IMG/VR virus record: IMGVR_UViG_3300032560_000038
Span: 1-43,904 of that record
Length of the DNA stretch: 43,904 bases
Source: a virus
Reading direction: 5' to 3' (one strand)
Each line of letters starts with the position of its first letter. Positions within the stretch are counted from its first letter, which is position 1. The position numbers and the translations under genes are program-made. The notes beneath the pieces are model-generated. The model ran no database searches. It saw nothing but the letters and a program-made list of their open reading frames with translations, and had not been told where the DNA came from. This document shows, one piece after another, positions 1-43,904 of the stretch.

Positions 1-1
1 C

Positions 2-1642
2 CCAAACACAATCATCAATGAGTTCGTAGACATGATCTTCGCTAAGACTCCTCAGCTACAGCAGGGATCAGCCGCAGCCTACTCATACTTGATGGGCGCC
101 TTGGAATCAGGCAATCAGCTTAACATTATGTTAAGTACGTACTTTACAGACCCTAATCTTATCAACCTTGTTATTACTAAGTTGTTTGCTAAGGCTAAGG
201 GTCTTCCAGACAACGCAACTAAGTCTCAGTTAACAGCAGCTGGCATTACCACTAAGACCACAAACTTAATGAGTAACTACAACGCTGCTCAACTTAACCT
301 TACTCAAGCCACTACTAACGGAATCCTTCAGGGATCTGACGCGGCGCTCTCACAATTAACTAGTGCTACAAATGATTTTGCTGGTGCAGCCAAGAACCTT
401 AATGGTCTTCTAAAAGCATACGGATACGGCGAGACAATGCTTGGTGGCTTTAATGGAGCTGTCACGTTACTAGCTACCTCTATTGCAGGAAATCTACTTG
501 GGCCTCTTCTTTCACTCCTTAGCGGAGGCAAAGGCGGCCTTGGTGGACTTCTTTCTACAGGAAAAGGCCTTCTAGGTGTAGCAGCTAGCGCACTTGCTGG
601 ATACGGCGTTGGAGATGTTGTTGCACAGGGCGGTAAAGCACTAGGTAACGCACTAGGTACTTCATCTACAGTTACAAGAGCAGGTTCAGCAGCTGCTGCT
701 GCAGGAGCGGGAGCCTTAGCTGGTGCCGCTATTCCAATTCTTGGTGAGACAGGTATTAGCGAAGTAATCGGAGCTATTGCTGGCGGTATTAGCGGATGGC
801 TTCACTCTAAGCCAGCAACTACTACAGGCGCTGGATCTGGAAGTGGTCGTGGAGCTACAGTATCTCCTTCTAATACCATGGGTGGAGGAAGTACTGCACC
901 TGTATCTGCACTTCTTACTACAGCCGCATCTCAAATTGGAGTTCCATACTCTTGGGGTGGCGGTGGCGTAAACGGACCAAGTTCTGGTTTTGCTCAAGGC
1001 GCTGGAACCGTAGGCTTTGACTGCTCTAGCTTTGTCCAGTATGTATTTTCTAAGCAAGGTGTTTCACTTCCTAGAACAACTTATGCTCAGGTTAACTGCG
1101 GAACTGCAGTTCCTCCGTTGCAGGCTCAGCCAGGAGACCTTCTTTTCTTTGGTAGCGCAACCGCACCAGACCACGTTGCTATCTACCTAGGTGGAGGCCG
1201 CATTATTCAAGCCCCTCATACTGGTGGTGTAGTAAGTATTGCTGGTGTAGACCTAAGTACCGTATCTGCTTGTCGCCGAGTTCTAAACGGCTCAGGCAAC
1301 GGTGTTCAAATGTCTACCCTGTTTAACTCTCAAGTTATGTCGTCTATTGGCATGGGCAGCTCACCTATGCCTAATACTGTTGGCGGCTTTAGTGCTGCTG
1401 GTGGAATGGGCGGTGCTCTATCGGCTCTCTCAGGAACTGCTACAGCTGCACCTTCAACAGTTGCTGGGTATAGCAGTGCAGTTTCTTCTGGGTCAGGAGT
1501 TGCCACAACATCAGGTAGCGGCATCACTATTAACGTAACAGTACCAGCCTCTACAAGCCCTAATGCTATAGCGCAGACTACCAAGGCTGTAGCAACCGCT
1601 GTACAGCAGGGCATAGCAAGAGCTAACGCAAGGAGCAACTAA
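2..1642 (+). CDS. Tape-measure protein C-terminus with NlpC/P60 peptidase (5' partial)
   Basis: The reading frame is open to the window edge, so the ATG at 32 is internal and the true start lies upstream. The first part is Ala/Gly/Leu-rich with hydrophobic stretches (about 120-230 from that ATG), as in the membrane-active parts of tape-measure proteins. Residues about 290-405 form an NlpC/P60 cysteine-peptidase domain: the catalytic Cys is in FDCSSF (C331) and the His in PDHVAIYLG (H381), with another His in APHTGG. A Ser/Gly/Ala-rich tail follows. NlpC/P60 enzymes cut peptidoglycan stem peptides, so the domain probably opens the wall during DNA entry. Position immediately before baseplate genes supports tape measure. 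A separate tail-associated lysin is the alternative, since most of the protein is not visible. Confidence 0.8.
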   Translation, partial: PNTIINEFVDMIFAKTPQLQQGSAAAYSYLMGALESGNQLNIMLSTYFTDPNLINLVITKLFAKAKGLPDNATKSQLTAAGITTKTTNLMSNYNAAQLNLTQATTNGILQGSDAALSQLTSATNDFAGAAKNLNGLLKAYGYGETMLGGFNGAVTLLATSIAGNLLGPLLSLLSGGKGGLGGLLSTGKGLLGVAASALAGYGVGDVVAQGGKALGNALGTSSTVTRAGSAAAAAGAGALAGAAIPILGETGISEVIGAIAGGISGWLHSKPATTTGAGSGSGRGATVSPSNTMGGGSTAPVSALLTTAASQIGVPYSWGGGGVNGPSSGFAQGAGTVGFDCSSFVQYVFSKQGVSLPRTTYAQVNCGTAVPPLQAQPGDLLFFGSATAPDHVAIYLGGGRIIQAPHTGGVVSIAGVDLSTVSACRRVLNGSGNGVQMSTLFNSQVMSSIGMGSSPMPNTVGGFSAAGGMGGALSALSGTATAAPSTVAGYSSAVSSGSGVATTSGSGITINVTVPASTSPNAIAQTTKAVATAVQQGIARANARSN

Positions 1643-3294
1643 TGGCATCTCGTAACTCATCTGTAAAAACTAATGCTCAGTGGGTCGCCTACGCGTCGTC
1701 CTACATCAACGACAGCACCAACACACTATCTATCAGAAGTAAGCTATCAACTTTGCAAACCGCCTATACAATCAACATGGCTAATGCTCAAGCCTCTCTT
1801 GACAACCAAAACGGCGTTTTCAATGGAACTCTTCCTGAGGACGTTATTGGTGGCAGAAACTATAACTTCAGTGCTATTCAAAAAGCTATTGAGGACAGCT
1901 CTGTTGTTATCAATAACGTTGAGTTCTCTAACAGCCTTGCATACGGAGACCAATCTAACCTGCAAGCTTACTTAAATTATAAGTATTCAGCTGATATCGG
2001 GGCGTACGCTAACAGCCACGGCGAGTGGGTCCTCAACCTACACGATGCTGTGGACTTCTATACTAAAGAGCCTTTGCTTAGCGAAATGAACAGTTATGTT
2101 CCTAGACTTACTGGAGCCAATCAAACAGCTGCGCTAAACTTTATTGCCGATCTACCCCAACTAACTAAAACAGTTGTGGACAAGATGGCCAAGGTTACTG
2201 CCAGCATTAAAACGATTACTGCCTCGCTAGATATTGAAAAAGGTAGCATTACTACTAGCTACGTTAATCAAGTTAAAGCCTTAATCGGTGGAGGAAAGCC
2301 CCAAAGCCCTACAGTTGTTGGTTCAGGTGGGGCTAACGGCGGTACTGGCGGCGGAGGTAAGCCAGCAAAGACTAACCTCAATGGGTCTGATCCAAGCTCT
2401 ACTGACACGCCTCCATCTAAGTATCCTCCTACAGCTGAGTTCAATCTTCCTCCACATCAATGGAGTCTTCCACTAAGCGCTAAGACCATGGAGCCTGCTT
2501 TATCTTCAGCAGCATCCCAGTCTGGTGACGTGAACCGCAGAGGTCGTTTTTGGTTCTATGCAGACAGCGCTACTCAATACACGGCTAAAGCCAATGCCGC
2601 AAGAGACTACGGATTCCAATTCATTTGGAACCCTACAGACTACTCAGTAAGCGTAGCTTTGAACCCAGACGTCACTCCTTCATCATCTATGTACTGGGGA
2701 ACAGCCCTTCCTGTGTTCCCAAGCGGTGAAAATCTATCTGTATCGATCATCTTGGACCGTACAAATGACTTTGCTTGCTTTGGCCCATACGCCAGCACAA
2801 TTGGAGCAGCAACTATCGTCGGACAAGCTACTGCCGCGAACCCTGCAAACCAGGACCTACTAAATGCCCTTACAAATCTAGAGCAAGCTCTTACAGACAC
2901 CGCCAGCAACGTGACTGCAGCACAATTTACTCCGTACTACGCAAACGCGGGAACCAACGTAGAAACTCAAATTGCTGATCTTATGCGCCGAGGAACTCTG
3001 GCTGACCTTGAGTACCTATACAAGTGCATTAACGGTGATGGCTGGGTGCGGTTAGATCAGGCAACCTCAGATATCGGATTCTTGGCTATGACACTAGTAG
3101 AGATCGAGCTGGGGCCTATGCGCTACCTTGGGTATCTAAATAACCTAAATATTAGTCATCAAAAGTTTACGGAAGAGATGATTCCGCTTACAAGCCAGGT
3201 AGACCTGCAGTTTGTACTTATGGCATCTGCTTCTGTTGCACAGTCTTCCTCACTTTCTAGAACTGGAACAGGAGCGGCGGTGGCTACATCATGA
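1642..3294 (+). CDS. Tail-tube initiator / baseplate protein, CIS-tube-like
   Basis: The start codon overlaps the stop of the tape-measure gene (TAATG). The first 210 residues are mainly helical, followed by a Gly/Pro/Lys-rich linker at about 215-260. The C-terminal part has FQFIWNPTDYSVSV, which resembles the Phe-Asn-Pro motif at the start of contractile-injection-system tube (PVC7/Afp7-like) domains, and a later run matching the strand rich in Leu and Asp seen there. The next gene encodes a LysM domain, which in those systems is often fused to the tube-initiator protein, so the two genes may be a split version. This is an inference from motif and gene order. The exact family was not confirmed. 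Confidence 0.5.
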   Translation: MASRNSSVKTNAQWVAYASSYINDSTNTLSIRSKLSTLQTAYTINMANAQASLDNQNGVFNGTLPEDVIGGRNYNFSAIQKAIEDSSVVINNVEFSNSLAYGDQSNLQAYLNYKYSADIGAYANSHGEWVLNLHDAVDFYTKEPLLSEMNSYVPRLTGANQTAALNFIADLPQLTKTVVDKMAKVTASIKTITASLDIEKGSITTSYVNQVKALIGGGKPQSPTVVGSGGANGGTGGGGKPAKTNLNGSDPSSTDTPPSKYPPTAEFNLPPHQWSLPLSAKTMEPALSSAASQSGDVNRRGRFWFYADSATQYTAKANAARDYGFQFIWNPTDYSVSVALNPDVTPSSSMYWGTALPVFPSGENLSVSIILDRTNDFACFGPYASTIGAATIVGQATAANPANQDLLNALTNLEQALTDTASNVTAAQFTPYYANAGTNVETQIADLMRRGTLADLEYLYKCINGDGWVRLDQATSDIGFLAMTLVEIELGPMRYLGYLNNLNISHQKFTEEMIPLTSQVDLQFVLMASASVAQSSSLSRTGTGAAVATS

Positions 3295-3575
3295 GTATTG
3301 ATATTAACTCTCGTTACTACTACTCAACTATTGATTACATCCAACTTGTGGAGGACAGCGATAACAAAGCTATTGTCTTTTATGAGTTCGACACCATCGG
3401 AACGATCACCTATACAAAGCATATATACGTAGAAGGCGAACGCTTAGACTCAATCGCCTACAAGTACTGGGGACGATCAAACCTCTGGTGGGTAATCCCT
3501 GAGTACAACCCATCTATAACCGACTTTACTAATATCGCACCTGGAACAGAATTGATCATCCCTACAAATGTTTAA
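3291..3575 (+). CDS. LysM-domain baseplate / tube-initiator protein
   Basis: A 94-residue protein starting at an ATGA overlap with the previous stop. The C-terminal half (about 42-92) is a LysM-like fold: a Gly-Glu-Arg-Leu-Asp start, then YKYWG, the aromatic NLWWVI segment, and the closing GTELIIP strand. In contractile phage tails and injection systems small LysM proteins bridge the tube end and baseplate hub. Placement between the tube-like protein and the gpD-like hub agrees. It ends inside the start of the next gene, indicating coupled translation. Confidence 0.75.
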   Translation: MSIDINSRYYYSTIDYIQLVEDSDNKAIVFYEFDTIGTITYTKHIYVEGERLDSIAYKYWGRSNLWWVIPEYNPSITDFTNIAPGTELIIPTNV

Positions 3576-4902
3576 TTTCATAGACATTGAGTTTCCTAAT
3601 TCAGGGCTGCCTTTAGTTCTTTCCTACAGAACTACCTTCCATCAAGCTAGATATGAGCATGAAGAAGTAACCATGTACATAAAGAACTGGGGCGTTCAGT
3701 ATGCCCGAATTCAAAACGGAACCCCTATTCAAGCTACCTTTAAGTCCCCTACTGGGTCTAGGACCTTTCAAGGGTACGTCCACAGCGTAACTCCAGACCT
3801 ATCTCCAGGAAAAAACTTCGCTCAGGTAGTCGCTTACGGCGCGTCGTACGTTATGAAGCAAGCCTCTCAAAAGATCTGGACTAACGTAACTGCGGATACC
3901 GTGGTGGCTGAAATTGCTAAGAAGTATGGTTTTTCTTATAACGCTATGCCGCACCCACGTGTCTACGACCACTTAATTCAAGCGGGAGAGTCTGATTGGG
4001 CTTTTCTAGTAAAGCTAGCAAAACAATGCGGTTACTCTCTAAGAGCTGAGAACACAGCACTTTACTTTAACGAAATTACAAATGACTACAAGCAGAACTT
4101 TCAAAGCGCTAAATATGCCATTATGCGTGAAGCTAACAGCTCTCTTGGTAGCAGCATGTTTAAGTTTACTCCAGAGGTATCTGAAGCAAATGACATTGAT
4201 GCTGGAGTCATGAAGGCTGCTACAGCTGTAGGCGGAGTCAACCTAGATACAGCTACTGCAATAGTCACCACTAATCAAAGCAGACCTACGACCACAAAGA
4301 CCGTCTCTAAGTCTGAAATGTTCGACAGATTCTCTCCTACTGTTGTGATATCTAATGGAAACGTAGCTTCTTCTGAGGCTAAAGCCGCAGATGAGCGAGC
4401 TAGATACCCATATCGTGGAAGCGTTCAACTGCTGGGCGATGCCACACTAAAGCCAGATCTTCCAATTTACTTAGACGGCCTAGGCACTGAGTACTCTGGG
4501 TACTGGACAATTCTAGGCGCTGACCACATATTTGAAGAACACATGTATACAACTGAACTGCATGTGGGTTCTGATTCTTTAGGCAAAGCTTCTCCTGGAT
4601 TTACAGGTAGCCCAGACCTAATACCTTCAACGGTACCAAAAAGGCAGATTACGCCAAATGTTGCTCAGACAAATAAGAAGGTAACTTCAAGCTTATCTCA
4701 AAACTCTCGTGCTGTTAACGGGGCAACCAAATCGACTAGCCTTGTTGCCACTAACAACAGAAAGCAGCCTAAGGTAGGAAGAACCGATTCTTCTAGCTCC
4801 GCTAAGTGGTCTGGGCCAGTAACTAATTTACTAAGTGCGCCTAAGAAAACTAACTTATCATCAGCAGCTGTAGCTAAGTTAAGGAGTACAGGTGTCCGAT
4901 AA
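3568..4902 (+). CDS. Baseplate hub protein, late control D (gpD/gp27/VgrG-like)
   Basis: The 444-residue protein has the hallmark of the gpD/gp27 hub family at about residues 130-180: a DHLIQAGESDWAFLVKLAK segment followed by GYSLRAENTALYFNE, the usual signature of phage late control D proteins. These form the trimeric hub under the tail tube and carry the spike. The last ~90 residues are Ser/Thr/Lys-rich and probably disordered, which is longer than a minimal hub protein. It starts 8 bases before the LysM stop and overlaps the start of the spike gene. Confidence 0.8.
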   Translation: MFNFIDIEFPNSGLPLVLSYRTTFHQARYEHEEVTMYIKNWGVQYARIQNGTPIQATFKSPTGSRTFQGYVHSVTPDLSPGKNFAQVVAYGASYVMKQASQKIWTNVTADTVVAEIAKKYGFSYNAMPHPRVYDHLIQAGESDWAFLVKLAKQCGYSLRAENTALYFNEITNDYKQNFQSAKYAIMREANSSLGSSMFKFTPEVSEANDIDAGVMKAATAVGGVNLDTATAIVTTNQSRPTTTKTVSKSEMFDRFSPTVVISNGNVASSEAKAADERARYPYRGSVQLLGDATLKPDLPIYLDGLGTEYSGYWTILGADHIFEEHMYTTELHVGSDSLGKASPGFTGSPDLIPSTVPKRQITPNVAQTNKKVTSSLSQNSRAVNGATKSTSLVATNNRKQPKVGRTDSSSSAKWSGPVTNLLSAPKKTNLSSAAVAKLRSTGVR

Positions 4903-5260
4903 ATATTATGGTTTGTACAGAGCTATCTGTACCGATAACAACGATCCCGCAGGAACGAACAAAATCCGCGTCCAAATACCTTCAATAGTAGGCACAACCG
5001 ATGACAGTGGTGACTTGTTTCAGACTGGGTGGATACCTGGATGTTTACCTGCTGTTGATAACGGAACGCATCTTAACCACACAGATGAGTATACAACTAC
5101 ATCGACTTCGATTGGGCCTTACGGTTCACACACTCACAACGTAACCCTGAACGCAGAGCACTCTTCGCATTTAACGGTACCTAACGTAGGGCAGCCTGTG
5201 TGGATCATGTTTGAGCAAGGCGACGTTAACTTTCCAGTATGGATGGGAGTATACCTATGA
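4892..5260 (+). CDS. Baseplate spike OB-fold protein (gp5/gpV N-domain-like) with His cluster
   Basis: A 122-residue protein from a GTG start overlapping the previous stop. The N-terminal part, YYGLYRAICTDNNDPAG then KIRVQIPSIVG, and the end, VGQPVWIMFEQGDVNFPVWMG, match the OB-fold of gp5/gpV/VgrG spikes. Between them is an insertion with many His residues, including GSHTHN and EHSSH. The protein lacks the long beta-helix of full spikes, so the needle may be short or encoded elsewhere. It ends at an ATGA overlap with the gp25-like gene. Confidence 0.78.
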   Translation: MSDKYYGLYRAICTDNNDPAGTNKIRVQIPSIVGTTDDSGDLFQTGWIPGCLPAVDNGTHLNHTDEYTTTSTSIGPYGSHTHNVTLNAEHSSHLTVPNVGQPVWIMFEQGDVNFPVWMGVYL

Positions 5261-5658
5261 CCGAGAGAGCTATAGCTTTCCCGTTTTCAATTGACTCAAC
5301 TGGGTCGATCTTGACAACCACAAATGAGGAGAAGATCTGGCAAGACAGAGTTGCCTTTGTCCTGCTTACCAATGAAGGCGAAAGAGTTATGCGCCCTACA
5401 TTTGGCTCCCAGATAAACGCCCTTATCTTTGAGAACAACTTCTCTAGCACTACTGCCGCCGAACGTGTGGTGGCTGGTGCGTTCTCACGCTGGCTACCCA
5501 CGCTAAAACTGAACAACGTAGTCGCTCTTCCAGACACAGTTAGCGGAGGATTGGTAGTCCAAATTACTTATACTTTACCTAGCGGCCAGCCAGGTACGGT
5601 CACCACCTATACCAACACAGCAAACATTAACCGCTACGGCGATATCGTAACGAACTAA
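5257..5658 (+). CDS. Baseplate wedge protein gp25-like (GPW/gp25 family)
   Basis: About 133 residues. The ATG at 5257 overlaps the previous TGA and is preceded by GGGAG seven bases upstream, so it is preferred to the in-frame ATG at 5239. The family signature is clear: IWQDRVAFVLLTNEGERVM then RPTFGSQINALIFE. gp25-like proteins join baseplate wedges to the first sheath ring in all contractile tails. The gene lies directly ahead of baseplate J, as in P2 (W-J-I order) and T4-like systems. Confidence 0.88.
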   Translation: MTERAIAFPFSIDSTGSILTTTNEEKIWQDRVAFVLLTNEGERVMRPTFGSQINALIFENNFSSTTAAERVVAGAFSRWLPTLKLNNVVALPDTVSGGLVVQITYTLPSGQPGTVTTYTNTANINRYGDIVTN

Positions 5659-5670
5659 GTAGGAGACCAA

Positions 5671-7347
5671 ATGGCAACCAGCAGTAACTATGTCCCACAG
5701 GTGGATTACACCTCCCGTGACTATGCGGCTATCAGCGCTGATCTTCAGAACCTGATTCCTAACTTCCTGCCCGACTGGACCAACCGTGACCCAGCTGACT
5801 TTGGTATTACCCTGATTGAGCTATTCGCTTATATGGGTGACCTCATGTCCTACTACATTGACCGCTCTGCTAACGAGGCATTCTTAACCACAGCCAGCCA
5901 GCGTCAAAGCGTTCTTCAGATCGCCAATTTGCTCAATTACACCCCTAGTGGCTTGATTGACGCGACAACCACCTTAGAGTTTACAAACTCTACAACCTCA
6001 GCTATCACAGTACCAGCGGGTACTCAGGTAGCTACAACTGCCGTAGTAAACGGCACTAACCCACAGGTTATCTTTGAAACCCAGCTCGATGTCGTAGTAC
6101 CAGCAACCAGCACAACTGCTGTTGGAACAGCGTCTTCTACATCAGTGGTAACTTTGTCTGCGGCTAACACCAACATCTCTGTAGGAATGACAGTAGCTGG
6201 AACAGGCGTCGACTCTGGCACCATAGTAACGGCAGTAAACAGTGACGTCTCTATTACCCTAAGCGAATCTGTTACTTTGTCAGCAGTCACTCTTACCTTT
6301 ACTTCTCCAAGCCCAACAGCTTCAGTTCAGGCTCAAGAAGGTCAGACAATCACCTCTGATCCTATTCAGGTATCTGATGGACTGGCCTCTCAGATTTACC
6401 AGCTTGTACAAAGTCCAGTAATCCAAAACAGCGTGGCTGTAACTGTAGACAACAACATCTACACCCAGGTAAGCAATCTTCTTGACTCAGGTCCAAATGA
6501 TGCCGTCTTTGCAGTAACAATAGACGCAAACAACAACAGTTACGTTCAGTTTGGCGACAACATCAGTGGCCGTATCCCGCCAATCAACTCTCTTATTAGC
6601 TTCACCTATCGTATTGGCGTAGGCGCGGCAGGAAACGTTTCTGCTGGCTCATTAACCAAGATCTTGAACCTTAACGCTGCTGGACTTTCCGTAACCCAAG
6701 CTAACCCAGCTATCGGTGGCGCAGACATCGAATCCACTGACTCTATCCGTGTAAATGCGCAGGCCCCTGTGTCAAACAGTGGTCGCGTTGTATCTTTACA
6801 GGACTATCAAACCGCAGTTACAGGCGGAGTACAAAATGCTAGTAAAGCTAACGCGATCTCTAGTGTCTACACGGCAGTTACTCTTTATGTAGCTCAAAAA
6901 GGTGACCCAGGAATCGATCCACTAACAAGTGATTACACCACTGCGTTCGTTACCTTGTCTTCTTCAGTTCAAAGCTTCTTGACAGGTAAGACAGCCCCTA
7001 ACGTAACGGTCAGCGTGCTTCCTCCGACTTATGTACCTATCAACGTTACATTGGCAATCGTTGCCCCTAAGAACGTGCGAAACAGCACCGTTCAGACCGC
7101 TGCAACAGCAGCTATCGCTGGCCTACTTACCTTTGACGCCACATCTTTCGGTGAAACTGTTAAAGTTGATGATATAAGGAACGCCCTGTACGCACTAAAT
7201 AGTCAAAACACTCAGGTGTCAAGCATTACGTTCACGACCGTGGCCCGTTCAAACGGTTCAGGTTACGCGGACGTTGTTTGCGCCCCGAATGAGATACCCG
7301 AAGCTGGAACAATAACTGTAACCGTAACTGGCGGAATCTCGAGCTAA
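5671..7347 (+). CDS. Baseplate J-like wedge protein (gpJ/gp6 family)
   Basis: A 558-residue protein with a good ribosome binding site (AGGAGACC) before the ATG. The N-terminus contains VDYTSRDYAAISADL and RDPADFGITLIELFAYMGD, the hallmark of baseplate J proteins, with YYIDRSANEAFLTTA next. The C-terminal half (about 290-550) has FGDNISGRIPP and the VSNSGRVVSLQDYQTAV region typical of the family. Between about 150 and 215 is a Ser/Thr/Val-rich segment that looks like an inserted beta-sandwich (ISVGMTVAGTGV motif). gpJ dimers form the wedge ring of the baseplate. Confidence 0.88.
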   Translation: MATSSNYVPQVDYTSRDYAAISADLQNLIPNFLPDWTNRDPADFGITLIELFAYMGDLMSYYIDRSANEAFLTTASQRQSVLQIANLLNYTPSGLIDATTTLEFTNSTTSAITVPAGTQVATTAVVNGTNPQVIFETQLDVVVPATSTTAVGTASSTSVVTLSAANTNISVGMTVAGTGVDSGTIVTAVNSDVSITLSESVTLSAVTLTFTSPSPTASVQAQEGQTITSDPIQVSDGLASQIYQLVQSPVIQNSVAVTVDNNIYTQVSNLLDSGPNDAVFAVTIDANNNSYVQFGDNISGRIPPINSLISFTYRIGVGAAGNVSAGSLTKILNLNAAGLSVTQANPAIGGADIESTDSIRVNAQAPVSNSGRVVSLQDYQTAVTGGVQNASKANAISSVYTAVTLYVAQKGDPGIDPLTSDYTTAFVTLSSSVQSFLTGKTAPNVTVSVLPPTYVPINVTLAIVAPKNVRNSTVQTAATAAIAGLLTFDATSFGETVKVDDIRNALYALNSQNTQVSSITFTTVARSNGSGYADVVCAPNEIPEAGTITVTVTGGISS

Positions 7348-7356
7348 GGACAGAGA

Positions 7357-7716
7357 ATGACTACTTACTATCCAAATGGGATAACCCCTTTTACTACTCA
7401 CGTAGACATCACTGAGATCATTGATGCGTCTCATGTCAACAAGCTTCAGACTGAAGTAACCTCTATCGAAACAATCGTAGGTGTTACCCCATCTACTGTA
7501 CCTACAGGCGGCTTTGCTACCGACCTTACGGCAGCTTCCAGCACGAGCAATCCAACGCCTACGTCAAATTTGTACTTGACGGCTGGGACTCAATTTAACA
7601 GCATCTCTGATCGTATTACAAACGTTGAAAACATTGCTATCACGGCTTACACCTCAGGAGCAGCTGCAGCACAGGTAGGAAATGTACTAGCGGTAGAAGT
7701 ACTCGGCGGATTCTAA
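7357..7716 (+). CDS. Small baseplate-associated protein of unknown function
   Basis: 119 residues, starting 9 bases after the J gene with an AAGGACAGAG ribosome binding site. I do not recognise a family. It is Thr/Ser-rich with a heptad-like segment around VNKLQTEVTSIETIVGV and another around FNSISDRITNVENIAIT, which could be short trimeric coiled coils of a fibre or adaptor. Lying between the J-like and gpI-like genes, it is probably a virion component. Confidence 0.45.
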   Translation: MTTYYPNGITPFTTHVDITEIIDASHVNKLQTEVTSIETIVGVTPSTVPTGGFATDLTAASSTSNPTPTSNLYLTAGTQFNSISDRITNVENIAITAYTSGAAAAQVGNVLAVEVLGGF

Positions 7717-7730
7717 CTTAAGGACTACAC

Positions 7731-10025
7731 GTGGCAACATACGGAATTGATTACTACGGCCGCGGCTACTACGGAAACGTAAGCCTAGCTAACTTTGACG
7801 CAAACCCTTTTACAGCCGCGCCTCTTGACTATGGCAAGATCTATCTTCAATGGAACACGCCTACAGGTAACTATTCAGGCATCCGCCTTGTTCGTAACGG
7901 TAGCGGTTTTCCTCAAACTGCCGATGATGGAGACGTTCTAGTAGACGGCAGCTATGGAACAGTAGCAAACGACTTTTACGACCCATCACCTTACGGCTAC
8001 GACGGAACCTTGCCTATGGGCAAGTTCTTCTACTACTCAATCTTTGTTTCAGACACTGATACAGGCCAATGGGTGCGTGCTGCAAATGCTGCTGGCCTAT
8101 CTGTCAAAAATTACGGTACGCCAGACGCTATGTACGATTACCTTCCTGGTATCTATAAGACAACAGACATTACAGCTCCAGTAGACACCTCTGATAACCC
8201 AATTCTCTCTGGGTTTTTAAAGATCTTTGGCTTTTACTACGACATGATGCGCACAGAGATCGACAACATCACATCACGCTATGACGTAGCTAACCTTTCT
8301 GGAAATCTAATTCCTGGCTTGATGCAGCAGTTCGGCATCCAGTACGAACCTGAGCTAGGTCTTGCTCGTGGACGATCGTTCCTCTCTAACGTAGTACATA
8401 TTAACAAAACCAAGGGAAGCCTTGCGGGAGTTCAAGATTACGTTAAATCCTTTACAGGTAACGCTGGAATTGTGACATTGGGTAAGAACTTGATGCTTGA
8501 CATCAATGACTCTTCTGCGGAGCAGAGTATTGGTAGTTGGACAGTCACTAATGCCACGATCACTCAGCATGTTCCTCAATTTATTACCTCGTGGTCGGTA
8601 AGCGCTAGCACCTCATCTAGCACTCTCACGGTCACAGTGCCAAGTACAGCAGAGTTTTCTACGGGCAATACCATTGAGATCTACGGAACTACGCTTATTA
8701 ACGGCACCTATACGCTTACAGGAACAACCACGTCTACAGTTTCAATGGTGACCGCGACTCCGTTTCCTACTGCTCAAAGCGGCACTGGTGGCCAGATTTC
8801 TAAGCATGCTCCGTACAACGAGACGGCTAATCCTTACGGTGTCCAAAATGGCCGTAACGGTGAATTTAAGATTACTGCTACAGGTACCTCAGCCATTACT
8901 GGCACATGCTTAAACACATCAGTAGCTATTGCAGTAGGAAACGACACTACAACAACCTACTACCAGAGCCCTACCTCTCACAGCATTGGTGTATCCGCTT
9001 CTACCGAGTACACCCTCAGCTATAGAGCTTGGTCATACGCAACAGCACGTAGCTTTAAGGCTGGAATTAACTGGTACGACCGCACAGGAACAATCATCGG
9101 CAGCACCGCACTCGGTTCAGCAACAACATCAACTACAACTTCTTGGACGACTATCAGCGTAACAGCTACCTCTCCAAGCAATGCTGTATTTGCTATTCCA
9201 GTATTTACTATCGCTAGCCCGACTGCCAACGAAGTCCACTTCCTAGATGCGTTTCAGTTTGAGGCAGGTGGATCAGTTACCTACTTCCAAGAGTCTCGCT
9301 TAGTGCAGATAGCAGTCGCCGCAAACCGAGTCAACCTCTTTGTTAATCCTAACTTTGAGTACAGCACGAATGCTCCTTGGACTGCTACTAACGGAACACT
9401 GATTACGCAGTCGGACACTGTAGTACCTAACTCATCACCTAACATTGCTATCAGCTCAAGCGCTTTAGAGCTTCATAACTCAAGCACCTCAGCAGTTACC
9501 TTAAGCTCAGCAGCTACTTCAGCTGACTACATGCCAGTGCTTAGCAATGAGACCTACACCTTTAGCGGTTACTTCTTTATGTCACCAGATGATGGAGCAC
9601 CTGCTCCGCAAGGAATTTACTTCAAGACAATCTGGTATGACTCAAGTAACACACTCATCTCGTCTAGCTTTAGCCAGACGTTTACAGTAAGTACTACTGA
9701 GTGGAACAGATTCTCGTTTACAACGGCTTCTCCTAATAATGCTGCTAGCTGTAAGTTTCAGGTCGTATGGCCAGCACCTACTACCACAGGCATTGCGATA
9801 TTGATGGATGCCTTCCTATTTGAGGCCTCTGCTTATGTGGACAGCTTCTTTGACGGAAGCTTTGGTTACGCTGATCTAGGCGATGTAACTTGGAAGGGCA
9901 CACCTAATCAGAGCCCTAGTTACTACTACCGTAACCGCTTTGCTACGCAGAACCGCGTCAACGAGACACTGCCTAACTACCTGATGATAGGAACTAACTT
10001 TGCAACTTATTACGCGCAAGCGTAG
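7731..10025 (+). CDS. gpI-like tail protein fused to carbohydrate-binding-like domains
   Basis: A 764-residue protein from a GTG start. Residues about 25-125 look like a fibronectin-type sandwich. About 130-250 matches P2 gpI-type tail proteins: YDYLPGIYKTTDI, FLKIFGFYYDMMRTEID, LIPGLMQQFGI and NKTKGSLAGVQDYVKSFTG. The rest is beta-rich: a short Thr/Ser domain (about 285-350), then two domains, each ending in the pattern LDAFQFEAGG or MDAFLFEAS followed by an aromatic segment, typical of CBM4/9-like jelly rolls. gpI sits at the wedge periphery and carries fibres, so the C-terminal domains are plausible host-glycan receptor binders. Such a fusion makes it the likely host-range determinant. Confidence 0.78.
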   Translation: MATYGIDYYGRGYYGNVSLANFDANPFTAAPLDYGKIYLQWNTPTGNYSGIRLVRNGSGFPQTADDGDVLVDGSYGTVANDFYDPSPYGYDGTLPMGKFFYYSIFVSDTDTGQWVRAANAAGLSVKNYGTPDAMYDYLPGIYKTTDITAPVDTSDNPILSGFLKIFGFYYDMMRTEIDNITSRYDVANLSGNLIPGLMQQFGIQYEPELGLARGRSFLSNVVHINKTKGSLAGVQDYVKSFTGNAGIVTLGKNLMLDINDSSAEQSIGSWTVTNATITQHVPQFITSWSVSASTSSSTLTVTVPSTAEFSTGNTIEIYGTTLINGTYTLTGTTTSTVSMVTATPFPTAQSGTGGQISKHAPYNETANPYGVQNGRNGEFKITATGTSAITGTCLNTSVAIAVGNDTTTTYYQSPTSHSIGVSASTEYTLSYRAWSYATARSFKAGINWYDRTGTIIGSTALGSATTSTTTSWTTISVTATSPSNAVFAIPVFTIASPTANEVHFLDAFQFEAGGSVTYFQESRLVQIAVAANRVNLFVNPNFEYSTNAPWTATNGTLITQSDTVVPNSSPNIAISSSALELHNSSTSAVTLSSAATSADYMPVLSNETYTFSGYFFMSPDDGAPAPQGIYFKTIWYDSSNTLISSSFSQTFTVSTTEWNRFSFTTASPNNAASCKFQVVWPAPTTTGIAILMDAFLFEASAYVDSFFDGSFGYADLGDVTWKGTPNQSPSYYYRNRFATQNRVNETLPNYLMIGTNFATYYAQA

Positions 10026-10034
10026 TATGGAGCT

Positions 10035-10289
10035 ATGACCACCTTATTTTTAGTTTCAGGCTTTGTAGCCTTCTTCATAGCTGTCGTCGAACAGCTTGTT
10101 GATCTACGAGCCTTCAAGGCGCTTCTCTGCCTAATTCTATCTGCGGGGGCTGTGGCAATCGTAGGCGGGCTTACTACGCGCCAAGAAATCCTTTACACAG
10201 TTGGCGGTGCCTTCTTTGGTCCCATGCTTGCTTTAGCCACTGACAAGATGTCGACATTTACCCAGGCGGTAGTGCGAACTCGCGAGTAG
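10035..10289 (+). CDS. Small membrane protein, holin candidate
   Basis: 84 residues with three hydrophobic segments: about 3-22, 27-46 and 52-68, with a short charged C-terminus. It starts 9 bases after the tail gene, with GGAG five bases upstream of the ATG. Size, helix number and placement at the end of the tail operon fit a holin, but no family motif was recognised and no separate endolysin gene lies next to it. It could also be an unrelated phage membrane protein. Confidence 0.45.
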   Translation: MTTLFLVSGFVAFFIAVVEQLVDLRAFKALLCLILSAGAVAIVGGLTTRQEILYTVGGAFFGPMLALATDKMSTFTQAVVRTRE

Positions 10290-10322
10290 GTGTATCATGG
10301 TCAACCTCTGAAAGGGAGAACC

Positions 10323-10925
10323 ATGAACTCATATATCGTAATTGCTGGAAACGGCGAGACAAGCCGTAACAATCTAGAAGCTTTGGTTTCTGATTATGTA
10401 ATCATGCTAAAGCAAAAGAAGAAGACGCCAATGCTGGCCTTCTTAGCTAACGACAAGCCTTCACTGGCCCAGACTTGGGCTTGGCAGTATGCCAAGGACA
10501 AGGGAATTGAGTGCACACTCTTTGCTGTCAAGGAATCGGCCGCTGGCAAACTAAGCCACATCTCATTTAACCAGTCCGACAACCCCGCCAAGTTAGCTAT
10601 TGACGTCTTTGGAACAGAGGAGACTAATGTCTTCTTGCTTTGGGATGCCGATGACCCTGAAACCGTAGAGATCGCCTCTGAGTTCGCCTCAGCAGGCGTA
10701 GTTTGCTACGACCTGACAAATGGGCTCCTACCTATCGAACCAGTAGGCCCTAAATCGGCCCCAGAATCGCCTATGAAGCCCTTAGAGGCCGAAATGGTAC
10801 TCAAGCCTGTCGTCTTGCCTGTCGAGGCCCCTAGCGTAACTACAGAGCCCTCTGACAAGGCACAGGCAATCCGTCAGGCAGCCCTAGATTTTGCTGAAGC
10901 GATTATCAAAGCGATCAATGCTTAG
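10323..10925 (+). CDS. Rossmann-like protein of unknown function
   Basis: The ATG at 10323 follows GAAAGGGAGAACC, a strong ribosome binding site, so it is preferred to an in-frame GTG at 10290. The 200-residue protein begins YIVIAGNGETSRNN and has alternating strands and helices (PMLAFLAND, VFLLWDADD, GVVCYDLTNGLLPIE), suggesting a Rossmann-type alpha/beta domain of about 135 residues, perhaps nucleotide-sensing. A Pro-rich linker and a C-terminal Ala-rich helix follow. I do not recognise the family. It overlaps the next gene by 8 bases. Confidence 0.5.
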   Translation: MNSYIVIAGNGETSRNNLEALVSDYVIMLKQKKKTPMLAFLANDKPSLAQTWAWQYAKDKGIECTLFAVKESAAGKLSHISFNQSDNPAKLAIDVFGTEETNVFLLWDADDPETVEIASEFASAGVVCYDLTNGLLPIEPVGPKSAPESPMKPLEAEMVLKPVVLPVEAPSVTTEPSDKAQAIRQAALDFAEAIIKAINA

Positions 10926-11811
10926 CCTTCGCGCCACTGGGCTATATGCCTATATTTGCCAGAACCCTGACGAGTCTCTTTCGGCGATCTCAATCGCCAA
11001 GAAGTTTCAAGAGGGCGAGAAGGCTGTTCGCGCTGCCCTTAACGAACTCCGTGAGGCTGGTTTGATCATAACCAGGACAATACGGACATCCAAAGGCCAG
11101 CTAATCAAGGTGACCGAGCTAGTAGCGGACTCCCAAAACCGAGCGGCGGAAACCGGCGGATACATACAGCTGAATGAGCTCTATAGCCAGAACAGCCTAT
11201 TAACCCAAATAGCTAGTTCTTCTAATAGAGATATAAGCTTTGCTAATAGTAAAACGGAGTTTTACGAGGAAGAGAAGTTTGAGATAGGAGAAGAGATGGG
11301 CTACGAGTTCTTCGGCAAGACCTCCTCTGGAGATGATGAAGTGGCCGTAGAGCGTAAGAAGTTCGAAGACCAGAAGAAGGCCGAGTACCAAGAGGCCAAG
11401 CTAAAGAAGCATGAGGAGACGTTCCGTGCTCGTAAGGATGTGGCTCCAGAACTCTGGACCTCATCAGATACGGCCCGCCAGTTCTCATCCATGATCCACG
11501 ACCGCTGGGATATTCCGCCTTGGAAGGTTTCCGACACGCCGCTATCGGCCGCTATCTATCAGGCACGCCAGAAGCACGACACCAATGGCGCTATAGAGCT
11601 GGTTATGCTTAAGATGTTCTTTGCTCAGGATAACGTCAAGGCTATGAAGGATCCGAACATCATGTGGCGTCACTTCATCTCTTCATTTGGCTCCTTGTCA
11701 GATCGTGCTAAGCTGGAGATGCCAGACCCTGAGAAGAGAGCAAGATCAGAAGAGCGAGCTGCTAAGGTTAACGCCTTCCTATTCGAGTTAGATGAGGATT
11801 CAGATGTATAA
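10918..11811 (+). CDS. Winged-helix protein, probable replication initiator / helicase-loading partner
   Basis: The ATG at 10918 overlaps the previous stop, and the protein from there is about 297 residues. Residues about 5-60 form a winged helix: GLYAYICQNPDESLSAISIA, EKAVRAALNELREAGLI and the TRTIRTSKGQLIKV wing. The middle is charged and coiled-coil-like (EERKKFEDQKKAEYQEAK type). The C-terminal part (about 190-290) is helical, with PNIMWRHFISSFGSLSD. The gene directly precedes a DnaC-like ATPase, the usual arrangement for phage replisome organisers (DnaD/O-like), so initiation is inferred from context. Confidence 0.6.
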   Translation: MLSLRATGLYAYICQNPDESLSAISIAKKFQEGEKAVRAALNELREAGLIITRTIRTSKGQLIKVTELVADSQNRAAETGGYIQLNELYSQNSLLTQIASSSNRDISFANSKTEFYEEEKFEIGEEMGYEFFGKTSSGDDEVAVERKKFEDQKKAEYQEAKLKKHEETFRARKDVAPELWTSSDTARQFSSMIHDRWDIPPWKVSDTPLSAAIYQARQKHDTNGAIELVMLKMFFAQDNVKAMKDPNIMWRHFISSFGSLSDRAKLEMPDPEKRARSEERAAKVNAFLFELDEDSDV

Positions 11812-12499
11812 GCCAGAGGCACTAAAGGTAAAACGCAAAGCTTGGCTAAAGCTTTCAGGCGTTCCTGCATCTTCTACAGGTTGGCGCTTAGAGGATTGCA
11901 CAGACCTTGATGCCGATGATGCAAAGAAGATCGCTGCATGGGTGGCACATGCTAAGAACGGTCGCATCATCCGAGCATTAGGTCAGAAAGGTTGTGGCAG
12001 AGGTCTACTGCTACATGGCGACCCAGGGTTCGGTAAGTCAACAGTTGCTTCAGCGATCCTGCAGGAGATGATCACGAAGTTCATGCTCGTGTCATTTGAC
12101 GCAGAAGCTCAAGTGGTCGTTCGCCCTTGCTACTTCTCTAGCTACAACGCTATTGTTGCGCTGAAGGGCAGCACGATGAACGATGAGGTTTCAGATGCTG
12201 ACCTTAAGCTGATGTCAGGAATTATGGGCGAGTGTAAGGACGATGCTTACAACGTACGTGTTCTTGTCATTGACGACATTGGTAAAGAGCATATGAGCCA
12301 AAGCGGTTGGCAACGTAACCTACTACATGACATTCTTCGTACTCGTTACTCAAAAGGTTTACCTACTATCGTTACAACTAACTTAGAGGTAGATGATTGG
12401 GCACAAGTTTACGGAGAGGCTACAGGTAGCTTTATCAACGAAGCTTTTGGCATTATCGCCGTTAAAAGTAAGGCAGGTGATTTAAGATTAAAGGCATGA
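11792..12499 (+). CDS. DnaC-like AAA+ helicase loader
   Basis: A 235-residue P-loop ATPase. The Walker A is LHGDPGFGKST and the Walker B is VRVLVIDDIGKE, followed by a sensor-I-like TIVTTNLE segment. The order and spacing match DnaC/IstB-type loaders, which place DnaB helicase on DNA. The start overlaps the previous gene by about 20 bases; ATG codons at 11792 and 11804 are both possible. It is followed within the replication block by the DnaB-like helicase and primase genes. Confidence 0.8.
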   Translation: MRIQMYKPEALKVKRKAWLKLSGVPASSTGWRLEDCTDLDADDAKKIAAWVAHAKNGRIIRALGQKGCGRGLLLHGDPGFGKSTVASAILQEMITKFMLVSFDAEAQVVVRPCYFSSYNAIVALKGSTMNDEVSDADLKLMSGIMGECKDDAYNVRVLVIDDIGKEHMSQSGWQRNLLHDILRTRYSKGLPTIVTTNLEVDDWAQVYGEATGSFINEAFGIIAVKSKAGDLRLKA

Positions 12500-12792
12500 C
12501 GCAAAAGAAGTTGTTACAGGTATTTCTCAGCAAGACGCAGACTCCAGGACCTGGCGTCTACGAAGTATCTATAGATGACTACGACAATCTGTCCTGTACA
12601 TGCTCTGGATGGACTGCTAAGGCAACCTGTAAGCACACTCGTTTTGTTAACGCACGCATCGAGAGTAACGGTGGTACTTACCCGCTAGAGATCTCTGATA
12701 GAGCCAGCACTGAAGATGCTGATCTGGCTCAACGATCAGACGAAGCTTTTAGAAGTTTTATTATCAGATTCGGGAAAATAGAGGTTTACTAA
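12496..12792 (+). CDS. SWIM-type zinc finger protein
   Basis: 98 residues, starting at an ATGA overlap. It contains LSCTCSGWTAKATCKHTRFV, i.e. C-x-C-x(n)-C-x-H, the SWIM zinc-finger pattern used for DNA or protein binding. The rest is short and without further motif. SWIM proteins in bacteria accompany SNF2-type helicases, and one is encoded about 3.5 kb downstream; a functional link is speculative. Confidence 0.65.
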   Translation: MTQKKLLQVFLSKTQTPGPGVYEVSIDDYDNLSCTCSGWTAKATCKHTRFVNARIESNGGTYPLEISDRASTEDADLAQRSDEAFRSFIIRFGKIEVY

Positions 12793-12795
12793 CAA

Positions 12796-13221
12796 ATGCT
12801 AAAAGGGGACATCAGTAACGCTTTACCAAGACGCTTCTTGGTTAACATTGATGTGGTACGTTCTTCCAAGCCGCAGATTAAAAAGCGTCTGGGTATCATT
12901 CCAACTGTTCAATACACGCATGAATACAACATGCAGATGCTTAGCCGTTTCTACATCCATACGGTTAAGGTAGGCGAAACGCTAGAGCTCTTCTCTGTAG
13001 AGAACTCTCAAGAAGAGCTTGACGAAATGATGGAGTACCTAGATCGTATTGGGACTAATCCATTTCGCTACTTCACTTCTTACTCATCGCTGGCTCACGT
13101 AGTCGCAGAGCTTCCTTACCGACCAGAGCTTGTCGGAGTTGTAGATACCTCAGAACGTTTGCTACGTTACGGTCATTGGGGCATAACCCCAGAAGAATTT
13201 TTTGGAGGAAAGCGTGACTAA
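12796..13221 (+). CDS. Hypothetical protein in replication operon
   Basis: 141 residues, alpha/beta by appearance (RFLVNIDVVRSS, YIHTVKVGETLELFSVEN, LVGVVDTSERLLRYGHWGI). No motif recognised with certainty; the VVDT plus GHWGI end recalls the last part of HAD-like domains, but no nucleophile motif is visible. It overlaps the helicase GTG start by 8 bases, so the two are translationally coupled. Confidence 0.5.
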   Translation: MLKGDISNALPRRFLVNIDVVRSSKPQIKKRLGIIPTVQYTHEYNMQMLSRFYIHTVKVGETLELFSVENSQEELDEMMEYLDRIGTNPFRYFTSYSSLAHVVAELPYRPELVGVVDTSERLLRYGHWGITPEEFFGGKRD

Positions 13222-14461
13222 TGAAACTCGTATGCTGCATAAGGCAATCATTGACCGCAACCTCACGCCAGTATTCTCTCGTGGAGTAACTGACGACTGG
13301 TTCCGAGATGAGGGTGATCGACGACTTTTCTTGTTTATGCGTAAGCACTATGCTAACTACAGCGAGGTGCCTTCGCTCAACGCTATCAAAGATAACTTTC
13401 CTAACTTTGAGCTAGATACTGAGGTCTCTGACAGTATTGAGTACCTAGTTGATAACGTCATTACCTCTCGTCGCAAAGAGGCGACTGAGAAGATCATTGA
13501 TCGTGCTATCCGCACTATTGAGAAGGATAAAGACCATGAGGCTGCTCTTATTGAGATGCAGGGCGGTATCGCCGCTCTTGACCAAGAGGGATTTAGCTTC
13601 AAGTCAGACTACGACCTTACAGAAGATCCAGAGGCTCGTTTTCAAGAGTACTTGTCTCGTAAAGATCGTCCCGACTCTTTGCTTGGTTATGCCACAGGCT
13701 TTCCAACCATTGACTCAACACTAAGCGGTATCCAACGCGGCCAGCTCATTGTTATCGCTGCTTTGCCTAAGACAGGTAAGTCAACGCTACTAATGCAAAT
13801 GGCTCTGAATATGCACAACGACGGCAAGTCAATTATGTTCGTTACCTTTGAGATGACTGCTTTTGAGCAAGCGCTTCGTTATGATGCTATGCGCTCTAAG
13901 CTTTCATACCAGCGCTTGTCTACAGGTACTATGACACCTGATGAAGAGGCGCGATATAGCACCAACCTCAAAAACCTAAAGAGTTACGATGCTGGGTTCC
14001 ACCTTGTAGGTTACGACACAGGGCCTTCTCTAACTGTTACAGGTATTGCTAACAAGATTCAAACGCTACAGCCAGACGTAGTAATCATTGATGGTACTTA
14101 CCTTATGATCGATGAGAACGGCGAAAAGGTTGGTTCATCACAAGCAATCACCAACATCACACGTGGTACAAAGAAGCTAGCTATGCGAGCAAACCTACCT
14201 GTAATTATGTCTACTCAGTTCCTTGAGAGCAAGACTCGTGGTGGTAAGGCTGACATGTACTCAATCGGTTACTCATCTTCTTTTGGTCAAGACGCCGACG
14301 TAGTTTTTGGCCTTGAGAAGCAAGATGAGAACGTTGACGAGATGCGCACTCTTAAGATTATGGCCAGCCGTAACTCTGGTCCTGCTGAGATCGAACTTAC
14401 ATGGGACTGGGATGGTAGTACGTTCCGAGAAGTCGACGAATCAGATTTGAATATTGACTGA
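13214..14461 (+). CDS. DnaB-like replicative DNA helicase
   Basis: The GTG at 13214 has GGAGGAAAGC directly upstream and overlaps the previous stop, so it is chosen over a TTG at 13202. The ~415-residue protein has an N-terminal helical region, then a RecA-fold domain: GYATGFPTIDSTLSGIQRGQ, Walker A ALPKTGKST, MFVTFEMTA, Walker B-like VVIIDGTYLM and the later IMSTQFLES. This is the DnaB/KaiC-type arrangement. It unwinds the fork and works with the loader before it and the primase after it. Confidence 0.85.
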   Translation: MTNETRMLHKAIIDRNLTPVFSRGVTDDWFRDEGDRRLFLFMRKHYANYSEVPSLNAIKDNFPNFELDTEVSDSIEYLVDNVITSRRKEATEKIIDRAIRTIEKDKDHEAALIEMQGGIAALDQEGFSFKSDYDLTEDPEARFQEYLSRKDRPDSLLGYATGFPTIDSTLSGIQRGQLIVIAALPKTGKSTLLMQMALNMHNDGKSIMFVTFEMTAFEQALRYDAMRSKLSYQRLSTGTMTPDEEARYSTNLKNLKSYDAGFHLVGYDTGPSLTVTGIANKIQTLQPDVVIIDGTYLMIDENGEKVGSSQAITNITRGTKKLAMRANLPVIMSTQFLESKTRGGKADMYSIGYSSSFGQDADVVFGLEKQDENVDEMRTLKIMASRNSGPAEIELTWDWDGSTFREVDESDLNID

Positions 14462-15393
14462 TGACTACGGGGGAGATGGAAGACTTTCTTGCTCGTCTGG
14501 GCATTGAGGTAACTGGCGTACGTGGCGATGAGGTTCAGGCTAAATGCCCTGGGCACCTCTTCAACACGGGTAAAGAAGACCGCAACCCTTCTTGGTCAAT
14601 AAATGCTGAGACAGGTGCGCATATCTGCTTCTCCTGTGGGTTTAAGGGCGGTGTTAACTACCTAGTTAGCTTTATGGGTGGCTCAGAAGACACAGAGAAG
14701 TGGCTAGAAGAAAACACCAAGCATCTGAGCATGGCGTTTGACGCGATGAAGCGCTCGCTTAACCCAGAAAAAGAAAAGATCGAGTATCTAGATGAGTCGA
14801 TGCTTGCTATCTACACAGAGCCTCCAGCTGACGCACTGAAGTCTCGAGGCCTAAGCCCTATGGCTGCTCACCTCTACAACTTGCTGTGGGATCCTCGTAC
14901 AGAGTGCTGGATTATTCCTATACGCGACCCTAAGAACAATAAGCTCCTAGGTTGGCAGGAGAAGGGGCATACAAGCCGTTACTTTAAGAACCAACCTGCT
15001 GGTATTAAGAAGAGCCGAGCACTTTATGGGTACAACGAGTACTCAAGCGGAGACATGATCCTTGTAGAGTCGCCATTAGACGTAGTACGCCTTGCCTCTG
15101 TAGGAATACTTGGGGGCGTTGCTGCGTATGGAGCCCTAGTGTCTAAGGATCAACTAGAGCTACTTAAAAGCGCTGAACGCTTAGTCATAGCTTTAGACAA
15201 CGACGACGCAGGTAGAAAGTCGACCGAACAGTTGTTTGATTGGGCAAAGTCTATTAGTCTAGGCATCTGGTTCTTCAACTACAGCGGCATCGACGTTAAG
15301 GACGTCGGCGGTATGAGCAAAGCTGAGATCGAATCAGGCCTAGCTAGTGCTAGACATAGTTTGAGAGGACGCTCCGCTGTCTACAGAAGATAA
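14461..15393 (+). CDS. DnaG-like DNA primase (zinc-binding plus Toprim)
   Basis: 310 residues, ATG overlapping the helicase stop (TGATG). The N-terminal zinc-binding domain has KCPGHLF then HICFSCGFKGG (C-x2-H ... C-x2-C), as in CHC2 primases. The Toprim domain shows ILVESPLDVVRLAS (catalytic Glu) and IALDNDDAG (DxD). It is shorter than cellular DnaG and lacks the long helicase-binding end, as is common in phage. It makes RNA primers for the family A polymerase encoded downstream. Confidence 0.85.
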   Translation: MTTGEMEDFLARLGIEVTGVRGDEVQAKCPGHLFNTGKEDRNPSWSINAETGAHICFSCGFKGGVNYLVSFMGGSEDTEKWLEENTKHLSMAFDAMKRSLNPEKEKIEYLDESMLAIYTEPPADALKSRGLSPMAAHLYNLLWDPRTECWIIPIRDPKNNKLLGWQEKGHTSRYFKNQPAGIKKSRALYGYNEYSSGDMILVESPLDVVRLASVGILGGVAAYGALVSKDQLELLKSAERLVIALDNDDAGRKSTEQLFDWAKSISLGIWFFNYSGIDVKDVGGMSKAEIESGLASARHSLRGRSAVYRR

Positions 15394-15526
15394 GATACGA
15401 CGCCTTTCAATAGTGCTTCGTATGATGAGCGGTCAATGTGCCCACACAAGTAACTTCAGATTAAGAGCCGATTGCATAACTTGTATGGCTGAGGAAATAT
15501 TAGAGGAGGTAGAAACATGGCAATGA
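15377..15526 (+). CDS. 49-residue zinc-binding mini-protein, probable CTG start
   Basis: A short frame overlaps the primase end and the kinase start. It is open from 15365, and coding-like sequence (LSTEDKIRRL ... GQCAHTSN ... ADCITCMAEEILEEVE) runs to the TGA at 15524. The pattern C-x-H then C-x2-C suggests one zinc site. GAGAGGA lies eight bases ahead of the CTG at 15377, the best-placed start; GTG 15413 and ATG 15422 are alternatives but would cut the N-terminal helix. The stop overlaps the next ATG by 10 bases, as in real coupled genes. Function unknown. Confidence 0.55.
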   Translation: MSTEDKIRRLSIVLRMMSGQCAHTSNFRLRADCITCMAEEILEEVETWQ

Positions 15527-16056
15527 TCATCGGACTAACAGGGTACGCCCAATCTGGCAAGGACTCAGTTGCTTCAGTGTTAATAGAGAAATACGGCTTT
15601 GAGCGGGTGGCTTTTGCTGACCCGATTAAATCATTTCTAATGGAGCTTAACCCAGTACTAGAGACAGGCTATCGTCTTCGTGAAACTGTTAGTGATTATG
15701 GCTGGGAGCTAGCCAAGGCAAAGACAGAGGTTCGCCGTCTACTTCAAGCTACAGGTATGGCAGCTCGCACAGCGCTTGGTCAGGATATCTGGGTACTATG
15801 CGCTCTTCGTGCTATCTCTGACAATAACCAGTCTTACGTTATTACAGACGTCCGCTTTGACAACGAGGCGAGAATGATCAAGAACCTAAATGGTCAACTA
15901 TGGCGTGTAGAGCGCCCAGGGGTTGGCCCAGTAAACGATCACGTCTCTGAGACCACAATCCAGGAGTTTGAGGTTTCACAGACCTTCCTGAACTCTGGTA
16001 CCTTAGAGGACCTAGAGGCACAGGTAACTACGCGTATGAAGGGCTTACTGGTTTGA
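15517..16056 (+). CDS. Deoxynucleoside monophosphate kinase
   Basis: 179 residues with a strong AGGAGG site upstream. The N-terminus IIGLTGYAQSGKDSVASVL is a P-loop of the dNMP kinase type (as in T4 gene 1 and many actinophages), followed by ERVAFADPIKSFL and VITDVRFDNEA. It phosphorylates dNMPs to dNDPs, feeding the nucleotide pool together with the ribonucleotide reductase at 35.9 kb. The stop overlaps the helicase TTG start (TTGA). Confidence 0.8.
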   Translation: MAMIIGLTGYAQSGKDSVASVLIEKYGFERVAFADPIKSFLMELNPVLETGYRLRETVSDYGWELAKAKTEVRRLLQATGMAARTALGQDIWVLCALRAISDNNQSYVITDVRFDNEARMIKNLNGQLWRVERPGVGPVNDHVSETTIQEFEVSQTFLNSGTLEDLEAQVTTRMKGLLV

Positions 16057-17642
16057 CCTTTACAGGTACTTTACTTCCTTATCAGCCAGAGGCTGTGGAT
16101 CGTATGTGCGAGCGTAAGAAGATGCTCGTGGCGTACGACCTTGGTTTGGGCAAAACCGTTCTAACTATTGCTGCTTTAGAACGTTTGATGGATGAAGGAA
16201 AAATTACCGAGCCAGGCATTATCATTTGTTTATCCTCACTTAAATACCAGTGGGCTAATCAGATTGAGAAATTTACCAGTGGGACTTCACGCGCTTTGGT
16301 CATTGACGGCACACCAACGAAGAGAAGGGCACAGTACGAAGAAGCTTACGACTGGGGCCACACCCTCGTTGATTACGTCATTCTTAACTATGAGCAAGTT
16401 GTTAACGACTGGGACTACGTTGCCAAGCTCCCACGAGGATTCGTCGTCCTCGATGAAGCCACAGCAATCAAGTCCTTTAAGTCAAAGCGATCTAAAACAG
16501 TAAAGCGTCTAGGTAACGCTGAGTACAAGTTTGCGCTTACTGGAACTCCTATTGAGAACGGTAAGCCAGAAGAGCTTTACAGCATCATGCAGTTTGTAGA
16601 CAACAACGTCTTAGGCCGCTTCGATATCTTTGATCAAGCTTTCATCGTCCGCAATAACTGGGGCGGGGTTGACCGATACCGCAACCTTCCAGTACTCCAT
16701 GAGAAGCTAAAGACAGCGGCTGTTAGAAAATCACAGAGCGACGCAGATGTCGCCCCATTCCTTCCAGAGTCAATCCATAAGGAACCTCTAGAGGTCTTCT
16801 TTGATCGCAAGGCCTCTAAACTTTACGGACGTATTACAGATGACCTGTTAGCAGACCTAGAAGAGGCTCAGACGCTCTTTGGTAGCTCCTTCAATGTCTT
16901 GGCCCACTACGGACATGAAAGCCAGTACGGCGGTCCTGCAGACGAATTACGCGGTCGTTTGATGTCTAAGATCGGGGCGCTAAAGATGCTTTGCTCCCAT
17001 CCTGACCTAGTTAAGGACAGCGGTCTTAAGTTTCATAAGATGGAGGGCGATGGGTCAGCCTACGCTGCTGAACTACTAGATGAGGGGCACTTAGAAGGCA
17101 TTACGCACTCCCCAAAGCTTGAGACCTTGAAGGAGTATGTAAACGCTCACCTAGACCTTAATCCAGCTAACAAGGTTGTGATCTTTGCCTCATACGTAGG
17201 TATGCTTGATATTATTGCTGAGGCCTTAGGGCCAGACCAATGCCGACTATACTCAGGGAAACTAGATGCTAAGACTAAGGAAGACAACAAGATCTCGTTC
17301 AACACGCAAGCGGAAGTTCGCGTTCTCATTTCTTCTGATGCTGGTGGGTATGGTGTTGATCTGCCTGCTGCTAATCTACTGGTCAATTATGATCTACCCT
17401 GGTCATCAGGAGGAGCAATTCAACGTAATGGACGAATAAAGCGGGCCTCATCGACTTGGCCTACTATCGTCATTCAAGATATGATTATGAAGAACTCAAT
17501 AGAAGAGCGTCAACATCAGGCCCTAATGCAGAAGACCTCTATTGCTAATGCAGTAGTTGACGGCATAGGAATCGATGATGAAGGCGGCGTACCTATCACT
17601 TTGACCAGTTTGCGCCAGTTTCTGCAATCAGCCAGCGTATAG
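16053..17642 (+). CDS. SNF2-type superfamily 2 DNA helicase
   Basis: 529 residues from a TTG start overlapping the kinase stop. SF2 motifs occur in order: Q-like YQPEAVDRM, motif I DLGLGKT, motif Ia IICLSSLKYQW, motif II VLDEATAIKS, motif III ALTGTPIENG, motif V SSDAGGYGVDLPAANLL and motif VI QRNGRIKRAS. The spacing and the helicase C domain fit SNF2-like translocases found in many phages. Roles in recombination or replication fork remodelling are likely. Confidence 0.87.
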   Translation: MTFTGTLLPYQPEAVDRMCERKKMLVAYDLGLGKTVLTIAALERLMDEGKITEPGIIICLSSLKYQWANQIEKFTSGTSRALVIDGTPTKRRAQYEEAYDWGHTLVDYVILNYEQVVNDWDYVAKLPRGFVVLDEATAIKSFKSKRSKTVKRLGNAEYKFALTGTPIENGKPEELYSIMQFVDNNVLGRFDIFDQAFIVRNNWGGVDRYRNLPVLHEKLKTAAVRKSQSDADVAPFLPESIHKEPLEVFFDRKASKLYGRITDDLLADLEEAQTLFGSSFNVLAHYGHESQYGGPADELRGRLMSKIGALKMLCSHPDLVKDSGLKFHKMEGDGSAYAAELLDEGHLEGITHSPKLETLKEYVNAHLDLNPANKVVIFASYVGMLDIIAEALGPDQCRLYSGKLDAKTKEDNKISFNTQAEVRVLISSDAGGYGVDLPAANLLVNYDLPWSSGGAIQRNGRIKRASSTWPTIVIQDMIMKNSIEERQHQALMQKTSIANAVVDGIGIDDEGGVPITLTSLRQFLQSASV

Positions 17643-17648
17643 AAAGGG

Positions 17649-17654
17649 TATAAT
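17649..17654 (+). promoter_or_regulatory. -10 box TATAAT, possible leaderless promoter of the RHH gene
   Basis: A perfect TATAAT ends six bases before the ATG at 17661, so initiation would fall on the A of the start codon. No convincing -35 hexamer was seen at normal spacing. GAAAGGG lies about 12 bases from the ATG, longer than usual, so a leadered mRNA from further upstream is also possible. Confidence 0.5.
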
Positions 17655-17660
17655 TATAAA

Positions 17661-17816
17661 ATGCCTAATGCACCTAAGACCCCAACACGTACCATCCGCG
17701 TCTCTGACGAGATCTGGAAGCCTGTACAGGCTAAGGCCCTAAAAGAGGGGGTCACTGTTACGAGCGTCATTATCAAGGCTCTTGAGGCTTACTTAGCGGA
17801 AGTTGACAATGCCTAG
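17661..17816 (+). CDS. Ribbon-helix-helix-like small DNA-binding protein
   Basis: 51 residues. The sequence TRTIRVSDEIWKPVQAKA then LKEGVTVTSVIIKALEAYL fits one strand followed by two helices, the ribbon-helix-helix (Arc/CopG) pattern; RHH dimers bind operators through the paired strand. It follows the SNF2 gene and precedes a block with its own likely promoter (TTGACA overlaps its 3' end), so it may regulate that promoter. Too short for most gene callers. Confidence 0.7.
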   Translation: MPNAPKTPTRTIRVSDEIWKPVQAKALKEGVTVTSVIIKALEAYLAEVDNA

Positions 17817-17830
17817 TCAAGTGGTAATGT
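17803..17830 (+). promoter_or_regulatory. Probable sigma70-type promoter
   Basis: TTGACA (17803-17808), 16 bases, then TAATGT (17825-17830, TAnnnT). Initiation near 17837 would give a leader of about 19 bases containing GAGGGGG before the ATG at 17856. The -35 overlaps the end of the RHH gene. Confidence 0.5.
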
Positions 17831-17855
17831 AATCCATATAACCGAGGGGGTTACT

Positions 17856-18263
17856 ATGGATCTAACTCAGATCAAAGACTTAGTTCGTCAAGCTGCATCT
17901 CTTAAAGATCAATCAGATCTTCTTAATAAGCGCCACTCTGAAATCAAAGGCCGTCTTACAGAAGCTATTGATGAGCTAGGTGAGACAGATGGCCGTGGCC
18001 ACATAACACTAGAAGTCGATGACACTGTTAGTGGCATCAAATCTATTTCTAAGCAACGCCGCGTAAGCCAATCAATCGACATCGAAGTTGCCGAAGCGCT
18101 TCTTGCTGCTAAAGGCCTAACAGAAGATTGCGTTAAGCAAGTCCCTGTTCTAGATGAAGATGCGATTATGTCTGCTTACTACCAGAACAAGTTGTCAGAA
18201 GAAGATATTGACAAGATGTTCCCAAAGAAGATTTCCTACGCATTTATTATGAATAAGGGATGA
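17856..18263 (+). CDS. Hypothetical coiled-coil protein
   Basis: 135 residues with GAGGGGG upstream of the ATG. The N-terminal 45 residues are a predicted helix with heptads (IKDLVRQAASLKDQSDLLNK). A beta-strand section and a helical end (LSEEDIDKMFPKKISYAF) follow. No family recognised. It overlaps the MerR-like gene by four bases (ATGA). Confidence 0.55.
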   Translation: MDLTQIKDLVRQAASLKDQSDLLNKRHSEIKGRLTEAIDELGETDGRGHITLEVDDTVSGIKSISKQRRVSQSIDIEVAEALLAAKGLTEDCVKQVPVLDEDAIMSAYYQNKLSEEDIDKMFPKKISYAFIMNKG

Positions 18264-18718
18264 GTATGGACGACGATCTAATTGACGCTACGTTTGCTGA
18301 CTTGGATGTTTACTATCCAGGCAGTAAGCGCAAACGCCGTGAGGTCGTAAAGCCTGAACCAAAAGGTGAAGGTGCGTGGGACTCGAAGCCCTACATCAAA
18401 ACACTTCCCAGTGGTAAAGACATTGAGATGTTTGCTGTAGGATCATTGGCAACAGCCTTAGGGCGCCCGCTTATAACCATACGTGCGTGGTTCAAGTGGG
18501 GTTACTTACCAGAGTCGCCTTATCGTCTTCCTACCAAGAAAGACAAGACTGGTGTAGAGCGTAAAGGTAGACGCCTTTACACAAGACCTATGATAGAGTC
18601 TGCAATTGAAATCTTTACGAAGAATGGACTTATGTTCAAACCTCGTATAGACTGGTCGCAACATCCTACGATCGCTAAGGAGATCGCAGATGCTTGGGAC
18701 AAACTTCTAGAAAACTAA
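18260..18718 (+). CDS. MerR-like helix-turn-helix protein
   Basis: 152 residues. After a charged N-terminus, residues about 52-115 read FAVGSLATALGRPLITIRAWFKWGYLPES, then RLYTRPMIESAIEIF, the arrangement of a MerR/excisionase-type winged HTH (helix, turn, recognition helix, wing, helix). No effector domain is present, so it is a small DNA-binding protein, perhaps a transcription regulator or replication accessory. ATG at 18260 overlaps the previous stop; 18266 is an alternative start. Confidence 0.6.
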   Translation: MSMDDDLIDATFADLDVYYPGSKRKRREVVKPEPKGEGAWDSKPYIKTLPSGKDIEMFAVGSLATALGRPLITIRAWFKWGYLPESPYRLPTKKDKTGVERKGRRLYTRPMIESAIEIFTKNGLMFKPRIDWSQHPTIAKEIADAWDKLLEN

Positions 18719-18740
18719 ACCATAAGAAAAGGACTGCCAA

Positions 18741-19397
18741 ATGGCCACAGATACAGATAACTACCTAGTGGATCTAGACGATTCATTGGATGCTCGTCCA
18801 GAGCAAATCACATCAGCAGCTAGTAGCGTTGCTTCTGGCTGGGATGCAGCTACAACAAATGCCGCTCCAGCTGATGGTTACCCAGTAGACTTTAAGCAAT
18901 CTGAGGATCCTCAGATCATTAAGTTTATTGATCCAGACGGCCCGTTCGCTGTCTACAAGCTTCACTTCCTACAGAACAAGGCTGGTAAGAAGTCTTACAT
19001 CTGTATCGGAGAGAAATGCCCACTCTGCACAGTGCTACGTCACCGCCCAGAGGATAAGAAGGCATTCACTATCATTAACTTCAGCGCACCTGAAGGTGCA
19101 CAGCGTCAGCAACTTGTAGCGACTCCACGTCTTTACAAGACTATCCACGCTGCTCACTTCTCACCTCAAGGACCATTGACCAAGAACTACTGGGCAATGA
19201 GCCGCACAGGTAAGATGCAAACAACTGTTTACCACATGAATTCAGTCAAGGCTCGTGATCTCAATGAAGATTGGGGTCTAAACGAAGCTGAGGTTGAAGC
19301 CGCAGTTGGTACGTTCAAGCCATACGATCGCTCTGTAATCAAAGAGAACTCTTACCAAGAGCTTCTTGAGATCGCTCAGGATCTACTTAACGACTAA
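18741..19397 (+). CDS. Putative single-stranded DNA-binding protein
   Basis: 218 residues; AAAAGGA precedes the ATG. The N-terminus is acidic and disordered. The core from about 55 has FAVYKLHFLQNKAGKKSYICIGEKCPLCTVL, a strand-rich segment with a C-x4-C-x2-C cluster. Position just before the polymerase and followed by a strong terminator, and its general look (gp32-like OB core with a zinc site), suggest an ssDNA-binding protein. The call rests on context and weak resemblance; a different replisome factor is possible. Confidence 0.45.
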   Translation: MATDTDNYLVDLDDSLDARPEQITSAASSVASGWDAATTNAAPADGYPVDFKQSEDPQIIKFIDPDGPFAVYKLHFLQNKAGKKSYICIGEKCPLCTVLRHRPEDKKAFTIINFSAPEGAQRQQLVATPRLYKTIHAAHFSPQGPLTKNYWAMSRTGKMQTTVYHMNSVKARDLNEDWGLNEAEVEAAVGTFKPYDRSVIKENSYQELLEIAQDLLND

Positions 19398-19411
19398 CGC
19401 ACACTAGACGT

Positions 19412-19456
19412 CCAGAGGCATAGGTTTCCCCCTTTCTCTATGCCTCTGGGCCTTTT
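19412..19456 (+). terminator. Rho-independent terminator
   Basis: A perfect 12-base stem (CCAGAGGCATAG, 19412-19423, with CTATGCCTCTGG, 19438-19449) around a 14-base loop, followed by GCCTTTTTAAG. It sits between the putative ssDNA-binding gene and the polymerase, so the former may be transcribed at a higher level than what follows. Confidence 0.85.
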
Positions 19457-19468
19457 TAAGGGGTAAAT

Positions 19469-21445
19469 ATGGGGTTAATTCTTACTAAAGAAGAACTAGA
19501 TGAGATGGTTGCTTACTATCTAACACAAGACGCTTTTGCTTACGATGTGGAAACAATGGGAGATCGCCGAGGCGATACTCCAGTAAACGATGTAGTGTGG
19601 ATTAGCTTTGCCACATATGGCCGTGTAGATGTTATTCCTATGGGTCATCCTAATGGAGAGTTTATAGGCTTAGACCGCCCGTTAACTGGTCAGGGCCAAA
19701 AGCGTGTAGACGCTGGACATGCTCCTCGTGAAAGCGATTACTCTCGCAGTGATAAGCGAGCAACAAAACTATTCTCACCTGCTCCAGAACAACTGTTCCC
19801 AGCAGAGGTATTCAAGGCGCTAGAGCCTTTAATGTTTAACGATAAGATTCTTAAGGTCGGGCATAACCTAGCCTTCGACCTTACTTCAGTTGCTAAGTAC
19901 CTAGGTAAGCGTGTGCCTGTAGGCCCTTACTTTGACACTATGATTGCCTCGTTCCTGTACAACACACAGAATAAAGGTAAGTGCGGACTTGCTGATTGCT
20001 TGAAGCGTGAGATCGGCTACGAGATGGTCAAGGGCGTCGGTAAAGAGATTGAAGCCCACTCATTCCTAGAGACATATAAGTACGCTGCTTTGGATGCTAA
20101 GTACACCTTCTTGCTATGGAAAGCTTTAATCCCTAAGCTAGAAGAGTCAGGCGTCGAGAAGGTAATGAACCTAGAGATGGATGTACTGGCAGTTCTTTGC
20201 GATATGAAGCTTACTGGTGCTCCGATTGATATGGACAGCCTTACAAAGCTTCAGATCACACTAGAAGCTGAACTAGAGATCAAGCGTGCTTCTATCTACA
20301 AGCAAGCTGGTCGTCAGTTCAACATCAACTCTATTCCAGAACGTCAAGAGCTTTTATACAAGCCTAAGATTGAGGGCGGTCGTGGTCTTAAGACCAAGGT
20401 ACTCACTACAAAGGGCCAAGAAAAGAGCGATGAGGGTAAGGAACTACTTTACACAGACTACTCCACCTCCTCAGAAGCACTGGCTGAGAACAAGGAGAAG
20501 GACGAGCTTTGTAAATTGCTCGTAGAGTACGCAGATCTTAACAAGTTGCTTACTACTTATGTGATTCCATACCTAGGTGGGGACGTAACCAAGACCACTG
20601 GCGGTAAGTCTAAGACCGAGTACCGTGACAGCCTGTTAATCAATGGCCGTATTCATTGCGACTTTGTGCAGAACGGTGCGGAGACTGGTCGTTTCTCCAG
20701 CCGTAATCCAAACCTACAGAACGTCCCTAGTCCTGCTACTGCTCACGGTAAGGCGATTCGTAATCTCTTTATCCCACCAGTGGGGCAAAAGCTAGTAGTC
20801 GCCGATTACTCTCAGATTGAACCTCGTATCATTGCTGACTTCTCTCATGACCCAATCATGGTTAAGTCATACCTAGATAAAGAGGATATCTACATGACTG
20901 TAGCGGCTACCATGGGCGTTAACCGTGCTGCTGGTAAGACCCTAGTCTTATCCATGGCCTACGGCGTAGGTCCTGACAAGATAGCCCGCAGTATTGGCTG
21001 TACCAACACAGAGGCTAAAAAGCTTCTTAACGACTTCGCTGAAAAATTCTCCGCCGTTGGCCTGTATAAGTTAAGAGTCATCGGGGTAGCCCGTAAGCGT
21101 AAGTATGTAGTCACTGCCACAGGGCGCCGTCGCTACCTTCCAGATATCGTATCCAGTAACCGTGAGAAGAAGGCGGGTGCTGAGCGCCAGGCCTTCAATA
21201 CTGTGATCCAAGGCACAGCTGCCGACATCATGAAGATAGCCATGGTCCGTGCTCATAAGATGATTCCAGAAGGTGCTAAGATACTCCTCACAGTGCACGA
21301 TGAACTTGTGACTTCCTGCCCAGAGCACTTAGCTGAACAGACTGCCGAGGCCATTCGTGAAGCAATGGAAGGCGTAAAGATGCTCAAGACTATTCCGCTT
21401 ATCGCGGATGTGAAGATAGTGGATAAGTGGGGTATGGCTAAGTAA
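19469..21445 (+). CDS. polA: Family A DNA polymerase (PolA-like) with 3'-5' exonuclease
   Basis: 658 residues. Exonuclease motifs: YDVETMG (DxE), GHNLAFDL and YAALDAKYTF. Polymerase motifs: motif A VADYSQIEPRI, motif B NRAAGKTLVLSMAYG, motif C VHDELV. No 5'-3' exonuclease domain is present, as in T7-like and actinophage polymerases. In motif B the position equal to E. coli Phe762 is Leu494 (four residues after K490). GGGG upstream of ATG 19469 is a weak ribosome binding site, just after the terminator. It is the main replicative polymerase. Confidence 0.92.
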   Translation: MGLILTKEELDEMVAYYLTQDAFAYDVETMGDRRGDTPVNDVVWISFATYGRVDVIPMGHPNGEFIGLDRPLTGQGQKRVDAGHAPRESDYSRSDKRATKLFSPAPEQLFPAEVFKALEPLMFNDKILKVGHNLAFDLTSVAKYLGKRVPVGPYFDTMIASFLYNTQNKGKCGLADCLKREIGYEMVKGVGKEIEAHSFLETYKYAALDAKYTFLLWKALIPKLEESGVEKVMNLEMDVLAVLCDMKLTGAPIDMDSLTKLQITLEAELEIKRASIYKQAGRQFNINSIPERQELLYKPKIEGGRGLKTKVLTTKGQEKSDEGKELLYTDYSTSSEALAENKEKDELCKLLVEYADLNKLLTTYVIPYLGGDVTKTTGGKSKTEYRDSLLINGRIHCDFVQNGAETGRFSSRNPNLQNVPSPATAHGKAIRNLFIPPVGQKLVVADYSQIEPRIIADFSHDPIMVKSYLDKEDIYMTVAATMGVNRAAGKTLVLSMAYGVGPDKIARSIGCTNTEAKKLLNDFAEKFSAVGLYKLRVIGVARKRKYVVTATGRRRYLPDIVSSNREKKAGAERQAFNTVIQGTAADIMKIAMVRAHKMIPEGAKILLTVHDELVTSCPEHLAEQTAEAIREAMEGVKMLKTIPLIADVKIVDKWGMAK

Positions 21446-21936
21446 TGGGCTTCTTCGATAAGTTTAAGCGCGATAGAGACCAAGAGGTAACTCTTGAGTC
21501 TATTGAGATCCCTATGTCAACACTCGCACGCTGGTACTTGTATGACATGCAGATTGAAAACCCAGAGGTTATTGCTTCTGACTTAGGTCTTGTTAACATC
21601 AGTGAAGAGGGTTCAGAAAAGGAACGTCAAGATAGCGATGACCGCATTGCTATGTTGTCTGGTGTTTCGGAGTTCGCAGAGATGATGGCGGAGATAAACG
21701 CCTCAGTAATCGGCGCAGTTAAGTCACGCATTGTGGAAGAGTGCATCAGCAACGGTACATTAGAACTAGATGAGGAAGAGTTAGAGCTCCTCTACGATCA
21801 AATGGAACTGACAGATGACCTTTCACACAGTATTGGGCTTAGTGCTATTATGGCTACATTATCAATAGGAATTAACACAGGGCTGCTCCAACTAGGACCA
21901 GCATGGGCAACTGAAGGGCACAAACATGAGCACTGA
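21445..21936 (+). CDS. Hypothetical protein
   Basis: 163 residues starting at a TAATG overlap with polA. Acidic overall, mostly helical, with a Glu-rich section (LELDEEELELLYDQMEL) and a hydrophobic C-terminal stretch (GLSAIMATLSIGINTGLLQLG) that could be a membrane-associated or buried helix. Ends in a His-containing tail. No family recognised; its position between polA and recA suggests a replication accessory. Confidence 0.5.
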   Translation: MGFFDKFKRDRDQEVTLESIEIPMSTLARWYLYDMQIENPEVIASDLGLVNISEEGSEKERQDSDDRIAMLSGVSEFAEMMAEINASVIGAVKSRIVEECISNGTLELDEEELELLYDQMELTDDLSHSIGLSAIMATLSIGINTGLLQLGPAWATEGHKHEH

Positions 21937-22333
21937 CTGGTGGTCAAAAAAGATGGGCGCACCTGCTGCCCCACGTCAACCTCTACCTCCTGCACTTCCC
22001 CCGCAGCAATATCAAGCACCTGCGCCCACTAACCCTGGTTACGCAGTAGTCAACCCTACTGTTGAAATAACTCCACAGGTTCTTCCTAAGAGCGCACTTA
22101 ACCCTGTGCGATGTCCTGCATGTAATGGTGGTAACTATCCAAAGGTAGGTATGGGTACCTCACAGAATGGTAGCTTTGACGTTCACCGCTGCTACGATTG
22201 CGGTTACCCAAAGGTGCAAGCTGGCTCAGGCGTTGGTACTGTAGGCGGTAGTTCCTCAGGAGGTCCAGCAACACCTGCAAAACAAGTTGCTACAGGCGGA
22301 TTTAACCCTACGACTATCATTGGACATATTTAA
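21926..22333 (+). CDS. Proline-rich protein with zinc ribbon
   Basis: 135 residues. The first 65 are Pro/Ala/Gln-rich and disordered. Residues about 62-92 contain VRCPACNGGNYP and RCYDCGYP (C-x2-C ... C-x2-C), a four-Cys zinc ribbon. A Gly/Ser/Thr-rich tail follows. It overlaps the previous gene by 11 bases and the RecA gene by one base. A nucleic-acid or protein adaptor role in recombination is plausible from context only. Confidence 0.55.
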   Translation: MSTDWWSKKMGAPAAPRQPLPPALPPQQYQAPAPTNPGYAVVNPTVEITPQVLPKSALNPVRCPACNGGNYPKVGMGTSQNGSFDVHRCYDCGYPKVQAGSGVGTVGGSSSGGPATPAKQVATGGFNPTTIIGHI

Positions 22334-23394
22334 TGGCTACAGCAGAACTAGACAAGTTTGTACTAAAGATCAATAAGAAGCTTGGCCCAGGAACTATCGT
22401 TCGTGGCTCAGAGATTCGTGACAACCTACTAGAGCGATTCCCTAGCGGTTCATTGTCCCTAGACGTAGCGCTGGGTGGCGGTTGGACTGTTAACCAATGG
22501 CACGAAATCGTTGGAGAAGCTTCCAATGGCAAGACTGCTATTGCGCTAAAGACCATCGCTGCTAACCAAAAGCGTGACCCTGAATTCACTACTGTATGGA
22601 TTGCTGCAGAGCAGTGGGTTCCTCAGTACGCTGAGATGTGCGGAGTAGATACCTCACGTGTGTATGTAATCTCTACCAACATCATGGAAGATGCCATGGA
22701 CGCCGTCATCGAGTTGGCTGAGAGCCGCAACGTAGACTGCATCGTTATTGACTCACTTCCAGCCCTAGTACCTAGTGCTGAGGATGATCGTGAGATGGGA
22801 GAGTCAACTGTTGGTCGTGGCGCTATCGCCTCTAACAAGTTCTTCCGCAAGGTTGGTAAGGCGTCTAAGCGCAGCCTAATAGACGAGTCTGACCGCCCAT
22901 TTATCGGAATTATGATCAACCAGTACCGCCAGAAGATCGGCGTTATGTATGGAGATCCTCGCACTACCCCAGGCGGACTAGGTAAGGACTACTCGTTCTT
23001 TACCCGTATTGAGGTAAAGCGCGATGACTGGATCGAGGTCGGCACAGGCGATAGCAAGCGCCGTGTAGGTCAGACCATCAAGATCCGTACCCTTAAGAAC
23101 AAGTCTTCAGCCATCAATCCACCAGCATTTATAGACTTCTATTTTGCTGAGGGTGGAGAACTACTTCCAGGTGATTTTGATATCGGCAAGGAGATTGTAG
23201 CCTTGGGTATCCTAAACAAGATCATCACCCGTGCTGGTGCGTACTACAGCTATGGAGATAGAAAGTGGATGGGTGGAGATGCTATCCTTAAGTCACTGAG
23301 AGAAGAAATAGATCTACGCGAAACACTTGAGAAGGACGTCCTAAGAAGCGTCTTGGAGAGCTCAAAGTTTGTCGCCTCACTCGATGAAGAGTAA
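22333..23394 (+). CDS. RecA-like recombinase
   Basis: 353 residues. Shows GSLSLDVALGGG, Walker A GEASNGKT, the CIVIDSLPALVP Walker B region, the L1-type segment SAEDDREMGES, IMINQYRQKIG and the L2-type TTPGGLGKDYSF. The length and motif order match phage RecA (UvsX-like) strand-exchange proteins. Neighbouring genes encode nucleases and resolvases, giving a phage-borne homologous recombination set. Confidence 0.9.
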   Translation: MATAELDKFVLKINKKLGPGTIVRGSEIRDNLLERFPSGSLSLDVALGGGWTVNQWHEIVGEASNGKTAIALKTIAANQKRDPEFTTVWIAAEQWVPQYAEMCGVDTSRVYVISTNIMEDAMDAVIELAESRNVDCIVIDSLPALVPSAEDDREMGESTVGRGAIASNKFFRKVGKASKRSLIDESDRPFIGIMINQYRQKIGVMYGDPRTTPGGLGKDYSFFTRIEVKRDDWIEVGTGDSKRRVGQTIKIRTLKNKSSAINPPAFIDFYFAEGGELLPGDFDIGKEIVALGILNKIITRAGAYYSYGDRKWMGGDAILKSLREEIDLRETLEKDVLRSVLESSKFVASLDEE

Positions 23395-23722
23395 GGGACA
23401 ACGAGAGTCAAGGAAACACGAGGACCGACTCGCTAAAAAGTTTGACGGGAAGCGCAACGCTGGGAGCGGTGCTTTTTGGAGTCGTAAGGGTGATGTCAGA
23501 ACTGATGAGCTTTTAATCGAGCACAAGTGGACTGGCAAAACTCAGTTCACCGTCAAAGCGGTGGAGCTGGAAAAGATTGTCACAGAAGCAATTCTTGATA
23601 GTCGAACGCCTGTCCTTGGATTTCATCTGAACGGCAATAACTACGTTATGCTGACAGAAGATGACTATATGGAGCTCCGCCATTACCTCCAGGAGTGTAC
23701 GTGTACAAGGGAGACCCCCTAG
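23384..23722 (+). CDS. PD-(D/E)XK nuclease, Holliday-junction resolvase-like
   Basis: The ATG at 23384 overlaps the recA end and is preferred to a TTG at 23369. About 112 residues, beginning basic (SKGQRESRKHEDRLAKKF), then GKRNAGSGAFWSRKGDVRTDELLIEHKWT, which carries the D ... E-x-K pattern of PD-(D/E)XK enzymes, including the Gly-Ser motif seen in Hjc/RecU-type resolvases. It most probably cuts branched DNA made by RecA. A different nuclease of the superfamily cannot be excluded. Confidence 0.65.
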   Translation: MKSKGQRESRKHEDRLAKKFDGKRNAGSGAFWSRKGDVRTDELLIEHKWTGKTQFTVKAVELEKIVTEAILDSRTPVLGFHLNGNNYVMLTEDDYMELRHYLQECTCTRETP

Positions 23723-24009
23723 ATCGTTGGTACTACCACGCTAAGTGCTTCAATGAAGACACTGAGATATTCTTTCCTCCTAGAGACAAAGCGTTGTATA
23801 AGCCTATTGCTGATAAGGCAAAGGCCATTTGCTTTGGTAAGGACGGAAGACCAGAGTGCTCAGTACGAAGAGAATGTCTGCTGTCTGCTATAAAGTTAGA
23901 TGAGCAACACGGAATCTTTGGCGGCATGAGCCACAGAGAAAGAAACGCTTTACAACGTAAGGCGGCTCGTAATAATATGACCATTGAAGAGTGGTTAGAT
24001 AAAAACTAG
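23695..24009 (+). CDS. WhiB-family iron-sulfur regulator (variant)
   Basis: 104 residues from GTG, overlapping the nuclease by 28 bases. Four Cys (18, 46, 55, 61) and the GIFGGMS motif (the usual G[VI]WGG) define WhiB. The Cys spacing C-x8-C-x5-C differs from the normal C-x2-C-x5-C because GKDGRP is inserted. The basic C-terminal helix (RERNALQRKAARNNM) is the DNA-binding part. WhiB proteins hold a 4Fe-4S cluster and work with sigma factors in actinobacteria; phage copies such as WhiBTM4 interfere with host regulators. Confidence 0.85.
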   Translation: MYVYKGDPLDRWYYHAKCFNEDTEIFFPPRDKALYKPIADKAKAICFGKDGRPECSVRRECLLSAIKLDEQHGIFGGMSHRERNALQRKAARNNMTIEEWLDKN

Positions 24010-24019
24010 GGGAGACTAA

Positions 24020-24877
24020 ATGGCACAGAAGCCAAAGGGCGCACTAAAGCAGTTCTTAGATACTACTAAGAAGGAATCTAGAGTACTAGGGAAGCTAGAG
24101 CGTCACTTCCTAGCCACACCCCGCATCAAGGATCGTCGCACCGACGTCTTGCACCCATCTGAGATGGCTAAGGACAGCTGGTGTTATCGAGCCTCCTATT
24201 TTCATCTTATGGGCTTTGAGCCAGCATCAGCTAAGCGCAAGCTATCTATGCAGACTGATGGCGTATTTGAAGAAGGCCATGCCATCCACCATAAGTGGCA
24301 GAAGCGCTTTAAGAACATGAACGCTATATATGGTCTCTGGGAGTGCCGAGAGTGTGATGAGTCCTTCTGGGGCATGCCAGGAGACCATAACGGCAATCCT
24401 GACGGCGTTGTCTATAAAGAGGTCCCACTAGATTACCCACAGATGCGTATTGCTGGCCACGCTGATGGCTGGCTGACAGAGTTCGGTGATCCACTACTAC
24501 TTGAGATTAAGTCAGTTGGAGAAGGAACCATCCGCTGGGAAGATCCATCCATGCTTTACAAGTACGATGGCGATTTCAAGAAGGTATGGGCTAACTTAGA
24601 GTCCCCATTCCAAAGCCACATTATGCAAGCTCAGATCTACATGAAGTTGATTGAGCTAATTGGTTTCGACCAACCAGCACCTCAGGAGGCTTGTTTCATC
24701 TACGAGTCAAAGCCTACACAGGAGTACAAAGAGTTCATTATTCCTAAGAGCGACTTCGGCATAACAGAGAAGTTCGACGCAGCGCAAATGATTGTTGATG
24801 CAGTTGGCAAAGGTACCCCACCTATGTGTAATATAGGCGGTCCAGAACTATGCAGCAGTTGTAAGGAGTACAAGTGA
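24020..24877 (+). CDS. RecB/Cas4-like exonuclease (PD-(D/E)XK)
   Basis: 285 residues with GGGGAGAC upstream. The nuclease core is GHADGWLTEF then LLLEIKSVGEG (D ... E-x-K). Cys occurs near the N-terminus (WCYRAS) and at the end (CSSC, plus another Cys nearby), the arrangement of iron-sulfur Cas4/AddB-type exonucleases. A second Cys pair, ECRECDESFWG, may bind zinc. It probably resects DNA ends for RecA. No CRISPR genes are nearby, so it is not an adaptation Cas4. Confidence 0.75.
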   Translation: MAQKPKGALKQFLDTTKKESRVLGKLERHFLATPRIKDRRTDVLHPSEMAKDSWCYRASYFHLMGFEPASAKRKLSMQTDGVFEEGHAIHHKWQKRFKNMNAIYGLWECRECDESFWGMPGDHNGNPDGVVYKEVPLDYPQMRIAGHADGWLTEFGDPLLLEIKSVGEGTIRWEDPSMLYKYDGDFKKVWANLESPFQSHIMQAQIYMKLIELIGFDQPAPQEACFIYESKPTQEYKEFIIPKSDFGITEKFDAAQMIVDAVGKGTPPMCNIGGPELCSSCKEYK

Positions 24878-25350
24878 TTACCCTCAACACAGGTGAAGCA
24901 AGTGCAGAGGCAGTTGCTAAGCTAACTATTCAAGGATACGGAGCGGCTACTACCTACAACGATAGTATTCCTAGCATCCCTGATGACCTTACAGATATTG
25001 ACGACCAAGAACTAATGAAGTTATTCCAGCACTTTGTTGAGTACAACAACTTTCTACTGCTACAGATCTCATGTGCTCGCATTGATGAAGAGGCTGCAAC
25101 TAAAGTATTAGAGCGCTTCGAAGCATCGAAAATGATTGATGCAGTTAAGGGTGAAACCGTTGCTCGTACTAAAGCTAAGACAGCTTCTGACCCTGTAGGG
25201 CAAAAGCTTGATGATGAGCTAGCAGTACGCCGTAACTACCACACCCTGCTTAAGAGCATCCAAGATGGCGTAAATGAAAGCACCAAGGTAATCAGCCGTG
25301 AACTGTCACGCCGTACAGCGAACCCTGGGTTTACGAGCCGTAAATTCTAA
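24874..25350 (+). CDS. Hypothetical helical protein in recombination operon
   Basis: 158 residues from a GTG start overlapping the exonuclease stop (GTGA). Helical, with acidic N-terminal segment (IPDDLTDIDDQELMKLFQHF) and a charged C-terminal half ending in a basic tail. Not recognised. It overlaps the RuvC-like gene by one base, so it is likely co-expressed and may be an accessory for strand exchange or resolution. Confidence 0.5.
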   Translation: MITLNTGEASAEAVAKLTIQGYGAATTYNDSIPSIPDDLTDIDDQELMKLFQHFVEYNNFLLLQISCARIDEEAATKVLERFEASKMIDAVKGETVARTKAKTASDPVGQKLDDELAVRRNYHTLLKSIQDGVNESTKVISRELSRRTANPGFTSRKF

Positions 25351-25886
25351 TGAAGGTATTTGACGGAGGTATAGATCTGTCTGAGCCTTTATATGTTGGT
25401 ATAGACCAGTCGTATAGCGGGTTTGCAATAACCATGCTAAATGGCACTGGGCACAGAACAACAGTGTTTAAGGCAGGTAAAGGTGGGATTAACCGCCTGT
25501 ATGACCTTCGCCATCATCTAGTAAGTACTTTAGAGCATAAAGATATATTGGACGTAGCCATAGAAGGCTATGCCTTTGGCTCACAGATGGCTAATATGCT
25601 TGGTGAACTAGGCGGAATGGTAAAGCTGGCCTTGTTAGACCTAGGTCCTTATTACCCACTCATAGTTCCACCAACTAGCCTTAAGAAGTATGTAACAGGC
25701 AAGGGCACAGGCGTTCCTAAGAGCCAAATGCTATTACAGGTTTACAAGGTCTGGGGGCAAGAGTTCACAGATGACAACGCGGCTGATTCGTATTCCTTAG
25801 CAAAGTTAGTGTCGGGTGAGGCTAAGTTTGCCTATCAAAAAGAGGTGTATGCTAAGCTTCAGGATCCAAAGTTTAGGGAGAGATAA
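25350..25886 (+). CDS. RuvC-like Holliday junction resolvase
   Basis: 178 residues. RNase H-fold motifs: YVGIDQSYSGFA (first Asp), VAIEGYAFGSQ (Glu), and the C-terminal DDNAADSYSLAKL (paired Asp). The VPPTSLKKYVTGKG segment matches the RuvC substrate loop. It cleaves four-way junctions and could resolve RecA products or trim branched DNA before packaging. TAATG start overlap with the previous gene. Confidence 0.85.
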   Translation: MKVFDGGIDLSEPLYVGIDQSYSGFAITMLNGTGHRTTVFKAGKGGINRLYDLRHHLVSTLEHKDILDVAIEGYAFGSQMANMLGELGGMVKLALLDLGPYYPLIVPPTSLKKYVTGKGTGVPKSQMLLQVYKVWGQEFTDDNAADSYSLAKLVSGEAKFAYQKEVYAKLQDPKFRER

Positions 25887-26174
25887 ATGGCCTCAAAGAA
25901 GAATTTAAAGAAGAAGATCAGTGAGCTAGAAGCTGAAGTTTATATGGCTAGACAAATGCGTGATTCTTGGCATAGAGCAGCAGAGTTTAATAAACAGGAG
26001 ATGCAAGAGTGGCGTAAGAAGTACGAGCTCTCACAGCTAACCCCAGAAGTTAAAGCAGATACTGAAGCCGCCTTTAAGCGCGGAGGCGCGTTCGTTAAAC
26101 AGCAGATGATGACTGGCCTACGTTCTATGGTAGAGGCGCTAGAGATCAACCCTCCTACAGGTCAAAGCCGTTGA
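25887..26174 (+). CDS. Small coiled-coil protein
   Basis: 95 residues; ATG directly follows the resolvase stop, with GGGAGAG upstream. The first 50 residues are strongly helical and charged (KKNLKKKISELEAEVYMARQ) and look like a coiled coil. No enzymatic motif. It overlaps the next gene at a TTGA. Confidence 0.5.
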   Translation: MASKKNLKKKISELEAEVYMARQMRDSWHRAAEFNKQEMQEWRKKYELSQLTPEVKADTEAAFKRGGAFVKQQMMTGLRSMVEALEINPPTGQSR

Positions 26175-26362
26175 ATGAGTTAGACCTACCACGGCCCGAA
26201 GACGTTAACTTCGGAGGCATGAGGCGCAAAGAGCAGACAGCCTACTACCATGAGCGAGTCAGAGAATTACTAAGCCTGGTTTTAGAGTCAGATGATTTGC
26301 CCGAGAAATTTCGCCACGCATTAGAAATAATTAATGACTACACCTTCTACCTAGGAGACTGA
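26171..26362 (+). CDS. Small hypothetical protein
   Basis: 63 residues from a TTG overlapping the previous stop. Charged and helical (RRKEQTAYYHERVRELLSLV). No motif. The next ATG (26364) follows one base after its stop, with GGAG inside its 3' end. Confidence 0.45.
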   Translation: MNELDLPRPEDVNFGGMRRKEQTAYYHERVRELLSLVLESDDLPEKFRHALEIINDYTFYLGD

Positions 26363-26363
26363 T

Positions 26364-26513
26364 ATGCCAGAAGAGTTTGAAGAGGACCTATTCGATGAAG
26401 ACCTCTCTGAAGAGGGCATTGATTGGGAAGATGACTGGGAAGATATGGAGCCTCTAGACGAGAGCTTATTCGAGGATGAGCTCGAGGACGAAGAGGACGA
26501 TGAGGTCGATTAG
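26364..26513 (+). CDS. 49-residue hyperacidic protein
   Basis: Starts six bases after GGAG and runs to the TAG at 26511. 30 of 49 residues are Asp or Glu and none is Lys, Arg or His; it also has two Trp and three Phe. The aromatic residues spaced along an otherwise acidic chain suggest a binding peptide rather than a random tail. Such composition is known from DNA-mimic proteins (Ocr, Ugi) and from acidic ssDNA-binding-protein tails, but no specific family was recognised. It overlaps the zinc-ribbon gene that follows. Confidence 0.55.
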   Translation: MPEEFEEDLFDEDLSEEGIDWEDDWEDMEPLDESLFEDELEDEEDDEVD

Positions 26514-26718
26514 AGAGTTAAAGCCAGACTACACGGGCACCATGGACTACGCAGAGGTCATCTGCCATGAGTGCCCTAAGTGTGAGTCTAACCTCTGGAA
26601 CCTCAAGGTATCCTTTGAGGACTACAAGATAGCCACATACCTTTTGGAGATGGAATGTGCCATTTGTGGATCGTATGCCACGGCTCCAACCTTGGTGGAT
26701 AAACCTAACACTCTGTGA
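26500..26718 (+). CDS. Zinc-ribbon small protein
   Basis: About 72 residues from the ATG at 26500, which lies inside the acidic gene; the ATG at 26476 is an alternative. ICHECPKCESN and MECAICGSY give a four-Cys zinc ribbon (C-x2-C-x2-C and C-x2-C). Between them is a strand-rich segment. The stop codon is part of the hairpin that follows, so termination of translation and RNA folding may interact. Confidence 0.55.
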   Translation: MRSIRELKPDYTGTMDYAEVICHECPKCESNLWNLKVSFEDYKIATYLLEMECAICGSYATAPTLVDKPNTL

Positions 26719-26752
26719 GGTTTAGGCTGAAAAACCTCACATAAAACCTCAC
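26715..26752 (+). repeat. Hairpin with two alternative 3' arms
   Basis: GTGAGGTTT (26715-26723) can pair with AAACCTCAC at 26732-26740 or with an identical copy at 26744-26752. The first stem begins within the stop codon of the zinc-ribbon gene. No U-tract follows, so a classical terminator is unlikely; two mutually exclusive stems suggest an RNA switch or a repeated operator. Confidence 0.5.
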
Positions 26753-26757
26753 ACTTA

Positions 26758-26798
26758 TTAGACCGTAGTACTAATCGTCTAATATATAAGAGGTCTAA
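26758..26798 (+). promoter_or_regulatory. Inverted repeat around a TAATAT/TATATAA element and the ribosome binding site
   Basis: TTAGACC (26758-26764) and GGTCTAA (26792-26798) form a seven-base inverted repeat that ends right before the ATG at 26799. The right arm includes the GG of AAGAGG, the ribosome binding site of the SpoVS-like gene. An AT-rich -10-like stretch (TAATATATAA) lies between the arms. It could be an operator overlapping a promoter or a hairpin hiding the start site. Confidence 0.45.
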
Positions 26799-27086
26799 AT
26801 GTCTGAAGTAACCCCTGCTCCAGAGGAGCAATTCCTGCGTGTTTCAGCAGGTTCTAATCCACAGGCTGTAGCATCGGCTATCGCCCACTCAATCTATGAG
26901 ACTCGCACCTGTAAAATTCGTGCGGTTGGCGCTGGTGCCGTTAATCAGGCTACTAAGGCTATTGCCATTGCCCGAGGATATACGGCCCCTAGAGGTATTG
27001 ATATCGCCTATGTTCCAGGCTTTACAACCATCCAAAGCCATGACGGCGAGATTTCAGCGATAGTTTTAACCGTTATTGTCCTGTAA
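26799..27086 (+). CDS. SpoVS/Alba-like nucleic-acid-binding protein
   Basis: 95 residues. LRVSAGSNPQAVASAIAHSI, IRAVGAGAVNQATKAIAIARG and IDIAYVPGFTTI match the SpoVS family closely, an Alba-fold dimer. SpoVS proteins affect sporulation and septation in Bacillus and Streptomyces-type bacteria and probably bind nucleic acid. A phage copy may act on host regulation or as a nucleoid-type protein on phage DNA. It has its own upstream regulatory repeat. Confidence 0.82.
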   Translation: MSEVTPAPEEQFLRVSAGSNPQAVASAIAHSIYETRTCKIRAVGAGAVNQATKAIAIARGYTAPRGIDIAYVPGFTTIQSHDGEISAIVLTVIVL

Positions 27087-27089
27087 GGC

Positions 27090-27120
27090 TGATACAGTTA
27101 TTTAACCCCCTTTGCAAAGG
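27090..27120 (+). promoter_or_regulatory. Extended -10 promoter and palindromic ribosome binding site
   Basis: TGATACAGT (extended -10, TACAGT at 27093-27098) is followed by the perfect 12-base palindrome CCTTTGCAAAGG (27109-27120), which contains the AAAGG ribosome binding site of the gene starting at 27128. The palindrome could be a repressor operator near +1 or a small RNA hairpin. Confidence 0.45.
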
Positions 27121-27127
27121 AAATCAT

Positions 27128-27454
27128 ATGTCAGAGAAAGAACCAAAGAGCGCGTTTTCAACCATGGGAACTAGCGCCTCATCAGGATTCAAGGACGCCT
27201 CAGCTGAGACCTCTAAGAACACCAAGCTAGTTAAGAAGGGCAACGCTGCAGCAGGAGACCCATCCCGCGAAGCTAAGCCAGCACGTAAGGAAAGCCTTCG
27301 TGAGAAGCAAGGTGCACGTTACGCAATTCGCGTAAAGCTACCTGGTGGCACATCTCCAGAAGCAGGACAGACACAGGCTAATGGACGGATCATTCCTCCA
27401 GCAGTCAACCGTACAAAGCCTAACTTCTCAGATGGAATGGCTGATCACAACTAA
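27128..27454 (+). CDS. Disordered hypothetical protein
   Basis: 108 residues, rich in Ser, Ala, Lys and Pro, with low-complexity N-terminal half and a short strand segment (GARYAIRVKLPGG). Basic in the middle. Monocistronic: its own promoter-like element precedes it and a strong terminator follows, so it may be highly expressed. No family recognised. Confidence 0.5.
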   Translation: MSEKEPKSAFSTMGTSASSGFKDASAETSKNTKLVKKGNAAAGDPSREAKPARKESLREKQGARYAIRVKLPGGTSPEAGQTQANGRIIPPAVNRTKPNFSDGMADHN

Positions 27455-27469
27455 CATCTAGTTTTACCT

Positions 27470-27498
27470 AAGGCCCCTAGCTAACGCTGGGGGCCTTT
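27470..27498 (+). terminator. Rho-independent terminator
   Basis: AAGGCCCC (27470-27477) pairs with GGGGCCTT, loop about 12 bases, followed by TTG. The stem is perfect over eight bases. It ends the transcript of the gene at 27128 and separates it from the next promoter. Confidence 0.8.
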
Positions 27499-27535
27499 TG
27501 CATGCCATGCAAGATTAAAAAACAGTTTCGTGTTG

Positions 27536-27565
27536 TTGTCCAAACGTTTCAATATGTGTTATGAT
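27536..27565 (+). promoter_or_regulatory. Probable promoter
   Basis: TTGTCC (27536-27541), 18 bases, TATGAT (27560-27565). It lies right after a terminator and ahead of a gene with a GAGGGAAAC ribosome binding site, giving a leader of about 28 bases. Confidence 0.5.
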
Positions 27566-27599
27566 TAACATGCAACTGTCCACTAGATGAGGGAAACAC

Positions 27600-27854
27600 A
27601 TGGATACAGCATTAAAAGCCGAATTCGCATCAATCCTAGCAGGGGCCAAGCGCTGTCCTGTAGGTCAGTGGTTAGACACACTAGACAAGGAAGAGCGCGA
27701 GTTCTTTGATAAAGACATTCTGCCCACTCAGACACGACGCCAAGCACTGCTGGAAAAGTTACAGGAAGTCTACAAAGTTGACTTCAGCGTATCTGCACTA
27801 CGCAGCCATGGCCTCAAGATCTGTTCCTGCCATAAGACTAAGGATAAGAAATAA
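27600..27854 (+). CDS. Small hypothetical protein, helix-turn-helix-like
   Basis: 84 residues. VGQWLDTLDKEEREFFDKDI, TRRQALLEKLQEVYKVDFSVSALRSHG resembles a short helical DNA-binding unit in which the last helix pair would contact DNA; Cys residues near the start (RCPVG) and end (ICSCH) could bind metal. It shares one base with the next gene (TAATG). Proposed role unknown. Confidence 0.5.
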   Translation: MDTALKAEFASILAGAKRCPVGQWLDTLDKEEREFFDKDILPTQTRRQALLEKLQEVYKVDFSVSALRSHGLKICSCHKTKDKK

Positions 27855-28861
27855 TGCCAATAACCTCTGACGTCCGTATGGAGTTTCTTAAGCTCCTAAC
27901 TTCGGATGTAGAACGACCTATTGACTTTCAACAAGTAGTGCCAAGTAGCCTAACTGTTAAGTCAGTGTCATATAAGAAAAAGACCACCGACATGAAAGTG
28001 GCTTTACTAGTCCCCGATACCCAATTTGGTTTTCGCATTGACGAAAACGGCGTGGCTGACCCATTCCACGACGAGCGTGCCCTTGACGTATACAGCCAGA
28101 TCATGGCCTATGTCCAAGAGACCTACGGCATTGACAAGATTGTAAACCTCGGCGACACAATTGATATGCCGTCAGTAAGCAAGCACCTACAAGAAACCGC
28201 GTTTCAGAATGCGTTCCAAGCATCCTTGCAGGCTGGCTACTTATTTCTTGCAGAACAGCGTGCAGCAGCCCCTCAGGCTGAGATCGTATTCCTAGAAGGT
28301 AACCACGACTGCCGTCTTTATAAGTACTTACTTAACAATGCGCCACAGGCAGCAATGCTGAAGCGTGCTGGTGGTATTGATCGCTGGCCTGTTAATAGCC
28401 TGCCTCACCTACTACGCATGGATGAGCTTGACGTCATCTATGCAAGTGGCTACCCAGCAGGTGAATACCGCATTGTTGGAGATCTTATTGCAAAGCACGG
28501 TGATATTGCCAAGAGCAACGGGTCTACCGCAAGCCAGCACCTTAATAAGAACCATACTATTTCTACCGTTTTCGGACATACGCATCGTATGGAAATCGCC
28601 TACCACACTAGCCACCATCCAGATGGAGCCAAGCGCAGCGTAGCGTTTAGCCCAGGTTGCCTATGCCGTGTAGATGGCGCAGTCCCATCAGTAAAGGGCG
28701 GAACAACCCCTAATGAAAAGGCTGTCCAATACTGGGAGAACTGGCAGCAGGGTCTAGGCGTCTGTTTCTATACAGAAGACGGCCGTTTTGACATCAAGCC
28801 TATCCACATCCTAGATGGCTGGGCCTTCTTCGAGGGTATTGAGTTTAGAGCCTCGAACTAA
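27854..28861 (+). CDS. Calcineurin-like metallophosphoesterase
   Basis: 335 residues. Metal-binding motifs in order: LLVPDTQFGF (D-x-Q, replacing the usual D-x-H), VNLGDTIDMPS (GD), FLEGNHDCRL (GNHD), a His in LIAKHGDI and VFGHTHRMEIA (GHTH). This is the phosphoesterase family that includes phage DNA or nucleotide phosphatases. The substrate is not evident. The unusual Gln in the first motif is common in phage and Mre11-distant members. It ends 24 bases before a leaderless-type promoter. Confidence 0.82.
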   Translation: MPITSDVRMEFLKLLTSDVERPIDFQQVVPSSLTVKSVSYKKKTTDMKVALLVPDTQFGFRIDENGVADPFHDERALDVYSQIMAYVQETYGIDKIVNLGDTIDMPSVSKHLQETAFQNAFQASLQAGYLFLAEQRAAAPQAEIVFLEGNHDCRLYKYLLNNAPQAAMLKRAGGIDRWPVNSLPHLLRMDELDVIYASGYPAGEYRIVGDLIAKHGDIAKSNGSTASQHLNKNHTISTVFGHTHRMEIAYHTSHHPDGAKRSVAFSPGCLCRVDGAVPSVKGGTTPNEKAVQYWENWQQGLGVCFYTEDGRFDIKPIHILDGWAFFEGIEFRASN

Positions 28862-28873
28862 CAAAAGGCCACG

Positions 28874-28879
28874 TATCAT
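28874..28879 (+). promoter_or_regulatory. -10 box TATCAT of a probable leaderless promoter
   Basis: TATCAT ends six bases before the ATG at 28886, so transcription would begin at the start codon. No ribosome binding site at a normal distance is present. No clear -35 was found. Confidence 0.55.
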
Positions 28880-28885
28880 AGATAC

Positions 28886-29419
28886 ATGGCCAGTGCACAC
28901 CAAAATATCCAGTCGCTCGGCGCGAACGGCATGTATGGCACCAACACCGTTTATGGTGGTGGAGGTCAAGCAGTCGCTCGTTCCGAGCTTGACTATTTAC
29001 GCATTGGCATTGGTCAAGAACCAAGTGCTCAATATCCAGATGGCTACCTAGGCACAATCCGTTCACGTCGTGATGATCGTGGCCGTCCAGCAAGCGCGTC
29101 AGACAAAATGCTTGACAGTCTTAAGACACGCACTGGGCAGCGTTCATACCAACGCGGCGTTCACAAAGGTGAGCGAGTAGATCCAGGCGATTACTACTAC
29201 CCATCTCGTTTAGAACCTGACCGCGGTATCAAGCGTCAGATGAAGAGCGTTCGTCAAGGCAACGTTATGATGTCTAAGAAGAACACACAGGATGTGCGTC
29301 TAACACCTGCGCCACATCTAGTTAATGATGGTAAAGCAAATATGCGCAGCACATCTCCAGGTGAAATCAATCAGCGTCGTGTAGATCAGTTCGCACGTAT
29401 GCGTCCAGGTTGGAAGTAA
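28886..29419 (+). CDS. Hypothetical Gly/Arg-rich protein
   Basis: 177 residues, low in hydrophobic core, rich in Gly, Arg, Ser and Tyr, with sections such as GMYGTNTVYGGGG and QRSYQRGVHKGERVDPGDYYYP. No family recognised. First gene of a run of small, mainly disordered proteins up to 31759, probably one transcript from the leaderless-type promoter. A virion-linked or DNA-binding role is possible but unproven. Confidence 0.5.
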   Translation: MASAHQNIQSLGANGMYGTNTVYGGGGQAVARSELDYLRIGIGQEPSAQYPDGYLGTIRSRRDDRGRPASASDKMLDSLKTRTGQRSYQRGVHKGERVDPGDYYYPSRLEPDRGIKRQMKSVRQGNVMMSKKNTQDVRLTPAPHLVNDGKANMRSTSPGEINQRRVDQFARMRPGWK

Positions 29420-29422
29420 GAC

Positions 29423-29614
29423 ATGGGCCTTTTTAGCAAACCTAGCAAACCACAGGGTCAAAGTCTGTTCAGTAGTAACCAGAACGATGAGCCTATTCGT
29501 ACCCGTTTTGATGAGTTCCACGGAACACTTGCAGACATAAAAGCAACACCAAAGACAGATAAGTTTGCTCCAGACCCACGTCTAGAGTCACTCAATAGCA
29601 GGGTATTTTTCTAA
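29423..29614 (+). CDS. Small hypothetical protein
   Basis: 63 residues, Pro/Ser/Asn/Phe-containing, probably disordered (GLFSKPSKPQGQSLFSS). It starts three bases after the previous stop and shares one base with the next gene (TAATG). GGAAG in the previous 3' end may be its ribosome binding site. Confidence 0.45.
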   Translation: MGLFSKPSKPQGQSLFSSNQNDEPIRTRFDEFHGTLADIKATPKTDKFAPDPRLESLNSRVFF

Positions 29615-29973
29615 TGCCAGACATGGCAGACGGCGTATACAGCCGTAAACCTTGGGTTTCGCCTCCTACGGCAGCCTACCCACCTCAACAATATTTAGGG
29701 CCATTTCCTAGCAATCAAGAACGCTTACTAAGCCAAGCACTAGCCTCACAGACAATGTTGGGGCCAGAGTTGCAGCAATTTGTACGTCCACCACTACCTC
29801 AGGTTGAGTTATTTCCGCCTAAATACGGGTATACCACCACAGAAATCGGTATCAGAGACATAATTGAGTTACCTGGTAGAGCCCAGAACCCTCAGCGTGT
29901 GGAGTCAGACTTCAGTCAGACACCTAACACAACTGAGTCTACAAGTCGTAACGATCTCGGAGGTAGCATCTAA
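29614..29973 (+). CDS. Proline-rich hypothetical protein
   Basis: 119 residues, rich in Pro, Gln and Tyr (PPTAAYPPQQYLGPFPS, FVRPPLPQVELFPPKYG), with a short ordered strand segment before a polar tail. Coupled to both neighbours by TAATG junctions. Not recognised; Pro-rich linkers of this type occur in virion adaptor proteins. Confidence 0.45.
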   Translation: MPDMADGVYSRKPWVSPPTAAYPPQQYLGPFPSNQERLLSQALASQTMLGPELQQFVRPPLPQVELFPPKYGYTTTEIGIRDIIELPGRAQNPQRVESDFSQTPNTTESTSRNDLGGSI

Positions 29974-30239
29974 TGGCTAACGATAGAGCAAATGACCCAC
30001 GCAGAGTGTACACCTCCCCAGGCGGAACTATGGAAGACGAGAACGCACAGCGTAAGTTTTCTGCACACGGCTTCAACAAAGGTAAAGCTTCCGACATGGC
30101 TAAAAATGTAGTGGACAACGCAGTTACGGCATTTAAGAGTACTAGTGGTTTTGCCCGCAGTAACCGACGCCAACACAAGAGCAATCTACTTCAGCGTGGA
30201 GCTACCACAGCAGCTCAAAAGAACCAAGGTGTTGTGTAA
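29973..30239 (+). CDS. Basic hypothetical protein
   Basis: 88 residues, basic (about 16 Lys/Arg, including SNRRQHKSNLLQRG), with one possible amphipathic helix (KGKASDMAKNVVDNAVTAFK). TAATG at both ends. Could bind nucleic acid. No family recognised. Confidence 0.45.
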   Translation: MANDRANDPRRVYTSPGGTMEDENAQRKFSAHGFNKGKASDMAKNVVDNAVTAFKSTSGFARSNRRQHKSNLLQRGATTAAQKNQGVV

Positions 30240-30469
30240 TGGTTAAAGACCCAGGTCTAATGACTGACTCAACAGGTGATGGCATCTACGGCAACACAGA
30301 TGTTAAGTATTCAACACAGCAAGCGATGAAGAACACAGTTTATAACGGCTCAGGTAGCTGTAAGGACTGCGGTTACCAGATTCAACCACAAGACGCACTA
30401 TACACACAGCTTTGCCCGTCTTGCACTAAGGCGAAGGCAATGAAACAGATGAAAGGACGAATGGTATGA
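30239..30469 (+). CDS. Zinc-ribbon small protein
   Basis: 76 residues. SCKDCGYQIQPQDALYTQLCPSCTKAKAMK carries C-x2-C and C-x2-C 16 residues apart, a zinc ribbon, with a basic C-terminus. Overlaps the next start by four bases (ATGA). Confidence 0.5.
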   Translation: MVKDPGLMTDSTGDGIYGNTDVKYSTQQAMKNTVYNGSGSCKDCGYQIQPQDALYTQLCPSCTKAKAMKQMKGRMV

Positions 30470-30675
30470 CTGTTCGTAAAGCTATGTCAGAGAACGCTGC
30501 ACTCGAAGAGGGTGCCACAGACGGCAAATACCGTAAGCGTCGTCCTAACACAACTGTTGCACCAGCAATGGGCGATCAATTGGTTGTAAAGAACCGCGAT
30601 GGTTTGCATCCTTATTGGAACTATGGTTTTTCTAACAGCGAAGAGCCTAACAAAGTAAACCCAGGAGCTAACTAA
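30466..30675 (+). CDS. Small hypothetical protein
   Basis: 69 residues starting at an ATGA overlap. Basic middle (GKYRKRRPNTTV) and an aromatic end (LHPYWNYGFSNSEEP). The next gene starts two bases after its TAA. No family recognised. Confidence 0.42.
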   Translation: MTVRKAMSENAALEEGATDGKYRKRRPNTTVAPAMGDQLVVKNRDGLHPYWNYGFSNSEEPNKVNPGAN

Positions 30676-30676
30676 C

Positions 30677-31759
30677 ATGGCTAAGAAGAGTATTACTAAA
30701 GGCTCACAACCTAACTTCGTTACTGAGAAGCTAGCTAAGAAAGAAGCAGCACGTCCTAAGGGCGATGCTAAAGTTGGCGTTACTAAGATGTCCCCTGCTC
30801 TAGGTGATGTCTATCTAGATAAGGAAAAGCTAGCAAAGCCAATGAAGGCAGTAAAGCCTTCTGGTTCAGCAGCCTCAGCAGAAGCATTTACCAAGTCACG
30901 TTCAGGTGTTAGCACCGTACGTTCAATTGGCAAGGCCGTTAAGCAAGATGCAAACGTTATTGCAGAGCGTCGCATTGCTGGGTCATCTAACCCAGAAGCA
31001 ACAGCCCGCACAATGGCTGCTCAGACTGATATTGACAAAGAAGCAACATCTGGTGCATGGGGCAAGGCTCCATCACGTGCAAAGCGTACAGATAAGACAC
31101 CTCGTCCCCTAAGCACAAAGGCAGAACGCCGCGATTTCCCATCACTTGGTGACGCAAAGATCGGCGAAGTTGAGATTCCAAAAGGTGTTGCAAACCCAAC
31201 ATCAGCATCAAAGACAGGCGCACGCTCTATCGGCGACATCACAATTAGCGGTGAGACACGCGGACTAGGTGGACGTAACGCCCGTGCAGGTAAGAAGGTC
31301 ACCCGTACAGCACAACTTACTGATCCAGTAGAACGCGTACGCCGTAACCGTATTATCGCAACTGCTCACGCAGATACCCAAAAGTTTACAGAGCACATGG
31401 CCAGCGACCACGGCCGCTCATTGTCACATGCAAACGCATTGAAAGAGAAGATCCACGGCTCACTTGCTGGCATGGAGGTCTCAGACCTACACGGCCTACA
31501 GGTTCCTTGCATTGGTTCAGATTGCCGTCGTACTGTGCCTGCAACATCAGAGTCACTAAAGTGTGAAGGCTCATGCTCTACACACCCAGCTTCAGCATCA
31601 GCTCGTGGTAACTTAGGACGCAGTTCTGAAAAGGATCTAGCTCGTAACGGGGCTGGTACCACACCAGTACCAGCGCCATCAGGCCGTTCAGCAGGTACAG
31701 GCATCCCATGGATGCACCTTCCTGCGTCAAAGCGTGAAATTCGTGAGGCTGGCGAGTAG
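30677..31759 (+). CDS. Large basic disordered protein with Cys cluster
   Basis: 360 residues, very rich in Lys, Arg, Ala, Ser and Gly, with little hydrophobic core in the first 220 residues. Residues about 225-265 form a helical section with His residues (HADTQKFTEHMASDHGRS). A cluster VPCIGSDCRRTV ... LKCEGSCSTH (four Cys) follows near 280-300. Composition resembles DNA-condensing or internal-head proteins, but no family is recognised. Last gene of the 28886-31759 run. Ends 51 bases before the next gene. Confidence 0.5.
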   Translation: MAKKSITKGSQPNFVTEKLAKKEAARPKGDAKVGVTKMSPALGDVYLDKEKLAKPMKAVKPSGSAASAEAFTKSRSGVSTVRSIGKAVKQDANVIAERRIAGSSNPEATARTMAAQTDIDKEATSGAWGKAPSRAKRTDKTPRPLSTKAERRDFPSLGDAKIGEVEIPKGVANPTSASKTGARSIGDITISGETRGLGGRNARAGKKVTRTAQLTDPVERVRRNRIIATAHADTQKFTEHMASDHGRSLSHANALKEKIHGSLAGMEVSDLHGLQVPCIGSDCRRTVPATSESLKCEGSCSTHPASASARGNLGRSSEKDLARNGAGTTPVPAPSGRSAGTGIPWMHLPASKREIREAGE

Positions 31760-31770
31760 TACTAAACTAC

Positions 31771-31779
31771 TGATACACT
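31771..31779 (+). promoter_or_regulatory. Extended -10 promoter
   Basis: TGATACACT, an extended -10 (TACACT at 31774-31779) almost identical to the TGATACAGT at 27090. It lies in the 51-base gap after the basic protein gene, with TTAGGAGC ahead of the TTG at 31811. Confidence 0.45.
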
Positions 31780-31810
31780 TTACTAACTGACTACTTATTA
31801 GGAGCACAAA

Positions 31811-32344
31811 TTGGCGGTAGATCTTAAAGCGCTGGCTGAAAAGGAACGCAATGAACAGCAGATTCGTCTGCTTATTTGCCGTACCTGTAAGTCTATTGAC
31901 GAGTTGCCAGATTTCGATGGCCCAGCCGAGTACGATACAGTCCTTCAGGTAGCGGTAGAAAAGCATCAGAAGCCCGAACCTCATCTCGGGCTTCTTATGA
32001 AGTTCCCATTAAAGTACTGGGCTCGCCCAGACGTCAAAGCTGAAGTAATGAAGCAGATCAGCGAAGGTTCATCTGGTCTTGACGTATTTGGTACCAACTT
32101 CTATGACACTAAGTCCACCTTCCACGAAGATGCGATGAAGTGCTACAACCTACACCTACGCCCTACAACATCTTGTGGCGACTACAAATCAGATAGTAAA
32201 GAGCTAAAGCCTGGAACGGCTATGGAGCGCCGCAAGGAAGGTCTGTCAGAAGCCCGCGGCCCTAAGGTCTACCTATGTGATTTCTGCCCTTACAAGATGA
32301 TGGTTCAGAAGAAGGCATTCGGAGAAAAAGGTCTATACAAATGA
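31811..32344 (+). CDS. Hypothetical protein with terminal Cys pairs
   Basis: 177 residues from TTG, with TTAGGAG upstream. Cys pairs near each end (LICRTCKS and YLCDFCPY) could form one zinc site. The middle is alpha/beta without a recognised motif. Coupled to the next gene by an ATGA overlap. An actinophage protein of unknown role. Confidence 0.5.
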   Translation: MAVDLKALAEKERNEQQIRLLICRTCKSIDELPDFDGPAEYDTVLQVAVEKHQKPEPHLGLLMKFPLKYWARPDVKAEVMKQISEGSSGLDVFGTNFYDTKSTFHEDAMKCYNLHLRPTTSCGDYKSDSKELKPGTAMERRKEGLSEARGPKVYLCDFCPYKMMVQKKAFGEKGLYK

Positions 32345-32610
32345 GCAACGAAGTCGAAACCGCGTTCCTTATCATCCGTCACCCAGACGGCTCATACTCA
32401 GCTAAAACGGACATTACGGACACTCCTGAGATTACACGCAAGCCGAACATCTATGACATCAAGCATGGATGCGCGGAGATCCTAGATACCATCAAACTGC
32501 AGGCTGTCCAGTCAGTAGTTGGCTCTGTAATGACAGAAGTTAGTTCAACTGAGGGCCAGAAGGTGGCCTCTGCTGTGAGACAATCGTTGGTAGACAAAGG
32601 TCTATTGTAA
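32341..32610 (+). CDS. Small hypothetical protein
   Basis: 89 residues; starts with two strands (AFLIIRHPDGSYSAK) then helices (HGCAEILDTIKLQAVQSVVGS). No family recognised. ACAGGAGAC lies between it and the next gene, giving that gene a good ribosome binding site. Confidence 0.5.
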   Translation: MSNEVETAFLIIRHPDGSYSAKTDITDTPEITRKPNIYDIKHGCAEILDTIKLQAVQSVVGSVMTEVSSTEGQKVASAVRQSLVDKGLL

Positions 32611-32624
32611 CGACAGGAGACACT

Positions 32625-32903
32625 ATGACGGCGCCTCGTAAGAAGCCAGCAGATAATAAAAAGTCTGTTGCTAAGAAGGTCGCTGCTCCTAGAAAACCTC
32701 GAACAGTTAAAGACGAAGAGCTTACTGCTTTAGACATTCATGCAATTCAGTTGTACGAGTTCTACAAATCATTGCGACGTGCTGGGTTTGACCCGTCAAC
32801 TGCTATGGGCTTAATTACAGATAAAGATTGCCACCCTCACTGGTTCTCAACCGCTACTGCGGAAGACGTGGACTTGTTAGAGGAAGAAGAGGAAGATGAG
32901 TAG
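32625..32903 (+). CDS. Protein with histone-tail-like Lys-rich N-terminus and acidic C-terminus
   Basis: 92 residues. The first 32 are almost only Lys, Arg, Ala, Pro and Val (e.g. RKKPADNKKSVAKKVAAPRK), like H1-type DNA-binding tails. A short helical domain follows (ALDIHAIQLYEFYKSLRRAG), then an end of mainly Glu and Asp. DNA or RNA binding by the tail is plausible. The acidic end overlaps the next gene's promoter region. Confidence 0.5.
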   Translation: MTAPRKKPADNKKSVAKKVAAPRKPRTVKDEELTALDIHAIQLYEFYKSLRRAGFDPSTAMGLITDKDCHPHWFSTATAEDVDLLEEEEEDE

Positions 32904-32905
32904 TT

Positions 32906-32911
32906 TATACT
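32906..32911 (+). promoter_or_regulatory. -10 box TATACT of a probable leaderless promoter
   Basis: TATACT ends six bases before the ATG at 32918; the sequence between is AGTTAA and no ribosome binding site is visible. Transcription would begin on the start codon. No good -35 was found. Confidence 0.55.
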
Positions 32912-32917
32912 AGTTAA

Positions 32918-33847
32918 ATGAACTTCTATGATGTAGTTGCGAGCAAAGCAAGCCCTATCGAGCTTGAGCCTGGCCCAGCATCATACTTCAGTGAACCTAG
33001 TGGTATTTTAGATCCTCGCCTATTTAAGAGTAATAAGATCCGTTCTTCAGTACGCGATGCGATTCTCGCCTCCTTATTCGGGCATCTAGAGCAAACATAC
33101 TCAGATCCTCAATCATGGTGCAACGTATGGTTAGCAGGCTCAGGAGTTTCATATCAGTGGGCTGCGGAGCGTGAACCAGCAGACCTAGACTGCTTAGTAG
33201 GTATCGATTACATTCGATTCCGTCAGGCTAACGAGCGTTACGCAGGCCTTAGCGACCAAGAGATCGCAGCAACATTCAACGAAGGATTCAGCGAGCAATT
33301 AAATAAAGATACTGCTCACTTCCTAGATACATTTGAGTTGACGTTCTACGTTAACGTACGTAGCAACATTGTCGAGATTCGACCATACGCTGCTTACAAT
33401 CTAACATCTGATTCATGGACAGTCCAACCTGTTATCACATCACCATTTCGTCCTGCGGACTGGGAAAGCAAGTCGGCACGTGACAAGATATTGGCTGAGG
33501 GTATTCTGTCTCGCTATCAAAAAGCCTTGAATGGTATTTCAGCAGCACAGAATGATGCAGCAAGAATTAATGCAGAGTCAGCACTTCACCTAGCAGTAAT
33601 GCAAGGCGCTGCATTGTTTGATGACATACATGAAGGTCGTAAGTATGCGTTTAGTCCTGCAGGACAAGGTTACATAGACTACGCTAACTACCGCTGGCAA
33701 GCAGGTAAAGCATCTGGTATTGTTCCCGCACTTAAGAAGTTAAAAGAAGTATCAAAGCAATCAAAGCAAGAGTTTGCTGCTCAAACCTATGGTGTAGAGT
33801 TGCCTGACACGAACACATTGATTCGCCGCGCTATCACACGCAAGTAA
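32918..33847 (+). CDS. Nucleotidyltransferase-like protein
   Basis: 309 residues, no ribosome binding site, probably leaderless. Around residues 68-95 is WLAGSGVSYQWAAEREP then ADLDCLVGIDYI: a G-S near a helix followed by D-x-D, the metal-binding signature of DNA polymerase beta-type nucleotidyltransferases. A further strand LTFYVNV might supply the third site but no Asp is obvious there. The C-terminal half is helical. First gene of a cassette with a HAD-like and a TIM-barrel-like protein. The substrate is unknown. Confidence 0.6.
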   Translation: MNFYDVVASKASPIELEPGPASYFSEPSGILDPRLFKSNKIRSSVRDAILASLFGHLEQTYSDPQSWCNVWLAGSGVSYQWAAEREPADLDCLVGIDYIRFRQANERYAGLSDQEIAATFNEGFSEQLNKDTAHFLDTFELTFYVNVRSNIVEIRPYAAYNLTSDSWTVQPVITSPFRPADWESKSARDKILAEGILSRYQKALNGISAAQNDAARINAESALHLAVMQGAALFDDIHEGRKYAFSPAGQGYIDYANYRWQAGKASGIVPALKKLKEVSKQSKQEFAAQTYGVELPDTNTLIRRAITRK

Positions 33848-33871
33848 CACCTAAGACCACACGGAGCACTA

Positions 33872-34330
33872 ATGGCAATACTAATGTCACTTGACGGCGT
33901 TATCCGCAACCCTCGGGACGGAGCGCCTATTCGTGATGGCTTACATCTTTATAACCATCTAAATCAAACCAATAAGATTCTGATTCTGGCTGAGGACAAA
34001 GAGAAGGCCGACCACTGGCTACGTCAGCAAAAGTTGCACAAGTATGACGACATTGTGGACTGGAAGTTGGTACCGCCTGGCGACAATGTTTGGGTTAGAA
34101 TGGCTCAGTACATCCGTGCTCAAGGGCCTGTTGATGCCGTAGTTACCGCAGACCTTGACATAGTAAAGCAGTTGATTGAGGTAGGTATAACTTGCCTAGC
34201 CTTCTGCCATCCTACCTATCTAGATTACAAGTTCCGTCCAGACGGCAGAGAAGGTCGCCGTACCTGGGATGAGATCTCAGGAGAGATTGACCGCCAGCAA
34301 GAATTGCTTGCTGAGGACGACCGTCTATGA
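33872..34330 (+). CDS. HAD-like protein with altered first motif
   Basis: 152 residues; CACGGAGC upstream. The N-terminus AILMSLDGVIRNPRDG follows the HAD motif I layout but has Ser where the nucleophilic Asp is expected (S-L-D-G instead of D-x-D-G). ILILAEDKEKADHWL resembles motif II and its following helix, and VDAVVTADLDIVKQLIEVGI resembles motif IV. It may be catalytically inactive or use the remaining Asp. It overlaps the next gene by four bases (ATGA). Confidence 0.55.
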   Translation: MAILMSLDGVIRNPRDGAPIRDGLHLYNHLNQTNKILILAEDKEKADHWLRQQKLHKYDDIVDWKLVPPGDNVWVRMAQYIRAQGPVDAVVTADLDIVKQLIEVGITCLAFCHPTYLDYKFRPDGREGRRTWDEISGEIDRQQELLAEDDRL

Positions 34331-35805
34331 GGCTCATTATGCTGGGGGCTGAGGTACCTAGTAACAGGACAATCTTAGAGTCTGCTGGTTGTACTTACAT
34401 GGGCGTTAGTTTCTACCGCCTTACCAAGCGTGGCCTTCCTAAGAAAACCACCTACCTATTAGACAACTATTTTAATTCTGAAACAAGCATTTTTGTTCAT
34501 GCTGGACTGGCCCACGACACCCAGCTTACCGGAAGAGAGCTCGAGGAGTTTGCTGCCGACTACGAGGAGTTCGTGGTTAATAATATAGATCGCATTACTA
34601 TGTTTGCTGAGTTCGACCATCCAGCCCTGCCTGAGAGCTTCATAGAGGCTCAACGCCGTACAGTCTGGGCAGAGATGCCACCTAGCAAGTTCCTACCTGT
34701 ATGGCGCCCTTCTACGGGCTACACAGGTCTTGCAGAGTTAACTGATAAGTACCTTGATATTGCCATCACTGGGCAGGCTATCGAGGACGAGACCCAACTG
34801 GCTCAGGCTACTCGTAGATACAAGAACACCAAGGGCACACGCTTCCACGCCATCTCCTGCGCTCGCCCTGACAACCTACGTCAAGTGGCAGTCGAAACCG
34901 CCAGCACAATGTCGTGGCTAAGCCCGATGATGCGAGGCGAAACGATTGTGTGGAACGGAACAAGTCTGGTACGTTACCCCAAGCGTATGAAAGATCAAGC
35001 ACGACCACGCTACAAAGCAGCCTATGAAAAGGCTGGGCTTGACTATGAACTGATCATGGAAGATGACAACAAGGAAGTATCCAAGTTAGCCGTCTGGTCG
35101 TACAACCAATTAGAATCGCACCTCAATAACCTTGATGCGGGTAAGGACATATCATATATGAGCGATGAAAAGCAAGAGGATATTTCTGCGGAAACCCTAC
35201 CCGCCAATGCTAATACAAGGGGGGTAGAAGTGCGGAAAGTTTTGCCGCGAGATCCCGCCGAAATGACCAGTTTGCCAGTGTTCGGGTACAACATGAAGAC
35301 TGTTGTAGAGACCGATGATGATGGTAACGAGATCATTAAGGATGTGCCTGTTGTGCATACAAAGGCATCCTCACTACGCGCCTGCGATACATGCTTTGTT
35401 GCTGCTAACTGCCCTGCTTTTAAGCCTCAGAGTGCCTGCCAGTTCAACCTCCCAGTAGAGGTAAAGACTAAGGATCAGATGAAGGCTTTGATCAATGCAA
35501 TCATCGAAATGCAGGGTCAAAGAGTCGCTTTTATGCGATTTACTGAAGAAATGAACGGCGGATACGCAGATCCAAATGTATCTCAGGAGATCGATCGCCT
35601 GTTCAAATTACTCAAAACTACTAAAGAATTGGATGACTCCTCATCGTTTATTCGTATGACTGTTGAGGGAAAATCCGCTGGTGCTGGAGTGCTGTCTGCC
35701 ATCTTTGGAGACAGGGCTCAGGCCTTAAGAGAGTTGCCTGAAGGCGGTCTCAACGAGGTACAAACCACCAGAATTATCCAGCAAGCGATCGAGTCTGATC
35801 AATAG
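34327..35805 (+). CDS. TIM-barrel (TGT/DpdA-like) protein with Cys cluster
   Basis: 492 residues. The first ~230 read as a half-barrel series: LIMLGAEV, IFVHAGLAH, ITMFAEFDHP, FLPVWRPSTG, LDIAITGQAI, RFHAISCA and ETASTMSWL, the order seen in tRNA-guanine transglycosylase and DpdA-like barrels. At the two usual catalytic Asp positions I see His (VHAG) and Glu (VETAST), so activity may differ. A long linker follows; residues about 352-371 hold CDTCFVAANCPAFKPQSAC, four Cys likely binding zinc or iron-sulfur. The C-terminus is helical. Function unknown; DNA or tRNA base modification is one guess. Confidence 0.5.
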   Translation: MRLIMLGAEVPSNRTILESAGCTYMGVSFYRLTKRGLPKKTTYLLDNYFNSETSIFVHAGLAHDTQLTGRELEEFAADYEEFVVNNIDRITMFAEFDHPALPESFIEAQRRTVWAEMPPSKFLPVWRPSTGYTGLAELTDKYLDIAITGQAIEDETQLAQATRRYKNTKGTRFHAISCARPDNLRQVAVETASTMSWLSPMMRGETIVWNGTSLVRYPKRMKDQARPRYKAAYEKAGLDYELIMEDDNKEVSKLAVWSYNQLESHLNNLDAGKDISYMSDEKQEDISAETLPANANTRGVEVRKVLPRDPAEMTSLPVFGYNMKTVVETDDDGNEIIKDVPVVHTKASSLRACDTCFVAANCPAFKPQSACQFNLPVEVKTKDQMKALINAIIEMQGQRVAFMRFTEEMNGGYADPNVSQEIDRLFKLLKTTKELDDSSSFIRMTVEGKSAGAGVLSAIFGDRAQALRELPEGGLNEVQTTRIIQQAIESDQ

Positions 35806-35911
35806 TCTTATACATAATATAAGCATAGAAAAAGGGGTGAAGCAAGGCAGTCTAATATCGGTGTGTTTCAGTTATGCTATTCGTTCATTTAAGAGATTGG
35901 GAAACTAGACA
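35806..35911 (+). promoter_or_regulatory. Intergenic leader of the ribonucleotide reductase
   Basis: 106 bases without a gene. CTTATA (35807-35812) and TATAAG (35818-35823) form an inverted repeat with a CATAA loop, perhaps an operator. A -10-like TATGCT is at 35873-35878. The sequence just ahead of the ATG (AGAGATTGGGAAACTAGACA) has only a weak ribosome binding site. The leader is too short for a cobalamin riboswitch, and none of its conserved elements was recognised. Confidence 0.4.
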
Positions 35912-37945
35912 ATGGGATTGTCCTTTAAGTTGGCAGATGAGTTCGTTGATGCCTATCGCGGTAAGAAAGTACCTTGGGGCTACCAAGATGCAGCAGGTAA
36001 CTCGGTGGGAGAGATCACTTTCCTTCGCACCTACTCACGCCTGAAGGAAGACGGCACAAAGGAGTCGTGGACAGAGGTCTGCGCTCGCGTCATCAACGGC
36101 ATGTATTCATTGCAAAAGGATTACTGCAAGGCTAATCGCTTGCCTTGGAATGACTCAAAGGCACAGGCCTCAGCCAAAGAAGCCTTCGAGCGTATGTGGA
36201 CACTGAAGTGGACACCTCCAGGCCGCGGATTGTGGATGATGGGTACGCCTCTAGTCAATGAGCATAAGAACTCAGCCGCTTTGCAGAACTGTTCGTTTGT
36301 ATCTACAAACGAGATGACTAAGATCAACCCAGCCAAGCCATTCGCTTTCCTTATGGAAGCCTCGATGCTAGGCGTTGGAGTTGGCTTCGATGATAAAGGG
36401 GCAGATAAAAGTTTCACAATCTACGAACCACAAGAAGGAGAAAACTATGTCATCCCCGACACCCGAGAAGGCTGGGTGGAAAGCACAGCCGCCCTCATCA
36501 ATGCCTACCTTAAGTCAGATACGAAGAGCCCAGTCTTTGATTACACTCAAATCCGACCAGCAGGCGAACTCATCAAAACGTTTGGTGGAACTGCTGCTGG
36601 ACATGAACCACTAGAGAAACTGCACAAGCAGATTCGTAAGTTGTTCAAAGGCCGAGCTGGCGAGCTGCTTACTCGCGTAGATATTGCTGATATTGGCAAT
36701 CTAATGGGAGTCTGCGTAGTATCTGGCAACGTGCGCCGTTCAGCAGAACTGCTAATGGGGCGCTTAGATGATGGGACATTCCTCAATCTAAAGAACCCTA
36801 AGGTATTCCCAGAGCGTAACTCATACTCAGCCAAAGCCCCAGGTTGGGCTTGGATGTCCAACAACTCAGTTGAGGTATCAGTAGGCCAAGACCTATCTGG
36901 CATCATTGACGGCATTTCCCGCAACGGAGAGCCAGGTGTTATCTGGATGGATACTACTAAGAAGTACGGACGTCTAGCCGACCCTGTTAATAACAAGGAC
37001 TGGAGAGCGGCTGGTTATAACCCTTGCGCCGAGCAAAGCCTAGAGTCTTTCGAGTGCTGCACGCTGGTTGAAACCTACCTCAGCCGTCACGACAGCATCG
37101 AGGACTTCAAGCGCACCCTAAAGTTCGCTTACCTTTATGCCAAGACTGTTACTTTAGTGCCTACTCACTGGGAAGAAACGAACGCGATCATGCAACGCAA
37201 TCGCCGTATCGGTACATCTATCTCAGGTATCGCTAATTTCGCTGACATCCACGGACTTCCTAAGTTGCGTGAATGGATGGATCAAGGTTATGAAACTGTC
37301 CAGCAGTACGACAAGGGCTACTCAGAGTGGCTTGGTATTCGTGAGTCAATTAAAACTACGACAGTTAAGCCTTCAGGAACAGTCTCTATCCTAGTAGGAG
37401 AGAGCCCAGGAGTTCACTGGTCAGTAGGCGGTCAATACTTCCTACGTGCTATCCGCTTCCGCAACTCTGATCCAATGCTACCTCTGTTCAAGATGGCTCA
37501 GTATCGTGTCGAACCTGCTTCAGAAGATCCAGACGGCACAAGTGTTGTGTTCTTCCCAGTTAAGTCGCAAGCGCTTCGCTCCGAGAAGGACGTCTCTATC
37601 TATGAGAAGATGGCTCTCGCTGCTACTGCTCAACGTTACTGGTCAGACAACTCTGTATCTGTAACTGTCTCTTTCAATCCTAAAACGGAGGCCCAAGCAG
37701 TAGGTACTGCTTTACATATGTATGACGGACAACTAAAAACTGTTTCGTTTCTACCTATGGACAATGGTACTTATCCGCAAATGCCTTACACGCAGATCAC
37801 TGCTGATGAATATGAGGAGTATCGCATGACTCTCTTTCCTATTGATCTTGCTGGTGTCTATGCCGGTATGGCTGCTGACGCTATCGGAGAAAGTTACTGT
37901 ACAACAGACGCATGTGAAGTAAAGTTGATCAAGGACAATCAGTGA
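35912..37945 (+). CDS. nrdJ: Class II (adenosylcobalamin-dependent) ribonucleotide reductase
   Basis: 677 residues, the monomeric RTPR type. Motifs: LQNCSFVST (first redox Cys), a NPCAEQSLESFECC segment (active-site Cys and Glu), TVKPSGTVSILVG and the C-terminal CTTDAC pair (C-x4-C) that re-reduces the active site, spaced as in the Lactobacillus enzyme. Class II enzymes need B12 and no oxygen or separate R2 subunit. It supplies dNTPs from NTPs for phage DNA synthesis. A 31-residue zinc ribbon starts inside its stop codon. Confidence 0.9.
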   Translation: MGLSFKLADEFVDAYRGKKVPWGYQDAAGNSVGEITFLRTYSRLKEDGTKESWTEVCARVINGMYSLQKDYCKANRLPWNDSKAQASAKEAFERMWTLKWTPPGRGLWMMGTPLVNEHKNSAALQNCSFVSTNEMTKINPAKPFAFLMEASMLGVGVGFDDKGADKSFTIYEPQEGENYVIPDTREGWVESTAALINAYLKSDTKSPVFDYTQIRPAGELIKTFGGTAAGHEPLEKLHKQIRKLFKGRAGELLTRVDIADIGNLMGVCVVSGNVRRSAELLMGRLDDGTFLNLKNPKVFPERNSYSAKAPGWAWMSNNSVEVSVGQDLSGIIDGISRNGEPGVIWMDTTKKYGRLADPVNNKDWRAAGYNPCAEQSLESFECCTLVETYLSRHDSIEDFKRTLKFAYLYAKTVTLVPTHWEETNAIMQRNRRIGTSISGIANFADIHGLPKLREWMDQGYETVQQYDKGYSEWLGIRESIKTTTVKPSGTVSILVGESPGVHWSVGGQYFLRAIRFRNSDPMLPLFKMAQYRVEPASEDPDGTSVVFFPVKSQALRSEKDVSIYEKMALAATAQRYWSDNSVSVTVSFNPKTEAQAVGTALHMYDGQLKTVSFLPMDNGTYPQMPYTQITADEYEEYRMTLFPIDLAGVYAGMAADAIGESYCTTDACEVKLIKDNQ

Positions 37946-38037
37946 GAATCAAGTGTGTCGAGTGCTTGGAGGAGTTCGAGGATATTCCACGCGACTCCTC
38001 TGAGTCTCTCTGTCCAATGTGCTTGGATAAGAAATAA
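37942..38037 (+). CDS. 31-residue zinc-ribbon mini-protein coupled to nrdJ
   Basis: GTG overlaps the nrdJ TGA (GTGA). The 31 residues carry KCVECLEEF ... LCPMCLDKK: two C-x2-C pairs, a complete zinc ribbon or possible redox knuckle. Terminator starts five bases after its stop. Being coupled to the reductase it may help deliver electrons or bind it, but this is inference. Far below usual gene-length cut-offs. Confidence 0.55.
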   Translation: MRIKCVECLEEFEDIPRDSSESLCPMCLDKK

Positions 38038-38041
38038 GAAA

Positions 38042-38070
38042 AGCCCCCTCGCTATTACAGCAAGGGGGCT
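38042..38070. terminator. Bidirectional terminator between convergent operons
   Basis: AGCCCCCT (38042-38049) pairs with AGGGGGCT (38063-38070) around a 13-base loop. On the + strand CTTCTCTCTTTAT follows; on the - strand a T-rich run TTTCTTATTTC follows, so it can stop transcription from both sides, between the nrdJ operon and the convergent - strand cluster. Confidence 0.85.
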
Positions 38071-38085
38071 CTTCTCTCTTTATAT

Positions 38086-38301
38086 TTACTTTATATCAAA
38101 GTTACTAGCAATAGCAAAGAACGCCTCTGCAAATGCAGAGATGTGCGCTCCCAAGTCCTCTGGGTGTACGCGGTTTGCTGGTCTAAACATTAAATCTGTA
38201 TAGTCTTTAAGTGCAGACTGAAACTTGCCTAACAACTCATCTATATTAGGCCATTCATCAGAACAGTTGGTAGAACCATTGCATTTACATTCACTAGCCA
38301 T
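38086..38301 (-). CDS. Small hypothetical protein
   Basis: About 71 residues from the ATG at 38301 (AGGAGAGAGACC upstream); a longer start at 38325 lacks such a site. The N-terminus has three Cys (CKCNGSTNC). Then helices (IDELLGKFQSALKDYTDLM, ISAFAEAFFAIASNF). Last gene of the - strand operon before the terminator. No family recognised. Confidence 0.5.
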   Translation of the reverse strand: MASECKCNGSTNCSDEWPNIDELLGKFQSALKDYTDLMFRPANRVHPEDLGAHISAFAEAFFAIASNFDIK

Positions 38302-38410
38302 TGGTCTCTCTCCTTTTCTTTTCATTGTATTTAGCCACTAACTCCTGCAAACGTTGGTGCTCCTCAGGAGTTAGGGTATCGGTAGTAATCGCCTCATCAT
38401 CAGTCGTCAT
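38294..38410 (-). CDS. 38-residue hypothetical protein
   Basis: ATG at 38410 overlaps the end of the acidic gene upstream (ATGACGACTGA), and its stop overlaps the next ATG by 8 bases; such overlaps support translation. One amphipathic helix (PEEHQRLQELVAKYNEKKRR). No family recognised. Confidence 0.42.
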   Translation of the reverse strand: MTTDDEAITTDTLTPEEHQRLQELVAKYNEKKRRETNG

Positions 38411-38525
38411 CGTGGCTATCCCAACCTAGTTCGTCCTCATCTTCTTCAATGACCACATCGTCATCTTCATCGAGAGGGTTCTCTGTGCCCCATTCAGGTA
38501 GTCCAAATCCAAACTGACTAGGCAT
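38400..38525 (-). CDS. 41-residue acidic protein
   Basis: ATG at 38525 shares a TAATG junction with the gene upstream. 17 of 41 residues are acidic; no Lys or Arg; aromatic residues at the start (QFGFGLPEWG). A second acidic mini-protein comparable with the one at 26364. Role unknown; an inhibitor-like peptide is a guess. Confidence 0.45.
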   Translation of the reverse strand: MPSQFGFGLPEWGTENPLDEDDDVVIEEDEDELGWDSHDDD

Positions 38526-38812
38526 TACTCAACCTCTTTGTAGTTAATCTCTCCTACGAATTGGAGAGGCTTACCAGCATCATCGGTCTTTGTAGCCGTA
38601 AGTTTGCAGGACTTACGAGGAGTGTGCGCTTCTACTAAGGTCTTTACATAGCGCTTTGCTGCCGAAGGATTAGCCCAAGCAGTTGTGCTCTCATACTTAA
38701 GTTGCGCTTCTCCTTCTAGTGTAATACGCACCCCTAGTAACCAAGCGCCACCGCGCTCTACTAGAGTGTTCTTAGTCAGCGTAACGCTGAATGTTTCTGT
38801 TTTTCTTGCCAT
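38525..38812 (-). CDS. Hypothetical protein
   Basis: 95 residues with AAAGGAGAGAG upstream. Mainly strands (TFSVTLTKNTLVERGGAW, VRITLEGEAQLKYE) followed by a helix and another strand, perhaps a small beta-alpha fold. A basic loop HTPRKSCKLT. No family recognised. Confidence 0.5.
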   Translation of the reverse strand: MARKTETFSVTLTKNTLVERGGAWLLGVRITLEGEAQLKYESTTAWANPSAAKRYVKTLVEAHTPRKSCKLTATKTDDAGKPLQFVGEINYKEVE

Positions 38813-38830
38813 TACTCTCTCCTTTGTTAG

Positions 38831-39085
38831 TTATGCTACTTTTCTACTTGTGCCTATCTCGATAGGCGATACGTAACCTGAGCCATCATACATCTTGCCA
38901 CCCCACACGCCAAATAGCCCACCCATGCTTTCCGCGTAGTTATGGCAGGGTTCTAGTAGAGGGCAACGATTGCAAATACTAATAGCCTGCTTAATATCCT
39001 CCTTACGTCTAAAGTTCTGGACGGGGAAAAATACCTCTGGGTCTGTTTGGGCGCAGAGTTGTGAGCCGTCATAGAAGTTTTGCAT
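38831..39085 (-). CDS. WhiB-family iron-sulfur regulator (canonical)
   Basis: 84 residues with four Cys at 11, 38, 41 and 47 (C-x2-C-x5-C: CNRCPLLEPC), the GVWGG motif, and EVFFP after the first Cys, all typical of WhiB. Short C-terminal end. It overlaps the gene upstream by 17 bases. This second WhiB, on the other strand from the one at 23695, may act at another stage of infection, on host or phage promoters. Confidence 0.87.
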   Translation of the reverse strand: MQNFYDGSQLCAQTDPEVFFPVQNFRRKEDIKQAISICNRCPLLEPCHNYAESMGGLFGVWGGKMYDGSGYVSPIEIGTSRKVA

Positions 39086-39617
39086 ATGCTATACGTTCCT
39101 TTGATAAGTGTTCGAACGCTGGCTCAGCCGTAGTCTTGCTAATAAGTTCAGCGTTATCTTCTATGGTAAAAAATACAGAGGCATACCCTATCTTAGTAGG
39201 CCAGATATAAGGCAAGTCATCAGGTACATCAAACCAGTACCGATAGTGCTCAGGCAACTTGCGTAACAGATTAGATTGATGGGATTCAAGCACCTTGTCG
39301 CAGCCAACCCAACCGGGCTTGGGCTTAACGTAGCGCCCAATAGCAGTATAAACATTTGAGTAGTGGTGAAACTTTTCAGCAAGGTTATCTACGAACCCAC
39401 GATCCTCCCACTCTTGGCACATAGCCAGCCCGTAGTCGCAGAGCGATCTCTCATGGCCTAGCCACATAAGGACGGCAGGGTGGCGCCTCCAGCCCTTACT
39501 CTCTCCTGATAGGACTTTGAGTATCTGATAGGCTTCTACTCTTTGTTTCCCTAGCCTTTTATCATCAAGGACTTTGGCTACCTCTGAGTACTTACTGAAC
39601 GGCATAAAGGTTTGCAT
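39069..39617 (-). CDS. Pyrimidine dimer DNA glycosylase-like protein (MSMEG_6728-type)
   Basis: 182 residues. MQTFMPFSKYSEVAKVL then DDKRLGKQRVEAYQILKVL and HPAVLMWLGHE, LAMCQEWEDRGF are the family signature; DenV-type enzymes share the early Thr and the RLGKQRVE segment. They remove UV-induced pyrimidine dimers. In a phage living in sunlit water this would protect the genome. Its start sits on the stop of the HicA-like gene. Confidence 0.75.
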   Translation of the reverse strand: MQTFMPFSKYSEVAKVLDDKRLGKQRVEAYQILKVLSGESKGWRRHPAVLMWLGHERSLCDYGLAMCQEWEDRGFVDNLAEKFHHYSNVYTAIGRYVKPKPGWVGCDKVLESHQSNLLRKLPEHYRYWFDVPDDLPYIWPTKIGYASVFFTIEDNAELISKTTAEPAFEHLSKERIAYAKLL

Positions 39618-39820
39618 TAGATATTAACCCCGATCTTTCTTAGGTTACTACGTATTCTGTGTAAAGCCCGAACATCGCTAGGAGTTTGACTCGTAAAGAT
39701 AAACTTACCACTAGGCGCAGTAATTCGGTAGTGGCCACCGCGACTGACCTCTATCGTACAACCACTCTCTCTAACCTTAGTAAGTAGTTGTCTAAAGTCT
39801 TTACTCAATTTCGTGCTCAC
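39617..39820 (-). CDS. HicA-like small protein
   Basis: About 67 residues from GTG 39820 (an in-frame TTG at 39841 is possible). LSKDFRQLLTKVRESGCTIEV then SRGGHYRITAPSGKFIFTSQTP fits the dsRBD-like fold of HicA mRNA interferases, including the Gly-His of the active site. Neither neighbour looks like a HicB antitoxin. It could be a free-standing phage HicA-type RNA binder. Overlaps the upstream gene by about 20 bases. Confidence 0.55.
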   Translation of the reverse strand: MSTKLSKDFRQLLTKVRESGCTIEVSRGGHYRITAPSGKFIFTSQTPSDVRALHRIRSNLRKIGVNI

Positions 39821-40025
39821 AACAGAAAAGTGGCTCAGCAATAATACGATCTACCACCTGCCACATATTTAACGTGTTAGCATATCGGTTTTGCAACTTT
39901 AGTACGGCACTACTATTTGTATAGTTAATAGTGTTATGGGTATCGCAATGTCTTAGTACGCCAGTTATTACTGTATCGTCTAGGGTCTGAACCATTACTC
40001 CACGATACTTAGATATAGTAACCAT
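39801..40025 (-). CDS. Small hypothetical protein upstream of HicA-like gene
   Basis: 74 residues. Strand-rich start (VTISKYRGVMVQTLDDTVITG), helix in the middle, and a Cys/His end (FCCEHEIE). No HicB signature. Its 3' end overlaps the HicA-like start, so an unusual partner or antitoxin cannot be excluded. Confidence 0.45.
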   Translation of the reverse strand: MVTISKYRGVMVQTLDDTVITGVLRHCDTHNTINYTNSSAVLKLQNRYANTLNMWQVVDRIIAEPLFCCEHEIE

Positions 40026-40292
40026 TTAGTTATCCAAATCCTTTAACATCTCTCTAATCTTTTCAACTCTCTTGGGGTCAATACCCATAAACTCGGTCGC
40101 TTCACTAGCAAGTGCCTCGGCTTCACTCTCTCCGATTAGCGTCTTAGTGAACTCGCTCGCAGTAATCGCTATGGCTAGTGAGGCTACCGCCAAACCTGTA
40201 TCTCCGAACTCTGGGTAGATAACCTCTTTACATCTCTCCATTGTCGCTTCTAATATCGTAGCCATCTCGATAGCACTTATACTGTTGCTCAT
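40026..40292 (-). CDS. Small helical hypothetical protein
   Basis: 88 residues from the ATG at 40292, eight bases after GAAAGGG; an ATG at 40319 is also in frame. Helical, acidic, with a moderately hydrophobic middle (GLAVASLAIAITASEF). Ends two bases before the next gene's ATG. Not recognised. Confidence 0.47.
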   Translation of the reverse strand: MSNSISAIEMATILEATMERCKEVIYPEFGDTGLAVASLAIAITASEFTKTLIGESEAEALASEATEFMGIDPKRVEKIREMLKDLDN

Positions 40293-40305
40293 ATTCTTTG
40301 CCCTT

Positions 40306-40476
40306 TCATAGTTGGTCATTCATGCTTTGCTCATGCCACGTCAGCATATCAACGTAAAAGTCGGTGTCCTCAAACTCAGACTCTACTATGCTTACAACGT
40401 CCTCAGGTAACTCTCCTGCATAGGGCTGGTCGAAATCAACTTGACCATCAACAGTATCTAGATAGGTATTACTCAT
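40306..40476 (-). CDS. 56-residue acidic hypothetical protein
   Basis: ATG at 40476 overlaps the end of the gene upstream (ATGAGTAA). The protein is acidic (ELPEDVVSIVESEFEDTDFY). Overlapping coupling supports translation. Its end overlaps the longer alternative start of the next gene. No family recognised. Confidence 0.45.
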   Translation of the reverse strand: MSNTYLDTVDGQVDFDQPYAGELPEDVVSIVESEFEDTDFYVDMLTWHEQSMNDQL

Positions 40477-40765
40477 CTCCGTCCTTCCAATCTTGGTGTC
40501 GTGTGCATAGCCCTATGCTACCTAGCGCGTTACGACGACGGCACTTAACGCCAGTTCTCGTAGTAGTCGCGCGGCAGGACTTGTATTGGTTATAGTGGCA
40601 ATATAGACAACCGATAATAAGCCAGTTATCTGTATTAGGGTTATGCTCTACCTGCTTGCACTTGCCTTTGCACTCAGAGTTTGGGTCGGTATCTGCGTAA
40701 AGATAACGAGGGAATTGCATGTTGGCGTACTGCATGATCTCTGCAGGTGTTAGTTGGCTAGTCAT
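40469..40765 (-). CDS. Cys-rich zinc-binding protein
   Basis: 98 residues with many Cys and His: SECKGKCKQVEH, GCLYCHYNQYKSCRA, VKCRRR, GLCTRH. Enough ligands for two zinc sites. Arg-rich C-terminal half suggests nucleic-acid binding. ATG overlaps the previous stop (ATGACTAG). Confidence 0.52.
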   Translation of the reverse strand: MTSQLTPAEIMQYANMQFPRYLYADTDPNSECKGKCKQVEHNPNTDNWLIIGCLYCHYNQYKSCRATTTRTGVKCRRRNALGSIGLCTRHQDWKDGDE

Positions 40766-40925
40766 TAAGTATCTCTCTAGCCTCGTACTTAGCCATTAGT
40801 AGCAGAGTACGATTAGTTTCATCAACCACGATTTCTTTAGAGTATTCGACGGCTTGCTCAGGGCTATCCGCTTCGATCTCATAGATAATGGACTTGGGGA
40901 TAATTACTATTTCATAACTAGCCAT
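40758..40925 (-). CDS. DpnD/PcfM-like small protein, paralog 1
   Basis: 55 residues: MASYEIVIIPKSIIYEIEAD then SPEQAVEYSKEIV. A strand, then AdS-P-EQA and a helix, the layout of DpnD/PcfM-type phage and plasmid small proteins. Its first ~28 bases are nearly the same as those of the gene at 41179. Role unknown. Confidence 0.5.
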   Translation of the reverse strand: MASYEIVIIPKSIIYEIEADSPEQAVEYSKEIVVDETNRTLLLMAKYEAREILND

Positions 40926-40926
40926 T

Positions 40927-41082
40927 TTATACTTTAGCCTCCCAGTTCTTTCCTAGCATAAGTTCGCCTAGCACTTTGTTGCTGCGCTTTGTGCAGTTGA
41001 GGCATACACCGCCTATGTCTTGTAGTTCTTGGCTACGAGTAATGCTTGACCATACGTGCTTACCTAATAAACACCTAATCAT
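40927..41082 (-). CDS. 51-residue zinc-ribbon protein (DUF1660-like)
   Basis: MIRCLLGKHVWSS ... GVCLNCTKRSNK: a C-x4-H near the start and a later C-x2-C, resembling the short phage proteins in which a first Cys-x4-His plus CxxC bind zinc. ATG overlaps the previous stop (ATGATTAG). Role unknown. Confidence 0.5.
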   Translation of the reverse strand: MIRCLLGKHVWSSITRSQELQDIGGVCLNCTKRSNKVLGELMLGKNWEAKV

Positions 41083-41179
41083 TTCTATCCTTTTTGTAGT
41101 TGTGCATACCTGCTATGCACTTATGGCAGAAGGGCGTGTTAGTATCTGTGCCAGTAATTACTATTTCGTAACTAGCCAT
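41075..41179 (-). CDS. 34-residue hybrid mini-protein sharing the paralog N-terminus
   Basis: Starts MASYEIVITG, the same beginning as the gene at 40925, then changes to a short Cys-containing sequence (TPFCHKCIAGMH; C-x2-C-x4-H). It may be a shortened copy whose end was replaced. Start overlaps the upstream TAA (TAAATG). Ends within the next gene's start. Confidence 0.42.
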   Translation of the reverse strand: MASYEIVITGTDTNTPFCHKCIAGMHNYKKDRND

Positions 41180-41662
41180 TTAGCAGATCTCAAATCCACC
41201 GCAAGTTTCGAGAAAGTCGCAAAACTGCTGGACGTTCTCTACGCTAAACGGATAGTTACAATCAAACGGGCGCTTAGTCTTAGTGCCCTTACAGGAGTTG
41301 CAAGGGTCGCGGAAAGTAACTTGACCCTCTACATAATCAAACCAGCCCTCTTTTACTTCTACAATACCTAGCCCATCACAGAAGGAGCAAGGCTCATCAG
41401 GTAGCGCATTAAGGAATACTTCTCGTTGGTGAGCGTACTCAGCAGTTCTGCCACTCTCGATCTCATCAAGCAGTACGGCTCTTAGGGCTAGTGCGCCAGC
41501 CTCATCAAATCCTGCACCGCTATTGCTATGCCCGTCAATACCATAACAGGCTGGATATACCGATTCGCAGTAATCCCATAGTGGTCGCCACCACCATACG
41601 TTGTTTCTAAAATACTTGCCACGCTTCGTTGTAGCGTTCTTGCCATATACGTCCATACCCAT
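41180..41662 (-). CDS. Zinc-binding protein with DnaJ-type Cys pairs
   Basis: 160 residues (ATG at 41656 also possible); GAGGAGAACTGAA precedes. MGMDVYGKNATTKRGKYFRN and the NVWWWRPLWDYCE segment form an N-terminal domain of a kind common in phages. EPCSFCDGLG and DPCNSCKGTK are two CxxCxG repeats like a DnaJ zinc domain. The function is unknown. Confidence 0.55.
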   Translation of the reverse strand: MGMDVYGKNATTKRGKYFRNNVWWWRPLWDYCESVYPACYGIDGHSNSGAGFDEAGALALRAVLLDEIESGRTAEYAHQREVFLNALPDEPCSFCDGLGIVEVKEGWFDYVEGQVTFRDPCNSCKGTKTKRPFDCNYPFSVENVQQFCDFLETCGGFEIC

Positions 41663-41663
41663 T

Positions 41664-41819
41664 TCAGTTCTCCTCTAGTGATCGTACTTGGTAGGTGATC
41701 TTGTTGTTAAGTAGCCCGTTACTAACTGCGACTTGTGCTTGCCTAATCGCTTCGGCTTTAGTATCAGCCTCGACTTCAGTAAAGACACTTGCCATTACTG
41801 CTATTTCATATTTAGCCAT
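41664..41819 (-). CDS. DpnD/PcfM-like small protein, paralog 2
   Basis: 51 residues: MAKYEIAVMASVFTEVEADT then KAEAIRQAQVAVSN, a strand-turn-helix unit. The start resembles the two MASYEIVI proteins downstream. CGGAG lies about nine bases upstream of the ATG. Its stop lies two bases from the next ATG. Confidence 0.5.
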   Translation of the reverse strand: MAKYEIAVMASVFTEVEADTKAEAIRQAQVAVSNGLLNNKITYQVRSLEEN

Positions 41820-41831
41820 TTATTACTCCGA

Positions 41832-41840
41832 TTGTTTGGG
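41832..41840 (-). repeat. CCCAAACAA element, copy 1
   Basis: On the - strand CCCAAACAA lies 12 bases upstream of the ATG at 41819. An identical element lies 13 bases upstream of the ATG at 43882, at the window end. Both are followed by a GAG-containing ribosome binding site. Possibly a shared regulatory or leader element. Confidence 0.35.
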
Positions 41841-41848
41841 TTGGTAGC

Positions 41849-41879
41849 CCTGCTAGGTGAAGGGAATTGACCTAGCAGG
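41849..41879 (-). repeat. Perfect 10-base hairpin between VWA gene and small-gene run
   Basis: CCTGCTAGGT and ACCTAGCAGG with an 11-base spacer. On the - strand it follows the VWA gene stop and precedes the run of small genes. No U-tract follows, so it is either an atypical terminator, an mRNA processing site, or a protein operator. Confidence 0.5.
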
Positions 41880-41893
41880 ACAACGCTATTGGG

Positions 41894-43882
41894 TTAGTGT
41901 GTAGTTGTTAATTGGTCTGCTACTACCTTGCGAGCCACATTTACTAGATCGGCTGGCTTGGAGATCGCGGTAAAGTGATCAGCACCATGACCATACTCTA
42001 GTAGTTGCTCATCTAACTTTTGCTTTCGGTTCTCGTAGCCCTCAAAGGTGTTGAGGTTGCCGAGGTACACAATACACACAGTTACGCCCTCCTCTTGTAA
42101 CTGGCTAACTATGTTATTGCACTCACGCGCTTTATCCCACGCGCCGTCGGTCACTATGAACAGTAACTTGGTCGGCTTCTGAGAGGCTCGCATTAGGCGC
42201 TGGGTAGTGCGTAGTCCAACGCTAGGGTTAGTGCCACCCGAGGTACGGCTGATCTTGTAGGTGTTCGGCTCTGCTTTTTCAGTAGCGTCGTAGAGCATAC
42301 GGCTGATATGGTTGAAACTCATAACAGTTACGTTACTATCTATGCGCTCCAACCCACGCTTCATAGCCCATACTGCTCCACTAGCGTTAGCGATATCCCA
42401 TGCCATTGAGCCACTACGATCTAGCATAATAACTGCCTCGATATCACAGTTGTCGTTGCCCGTACTCCACTTGTCGAACAGGCGTGGCAGGTCATTTATT
42501 CCCGAGTTCATAGTACGGGGGATATTTAACTTACCGCTTGGGCGCTCCTTCTCCCACTCAGGGTCATTGTCCACCCGTAGTCGCTCTAGTTGATCGCCGA
42601 AGGCTTTAGAGGCGTAGCGATACTCAGGCTTGATCTCGTTGCTATAACTAAAAATAGTATCTTTAGCAAGTGTGTTACCGAAGCCGTCGTTATTGAGAGC
42701 CTTACTAACTGTCTTAGTATCAGCCTTGACCTCAGGTAGAGAGGCGAGATACTTGGCTCGCTCGTTGATCAGCGCCGTAACCTCATCTGAAAGTTCGCGT
42801 TGCTCTTTAGTAATAGTCTGCTCATCATCTCCGACTACGCCGTCGCTTGGCTCGTCGCCACTATCATAGTTATCAGCAGGGTCATTACTATTAGGCTTTT
42901 TATCACTTGGGCGAAGTTGCTCTTGATCGCCAGCCTCTTGCTTGCTCTGATCTTGAAGTTCGTTCTGCTCAGAGCCTTTAGTAGTGCGCCCATTTTTCAT
43001 AACTGGCCGATCAGCACAACCACAACCGCCGTTATTCTTAGGTGCTTGGCTACCCACGTACTTTTGCATTTCCATAATTAGTTCTTTAGCACGTGCGCTA
43101 TCGCGTGGGAAGGCTAGGGTTCGGTACTCGTCAATAATATCTGCAACTGCTTGCGCTTGCTCGATACCATATCTATCTACATATAACTCTGCAACACGTT
43201 GGCGCAGAGCGATATCTAGGTGTAGCCGACCGCGAGTGATATAGAAGGCTTCGGGCAAAGATTCAGGGTTGTTAGTATCTATAGCATAGGTGGTAGCACT
43301 AGCCTCTAGGAAGTATCTCGTACTAGGATACTTAGTAGCCATAAGGCTCTCGATACGTGCCTCCTCCAAAGTATTGAAGGCGAGTTGATACTTAGGTCGC
43401 TTGCGAGTATCCCAACCCTCCTGTACCTCCTCGACCTCGGTGCTCATAACCCACTTGCCTAGTTCACTACCAGCGCGGGGCGAATATAGTAAGTGGCTAA
43501 GTTCATGATAGTTAAGCCCGTTGATAGCGACGAGAGATACGTCGTTCACGTCGTCTAGCAACTTAGGGTTCATCTTAATATCTAGCCCGTTATTGGTGGC
43601 TACACTTTCCATATCGGAGTTGGCAGGGCTAATAACTACCTTAACATCTTGATTAGAGAGAATACGATCAGCCTTGCTATAGATATTGGCTACGCTTGCG
43701 TACTTAGAGATAAGGTCGTTCTCAGCCTCCTCTACTTCGATACGTGCGTCCTCGTCAATATCCCACTTGACCTGATAGTTTGCCTCTAGCCAGTTATTAG
43801 CCTCGGGGGTGTTAGGCGTTAGCCCAACACCCTCGATAGCCTCGTCTAGCATACGTTGGCGTATTTCCCAAAAGGTAGCCAT
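41894..43882 (-). CDS. VWA-domain protein with HExxH motif (CobT/MoxR-partner-like)
   Basis: 662 residues; TGAGGTG precedes the ATG. The N-terminal half has NYHELSHLLYSP (H-E-x2-H zinc-binding metallopeptidase-like motif near residue 125) and long helices. Residues about 290-355 are polar and acidic (KPNSNDPADNYDSGDEPSDG), as in CobT-like linkers. The C-terminal VWA domain has AVIMLDRSGSMAWD (MIDAS D-x-S-x-S), GGTNPSVGL (MIDAS Thr) and FIVTDGAWD. Such proteins pair with MoxR/CobS AAA+ ATPases as chelatase-like or remodelling machines; the ATPase is expected just beyond the window edge. Confidence 0.8.
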   Translation of the reverse strand: MATFWEIRQRMLDEAIEGVGLTPNTPEANNWLEANYQVKWDIDEDARIEVEEAENDLISKYASVANIYSKADRILSNQDVKVVISPANSDMESVATNNGLDIKMNPKLLDDVNDVSLVAINGLNYHELSHLLYSPRAGSELGKWVMSTEVEEVQEGWDTRKRPKYQLAFNTLEEARIESLMATKYPSTRYFLEASATTYAIDTNNPESLPEAFYITRGRLHLDIALRQRVAELYVDRYGIEQAQAVADIIDEYRTLAFPRDSARAKELIMEMQKYVGSQAPKNNGGCGCADRPVMKNGRTTKGSEQNELQDQSKQEAGDQEQLRPSDKKPNSNDPADNYDSGDEPSDGVVGDDEQTITKEQRELSDEVTALINERAKYLASLPEVKADTKTVSKALNNDGFGNTLAKDTIFSYSNEIKPEYRYASKAFGDQLERLRVDNDPEWEKERPSGKLNIPRTMNSGINDLPRLFDKWSTGNDNCDIEAVIMLDRSGSMAWDIANASGAVWAMKRGLERIDSNVTVMSFNHISRMLYDATEKAEPNTYKISRTSGGTNPSVGLRTTQRLMRASQKPTKLLFIVTDGAWDKARECNNIVSQLQEEGVTVCIVYLGNLNTFEGYENRKQKLDEQLLEYGHGADHFTAISKPADLVNVARKVVADQLTTTH

Positions 43883-43895
43883 TAGAGCACCTCAC

Positions 43896-43904
43896 TTGTT
43901 TGGG
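43896..43904 (-). repeat. CCCAAACAA element, copy 2, at window end
   Basis: Same nine bases as at 41832, upstream of the VWA gene. The window also begins with CCCAAACA on the + strand, so the two window ends are an eight-base inverted repeat. This may be chance, a promoter-type element, or a boundary effect. Confidence 0.35.

Follow-up and report, generated by a model that had tools for sequence, protein, structure and literature searches.

The window, a 43,904-nucleotide stretch of virus DNA (IMG/VR record IMGVR_UViG_3300032560_000038), carries the three adjacent genes described in the initial annotation, and all three ORFs were confirmed on the plus strand (Table 1). They encode a predicted nucleotidyltransferase (NTase, protein 1), a degenerate HAD-type protein (protein 2) and a TIM barrel fused to a four-cysteine (Cys4) domain (protein 3). 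Searches of all three proteins against Pfam and NCBIfam gave no match above the cut-off, and a PDB sequence search gave no relevant match.

Table 1. Positions in the window of the cassette genes, their candidate control elements and key residues.
Feature	Positions	Strand	Basis
Cys-rich protein, 177 aa, upstream	31811..32344	+	Co-conserved with the cassette
TATACT, -10-like, 6 nt before the gene 1 start codon	32906..32911	+	Homologue comparison
Gene 1, NTase-like	32918..33847	+	ORF, 309 aa
Gene 2, degenerate HAD	33872..34330	+	ORF, 152 aa
Gene 3, DpdA-derived barrel and terminase-small-subunit-type Cys4 domain	34327..35805	+	ORF, 492 aa
ATGA shared by genes 2 and 3 (translational coupling)	34327..34330	+	Overlap counts across 150 loci
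TIM barrel of DpdA descent, gene 3 residues 1-270	34327..35136	+	AF2, Foldseek, hhalign
His58, in place of the DpdA/TGT catalytic acid/base Asp	34498..34500	+	Residue counts
Glu95, newly acquired invariant residue	34609..34611	+	Residue counts
His174, by motif the DpdA-family His196	34846..34848	+	Residue counts
Ser193, in place of the DpdA/TGT nucleophile Asp	34903..34905	+	Alignment with true DpdA
Cys4 domain, then Q-x-QR and EIDR helices, residues 345-470	35359..35736	+	Homology matches

The three genes form a conserved operon

The cassette was found in hundreds of environmental contigs belonging to an actinobacteriophage lineage that has the Streptomyces myophages BRock and GiJojo as relatives. 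Order and overlap were counted only in loci holding all three genes (n = 150); the order NTase-HAD-TGT on the same strand was kept in 150/150, so the three genes do co-occur elsewhere. In 124 of these loci the second and third genes overlap or directly adjoin, with an overlap of exactly 4 nt in 83. In some loci, inserts lie between genes 1 and 2. Wherever dS could be estimated, dN/dS was 0.02-0.12 for the cassette genes, indicating purifying selection on all three. The HAD and barrel genes also lie near each other in 4/4 divergent bacterial loci (L187-L190). The NTase is not obligatory, because two of the four bacterial genomes with the HAD-barrel pair (Terracoccus and Saccharothrix) lack it. 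These results collectively demonstrate that this lineage of actinobacteriophages has kept the three genes as an operon under selection.

The window is colinear throughout with GiJojo and BRock, and other neighbouring genes are kept too. The cassette shares 27-39% identity with the Streptomyces phages, within the span seen for the colinear genes of replication and structure, and we therefore regard it as part of the core genome. The upstream gene for a Cys-rich protein, a homologue of GiJojo gene 175, is present in 91 of 94 non-redundant loci and in all four bacterial loci, and its product is possibly a fourth cassette member. In the Streptomyces phages an endolysin gene stands between this gene and the NTase gene, and the order is still kept. 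These Streptomyces relatives also carry about 30 tRNAs, RNA ligases and a polynucleotide kinase (PNK); the window contains no tRNA.

A possible leaderless promoter had been proposed before gene 1, and comparison of the sites before homologues of genes 1-3 supports it. TAnnnT was found at equivalent spacing before 54 of 89 homologues of gene 1, 7 of 84 of gene 2 and 4 of 78 of gene 3. For strict TATANT with a 6-nt gap, the corresponding counts were 26/88, 0/84 and 1/78, and a 7-nt gap gave 2 more. Within the window, the start of gene 1 is the only gene start with a TATACT-N6-ATG-type element. A consensus promoter scan was uninformative (13 observed versus 11.7 expected).

Protein 1 is a predicted NTase and protein 2 a HAD lacking the nucleophile

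The GS...DxD pattern reported for protein 1 is present (G74-S75 and D89-L-D91), together with E140. Both motifs are invariant (100%) among 89 non-redundant homologues, and the third carboxylate is Glu in 98%, with one Asp. The AlphaFold2 (AF2) model (pLDDT 90) has a strand order that fits an NTase; the alignments behind our AF2 models contained rows from viral contigs only. A search of BFVD matched a phage 'nucleotidyl transferase domain' protein (E = 2e-7), and Foldseek against the PDB gave no match below 1e-3, the long helices drawing unrelated matches. From its sequence, protein 1 is predicted to be an NTase with all carboxylates intact. On a Streptomyces plasmid, a relative of this NTase adjoins a '2'-5' RNA ligase family protein'.

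Protein 2 matched PNK phosphatase domains in hhalign (probability 93.5, E = 2.3e-7), and 4 of 61 members of its family were assigned to phrog_415 (polynucleotide kinase). The replacement of the motif I nucleophile Asp by Ser was read correctly for the window (Ser6), though the position varies freely across the family: among the residues listed for 84 homologues were F 52, S 13, Y 9, V 3, L 3 and M 1. The second Asp is kept in 76 of the 84. Protein 2 is thus a HAD of the PNK-phosphatase type in which the nucleophile is gone.

Protein 3 contains a DpdA-derived barrel with lost catalytic residues

The barrel of tRNA-guanine transglycosylase (TGT)/DpdA type that had been recognised in protein 3 is backed by a profile match to phrog_887 (E = 6e-51) and by structure prediction. 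AF2 modelled residues 1-270 as a TIM barrel with a pLDDT of about 90 and the C-terminal half poorly, and TIM barrels made up most of the Foldseek matches. When compared with DpdA by hhalign, soil homologues of protein 3 gave a probability of 98.3 (E = 1.8e-14), whereas aquatic members alone reached only E = 0.003-0.02; the aquatic members are tied to DpdA via the soil members, at 31-38% identity. In the tree, DpdA and the protein 3 family are split with support of 99/99, and the aquatic clade has 100/100. These results demonstrate that the barrel of protein 3 is a TIM barrel derived from DpdA.

We then compared the residues of 82 protein 3 homologues (75 aquatic, 7 soil) with those of 5 true DpdA proteins. 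The nucleophile missing from the family corresponds to Asp280 of Z. mobilis Tgt: position 193, which is Asp in 5/5 DpdA, is Ser in 71 homologues, Ala in 7, Thr in 3 and His in 1, and never Asp or Glu. At position 58, the Asp of the DSG motif is present in 5/5 DpdA and 7/7 soil homologues but in 0/75 of the aquatic clade. The initial annotation had placed His and Glu at the usual catalytic Asp positions. His58 is indeed at one of them; the Glu is not, since the nucleophile site is Ser193 and E190 lies three residues upstream. E190 was also rejected as a replacement nucleophile, being Glu in only 55 of 78 homologues and otherwise A, S, V or T. The Asp positions of the active site have been lost in steps and now vary without constraint (position 58 is H, Y, E, F, S or N; position 97 is D, N, V, S, T, Q or A), which would be expected of a pocket that has ceased to be catalytic.

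Other positions of the barrel are strictly kept. His174, which is present in all 82 homologues and in 5/5 DpdA, corresponds by motif to His196, a conserved DpdA feature (PMC6884629), and W197, R216, Y217, K222, Q224 and R226 are likewise invariant in the homologues. Position 95 is acidic in 82/82 homologues and non-acidic in the five DpdA, and R110 and K121 are new polar residues that are invariant or nearly so. The new residues E95, R110 and K121 would also suit a new catalytic activity.

The window had been noted to contain no queC/D/E or folE, and for three of these genes the absence extends across the lineage: FolE, QueD and QueC were found in 0/28 lineage genomes (some of them fragments), while control phages were positive. 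The same 28 genomes contained no second, intact DpdA. Among five actinobacterial genomes with relatives, one had a clear QueC and none had a TGT. The conserved cassette of NTase, degenerate HAD and TGT-type proteins, with its loss of catalytic Asp, has stood, but the active base-modifying system suggested with it is not supported, given a nucleophile lost in 82/82 homologues and a lineage that has neither the preQ0 pathway nor a second DpdA. TGT/DpdA activity using phage- or host-made preQ0 was rejected on the missing nucleophile, pathway genes and host TGT. A role as a QTRT2-like partner of a host TGT was rejected because the five actinobacterial genomes have no TGT.

The Cys4 domain resembles that of proteins annotated as small terminases

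A four-Cys cluster fused to the barrel was part of the original description of protein 3, and the cysteines (353, 356, 362 and 371) proved invariant in 78 homologues. The Cys4 domain matched gp88 of Bacteroides phage BS162P1 (E = 2e-19) and was also found in proteins of Gordonia, Tsukamurella and Rhodococcus phages whose genes immediately precede that of TerL; the TerS label of these proteins is based on annotation and gene position. The similarity to TerS is of moderate strength (soil members gave E = 6.7e-8 and a mainly aquatic profile 1.7e-4), and the motifs align. Trogglehumper gp28, a TerL-adjacent Cys4 protein of 199 aa, has little besides the domain. Likeness of the N-terminal part of the Gordonia TerS to the DpdA barrel was not significant.

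Among the GiJojo ORFs searched, the Cys4 domain occurred nowhere else. The protein 3 gene of GiJojo lies at 99 kb and TerL at 24.6-26.2 kb; they are not adjacent, unlike usual small terminases, and this distance weakens the small-terminase reading. A match in Streptomyces sp. ISL-96 covered the Cys4 part only and had metabolic genes of the chromosome and an ORF resembling a transposase around it; it was rejected as a stand-alone Cys4 gene and is probably a remnant.

Protein 3 as a possible DNA-recognition protein

Because the catalytic residue is lost and a small-terminase-like domain is fused to the barrel, protein 3 probably grips, rather than modifies, phage DNA. Our tentative reading, to which we give a probability of roughly 0.4, is that protein 3 may be a DNA-recognition protein derived from an inactive DpdA, outside any 7-deazaguanine system, and may act in the following complex. 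Protein 3 would no longer swap bases; its barrel and Cys4 domain would jointly bind phage DNA as the recognition subunit of a small-terminase-like or genome-marking step. Protein 2 would be its co-translated partner, and the NTase would be an accessory enzyme, dispensable in some relatives, that puts a nucleotide on something presented by the complex. A more far-reaching version, in which a base-exchange enzyme would have become a packaging or genome-recognition protein with a small-terminase Cys4 domain, a pseudo-HAD and an NTase for an essential step in a large lineage of freshwater and soil actinophages, seems doubtful.

Alternatively, the cassette could serve NTase-centred end modification or repair, with protein 1 extending RNA (tRNA) or DNA ends and the HAD and barrel providing recognition only. 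The motif residues of protein 1 kept in nearly all 89 homologues, the PNK-phosphatase type of the HAD, the tRNAs, RNA ligases and PNK of the Streptomyces relatives and the RNA ligase family neighbour on the plasmid are consistent with this possibility, but the survival of the HAD-barrel pair without the NTase in Terracoccus and Saccharothrix and the lack of tRNA in the window make it rather unlikely. The barrel might instead still be an enzyme whose active site was rebuilt from E95, H174, R110 and K121 to carry out a different reaction on bases or nucleotides, the product being a modification not yet described. The acidic residue at 95, absent from DpdA, the invariance or near invariance of H174, R110, K121, R216 and Y217 and the strong purifying selection would suit such an enzyme; the stepwise decay and free drift at Asp positions 58 and 97 render it improbable. 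Less probable still is that the genes are neighbours merely through genome colinearity and their proteins do not cooperate. The colinearity of the whole window, its further conserved neighbours and the two bacterial loci without the NTase would agree with this, yet genes 2 and 3 are overlapping or abutting in most loci despite the inserts between genes 1 and 2, they stay near each other in each of the four divergent bacterial loci, and the Streptomyces phages hold the order despite the endolysin gene upstream of the NTase. Finally, a genuine DpdA inserting host-supplied preQ0, as GenBank names imply, would fit the phrog_887 assignment and the known phages with dpdA only (PMC6884629) but is highly improbable, being contradicted already by the absent nucleophile and also by the rarity of QueC and lack of TGT in the actinobacterial genomes.

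The names given to protein 3 in GenBank entries of isolate genomes ('queuine tRNA-ribosyltransferase' and 'dpdA-like tRNA-guanine transglycosylase') mislead, as they imply 7-deazaguanine in nucleic acids and the sequence evidence speaks against it. The family shows clearly how an enzyme fold can remain under strong selection after stepwise loss of catalytic residues. As a putative DNA-recognition protein, protein 3 may connect the small terminase with DNA recognition of the DpdA type, a connection open to testing, and the Streptomyces isolates BRock and GiJojo allow bench tests.

Comparison with known systems

Protein 3 has the barrel and motif order of DpdA, the DNA-guanine transglycosylase of phage 9g and relatives (TGT superfamily), including the DpdA-specific His, W197, G204 and, in soil members, the DSG turn. 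Unlike DpdA, it has lost the nucleophile Asp in all homologues and the acid/base Asp in the clade of the window, and it has an extra Cys4 domain, other neighbours and no preQ0 genes. It also resembles QTRT2, the non-catalytic subunit of eukaryotic TGT, a TGT fold without the catalytic Asp that is thought to aid nucleic-acid binding (PMC3660597); unlike QTRT2, protein 3 has no catalytic partner in the phage genomes or the tested host genomes. The predicted strand order of protein 1 fits the fold of pol-beta-type nucleotidyltransferases, and the protein differs from these by its own helical C-terminal half. Protein 2 has the fold of the polynucleotide kinase 3'-phosphatase (HAD) and is related to this domain of phage PNK, but its catalytic Asp is gone.

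For the Cys4 domain, BS162P1 gp88 has the same domain and adjoins QueC (gp86) and a true, catalytically intact DpdA (gp87), but it is a separate, unfused gene, and its genome encodes the preQ0 pathway (FolE, QueD and QueC found). The proteins encoded upstream of TerL (annotated as terminase small subunit; PHROG 6902 and 16015) differ from protein 3 in adjoining TerL and in an N-terminal part with no detectable DpdA likeness, but share with it the C-terminal Cys4 domain, the Q-x-QR helix and an EIDR-like motif.

Conservation and genomic setting of the cassette

The initial annotation had proposed a cassette of three genes with nucleotidyltransferase (NTase)-like, HAD-like and DpdA/TGT-like products (proteins 1 to 3), and all three ORFs were found on the plus strand where it had placed them, with genes 2 and 3 sharing the four bases ATGA.

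Positions of the cassette genes, other window features and features in comparison loci
Feature	Sequence	Positions	Strand	Remark
Cys-rich protein, 177 aa	window	31811-32344		just upstream of cassette
Gene 1, NTase	window	32918-33847	+	ORF confirmed
Gene 2, HAD	window	33872-34330	+	ORF confirmed
Gene 3, DpdA-like	window	34327-35805	+	ORF confirmed
662 aa protein	window	41894-43882	minus	weak match to phrog_5298
Low-complexity protein	L001, Streptomyces phage	6008-6838		between HAD and DpdA-like genes
QueC-like, DpdA and Cys4 genes	L003, BS162P1	4052-6483		gp86-gp88
DpdA, apparently interrupted	L174, MT835482	3794-5992		
895 aa protein with NTase relative, and 828 aa protein after it	L196, plasmid pRLB1-9.1	4072-9242		

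With tblastn, proteins 1 and 2 were detected in five isolate phages and no others, all of them from Streptomyces (BRock, GiJojo, LuckySocke, Alone3 and pSt2308), and protein 3 matched the same five phages and, via its C-terminal part, one Bacteroides phage. Viral contigs yielded 429 candidate stretches with relatives of protein 3 and 239 with relatives of protein 1, and 80 loci kept from each set were scanned with the three profiles. The expected co-occurrence of the genes elsewhere was borne out: all 150 loci with the three genes carried them in the order NTase-HAD-TGT on a single strand, and in loci without the full trio the absent gene lay at or beyond the contig end or left a partial match there. 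Genes 2 and 3 overlapped or abutted in 124 of the 150 loci (by exactly 4 bases in 83), and dN/dS in close pairs, wherever dS was estimable, was 0.02 to 0.12 per gene. The cassette is thus almost certainly a conserved operon under selection.

The leaderless promoter suggested for gene 1 also gained support, since TAnnnT stood at the right spacing in 54/89 homologues of gene 1 versus 7/84 for gene 2 and 4/78 for gene 3. The strict form TATANT, six bases 5' of the start, was present in 26/88, 0/84 and 1/78 homologues, respectively, with two more for gene 3 at a 7-base gap. Gene 1 is the only gene of the window whose start carries the element.

Of 94 non-redundant loci, 91 carried the upstream Cys-rich gene and 80 a downstream ribonucleotide reductase; the former also occurs in four bacterial loci (L187-L190). 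The match of the 662 aa protein is to a phage 'cobalamin biosynthesis protein', and the same phage has a gene for a B12-dependent (class II) ribonucleotide reductase. In L001 and homologous Streptomyces phages, the low-complexity protein whose gene separates HAD from the DpdA-like gene is probably disordered, and a hairpin and a TATAGT element lie just 5' of the DpdA-like gene.

The 43,904-base virus record is colinear gene by gene with GiJojo across most of its length, including baseplate, helicase loader, DnaB, primase, helicase, Pol I, RecA, Cas4-like, RuvC and other genes. BRock, a phage of the GiJojo type, is a myovirus by description (PMC7453282), and the window carries a WhiB gene, a marker of actinobacterial hosts (PMC10202952). 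The cassette is therefore part of an actinophage lineage's core genome rather than a recent insertion. Loci of the same lineage lie inside Terracoccus, Nonomuraea, Herbidospora and Saccharothrix genome assemblies (L187, L188, L189 and L190); given the description of BRock as virulent, they may represent either prophages or phage plasmids.

Proteins 1 and 2

The GS...DxD pattern noted earlier in protein 1 held without variation among 89 homologues (G74-S75, D89-L-D91), and position 140 (E140) was acidic in 89/89. An AlphaFold2 model (pLDDT 90) places a strand, the GS loop, the DxD strand, helices and a third acidic strand in sequence. Among the BFVD matches were a phage protein whose name mentions a nucleotidyl transferase domain, at E 2e-7, and a fusion annotated as amidoligase; nothing in PDB scored below 1e-3. 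Most likely, protein 1 is an active NTase whose helical C-terminal half is peculiar to it. On the Streptomyces plasmid pRLB1-9.1, a '2'-5' RNA ligase family protein' of 828 aa comes after the larger protein that contains the NTase relative. No NTase homologue was found anywhere in the Terracoccus and Saccharothrix genomes, two of the four with the HAD-barrel pair.

The profile of protein 2 matched the phosphatase domain of phage polynucleotide kinases (93.5%, E 2.3e-7). As the initial annotation had read it, Ser replaces the nucleophilic Asp in the window, and other members have F, Y or V. The second Asp is retained in 76/84, and the motif IV acids are out of line with the polynucleotide kinase phosphatase. 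Protein 2 is a degenerate HAD protein.

Protein 3 as a DpdA-derived barrel

Residues 1-270 of protein 3 were predicted with high confidence and retrieved mostly TIM barrels in Foldseek, in agreement with the fold first proposed. Protein 3 was assigned to the DpdA family through phrog_887 and through soil-type members (Streptomyces phages and the Terracoccus, Nonomuraea, Herbidospora and Saccharothrix loci). In hhalign, where each E-value is pairwise and for a single comparison, soil members matched true DpdA at 1.8e-14 and the aquatic clade, the window's own group, alone matched weakly at 0.003 to 0.02; the latter joins DpdA through the soil members (31-38% identity).

Bacterial Tgt uses Asp280 as nucleophile (PMC3660597), and a conserved His is a hallmark of DpdA (PMC6884629). 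We compared five DpdA, seven soil and 75 aquatic sequences in window numbering. True DpdA has Asp58, Asp97, Asp193 and His174 (5/5 each); soil members keep Asp58, Asp97 and His174 (7/7 each) and lack the nucleophile Asp193 (0/7); the aquatic clade keeps His174 (75/75) and partly Asp97 (31/75), with Asp58 and Asp193 at 0/75. The alignment shows a stepwise loss of catalytic residues from DpdA through soil to aquatic members. E190, the Glu previously assigned to a catalytic position, lies three residues ahead of the true nucleophile position. In the tree, DpdA stood apart from the family (99/99) and the aquatic clade formed one group (100/100), so that nucleophile loss is needed only once on this tree, before the radiation. 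E95, R110, K121, W209, R216, Y217, K222, Q224, R226, D246 and E250 are fully or almost fully conserved across the family but mostly not in DpdA. In GenBank, NC_048650.1 gp36 and PP725410.1 gene 181, without the catalytic Asp, are named 'queuine tRNA-ribosyltransferase' and 'dpdA-like tRNA-guanine transglycosylase'.

No QueC, FolE or QueD was found in 25 environmental (many possibly fragments) and three Streptomyces phage genomes of the lineage, and the control phages 9g and BS162P1 were positive. Each lineage genome has a single phrog_887 gene, so a catalytic partner is absent. Among five actinobacterial genomes with relatives, none had a TGT and only Saccharothrix had a clear QueC.

The Cys4 domain and a possible role in DNA recognition

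The C-terminal half of protein 3 was poorly modelled; at about residues 345-470 it has four invariant Cys followed by Q-x-QR and EIDR motifs. The same Cys4 domain (E 2e-19) forms a stand-alone protein in Bacteroides phage BS162P1, encoded consecutively after a QueC-like protein and a DpdA with its catalytic residues intact. In a second gut phage, the Cys4 gene lies immediately 3' of a DpdA gene whose motif C is broken by an apparent intein. The Cys4 protein is an unrecognised DpdA neighbour in gut phages. In L174, DpdA is apparently split by an intein-like insertion of about 400 residues in the catalytic motif (SSDSS / TTWLGG).

Proteins encoded immediately 5' of TerL in phages of Gordonia, Tsukamurella and Rhodococcus share the Cys4 domain as well, at E 6.7e-8 against the soil members; that of Rhodococcus phage Trogglehumper has 199 aa and little beyond the domain. 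The N-terminal parts of these TerS proteins had no detectable relation to the protein 3 barrel. In GiJojo, no small terminase was recognised among the tested genes around TerL, and the sole Cys4 copy found is in protein 3, distant from TerL.

Taken together, these results show a conserved operon encoding an intact NTase, a nucleophile-less HAD protein and a nucleophile-less DpdA descendant that is fused to a TerS-type Cys4 domain, with no substrate pathway in the genomes searched. Protein 3 is very unlikely to be a base-exchanging transglycosylase. We tentatively propose, from sequence comparison and with a probability of about 0.4, that protein 3 would serve as a recognition subunit that binds the phage's DNA, perhaps during packaging; protein 2 is its putative partner and protein 1 a candidate accessory enzyme.
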